DNA from: Candidatus Sumerlaeota bacterium
GTDB taxonomy: Bacteria; Sumerlaeota; Sumerlaeia; JADFCT01
Assembly (NCBI GenBank): GCA_026398575.1
Contig: JAPLSP010000253.1
Location: 1-12,420, forward strand
DNA: 12,420 nt
Direction: 5' to 3'
Shown piece after piece: positions 1 through 12,420 of this stretch (position 1 is the stretch's first letter; every line of letters begins with the position of its first letter). Both the position numbers and the translations under genes were made by a program. The notes beneath the pieces are model-generated. The model ran no database searches and was not told the DNA's origin. It saw only the letters and a program-made list of their open reading frames with translations.

Positions 1-64
1 AGCGCATTGCTTTCGTCCGTTAGGCAAAAAATACGTGATCTTAGTTCTGAGTCGGAGCACCTTG

Positions 65-2920
65 TCAGCGGTTCGCGGGTTGTTCCGGCGCCCCGGGCGT
101 CGTACGTTTGTCCGCGCTTGAAGTTGAACGTTTGTCCGCGCTGGGCGGCACTGGTTTGCTCGCGCTGGGCGGCATAGGTTTGTTCACGCTCGGCGCCACA
201 GGTTTATTCGCGCTCGGCGTCGTGGCCTTATCCGGAGAAACCGATTTCGCGGGCGAAAGCATCTTTTCCAGGCTGATTTTGGCCACATTGGCTTCCGGCG
301 ATCCTGGCGAGCTTGCCATGACGCGCTCATAAAGCATCTTTGCGCGGGCCGTATCGCTGCAAGCCAGAGTTTCCGACGAGGCGCGCAACAAGCACTCGAG
401 CGAAGACTGCCCTTTGATTTCGGACTTCAGCGTATCCAAGGCGGGCGTTGAAGCAGAGACCACCGGCTGCGTTTTTTCCACGACTTCGATCAAATGCGCC
501 AGGCGCTCATACTGCTCGGAAGCCTTCGCATGCTGTTTGGTCTCCACATAAATATTTGCCAGAATACGGTTGAAGGAGATGCTGATGGGGTTGTCCGCCA
601 GTTCTTTTTGAATATAGGAAAAGGCTTCGTCGCTTCTGCCCAGACGCGACAACGACTCCGTCTTCATGCTGACAACCCCGTCGTCGTGGTTGTTGTCTTC
701 ATCAATGATTTTCGTGCAGACATTGACGGTCCATCCCAGATACTGCTTGCGCAATTTATCATCCTTATCGCGCTCTGCCTGGTTGGCGGCGCTCAACAGA
801 GAGCGAGCCACTCCGACGCGCAGCTCCTGATGCGGCTTGATATCCTCATCCATCGTGTATCGGCGCATGGCGCACAGATAGAGAATTTCCCACGACCGCG
901 CCATCCATGTGCGGCGCTCCTCGTCCGAGACGTTGGGCGCGCGCTGCGCTGCGAATTGATAGGCCTGCGCCACGCTTTGCTGGACGTTGAGCTTCTTTTC
1001 CATCTTCAGCGCTCTCTCGAAATATGAGAGCGAAAGGCGCAGATTATCGGCGATGGACTTGGGATCGCGCGCATTGCGCGCCAGGACGCCATAGACGATG
1101 CCATAGTTGAACCAGGTTTCGGAATAGCCGGGCGCGAATTTTTCCAGTTCGTCATAAGCCTTGACGGCCTCGCTATATTGCACCAGCATACTGTAGGCGT
1201 GCGCCATCTTGTAATAGCTCGTGATAAATCCAGGCCACCAGTCAATCGCTTGCTTAAAAGATTGTATGGCGGCCTGATAATTTTCCGCCGCGCGCGGCTG
1301 CTGATCAACTCCCATCTGGGAAGCGTATTGAATCTGGATTATGCCTTCATTGTTGTAATAAGCGCTCGCGAAATAGCAGACGCCGAAGAAGAGAAGATAA
1401 AGCGCCAACAGTCCCGACAGGATCATGCCCGTTATTCCCAACCGGCGATTCCAGACGGGCGAAACCCTGCCCAGCGGACTACGCTGGAAAACCGGATCAG
1501 CGGGCGTTTTGGGGAGGGCCGCCGCCGCGGCGCCGGCTGCCGCCGCACGCGCCTCCAAGTCCTCGTTGCGCATCCCCAGCATCGCGCAGGAGATCGCCAG
1601 TCCGAACTGGAACCAATGATTGACGCCGCAGACCGTCCAGCGCATATTGGGGCTTACCGTGTCTTGAATCAGACACCCAAGAATGCCGGCCATCAATCCG
1701 ATTTGCTGTATCCTCAGGAACTCGGATCCACGGCGCAGAATCTGGCGGAAGCCCATCCAGAGCATGGTCCCCAGAAACGCCAGATAACATAAAAGGCCCA
1801 AAATGCCCTGTTCGCATAGGACATCCAGGTATTGATTATGGGCATAGAGATTGACATTGGCGATGCCGTTTTCGAAATAATTCTCCCTGAGATGAAACGG
1901 CGCGCAAACCAAATACCCGCCCGGTCCCGAGCCCAGGATCATGTTTTTGGGACCCTCACGGAACGTATCTATGGCGCACTGGAAAAGGATGGCGCGCGAT
2001 TGCAAGGCTTTTGTGATCATCAGAAACTGGGGTTTCATCCACCACCACAGCATCACCATAAATACCAGAAGCAACAGCGACAAACCGATGACCATCGCCC
2101 ATAATACGTCCGGTTTTTTGGACAAAACGTGTCCGATCGTGATGGACATCACGAAGTAGAAAATCACGATCAGGAAGAGGACGCCATCGGCGTCGTTGGA
2201 CCTCGCAAGGACGATGGAAATGCCCGCGAGGACGGCGGTCGTAAATCCCAGAATCGGCTCCCACCATGAACGGAATGGCGCCATGAACAGATTGACCGCC
2301 AGCGGGAACACGATCACCAGGAAGGCGGCATAAAAGTCCGAGTTGAGGATCGTGGAAAACATTTCATGATTGCTTGCCAGCGTGTAGAGCAGATCATAGA
2401 TGCGGCTGCGATATAAGGGCGGGCCCAGGGGGAACAGGGCGTTTATCAACAACCGGCAGCCGCCGTAATAATGAAAAAGCCCGAATAGAACCACCGCCAG
2501 GCAGATGCCGACGTAAATGGTGACGACCTTGCGAAAGATTTTCTCCGTCTTGATGCAGGCAGTGACGATGAAGAAAGGCGCAAACACCGCATAGTACCAG
2601 CTATTGGTGAACCAGGCGCGCCAGGGCTTGAAGGCCGTGAACGACGATATCAGCGAGACGATTACGAATCCGATGATCGGAAGCCAGATTCGCGGCGGAA
2701 TCGGCGCGGCCTCTCCGCGAAAAAGAATGTAGAAAAAGCCCAGCCAGCATAATGGCAGGAGCATGAATTGAAGCGTTGGTTTGATTTCGTCCAGGTTATT
2801 TGTGTATGAGGTGAACAGCACGAGAATTGCCGTCAGCGTGACCATCAAAAAACCGAGCAGCATGACATTGAGGGGCGTGGTCTGCCATGCTTTGTCTTCG
2901 GGAAACAATCGTTTGCCCAC
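65..2920 (-). CDS. O-antigen ligase/polymerase-like (Wzy_C) membrane protein fused to TPR domain
   Basis: Large inner-membrane protein of 951 residues, probably a ligase or polymerase joining glycan chains of a surface polysaccharide. About twelve hydrophobic segments lie between residues 18 and 450. The Wzy_C/O-antigen ligase region is at 307-390: a glycine-rich GSGPGGY (330-336), then AHNQYLDVLCEQGILG (360-375), the loop-plus-helix pattern of the family. An alanine-rich linker (458-469) and one more membrane segment (about 496-518) lead to a soluble part with TPR-like helices, clearest at 545-640 and again at about 750-875. The C-terminus is a Pro/Ser/Lys repeat tail (899-946). The start is GTG at 2920, with AGGAG ten bases upstream. 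At 951 residues it is about twice the usual ligase length because of the TPR half. The TPRs could recruit other assembly proteins. Ligase versus polymerase cannot be decided from sequence. Confidence 0.85.
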   Translation of the reverse strand: MGKRLFPEDKAWQTTPLNVMLLGFLMVTLTAILVLFTSYTNNLDEIKPTLQFMLLPLCWLGFFYILFRGEAAPIPPRIWLPIIGFVIVSLISSFTAFKPWRAWFTNSWYYAVFAPFFIVTACIKTEKIFRKVVTIYVGICLAVVLFGLFHYYGGCRLLINALFPLGPPLYRSRIYDLLYTLASNHEMFSTILNSDFYAAFLVIVFPLAVNLFMAPFRSWWEPILGFTTAVLAGISIVLARSNDADGVLFLIVIFYFVMSITIGHVLSKKPDVLWAMVIGLSLLLLVFMVMLWWWMKPQFLMITKALQSRAILFQCAIDTFREGPKNMILGSGPGGYLVCAPFHLRENYFENGIANVNLYAHNQYLDVLCEQGILGLLCYLAFLGTMLWMGFRQILRRGSEFLRIQQIGLMAGILGCLIQDTVSPNMRWTVCGVNHWFQFGLAISCAMLGMRNEDLEARAAAAGAAAAALPKTPADPVFQRSPLGRVSPVWNRRLGITGMILSGLLALYLLFFGVCYFASAYYNNEGIIQIQYASQMGVDQQPRAAENYQAAIQSFKQAIDWWPGFITSYYKMAHAYSMLVQYSEAVKAYDELEKFAPGYSETWFNYGIVYGVLARNARDPKSIADNLRLSLSYFERALKMEKKLNVQQSVAQAYQFAAQRAPNVSDEERRTWMARSWEILYLCAMRRYTMDEDIKPHQELRVGVARSLLSAANQAERDKDDKLRKQYLGWTVNVCTKIIDEDNNHDDGVVSMKTESLSRLGRSDEAFSYIQKELADNPISISFNRILANIYVETKQHAKASEQYERLAHLIEVVEKTQPVVSASTPALDTLKSEIKGQSSLECLLRASSETLACSDTARAKMLYERVMASSPGSPEANVAKISLEKMLSPAKSVSPDKATTPSANKPVAPSVNKPMPPSASKPVPPSADKRSTSSADKRTTPGAPEQPANR
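83..226 (-). repeat. 24-bp in-frame tandem repeat coding an 8-residue tail motif
   Basis: Six consecutive 24-bp units inside the 3' end of the ligase-TPR gene encode ATTPSANK, PVAPSVNK, PMPPSASK, PVPPSADK, RSTSSADK and RTTPGAPE (residues 899-946). The consensus is roughly xxxPSA(N/D)K, so the tail is Pro/Ser-rich and positively charged. The DNA copies have diverged but stay in register, which suggests slippage-driven expansion under selection to keep the frame. The function is unknown; it could be a flexible spacer or a polysaccharide- or wall-contacting tail. Confidence 0.85.
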
Positions 2921-3151
2921 AGTTTATATGCTCCTGGATAAAAATGACTAAGATTATGATCTTCCGTGCCGTGCGCCGCATGAATGATACGCAGATAATG
3001 CGCTTATGCCGCTGATTTTTGCGCACGTGCAAATCGCATCCATTAAACAGGCCAAATATTTTGCAGGTTTTGCCGGCCCCAAGTAAAGGCATTTTATCGG
3101 TTTGCCTCGAACCTCATCTCACCGTCTTATTTTTTTTCCAAACTGCTGTAA
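2921..3151. other. AT-richer non-coding gap between ligase gene and MBOAT relic
   Basis: No gene is visible. The minus strand carries the AGGAG ribosome binding site of the ligase gene. A short palindrome, AAGAT-TATG-ATCTT (2950-2963), lies about 30 bases upstream of that gene's start and could be an operator, but nothing else supports this. No convincing -35/-10 pair was found for the ligase gene. Just before 3152, in the frame of the MBOAT relic, comes a TAA stop (3149-3151). Upstream of it is only faint FF..LL-like resemblance to the family. Confidence 0.5.
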
Positions 3152-3454
3152 GGACCCATCGAGCAGGCCGACTCTCTGCTTTCGCAACTAAAGAAGATGT
3201 CTGAGTTCGATTACGGCGCCACGCGCTCCGGGCTGCTGCTGATCGCGTGGGGATTGTTCAAGAAGCTGGTATTGGCCAACCGCTTGGCTGTCTATGTTGA
3301 CAGCGTATATAACTATGTTCATGACTACACCGGTTTGGCGTTGATTCTCGCCACCTATGCTTGTGCGCTGCAGATTTACTTCGATTTTTCCGGCTATACC
3401 GATATGGCGCGGGGCGTCGCAAGGATTTTCGGCATTGAACTGACCGAGAATTTT
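3152..3454 (+). pseudogene. Internal fragment of an MBOAT O-acyltransferase (AlgI-like), cut at both ends
   Basis: The frame reads GPIEQADSLLSQLKK, then the ATG at 3197, then ...DYGATRSGLLLIAWGLFKK... and LQIYFDFSGYTDMARG..., ending in GIELTENF. This is the middle of AlgI-type membrane-bound O-acyltransferases, which acetylate exopolysaccharides: the conserved AGPIER-like stretch, the GLFKKLVLAN helix and the FSGYTDMA segment. Family homology starts about 15 codons before the apparent ATG, right after a TAA at 3149-3151, so that ATG is not a true start. It stops sharply after ENF, just where the PY..S...FWRRWHISLS motif with the catalytic His should follow. About 100 of roughly 480 residues remain. 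It is the only coding trace on the plus strand. The frame stays open to 3670 only because the following heptamer array has no stops. It is non-functional as an enzyme and may be a remnant of an exopolysaccharide locus shared with the neighbouring ligase gene. Confidence 0.82.
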
Positions 3455-3501
3455 ACTAGCCTCTTGCATTGTTGGAATGAGAATTCGGCTCTCACTTGGA
3501 A

Positions 3502-3627
3502 ATTTCAAATTTCAGATTTCAGATTTCAAATTTCAGATTTCAAATTTCAGATTTCAAATTTCAGATTTCAAATTTCAGATCCCAAATTTCAGATCTCAAA
3601 TTTCAAATTTCAAATTTCAAATCCCTT
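3502..3627 (-). repeat. Heptamer array, 18 units of ATTTCAR type (minus strand YTGAAAT)
   Basis: Eighteen consecutive 7-bp units without phase slip: mostly ATTTCAA and ATTTCAG, with ATCCCAA (3579), ATCTCAA (3593) and ATCCCTT (3621) as variants. On the minus strand each unit ends in R-A-Y. After one extra base, GTCTGGA and ATTTCCC (3629-3642) may be two further decayed units. Seven is not a multiple of three and no frame contains a stop, so all three plus frames read as an artificial FQISDF-type peptide. The array fills much of the gap between the MBOAT relic and the 3' end of the phosphatase gene. Bases 3455-3501, between relic and array, are unassigned. Confidence 0.95.
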
Positions 3628-3656
3628 TGTCTGGAATTTCCCGGGTGCTACAGGCG

Positions 3657-5339
3657 CTACAGGGACTTGATCGCGATGAGCGTGCAATCGTCAAACTGAT
3701 CGGCCCCGCCCCGGAATTCGCGGACGGCCCCAAAAACGTATTCACATAAATCCATCGCCGGCCGGTGCAGATTCTGTTCGACCTCGTCCAGGAGCCGCGA
3801 TGCGCCGAAGAGCTCGGTCTTCTCATTGGCCATGTCGGTCAGACCGTCGGTATAGAGGAAAAGCGTGGCGCCGGGCGGCATTGCGACCTGCCCGACGCGA
3901 TACTCGGTATTGTCCAGCAAACCCAGAAACAGGCCGCCTTCGTCCAGTTCGATGCGCCGCCCATCGGGCAGATACAACAGGGGATAACAATGGCCGGCGT
4001 TGACGTAGGTGAACGTGCGCCGCGCTGAGTTCAGGATGCCGAAGACGCAGGAGACGAACATATTGTCGGTGGCGTCGCGGCAGATGGCGCGGTTCATTTG
4101 CGACATGATCTCGCGGACTTCGGCCATCAGGTTCGAGGCGTAGATTTGCAGCGAGGCGCGCATGACCGCCGTCAGCAGGGCGGCCGGAACGCCTTTGCCC
4201 GAGACGTCGGCGATGGCCAGCGCCAGCTCCTTCGGTCCCCGCGGAATATAATCGAAATAATCGCCGCCGACCTTGGTGGCCGGGACGCTGAGGCCCCAGA
4301 TGTCGAATCCCGGAAAATCCGGCGCGGCGCGGGGCAGCAGATTCGTTTGGATCGCGCGGGCGATTTCCATTTCGCGCTCGATGCGTTCCTGCTGCACGAC
4401 CCGCGCATGCAGGCGGGCGTTGGCGATCGCCGTGGCCGCCTGGTTGATGATGCCCGTGACCAACTCCAGTTCCTCGCGCTGATAGGGGAACAACGAGGAT
4501 CGGCTGTCGAGGTAGATTACGCCCAGCACTTTGTCGCGATGAATCAAGGGCGCGCAGATGGCCGAGCGGATTCGATGCGCCACGACGCTCTCGGAGGCGG
4601 AAAAGCGGACGTCGCGCGAGGCGTCGCTGACCAGAATCGCCACGCGCTGGGCCATGCATTGATCCACGATCGAGCGGCTGATGTGGATTTCCGAAATCGT
4701 CTCGGCCACTCCGCGCACGGCGCGCGGGAGCAGGCGGCTGTCCTTTTCATCCACCAGCATCAGGATCAGGGAATCGGGCGTGAGGACTTTTTGCAGAATG
4801 ACGCAGATCTCGTCCAGCAGCGAGTTCAGGTCGAAAATCGAGCGAATCTTTTCGGCCACCTCATACAGGATCGCCAGACGCTGCATCGGATCGCCAACCG
4901 CGGCGCCGCGCGCTGCTTCCAAGTGCGCAATGGGCGGTTGTGTCTCGCCGGCAGCCACCGAGCTTTCGAGCTGGCCCCATTGCGAAGACTCGTCGTCCAC
5001 CAGCTGAATCTGCGTCGAGTCATCCTTTCTCGGAGGGGCGATGGCGCCCTCGCCGGCGTCGAAAATCAGGATGGTATCGCCCATGCGCAGGCGGTCGCCG
5101 TGCTTGAGCGGGTGATCTTGCGACACCACCGCTTCATTGACATAGACTTTGTTTTTGCTGTCCAGATCATGCAGAAGAAAAGCCGTTCCATCGCGGACGA
5201 TTTCCGCGTGCTGGCGGGAACAACGCCGGTCGGGGATTTGAAGATCGCAGATGGGGCTGCGCCCGAGCAGCGTGCGCGGCTTGACCAGCTCATAGACCAG
5301 TTTGCGATCCGCTTCAATCTCGATGATGAGCTGCGCCAT
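3657..5339 (-). CDS. FHA-GAF-SpoIIE/PP2C serine phosphatase (RsbU-like)
   Basis: Cytoplasmic signalling phosphatase of 560 residues. The N-terminal FHA domain (about 1-95) binds phosphothreonine and shows LLGRSP (24-29), SRQHAEI (41-47) and a VYVNEAVV strand. A charged linker leads to a GAF domain (about 155-312), with CAPLIHRDKVLGVIYLDS (262-279) typical of GAF strands. Next is the RsbU-type connector ARAIQTNLLP (327-336), then a PPM/SpoIIE phosphatase domain with metal-binding GGDYFDY (358-364), DVSGKG (378-383), NAGH (447-450), LYTDGLTD (495-502) and a terminal DD (550-551). Such proteins usually dephosphorylate an anti-anti-sigma factor in a partner-switching pathway. No anti-sigma or STAS gene is present here. 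The start is ATG with GGAG upstream. It lies 131 bp after the dehydrogenase gene and may have its own promoter. Confidence 0.93.
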   Translation of the reverse strand: MAQLIIEIEADRKLVYELVKPRTLLGRSPICDLQIPDRRCSRQHAEIVRDGTAFLLHDLDSKNKVYVNEAVVSQDHPLKHGDRLRMGDTILIFDAGEGAIAPPRKDDSTQIQLVDDESSQWGQLESSVAAGETQPPIAHLEAARGAAVGDPMQRLAILYEVAEKIRSIFDLNSLLDEICVILQKVLTPDSLILMLVDEKDSRLLPRAVRGVAETISEIHISRSIVDQCMAQRVAILVSDASRDVRFSASESVVAHRIRSAICAPLIHRDKVLGVIYLDSRSSLFPYQREELELVTGIINQAATAIANARLHARVVQQERIEREMEIARAIQTNLLPRAAPDFPGFDIWGLSVPATKVGGDYFDYIPRGPKELALAIADVSGKGVPAALLTAVMRASLQIYASNLMAEVREIMSQMNRAICRDATDNMFVSCVFGILNSARRTFTYVNAGHCYPLLYLPDGRRIELDEGGLFLGLLDNTEYRVGQVAMPPGATLFLYTDGLTDMANEKTELFGASRLLDEVEQNLHRPAMDLCEYVFGAVREFRGGADQFDDCTLIAIKSL

Positions 5340-5434
5340 AGTTTATAATTCTCCGATGATCGCGCGCGCTTTGCCTTGGCCGTTCGATCCGTTTGCGCGA
5401 GCTCCGCCCGCCTCGGCGCCAATGATTGAAAGCG

Positions 5435-5464
5435 AATATAGCCGCACGGCGGCTCTGGGATCAA
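5435..5464 (-). promoter_or_regulatory. Candidate sigma70-like promoter for the phosphatase gene
   Basis: On the minus strand TTGATC (5464-5459) is followed by an 18-bp spacer and TATATT (5440-5435), giving a leader of about 90 bases before the phosphatase ATG. The spacer overlaps a perfect hairpin, AGCCGC-ACG-GCGGCT (5440-5454). That hairpin could instead be a weak terminator after the dehydrogenase gene, but no T-run follows it. Judged by eye only. Confidence 0.35.
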
Positions 5465-5470
5465 CCCGAT

Positions 5471-6631
5471 TTAGATTGCCTGCGCCAAAATCCGCCCCAG
5501 TTCCTCGTCCGTCAGCGCGATGGGGTTGCCTTTCATACTGCTGGCCGCGCGCGCCTTTGCAACGAGCGCGGGGATGTCATCCGGCTTCATCCCATAGTTC
5601 GACAGAGGCGGCACGCGCAATTTCCCGCACAAACGTCCGACCCATTGAGCGCCTTCGCCTGCCTTCGCCTGCGGATTTCCCGTCAGCAGCCGGGCGACTT
5701 CACGATAGCGAATCAGCGCGGGGGCGCCGGGAACGCGGCTTTCGAGCGCCCGGACGTTGGCTGCCATCACGAAAGGCAGCAAGCGCGCGCATACGCTGCC
5801 ATGGGGCGCGGGGAACATGCCCCCCAGCGGCGCGGCGAAACCGTGGACGGCGCCCAGCTTGGCGTTGGCCAGCGCCAGGCCGCCAAACAAACTGGCGACC
5901 GACATGTCTTCGCGCGCCTCGGCGTCGGCGCCGTTTTCGTATGCGCGCGGGAGCGCCCGCGCCGCGCGCTGCAACCCCTCGCGGCACAGTCCGTCCGTCA
6001 GCAGATTCGGCGCGTTGCAGACAAACGCCTCCATCAGCTGCGTCAGGGCGTCCAGGCCCGTGGCGGCAGTGACGGCGGGCGGCATCGTATGGGTCAGCAG
6101 CGGATCCACCACGGCCAGCCGCGGCAGCATCAGCGGGCTGCGCATCGAAACCTTGACGCGATGCTCGGGCGAGAGCAGCACGGCATTGCGCGTCACCTCG
6201 GCGCCGGTTCCAGCCGTCGTCGGGATCGTGATGCAGGGCGCCGAGGCTTTCGTCAAGGCGGCGCCCCGCCCGATCACCTCGAGGTAATCCAACAAATCGC
6301 CTTCGTTGGTCAGGAGGGCGGCGATGGCCTTTCCGGCGTCGAGCGGGCTGCCGCCGCCCATGGCTATCACAACGTCGCGCAAGGATTCGCGCCCCTGGCA
6401 CGCGACTTCGTGAACTATCGCTGTTGTTGGCTCGCCCGTGACGTTGAAAGAAATGCAGTCTATTCCCTCTTGCCGCAGTTGATCGAGGAGCGCCTCGCCA
6501 TGCCGCCGGACGCCGCCGAAGTCAGCCACGATCATCGCGCGCCGCCCCATCGCAGCAGCCAGCGCAGGAACCTCGGCCAGCGTTCCAGGCCCGAACAAGA
6601 TGCGTCCCGCAGTGGCAAACTCAAAGCGCAT
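5471..6631 (-). CDS. Iron-type (group III) alcohol dehydrogenase
   Basis: NAD(P)-dependent alcohol/aldehyde oxidoreductase of 386 residues, the usual length of the Fe-ADH family. The nucleotide-binding half has the GGGSPLD motif (92-98) and TIPTTAGTGAEVT (135-147). The metal-binding half aligns with the FucO ligand set: D194, then position 198 in GLDALTQLMEAF (192-203), H263 in AVHGFAAPLGG (261-271) and H277 in PAPHG (274-278). Position 198 is Gln, whereas FucO has the second ligand His. This is probably a subfamily trait, and it leaves the metal identity open. Start ATG has AGGAG six bases upstream. A hairpin (6689-6705) and repeat arrays lie upstream, so it is probably not tightly coupled to the preceding gene. 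The substrate is unknown; lactaldehyde, other short alcohols or a hydroxy acid are possible. Confidence 0.92.
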   Translation of the reverse strand: MRFEFATAGRILFGPGTLAEVPALAAAMGRRAMIVADFGGVRRHGEALLDQLRQEGIDCISFNVTGEPTTAIVHEVACQGRESLRDVVIAMGGGSPLDAGKAIAALLTNEGDLLDYLEVIGRGAALTKASAPCITIPTTAGTGAEVTRNAVLLSPEHRVKVSMRSPLMLPRLAVVDPLLTHTMPPAVTAATGLDALTQLMEAFVCNAPNLLTDGLCREGLQRAARALPRAYENGADAEAREDMSVASLFGGLALANAKLGAVHGFAAPLGGMFPAPHGSVCARLLPFVMAANVRALESRVPGAPALIRYREVARLLTGNPQAKAGEGAQWVGRLCGKLRVPPLSNYGMKPDDIPALVAKARAASSMKGNPIALTDEELGRILAQAI

Positions 6632-6688
6632 GAATTGCTCCTATCTCTAATTCGGCAGTATCAAGCCGAAAATTATCGCATTGTTTAT

Positions 6689-6705
6689 CTTGGGCGTATC
6701 CCAAG
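6689..6705. other. Perfect hairpin upstream of the dehydrogenase gene
   Basis: CTTGGG-CGTAT-CCCAAG is a perfect 6-bp stem about 58 bases upstream of the dehydrogenase start. A second, GCCAAG-GTAG-CTTGGC, lies at 6851-6866 near the end of the monooxygenase gene. Both share a CAAG/CTTG core, and copies of CCTTGG or CCAAGG recur through this gap. They could be operators for one regulator or mRNA structures. Neither is followed by a T-run, so terminator function is doubtful. Confidence 0.4.
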
Positions 6706-6736
6706 GCAGTTGCCGGCAAGACGCGGCGGCCATTAT

Positions 6737-6838
6737 TCTGACAAAATGATGTCTGATAAAACGATGAAGGCACCTTGCCGTCGAATCAGGCAGAAATACC
6801 TTGGCGCTATTATTTTGTCGCACATTATTTTGTCAGAC
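6737..6838. repeat. Symmetric repeat element: facing arms of 15-bp units around a foldable core
   Basis: The left arm is two 15-mers, TCTGACAAAATGATG and TCTGATAAAACGATG (6737-6766). The right arm is ATTATTTTGTCGCAC and ATTATTTTGTCAGAC (6809-6838), the same unit inverted. Each 15-mer splits into 7+8 bases ending in R-A-Y, giving four RAY triplets per arm (left at 6740, 6748, 6755, 6763; right, inverted, at 6809, 6817, 6824, 6832). The core (6767-6808) can fold as AAGG...CCTT enclosing TGCC...GGCA. The element occupies much of the 249-bp gap between the dehydrogenase and monooxygenase genes. No gene is visible in this gap. Confidence 0.85.
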
Positions 6839-6880
6839 TTCCCCCCGCACGCCAAGGTAGCTTGGCTGAAATGTGCCCGT

Positions 6881-7195
6881 TTACTTTGCCTTCCAACCAT
6901 CCTCGCTTGGGAAAATGTTATAGAATTTTATCGCAGTCCTCGGCTCGGACATCATGTCCGCCACGGCGTCGCGCCAGCGCGCATAGTGCGCCGTTTCCTT
7001 GTGTTTCGCAGGGTCCTCGACGGCGCGATAAACCTCCAACAGCATGAATCGCGTCGGATCGTCTTGTTGCTGGATGACGTCGAACCGCGCAATGCCCGGC
7101 TCTTGGAGGCTGTGACGCGCGTTGTCCAGCGAGGCCGCCGTGAACGCCTCGATCTGCTCCGGTTTCACATGAACGTTGACATGTACGATATACAT
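6881..7195 (-). CDS. LsrG/YgiN-like antibiotic-biosynthesis-monooxygenase (ABM) domain protein
   Basis: Small cytoplasmic protein of 104 residues, one ABM ferredoxin-like domain. The pattern resembles LsrG closely: an N-terminal strand [22 protein letters not shown] (32-42), RFMLLEVYR (49-57), then [10 protein letters not shown] (65-74) and a C-terminal [15 protein letters not shown] strand. LsrG isomerises phospho-AI-2 and YgiN acts on quinols; members usually work as dimers. No other lsr genes are present, so an AI-2 role is not supported here, and a heme- or flavin-free oxygenase or isomerase on another small carbonyl compound is as likely. The start ATG has a strong AGGAGG five to six bases upstream. 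The gene lies 132 bp after the sulfatase, and that gap is filled by a repeat element. Confidence 0.88.
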
Positions 7196-7210
7196 GGCGC
7201 CCTCCTATTA

Positions 7211-7343
7211 TCGAAATGCAAAATGAAAAACGAAAAATTGAAAATGAGACTGGGCGCGACAGACATAGCATGCAAAGCTATGCGCTCCCGTTTTCGGGAT
7301 GGGCAGTTATTTTGCATTTCTCATTTCTCATTTTGCATTAAGT
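7211..7343. repeat. Symmetric heptamer element: 5 + 5 facing units around a 63-bp hairpin core
   Basis: Left arm (7211-7245), plus strand: TCGAAAT, GCAAAAT, GAAAAAC, GAAAAAT, TGAAAAT. Right arm (7309-7343), minus strand: ACTTAAT, GCAAAAT, GAGAAAT, GAGAAAT, GCAAAAT. All ten units end in AAY. The core (7246-7308) is 63 bp. It can fold as GGGCGCG (7252-7258) with CGCTCCC (7283-7289, one mismatch) around CATAGC-ATGCAAA-GCTATG (7264-7282), or alternatively as TCCCG-TTTT-CGGGA (7286-7299); the two overlap. The element fills nearly the whole sulfatase-monooxygenase gap, and its right arm overlaps the last 16 bases of the sulfatase gene. Confidence 0.88.
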
Positions 7344-9070
7344 TGCGGCTTGCCCATGGTGACAAATTCCTCTTCGCTCAGCACGCCGTCCTTGTTGGTG
7401 TCGAAGGTGGGGAACCGTCGGCGGCCTTCGGCTTCATCCGGAAATTTATTGAGATACTCTTCCAAAGTCATCTTGCCGTCGTGGTTTGTGTCCTTGTTCT
7501 TGAAGATCGCCGCGCGATCCAGAGCGGGCTTTGCCGGCGCGTCGGTTTTTGCTTTGGCCGCCTGGCGCGGCTTGTCCACCGGCTCGCCGCGGGCTGCCGC
7601 TGTCTCTCGCGCCTTGCTCGGCGGCAGCGTTTTCTGCCACGCCAGCGCCTTGGCCGTGAGTTCTTTAACCATGTCCGGATGCTCCAAGGCGACGTTGCGT
7701 TTCTCGGAGAAATCTTTTGGGATGTCGTAAAGCTCCGCGCGGCTGCCGTCGTGGTTGACGAAGAGTTTCCATGCGTCGTCGCGGATTGCAAGCATCGGCG
7801 GCTGATACTCCTCGCCCCAGACGCGGAAGAGCCATTCCCAATATAGCGGCTTGCGGCGCGGACGCAATTGCCCCAGCCAGATGTCGCTCACGTCCTCGCC
7901 GTCCGGTTGGACGCTCTCCGGCACGGCGACGCCGGCTAGTTTGCAGATCGTCGGCAGCCAGTCCACTCCCGCGATCACGCTCGTTTCGTCCACGCGGCCG
8001 GCGGCGACCTTGCCCGGCCAGCGCAGTACGCCAAACGTGCGGATGCCGCCTTCATACATACTGCGCTTGCGCGCGCGCAGCGGGCCGGTATTGCCGACGC
8101 CGGCGTTGGAGGCGTTGCCGATGTGGTAGTCCTCCGCGCCGTTATCGCTCGAGAAAAACACGATGGTGTTGTCGCCAAGTTTGAGATCATCGAGCGCCTG
8201 CATCAGCCGCCCGATTTGCGCGTCGAGGTCTGTCAGCGAGGCGCAGAAGACCTGCATCTGGCTTTTCAGGTCCTTGGCCGCGCCGAGATATTTCTGCATC
8301 CATTCGCCAAACGCCGGATCGTCGGCGCGCGGAGCGAGCGACTCATAGACTTTGAGCTGTTCCGGCGTCGGCTTGAGCGGCGCGTGCGGCAGCAGCGTCC
8401 ACACGTTGACATAGAACGGGCGTTCCCGGTTGGCTTTGATGAACTTGATCGTCTCGTCCACGATCATCGCGCTGGACTTGGCGCGGAAATAGGGATCGGT
8501 TTGCTCGGGCGTGCGCCGCTTGCCATCGGGTGGCGTTGAGCCGTCATCGCCGAGGGCCGGAGCGTCAGGACTGCCGTTGACGGTTCGGGATATTTCGATC
8601 CCATAGGCGTCGGGGGGCGGCGCGCCAGAGCCATTGCCGAGATGCCATTTGCCGAAGTGGGCCGTGGCATAGCCGGCGTCGCGCAGCAGTTTCGTGATGG
8701 TGATCGCCTTGGGATCGAGCCAGTCGGGCATGGCGCGCGACTCATTGAGCGAGTGATCGGCGAAGTGGCCGTGGATCAGATGCCGCGCCGGATAATGCGA
8801 CGTCATGAACGCGCACCGGCTGGGCGAGCAGACGGTGGCGGCGACGTAGAATTGCTTGAACCACGTCCCCTGCGAAGCGAGCCGGTCGAGGTTGGGCGTC
8901 TTGACGTACGGGTGTCCGGCAAAGCGCGCGTCTCCCCAGCCCTGATCGTCGGTGAGGATGAAAATAACATTGGGCCGTGTCGCCTCGGCGGCGTGACCGG
9001 TGTTTGCGAACGCCAGCGTCAACGCAGCGGATGCGCAGAGGAGGATGAGTATTCGGATTCCGAGTTTCAT
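7328..9070 (-). CDS. Secreted arylsulfatase-type sulfatase with C-terminal EF-hand pair
   Basis: Sulfate-ester hydrolase of 580 residues, exported through a signal peptide (about 1-28; hydrophobic core ILILLCASAALTLAFA, probable cut near GHAA). Type I sulfatase signatures are intact: DDQG (41-44) for calcium binding, CSPSR (81-85) whose Cys81 would be converted to formylglycine, HFGKWHLG (138-145), LPHAP (227-231) and FSSDNG (306-311). Activity requires a formylglycine-generating enzyme, which is not in the window. A Lys/Ala/Pro-rich linker (about 484-520) leads to two canonical EF-hand loops, DTNHDGKMTLEE (527-538) and DTNKDGVLSEEE (557-568), which probably bind calcium. The last codons and stop (QLNAK*) are made of repeat-element DNA, so the original C-terminus may have been altered. 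GAGG lies eight bases before the ATG. It follows the esterase gene by 65 bp, suggesting joint action on a sulfated, acylated polysaccharide. The exact substrate is unknown. Confidence 0.95.
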   Translation of the reverse strand: MKLGIRILILLCASAALTLAFANTGHAAEATRPNVIFILTDDQGWGDARFAGHPYVKTPNLDRLASQGTWFKQFYVAATVCSPSRCAFMTSHYPARHLIHGHFADHSLNESRAMPDWLDPKAITITKLLRDAGYATAHFGKWHLGNGSGAPPPDAYGIEISRTVNGSPDAPALGDDGSTPPDGKRRTPEQTDPYFRAKSSAMIVDETIKFIKANRERPFYVNVWTLLPHAPLKPTPEQLKVYESLAPRADDPAFGEWMQKYLGAAKDLKSQMQVFCASLTDLDAQIGRLMQALDDLKLGDNTIVFFSSDNGAEDYHIGNASNAGVGNTGPLRARKRSMYEGGIRTFGVLRWPGKVAAGRVDETSVIAGVDWLPTICKLAGVAVPESVQPDGEDVSDIWLGQLRPRRKPLYWEWLFRVWGEEYQPPMLAIRDDAWKLFVNHDGSRAELYDIPKDFSEKRNVALEHPDMVKELTAKALAWQKTLPPSKARETAAARGEPVDKPRQAAKAKTDAPAKPALDRAAIFKNKDTNHDGKMTLEEYLNKFPDEAEGRRRFPTFDTNKDGVLSEEEFVTMGKPQLNAK

Positions 9071-9135
9071 TTTTCGAGCCTCGCTGAGATACTGAAATAT
9101 TTAAGCCCAATCGCTTCTGCCTTGGATCACCCCTG

Positions 9136-10284
9136 TTAGAACAACAGTGACAGAAATTCGCCCAGATACATCCGCCACACCGGCCATTCATGCGCGCCTT
9201 CAGACGGACGCCATGTATTTTTGACGCCATGCTCCGTCATCCATTTCGTCAGATCCTCCGCTCTTGCGAAGCCTTTGTCCTGCTGGCCGCAGCCGATCCA
9301 CAACAGCTTCAAATTCTTCCTGCTCGTTTCGGCATTGTCAATCAGACGCTTGTACGCGGTGTCCGGTTCCCTGGCCAGCCCGGCGCTCCACACTCCAACG
9401 TATCCGAATAACTCCGGGTGGTTGAGGCCGATGCTGGCCGCCTGGGCGCCGCCCATCGAAAGCCCGGCGATCGCCCGATGATCGCTATCCGCAATAACCC
9501 GGTACTTCGCCTCCACCAGCGGAATAACGTCATTCAGCAAATCCGCTTCAAACAGCCTCAACGACCGCCCCCGCTCGATGGCCGTATCGCTCGTAGTCTG
9601 CGCCGGCGGGGGCACGTGCCCGAGCGGCATTACAATAATGGCGGGTTTCGCTTTCCTTTGGGCTAGAAGGTTGTCCATGATTTGATTGGCCCGGCCAATC
9701 ATTGTCCATCCCGACTCGGTATCGCCCGATCCGTGCAGCAGATACAGCACGGGAAACTTGGCGTTGCGTCTGCCGTATCCCGGCGGCGTATAAACATAAA
9801 CCCTGCGATCGGCGGCGAGTGTTGTTGAGTGATACCAGTGGATCGTCACCTGGCCGTGCGGCACATTCCGCATTTCATAGAGCGCGGGCTTCTTGGCGGG
9901 GATCGGCAGAAGACTGCTGGTCGGTCCCTTGATGTCCGGATTGCCCGGATCGGCCATGGATACGCCGTCCACCACGAAACTGTAATCATAAATCGCCGGC
10001 GCCAGCGGACCGAGAGTGACGCTCCATACGCCCTCGGAGTCCTTGACCATCGGGCGCGCGCCAATCTGACCGGCTACCGAGACTTCCAACGCCTTCGGCG
10101 CCCGCAGACGCATTGTCACGGTTCGGTCCGGATAAATCTCCGACGCCACGCGCGGCGGCGGCGCATTGGTAGCTGCCGGCTGCTGCTTGGTCCGCGTCGC
10201 CGCGCAGCCCAGGGCCATTGCCCCAACGAGCAGAGCCATTGCCCCAAGAAGCAGCATTCCTGAATTTCGATTGAGTCGCGTCAC
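9136..10284 (-). CDS. Exported CE1-like esterase (feruloyl/acetyl-esterase type) with N-terminal E-set domain
   Basis: Serine hydrolase of 382 residues, likely envelope-anchored or secreted. The start chosen is GTG at 10284 because a strong AGAGGAGGA sits just upstream and the reading frame above it runs through hairpin repeat DNA. A hydrophobic signal (about 10-26) ends in MALGC (Cys27), a weak lipobox lacking the usual Leu at -3. Residues about 50-130 resemble an E-set/CBM48-like module (VTMRLRAPKALEVSVAG, then GPLAPAIYDYSFVVDG). The alpha/beta-hydrolase follows: YLLHGSGD (181-188), nucleophile Ser276 in GLSMGG, probable Asp336 in GCGQQDKG and His365 in GAHEWPVWR. This arrangement is known from CE1 enzymes such as XynZ-type feruloyl esterases and enterochelin esterase relatives. 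With the sulfatase downstream, removal of acyl groups from polysaccharide is the best guess. Confidence 0.9.
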   Translation of the reverse strand: MTRLNRNSGMLLLGAMALLVGAMALGCAATRTKQQPAATNAPPPRVASEIYPDRTVTMRLRAPKALEVSVAGQIGARPMVKDSEGVWSVTLGPLAPAIYDYSFVVDGVSMADPGNPDIKGPTSSLLPIPAKKPALYEMRNVPHGQVTIHWYHSTTLAADRRVYVYTPPGYGRRNAKFPVLYLLHGSGDTESGWTMIGRANQIMDNLLAQRKAKPAIIVMPLGHVPPPAQTTSDTAIERGRSLRLFEADLLNDVIPLVEAKYRVIADSDHRAIAGLSMGGAQAASIGLNHPELFGYVGVWSAGLAREPDTAYKRLIDNAETSRKNLKLLWIGCGQQDKGFARAEDLTKWMTEHGVKNTWRPSEGAHEWPVWRMYLGEFLSLLF

Positions 10285-10296
10285 AAATCCTCCTCT
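10285..10296 (-). promoter_or_regulatory. Ribosome binding site fixing the esterase start at GTG
   Basis: The minus strand reads AGAGGAGGATTT directly before GTG at 10284. The AGGAGG core is four bases from the start codon, or the overlapping GAGG seven. The only longer alternative, ATG at 10422, has no such site and would translate repeat DNA. This supports the shorter protein with its signal sequence at the N-terminus. Confidence 0.8.
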
Positions 10297-10337
10297 GTCC
10301 TGCGAAATTGTTGGATTTGGTCTTTCAAACTCCAGTT

Positions 10338-10441
10338 TTCCCCGAAGGGGAACCACAATCATAGCCGTGGGTGATGCGAAGCGATAGCGGAGCGAACCCA
10401 CGGTAGCGGCATTCAAAACCATTGGTCCCCGAAGGGGGCCA
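10338..10441. repeat. Cluster of three GC-rich hairpins (REP/BIME-like)
   Basis: Three inverted repeats follow one another in the 177-bp gap between rlmI and the esterase gene. A: TTCCCC-GAA-GGGGAA (10338-10352). B: CCGTGGGT (10365-10372) paired with ACCCACGG (10396-10403) around a 23-base loop that itself contains GCGAAGCG and GCGGAGCG. C: TGGTCCCC-GAA-GGGGGCCA (10423-10441, one G-T pair). A and C share the core CCCCGAAGGGG, which on the minus strand gives a CCCC-TTCG-GGG loop. No T-run follows, so these look more like dispersed extragenic palindromes than terminators. They could stabilise the 3' end of the rlmI transcript. Confidence 0.75.
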
Positions 10442-10461
10442 ACGTCGTCGCCAAAACAACC

Positions 10462-11649
10462 CTATCTTCTCTTCCTCAAAAAGAAAACCTTCAGATACGA
10501 CGTCTCCGGCGTTTGAAGGTGAACGGGGTGGTCCCAGGATTGCCCGCTTTGAATGGCGATTGAAAAATCCGAATGCGCGTCCTTCGCGGCCATGGTCAGC
10601 ATATCTCGAAAATCATCGAGGCCAACGTTATGCGAGCAGGAACAAGTGATCAGCAATCCGTCCTCGCTCAGCAGCTTCATGGCGCGCAGATTGAGCTCGC
10701 GATAGGCCTTCAAGGCGTTTTCGGCGTCCCGTTTGCTTTTGGCCAGCGCGGGCGGATCGAGGATGATGACGTCGAATTGCCTGTTTTCGGCGACCGCCTT
10801 GCGCACGAATTCAAAGACATCCGCTTCCTCGAAGGCGCAACGTTCCGGAGGCAGATGGTTGCGGCGCGCGGCGGCCCGGGCCAATTCCAGCGCGGCCTGC
10901 GAGGAGTCAATCCCCAACGTTTCGCGCGCGCCGTGAACCGCCGCGACCAGTGACCAACCGCCGACGTAGCAGAACAAATCCAGAACGCGCTTATCCTTGA
11001 AAAAAGGGATCGCCAGCGTCCGATTTTGAACTTGATCGAGATAGTATCCGGTCTTCTGCCCCTCCAGCAAATCCGCCAGCACGATGGCGCCGTTTTCTTC
11101 GATCTCGCACGGCGCGCGCATTTCGCCGTGGATGCAGCCCTTGGTTTCCTCCAAGCCTTCGACCGTGCGATAAGGCACATCGCTGCGCTCGATGATGGCG
11201 CGGGGCGAGCACACTTCGATGAGCGATTCCATCAGCGCCGCGCGCCGCGCCTCCATCGCGAAGGTCGAAATCTGAATCACGAGTTGATCGCCGAAGACGT
11301 CAACGATCAGCCCCGGCAGTCCATCCGATTCGCTGTGGATCAGGCGATAGGAATGCGGCAGCGGCCCAAAAGTTTCGCGATAGGCGCGCGCCGCCTGCAA
11401 TCTTCCTGCGATAAACGCGCGGTCGCAGGGTTGTTCCCACAATCGCGAATAAATCCGCGCGCGGATCATCGAGGACTTGCTGAACAGCCCCATCCCAAGG
11501 AATTTTCGCTTGCCGCTGAAAACCTTGACCTCGTCTCCTGGCTGCGGCTCACCCTCTATCGCCTCGACTTCATTGGAAAACACCCACAAATGCCCGCGCT
11601 CTGCCCGCCGTCCCACGCGTCGTTTCAATGTGATGGCTTTGGCAGTCAT
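10462..11649 (-). CDS. rlmI: RlmI-type class I rRNA large-subunit methyltransferase
   Basis: SAM-dependent enzyme of 395 residues, almost exactly the length of E. coli RlmI, which makes m5C1962 in 23S rRNA. An N-terminal PUA-like domain (1-75; RRVGRRAERGHLWVFSNEV matches the family N-terminus and fixes the start) is followed by the central domain with SDGLPGLIVDVFGDQLV (108-124) and KTGYYLDQVQNR (199-210). The Rossmann methyltransferase has motif I VLDLFCYVGGWSL (222-234), LGIDSS (245-250), DPP (298-300) and the cysteine motif TCSCSH (335-340), whose Cys is the expected catalytic or base-flipping residue. DHPV (373-376) is also typical. Upstream of the ATG there is no Shine-Dalgarno sequence: a tandem repeat of CCCTGAC type runs to within five bases of the start codon. 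Family assignment is firm; the exact target C1962 is inferred. Confidence 0.93.
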   Translation of the reverse strand: MTAKAITLKRRVGRRAERGHLWVFSNEVEAIEGEPQPGDEVKVFSGKRKFLGMGLFSKSSMIRARIYSRLWEQPCDRAFIAGRLQAARAYRETFGPLPHSYRLIHSESDGLPGLIVDVFGDQLVIQISTFAMEARRAALMESLIEVCSPRAIIERSDVPYRTVEGLEETKGCIHGEMRAPCEIEENGAIVLADLLEGQKTGYYLDQVQNRTLAIPFFKDKRVLDLFCYVGGWSLVAAVHGARETLGIDSSQAALELARAAARRNHLPPERCAFEEADVFEFVRKAVAENRQFDVIILDPPALAKSKRDAENALKAYRELNLRAMKLLSEDGLLITCSCSHNVGLDDFRDMLTMAAKDAHSDFSIAIQSGQSWDHPVHLQTPETSYLKVFFLRKRR

Positions 11650-11654
11650 AAGGG

Positions 11655-11682
11655 GTCGGGGGTCAGGGGTCAGGGATCAGGA
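11655..11682 (-). repeat. Short heptamer array, 4 units abutting the rlmI start
   Basis: On the plus strand the units are GTCGGGG, GTCAGGG, GTCAGGG and ATCAGGA. On the minus strand they read TCCTGAT, CCCTGAC, CCCTGAC, CCCCGAC, each ending in R-A-Y. The array ends five bases from the rlmI ATG (11649), where a ribosome binding site would be expected. A 12-base stretch (11683-11694) separates it from the long array in the opposite orientation. Confidence 0.85.
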
Positions 11683-11694
11683 AAAGTGCTGCTG

Positions 11695-11820
11695 ACTCAA
11701 CGTCCAATGTCCAACAGGGAATATCCAATATCCAACTGCAAATCATGAATTGCAAATCACAAACTGCGAACTGAAAACTGATAACTGTGAACTCGGAACT
11801 CGGAACTCGGAACTCGGAAC
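11695..11820 (+). repeat. Long diversified heptamer array, 18 units ending in AAY
   Basis: Eighteen in-phase 7-bp units on the plus strand: ACTCAAC, GTCCAAT, GTCCAAC, AGGGAAT, ATCCAAT, ATCCAAC, TGCAAAT, CATGAAT, TGCAAAT, CACAAAC, TGCGAAC, TGAAAAC, TGATAAC, TGTGAAC and four TCGGAAC. Positions 1-4 vary widely, with 14 different units, while positions 5-7 are AAY in every unit. The array fills the space between rlmI and the DsrE-family gene, ending three bases before that gene's stop codon (11824-11826). No gene is present in this stretch. Confidence 0.95.
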
Positions 11821-11823
11821 TGC

Positions 11824-12258
11824 TCAGTAATCCAGCGTTATAATGCGCCCAGAGGTGAAAAAGAAAAAGGCATCCTTTTCCGCAATCTTCACACCTGGCA
11901 GCAAGTCATCCTGTGTTTTCCCGGCGGCGCTCAGACAATCAGGACAGGCATAAACCCCGATGCCTTTATCCACCAGTTTTTTGATCTGATCGCGGGAGAA
12001 GGAAAATTGCGCATAGCTCAGATTCTGCGAATCCTTCAACGCCACCTCAATCCCCTTCACGTCCATATAGACCAGCACGTCCCGATCCGCCGACATGGTC
12101 ACGGCCATGTTCAAAGCCATCAATACACGCTGAGGGCTGTCGGGGCCGCTGCTGATATGAATGATGACTCCATCGCGCCCGCCCATCCCCGGCATGGCGC
12201 ATCCTCCGCACAGCAAGACGCCCGCCAAAAGCAAAAGAAATGGAAATACCCTTCTCAT
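11824..12258 (-). CDS. DsrE-family lipoprotein with CxxC motif
   Basis: Small exported protein of 144 residues. The start is ATG at 12258, preceded by AAGGAG eight bases upstream; the open frame above it has no such signal. The N-terminus has two Arg, a hydrophobic stretch (5-16) and LCGGC with Cys20 as probable lipidation site, followed by a Gly/Met-rich linker. Residues 29-144 form a DsrE/DsrF/TusD-like fold: VIIHISSGPDSPQRVLMALNMA (31-52), VLVYMDVKG (61-69), then VYACPDCLSAAGKT (102-115) with Cys105 and Cys108, and a terminal TSGRIITLDY strand. DsrE relatives handle sulfur transfer or bind small ligands, mostly in the cytoplasm. A lipidated copy with a CxxC pair would sit outside, perhaps as a redox or metal-binding protein. 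A link with the sulfatase is not shown. Confidence 0.82.
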   Translation of the reverse strand: MRRVFPFLLLLAGVLLCGGCAMPGMGGRDGVIIHISSGPDSPQRVLMALNMAVTMSADRDVLVYMDVKGIEVALKDSQNLSYAQFSFSRDQIKKLVDKGIGVYACPDCLSAAGKTQDDLLPGVKIAEKDAFFFFTSGRIITLDY

Positions 12259-12266
12259 AATAGACT

Positions 12267-12272
12267 CTCCTT
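12267..12272 (-). promoter_or_regulatory. Ribosome binding site deciding the DsrE-protein start
   Basis: AAGGAG on the minus strand, eight bases from ATG at 12258. It places the start directly before the lipoprotein signal and rules out the longer open frame that runs to the window edge. Confidence 0.8.
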
Positions 12273-12299
12273 TATGGCGCCCAGAAATCGCAAAAAGAA

Positions 12300-12327
12300 A
12301 CTTTAGCATTGCGCGCGCGCTGGTCAA
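12300..12327 (-). promoter_or_regulatory. Candidate sigma70-like promoter for the DsrE-family gene
   Basis: The minus strand shows TTGACC (12327-12322), a 16-bp spacer and TAAAGT (12305-12300), placing a start site near 12293 and a leader of about 35 bases. The spacer contains an uninterrupted GCGCGCGCGC (12311-12320). The rest of the segment up to 12420 shows no supported gene. Confidence 0.5.
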
Positions 12328-12420
12328 GGGCAAGATTATCGCAAGTATGATTGCGGGCGCATTCCAGAAGTGCATTGCCCTCCGCCACCACCGAGCCTCG
12401 TGCCGGAAGAAAAGATTCAT

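What the first reader, a model, noticed from the sequence alone, without database searches (positions are those of the whole stretch)
3502..11820. One hidden rule, N4-R-A-Y in steps of 7 (or 7/8), unites repeats of different sequence in four gaps
The arrays at 3502-3627, 6737-6838, 7211-7343, 11655-11682 and 11695-11820 share little sequence, yet each, read on one strand, places R-A-Y at every seventh base; the 15-mers alternate 7 and 8. All 58 units I counted obey this. The strongest case is 11695-11820, where 14 different units keep AAY at positions 5-7 while positions 1-4 drift. Tandem heptamers are known as STRR sequences of cyanobacteria, but a fixed triplet with free positions across unrelated arrays suggests a common generator, a template-guided process, or a phased protein binding site. 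Caveats: the phase was chosen after looking, and identical copies are not independent.
Basis: partly seen in the sequence, partly recalled or inferred. Interest (0 to 1): 0.78.

Follow-up and report, generated by a model that had tools for sequence, protein, structure and literature searches.

The report
Seven-base repeats sharing an AAY core
Gaps between genes in this uncultured bacterium hold arrays of seven-base repeats, some paired as mirror arms predicted to fold into hairpins, and like such arrays in other bacteria they tend to keep one triplet (purine-A-pyrimidine) at every seventh base while the other bases drift, a real tendency though not a law, and of unknown cause.

Summary
In detail: five array regions carry R-A-Y at steps of 7 (7/8 in one), 58 of 58 units. 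In the window alone this is weak evidence. I tested it on 1.67 Mb, nearly all from other genomes. Period-7 arrays are far commoner than other short periods (135 against at most 37) and lie mostly outside long ORFs (95 of 133). Among 63 degenerate arrays of other than the seed heptamers, 32 keep RAY in every unit against 18.0 expected when columns are permuted; RAY is not in excess at periods 6, 8 and 9. So the rule is a tendency of heptamers, met by about half; the 7/8 extension is not supported. The arrays are STRR-like. Two of the window's (6737-6838, 7214-7339) are inverted arms predicted to fold, an arrangement common elsewhere (19 of 63 neighbour pairs inverted at 6/7 or better, 1 direct). 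In one planctomycete genome a repeat end found at 101 sites frames several unrelated heptamer-armed inserts in the same place. Best reading: a new variant of a known kind. A shared generator or binding protein is possible but not shown.

The parts
3500..3622 (+). Array A: about 17.6 heptamers AAATTTC/AGATTTC, nearly self-complementary; 18 RAT triplets at step 7; after a truncated MBOAT-like gene remnant and about 35 bp beyond the 3' end of the SpoIIE-family gene (3657-5339, minus)
   Evidence: folds on itself with z -3.6, 1 of 200 shuffles as good
6737..6766 (+). Array B, left arm: two 15-mers TCTGACAAAATGATG / TCTGATAAAACGATG; GAC/GAT at spacing 8/7
6767..6807 (.). Core of stem-loop B (41 bp) between inverted arms
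6808..6838 (-). Array B, right arm, inverted: TCTGACAAAATAATG / TGCGACAAAATAAT on the minus strand
   Evidence: whole element folds with z -5.8 (plus) and -2.8 (minus)
7214..7247 (+). Array C, left arm: diverged heptamers (AAATGAA-like), 5 RAY units
7248..7308 (.). Core of stem-loop C (61 bp), by eye with two small internal palindromes
   Evidence: fold
7309..7339 (-). Array C, right arm, inverted relative of the left arm (consensus units agree at 6 of 7 positions); overlaps the last codons of the sulfatase ORF that ends at 7328
   Evidence: fold z -3.3 (plus), -5.9 (minus)
11652..11681 (-). Array D: 4 heptamers (TGACCCC-like on the minus strand), GAY at step 7
11697..11822 (+). Array E: 18 heptamers N-N-A-A-Y-N-N; AAY constant while four columns use all letters; ends in four GAACTCG units and a partial fifth; no stable fold (z 0.8)

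Best explanation
These are STRR-like heptanucleotide arrays in a bacterium probably close to Candidatus Sumerlaeota. Shown: 7-bp periodicity (15-mers in region B), placing between genes, inverted arms in two of the five regions with predicted stem-loops, and a preference for RAY/AAY at every seventh base that recurs in heptamer arrays of other genomes. Inferred: units are gained and lost by slippage in 7-nt steps; arm pairs spread or are born as small non-autonomous stem-loop inserts and act, if at all, as hairpins in the transcripts between co-directional genes; within a unit the AAY/RAY triplet is under a constraint that the other four bases escape, most likely as the contact of a factor that acts on it during copying or processing. 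Which factor is unknown.
For: Period 7 stands out: 135 arrays against 3, 5, 37, 33, 34, 5, 2 for periods 4, 5, 6, 8, 9, 10, 11 in 1,674,401 bp from 94 sources. 95 of 133 period-7 arrays lie outside ORFs of 150 aa or more, which cover 84% of bases; for periods 6 and 9 it is 8 of 37 and 3 of 33. RAY in every unit: 32 of 63 degenerate non-seed arrays against 18.0 (sd 3.1) under column permutation, 29 of 60 against 16.7 without the window, 36 of 69 against 22.3 with one array per heptamer; RAR, YAY, YAR, RCY (RGY on the other strand), YCR, RCR and YCY are not in excess; RAW (33 against 15.6) and WAY (29 against 16.6), which share AAT with it, are. RAY is not in excess at periods 6, 8, 9. Mirror controls agree: 57 of 104 real against 30, 30, 39. 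Inverted neighbours: 19 of 63 at 6/7 or better, direct 1 of 63, random pairs about 3% each. Folding of B and C: none of 200 shuffles folds as well, on either strand. The heptamer of array E, (GAACTCG)n, occurs in 6 of 199 genomes of the planctomycete sample, 162 hits in one; the pattern read backwards in 1 of 199.
Against: Half of the arrays break RAY. When seed arrays are kept (135) RAR is in excess as well (65 against 48.5), and at period 8 RAR is too (20 of 30 against 14.5). In ordinary DNA of the same sources RAY is already commoner than YAR (27% against 20% of NAN triplets), which the permutation null ignores. In inverted pairs the RAY strand is assignable to both arms in only 7 of 30 (5 convergent, 2 divergent). 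D with E, and E alone, do not fold. Sampled genomes were chosen with two seed heptamers that themselves obey RAY; seed arrays were dropped (31 of 135) but relatives of them may remain, arms of one pair are counted apart, and single linkage at one mismatch joins 59 of 69 heptamers into one cluster; with one array per cluster RAY is 3 of 9 against 3, 4, 2 in controls. No function was measured.
Confidence: 0.62

Rival explanations
1. Phased protein-binding site: a small oligomeric DNA-binding protein reads one half-site per 7 bp, and RAY is the base-specific contact, as the ribbon-helix-helix ParB (Omega) of plasmid pSM19035 reads contiguous 7-bp WATCACW repeats in several orientations.
For: Such a reader exists and needs at least four contiguous 7-bp sites for full activity (passages of PMC9499535); its site read on the other strand holds GAT at a constant place. 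A constant triplet with free bases between is what a minimal contact would give (array E). The same heptamer sits at unlinked sites of G186 with mostly unrelated flanks: of 11 sites compared, one pair shares 132 bp at 95% and one pair 28 bp at 86%.
Against: Different heptamers in one genome would need a reader that ignores four of seven bases. No Omega_Repress in 12 genomes, but the control set was silent too, so this is uninformative. Array E holds one WATCACW, not a run of them.
Confidence: 0.15
2. Ordinary slippage microsatellites with no letter rule: a few ancestral heptamers happened to hold AAY and present arrays descend from or resemble them.
For: Single arrays of the window reach full RAY by column permutation with P 0.05 to 0.30; 59 of 69 heptamers join one cluster at one mismatch, and cluster representatives show no excess (3 of 9).
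Against: One array per heptamer still gives 36 of 69 against 22.3 expected; the excess is absent at periods 6, 8 and 9; in array E the AAY columns are fixed while the rest vary freely; slippage alone does not make inverted partners.
Confidence: 0.15
3. A common generator writes the units, for example template switching between arrays anchored on the shared triplet, or a polymerase with a short template, so that AAY stays in phase while the unit changes.
For: Array E passes through several unit types with AAY in phase. In G052 one repeat frame holds at least three unrelated heptamer-armed inserts at the same place (17 of 59 copies with both ends). Neighbouring arms match as inverted copies.
Against: Within each G052 subtype the arms look alike between copies, so an insert born once and then spread with the frame explains them. 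By eye the triplet shifts phase by one base inside some arrays (L052, L060). No enzyme was identified; Y1 transposase domains are more numerous in six genomes where arrays were seen (22, 5, 2, 5, 16, 4) than in six others (0, 0, 3, 2, 2, 1), but the genome with the frame has only 2 weak ones.
Confidence: 0.08

Closest known systems
STRR heptanucleotide repeats of cyanobacteria (name recalled; three heptanucleotides of Calothrix PCC7601 are cited in PMC4692102, passages seen)
   Same: Tandem 7-bp units; the GGGGA(C/T)T units of Nostoc (same paper) have GAY every 7
   Different: Host is not a cyanobacterium as far as one protein tells; a triplet shared across unit types is not described in what I read
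TAACTGA direct repeats of Beggiatoaceae, Cyanobacteria and Bacteroidetes (PMC4679880: abstract and two sections read)
   Same: Heptamer arrays, mostly intergenic, in some genomes mixed with other heptamers, indels in 7-nt steps between two Cyanothece strains; the unit holds AAC
   Different: In the Beggiatoaceae genome one unit dominates and most sets lie just before start codons
GGGAATC repeats of Xanthomonas (PMC4692102: one section and passages read)
   Same: Heterogeneous heptamers; two nearby arrays in convergent orientation in 70 cases (186 patterns) and 75 (183)
   Different: G-tracts with G-quadruplex potential; conserved positions there are 1-4 and 6 of GGGANTN
P6b stem-loop of the Nostoc tRNA-Leu intron (PMC4476775: abstract and passages seen)
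   Same: Stem built of heptamers (TDNGATT or NNTGAGT), one class replaced by the other in the same frame, like the G052 frame here
   Different: Lies in a group I intron of a tRNA gene; the window has no tRNA and no Rfam match
REP/REPIN elements (listings and abstract starts only)
   Same: Extragenic, palindromic, many copies
   Different: 20-40 bp palindromes rather than heptamer arrays; their heads and transposase partner were not tested here

Membership tests
STRR-type heptanucleotide arrays | Tandem units of 7 bp | tested here: met
   region B is an exception with two 15-mers per arm
STRR-type heptanucleotide arrays | Intergenic, many copies per genome | tested here: inconclusive
   Between genes in the window; copy number in its own genome not testable; the unit GAACTCG has 162 hits in G186
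STRR-type heptanucleotide arrays | Cyanobacterial host | tested here: not met
   Organism names among the 120 listed homologues of the SpoIIE protein are Sumerlaeota/BRC1 or plain 'bacterium'; one protein only; so filed as STRR-like, not as STRR
Convergent heptamer pairs (Xanthomonas type) | Two arrays of related units in inverted orientation | tested here: met
   Region C and, with 15-mers, B; not seen for A, D, E
Convergent heptamer pairs (Xanthomonas type) | G-tract units able to form quadruplexes | tested here: not met
   By eye only array D is G-rich; no biophysical test
P6b-type heptamer stem-loop | Location in a tRNA-Leu group I intron | tested here: not met
   No tRNA gene and no Rfam match in the window
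parS of pSM19035 | Several contiguous WATCACW heptads | tested here: not met
   One in array E, three in the whole window on both strands
REP/REPIN | Short palindromic units with a RAYT transposase (partner recalled) | tested here: inconclusive
   Y1 domain counts in 12 other genomes only; own genome not held

The most novel reading that the evidence does not exclude
A widespread, undescribed mechanism in several bacterial phyla writes or maintains intergenic heptamer arrays with an AAY/RAY anchor every 7 nt, as inverted arm pairs that can be exchanged as cassettes in a stem-loop frame; the anchor is where a copying or binding factor engages each unit.
Probability: 0.1. Interest if true: 0.88.

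Novelty: new variant of a known kind. Interest (0 to 1): 0.5.

Why it matters
Heptamer excess in bacterial genomes has been noted (passages of PMC4692102) and I saw no explanation of it in what I read. A triplet preference that is specific to period 7 and recurs out of sample, together with inverted arms and unrelated heptamer-armed inserts inside one dispersed frame, turns the question 'why seven?' into one with testable parts: which bases are held, which arms pair, and what moves.

Tried and rejected
Rejected: a universal rule (half the arrays fail). Rejected: extension to 7/8 spacing (15-mer pair in 0 of 149 genomes; the six period-15 arrays elsewhere do not resemble it by eye). Rejected: RAY strand as a guide to arm orientation (7 of 30 assignable). 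Invalid: the EM comparison, because its likelihood cannot change under the mirror controls. Led nowhere: empty-site comparison, four relatives of G186 show no period-7 array in the loci fetched beside the left-hand gene, but at about 70% identity and with the far side not shown to be conserved; Omega_Repress search with a silent control; phylum of G010, which appears not to be that of the window; the match of the 15-mer in a viral contig lies inside a portal-like ORF with no array; accession guesses for cyanobacterial plasmids; (CAATTCT)n in 0 of 299 genomes of the phylum of G001; (GGAACTC)n in 0 of the 15 genomes of the first loci; array A's unit pair in 0 viral contigs.

Rows dropped before counts: arrays of true period 1 to 3 and arrays with N; loci fetched by seed (L016-L045, L064-L069) left out of the pooled array statistics; 31 of 135 period-7 arrays with a seed heptamer left out of 'non-seed' counts. 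One search used an earlier subset (111 arrays) and is superseded. One search used looser array limits, kept seed arrays, and has near-duplicate rows. Of the 101 sites of the G052 left end, 30 came as loci and 60 as short stretches (some cut by contig ends); with the loci, 96 distinct copies entered.
Full report
What is there. The window (12,420 bp, 57.8% G+C) carries ordinary genes on the minus strand: an O-antigen-ligase/TPR protein, an FHA-GAF-SpoIIE phosphatase, an iron alcohol dehydrogenase, an ABM monooxygenase, a sulfatase with EF-hands, an esterase, a PUA-domain SAM methyltransferase and a DsrE-like protein. Of the 120 listed homologues of the phosphatase (4,313 found), those with an organism name are Candidatus Sumerlaeota/BRC1 or plain 'bacterium' (at most 47% identity); five unnamed proteins are nearer at 50-68%. 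No genome is held for the window; it has no tRNA gene and no Rfam match.

Check of the observation. All 58 units fit: 46 in the four longer step-7 runs (18, 5, 5, 18), 4 in 11655-11682 and 8 in the 15-mers of 6737-6838. Each 15-mer holds three RAY triplets, of which the 8/7 chain uses two. Shuffled windows never gave a run above 6 (200 shuffles). But repeat copies are not independent; with columns permuted, single arrays reach full RAY with P 0.29, 0.054, 0.30 and 0.14. The remarkable array is E: over 18 units AA is invariant and the next base is C or T only, while four columns use all four letters.

Test outside the window. Array E ends in (GAACTCG)n. Three tandem copies less two bases occur in 6 of 199 genomes drawn from the phylum of G012, whose locus L012 is titled Planctomycetota, 162 hits in one of them (G186); read backwards, in 1 of 199. 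(TAACTGA)3 occurs in 10 of 198 genomes of the phylum of G003 (locus titled Bacteroidetes; backwards control in 2 of 198). I took stretches from these genomes and from G010 and G096: with the window and the 15 loci, 94 sources and 1,674,401 bp. Some stretches were placed on known hits. Period-7 arrays number 135; periods 4, 5, 6, 8, 9, 10, 11 give 3, 5, 37, 33, 34, 5, 2. Of 133 period-7 arrays in sources of 5 kb or more outside the set, 95 lie outside ORFs of at least 150 aa, which cover 84% of bases; period 8: 25 of 32; period 6: 8 of 37; period 9: 3 of 33.

The triplet. The null that I trust most permutes the seven columns of each array, keeping its letters, drift and copy number, with strand and phase free in both. 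Full RAY: 59 of 104 non-seed arrays against 42.7; 32 of 63 degenerate ones (three or more distinct units) against 18.0 (sd 3.1); 29 of 60 against 16.7 without the window; 36 of 69 against 22.3 with one array per heptamer. The seven other purine/pyrimidine classes are near or below expectation in degenerate arrays (largest surpluses 16 against 14.0 and 17 against 14.3); RAW (33 against 15.6) and WAY (29 against 16.6), which overlap RAY in AAT, are in excess. With seed arrays kept, RAY is 82 of 135 against 59.9, and RAR is in excess too, 65 against 48.5. RAY at periods 6, 8 and 9: 1 of 37 against 2.4, 10 of 30 against 10.1, 8 of 34 against 7.3; RAR at period 8: 20 of 30 against 14.5. In 46 diverged arrays of six or more units (seed arrays included, a few near-duplicates) the most conserved triplet is RAY in 21 (strand-collapsed AAT 13, AAC 5, ATC 2, GAC 1), where 4 of 32 collapsed triplets are RAY. 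In the same DNA as a whole RAY is 27% of NAN triplets, RAR 33%, YAR 20%, YAY 20%, a neighbour bias that the permutation ignores. Against the rule: half of the arrays break it; collapsing heptamers by single linkage at one mismatch leaves 9 clusters of which 3 obey, as in the controls; genomes were picked with seeds that obey RAY; in 30 inverted pairs a RAY strand is assignable to both arms in only 7.

The arms. Of 63 neighbour pairs within 150 bp, 19 match as inverted copies at 6 or 7 of 7 positions and 1 as direct copies; random pairs do so in about 3% each. In the window, regions B and C are such pairs and fold better than all 200 shuffles on both strands (z -5.8 and -2.8; -3.3 and -5.9); A folds on itself (z -3.6, 1 of 200 as good); D with most of E, and E alone, do not (z 0.5, 0.8).

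A dispersed frame with different heptamers. One planctomycete-phylum genome (G052) holds the end CAGGGGGAGGGGAACGGCC at 101 sites (one mismatch allowed; backwards 0). Of 96 distinct copies read, 59 have a recognised right end within 260 bp; 17 of these 59 contain heptamer arms of three unrelated kinds (AACTCGG with inverted GCGGAAT, 6; GGATTGC/GGATTTC, 2; GGGGTTC with inverted CGGGCGA, 9), and 42 have other inserts, by eye mostly GC-rich with short inverted repeats (not folded). Two further copies with AGAAGTC-like arms were seen among loci (L138, L140). This resembles the Nostoc P6b stem-loop, whose heptamer class is replaced in the same frame (passages of PMC4476775). In G186, by contrast, 11 sites of (GAACTCG)n have unrelated flanks apart from one pair with 132 bp at 95% and one with 28 bp at 86%. 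A contig of the viral collection (L281) carries 15 period-7 arrays (looser limit) in 12.5 kb, by eye many CTCAGCA/TGAGTGC in inverted pairs; the unit of array E was found in 3 stretches of that collection.

Literature. Seen: PMC4679880 (abstract, two sections), PMC4692102 (one section, passages), PMC4476775, PMC6749651, PMC4060949 and PMC9499535 (passages). None of what I read states a triplet shared across unrelated heptamers; the searches were in the held open-licence library only. Recalled, from no call: the name STRR as used here and its first description, REP/RAYT biology.

Verdict. The arrays are STRR-like heptamers, some forming predicted stem-loop arms. The cause is open.

Noticed in passing
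window 3197-3481: Remnant of an MBOAT O-acyltransferase gene: best-listed plasmid matches are MBOAT proteins at up to 50% identity, though Pfam gave none for the ORF at 1e-3; it stops short of array A.
   Followed up: partly
window 130-219: 24-bp tandem repeat (3.8 copies) inside the O-antigen-ligase/TPR gene, coding for a Pro/Lys/Ser-rich tail.
   Followed up: no
window 7309-7339: The right arm of stem-loop C supplies the last codons and stop of the sulfatase ORF (ends 7328), so the array touches coding sequence.
   Followed up: no
L281 3450-10869: Contig of the viral collection with 15 period-7 arrays, CTCAGCA/TGAGTGC arms in inverted pairs by eye; two places share the left arm but differ in the right arm.
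   Followed up: partly
G052, e.g. L130-L189 and L210-L269: Repeat family with a GC-rich end at 101 sites and exchangeable inner inserts, several with heptamer arms; some copies sit at contig ends.
   Followed up: partly
L055, L073, L074, L106: Period-8 arrays are also mostly outside long ORFs (25 of 32) but show no RAY excess.
   Followed up: partly
L093 10795-10991 and L204: A 132-bp stretch beside (GAACTCG)n is shared at 95% by two sites of G186; in L093 it lies near two different heptamer arrays.
   Followed up: no
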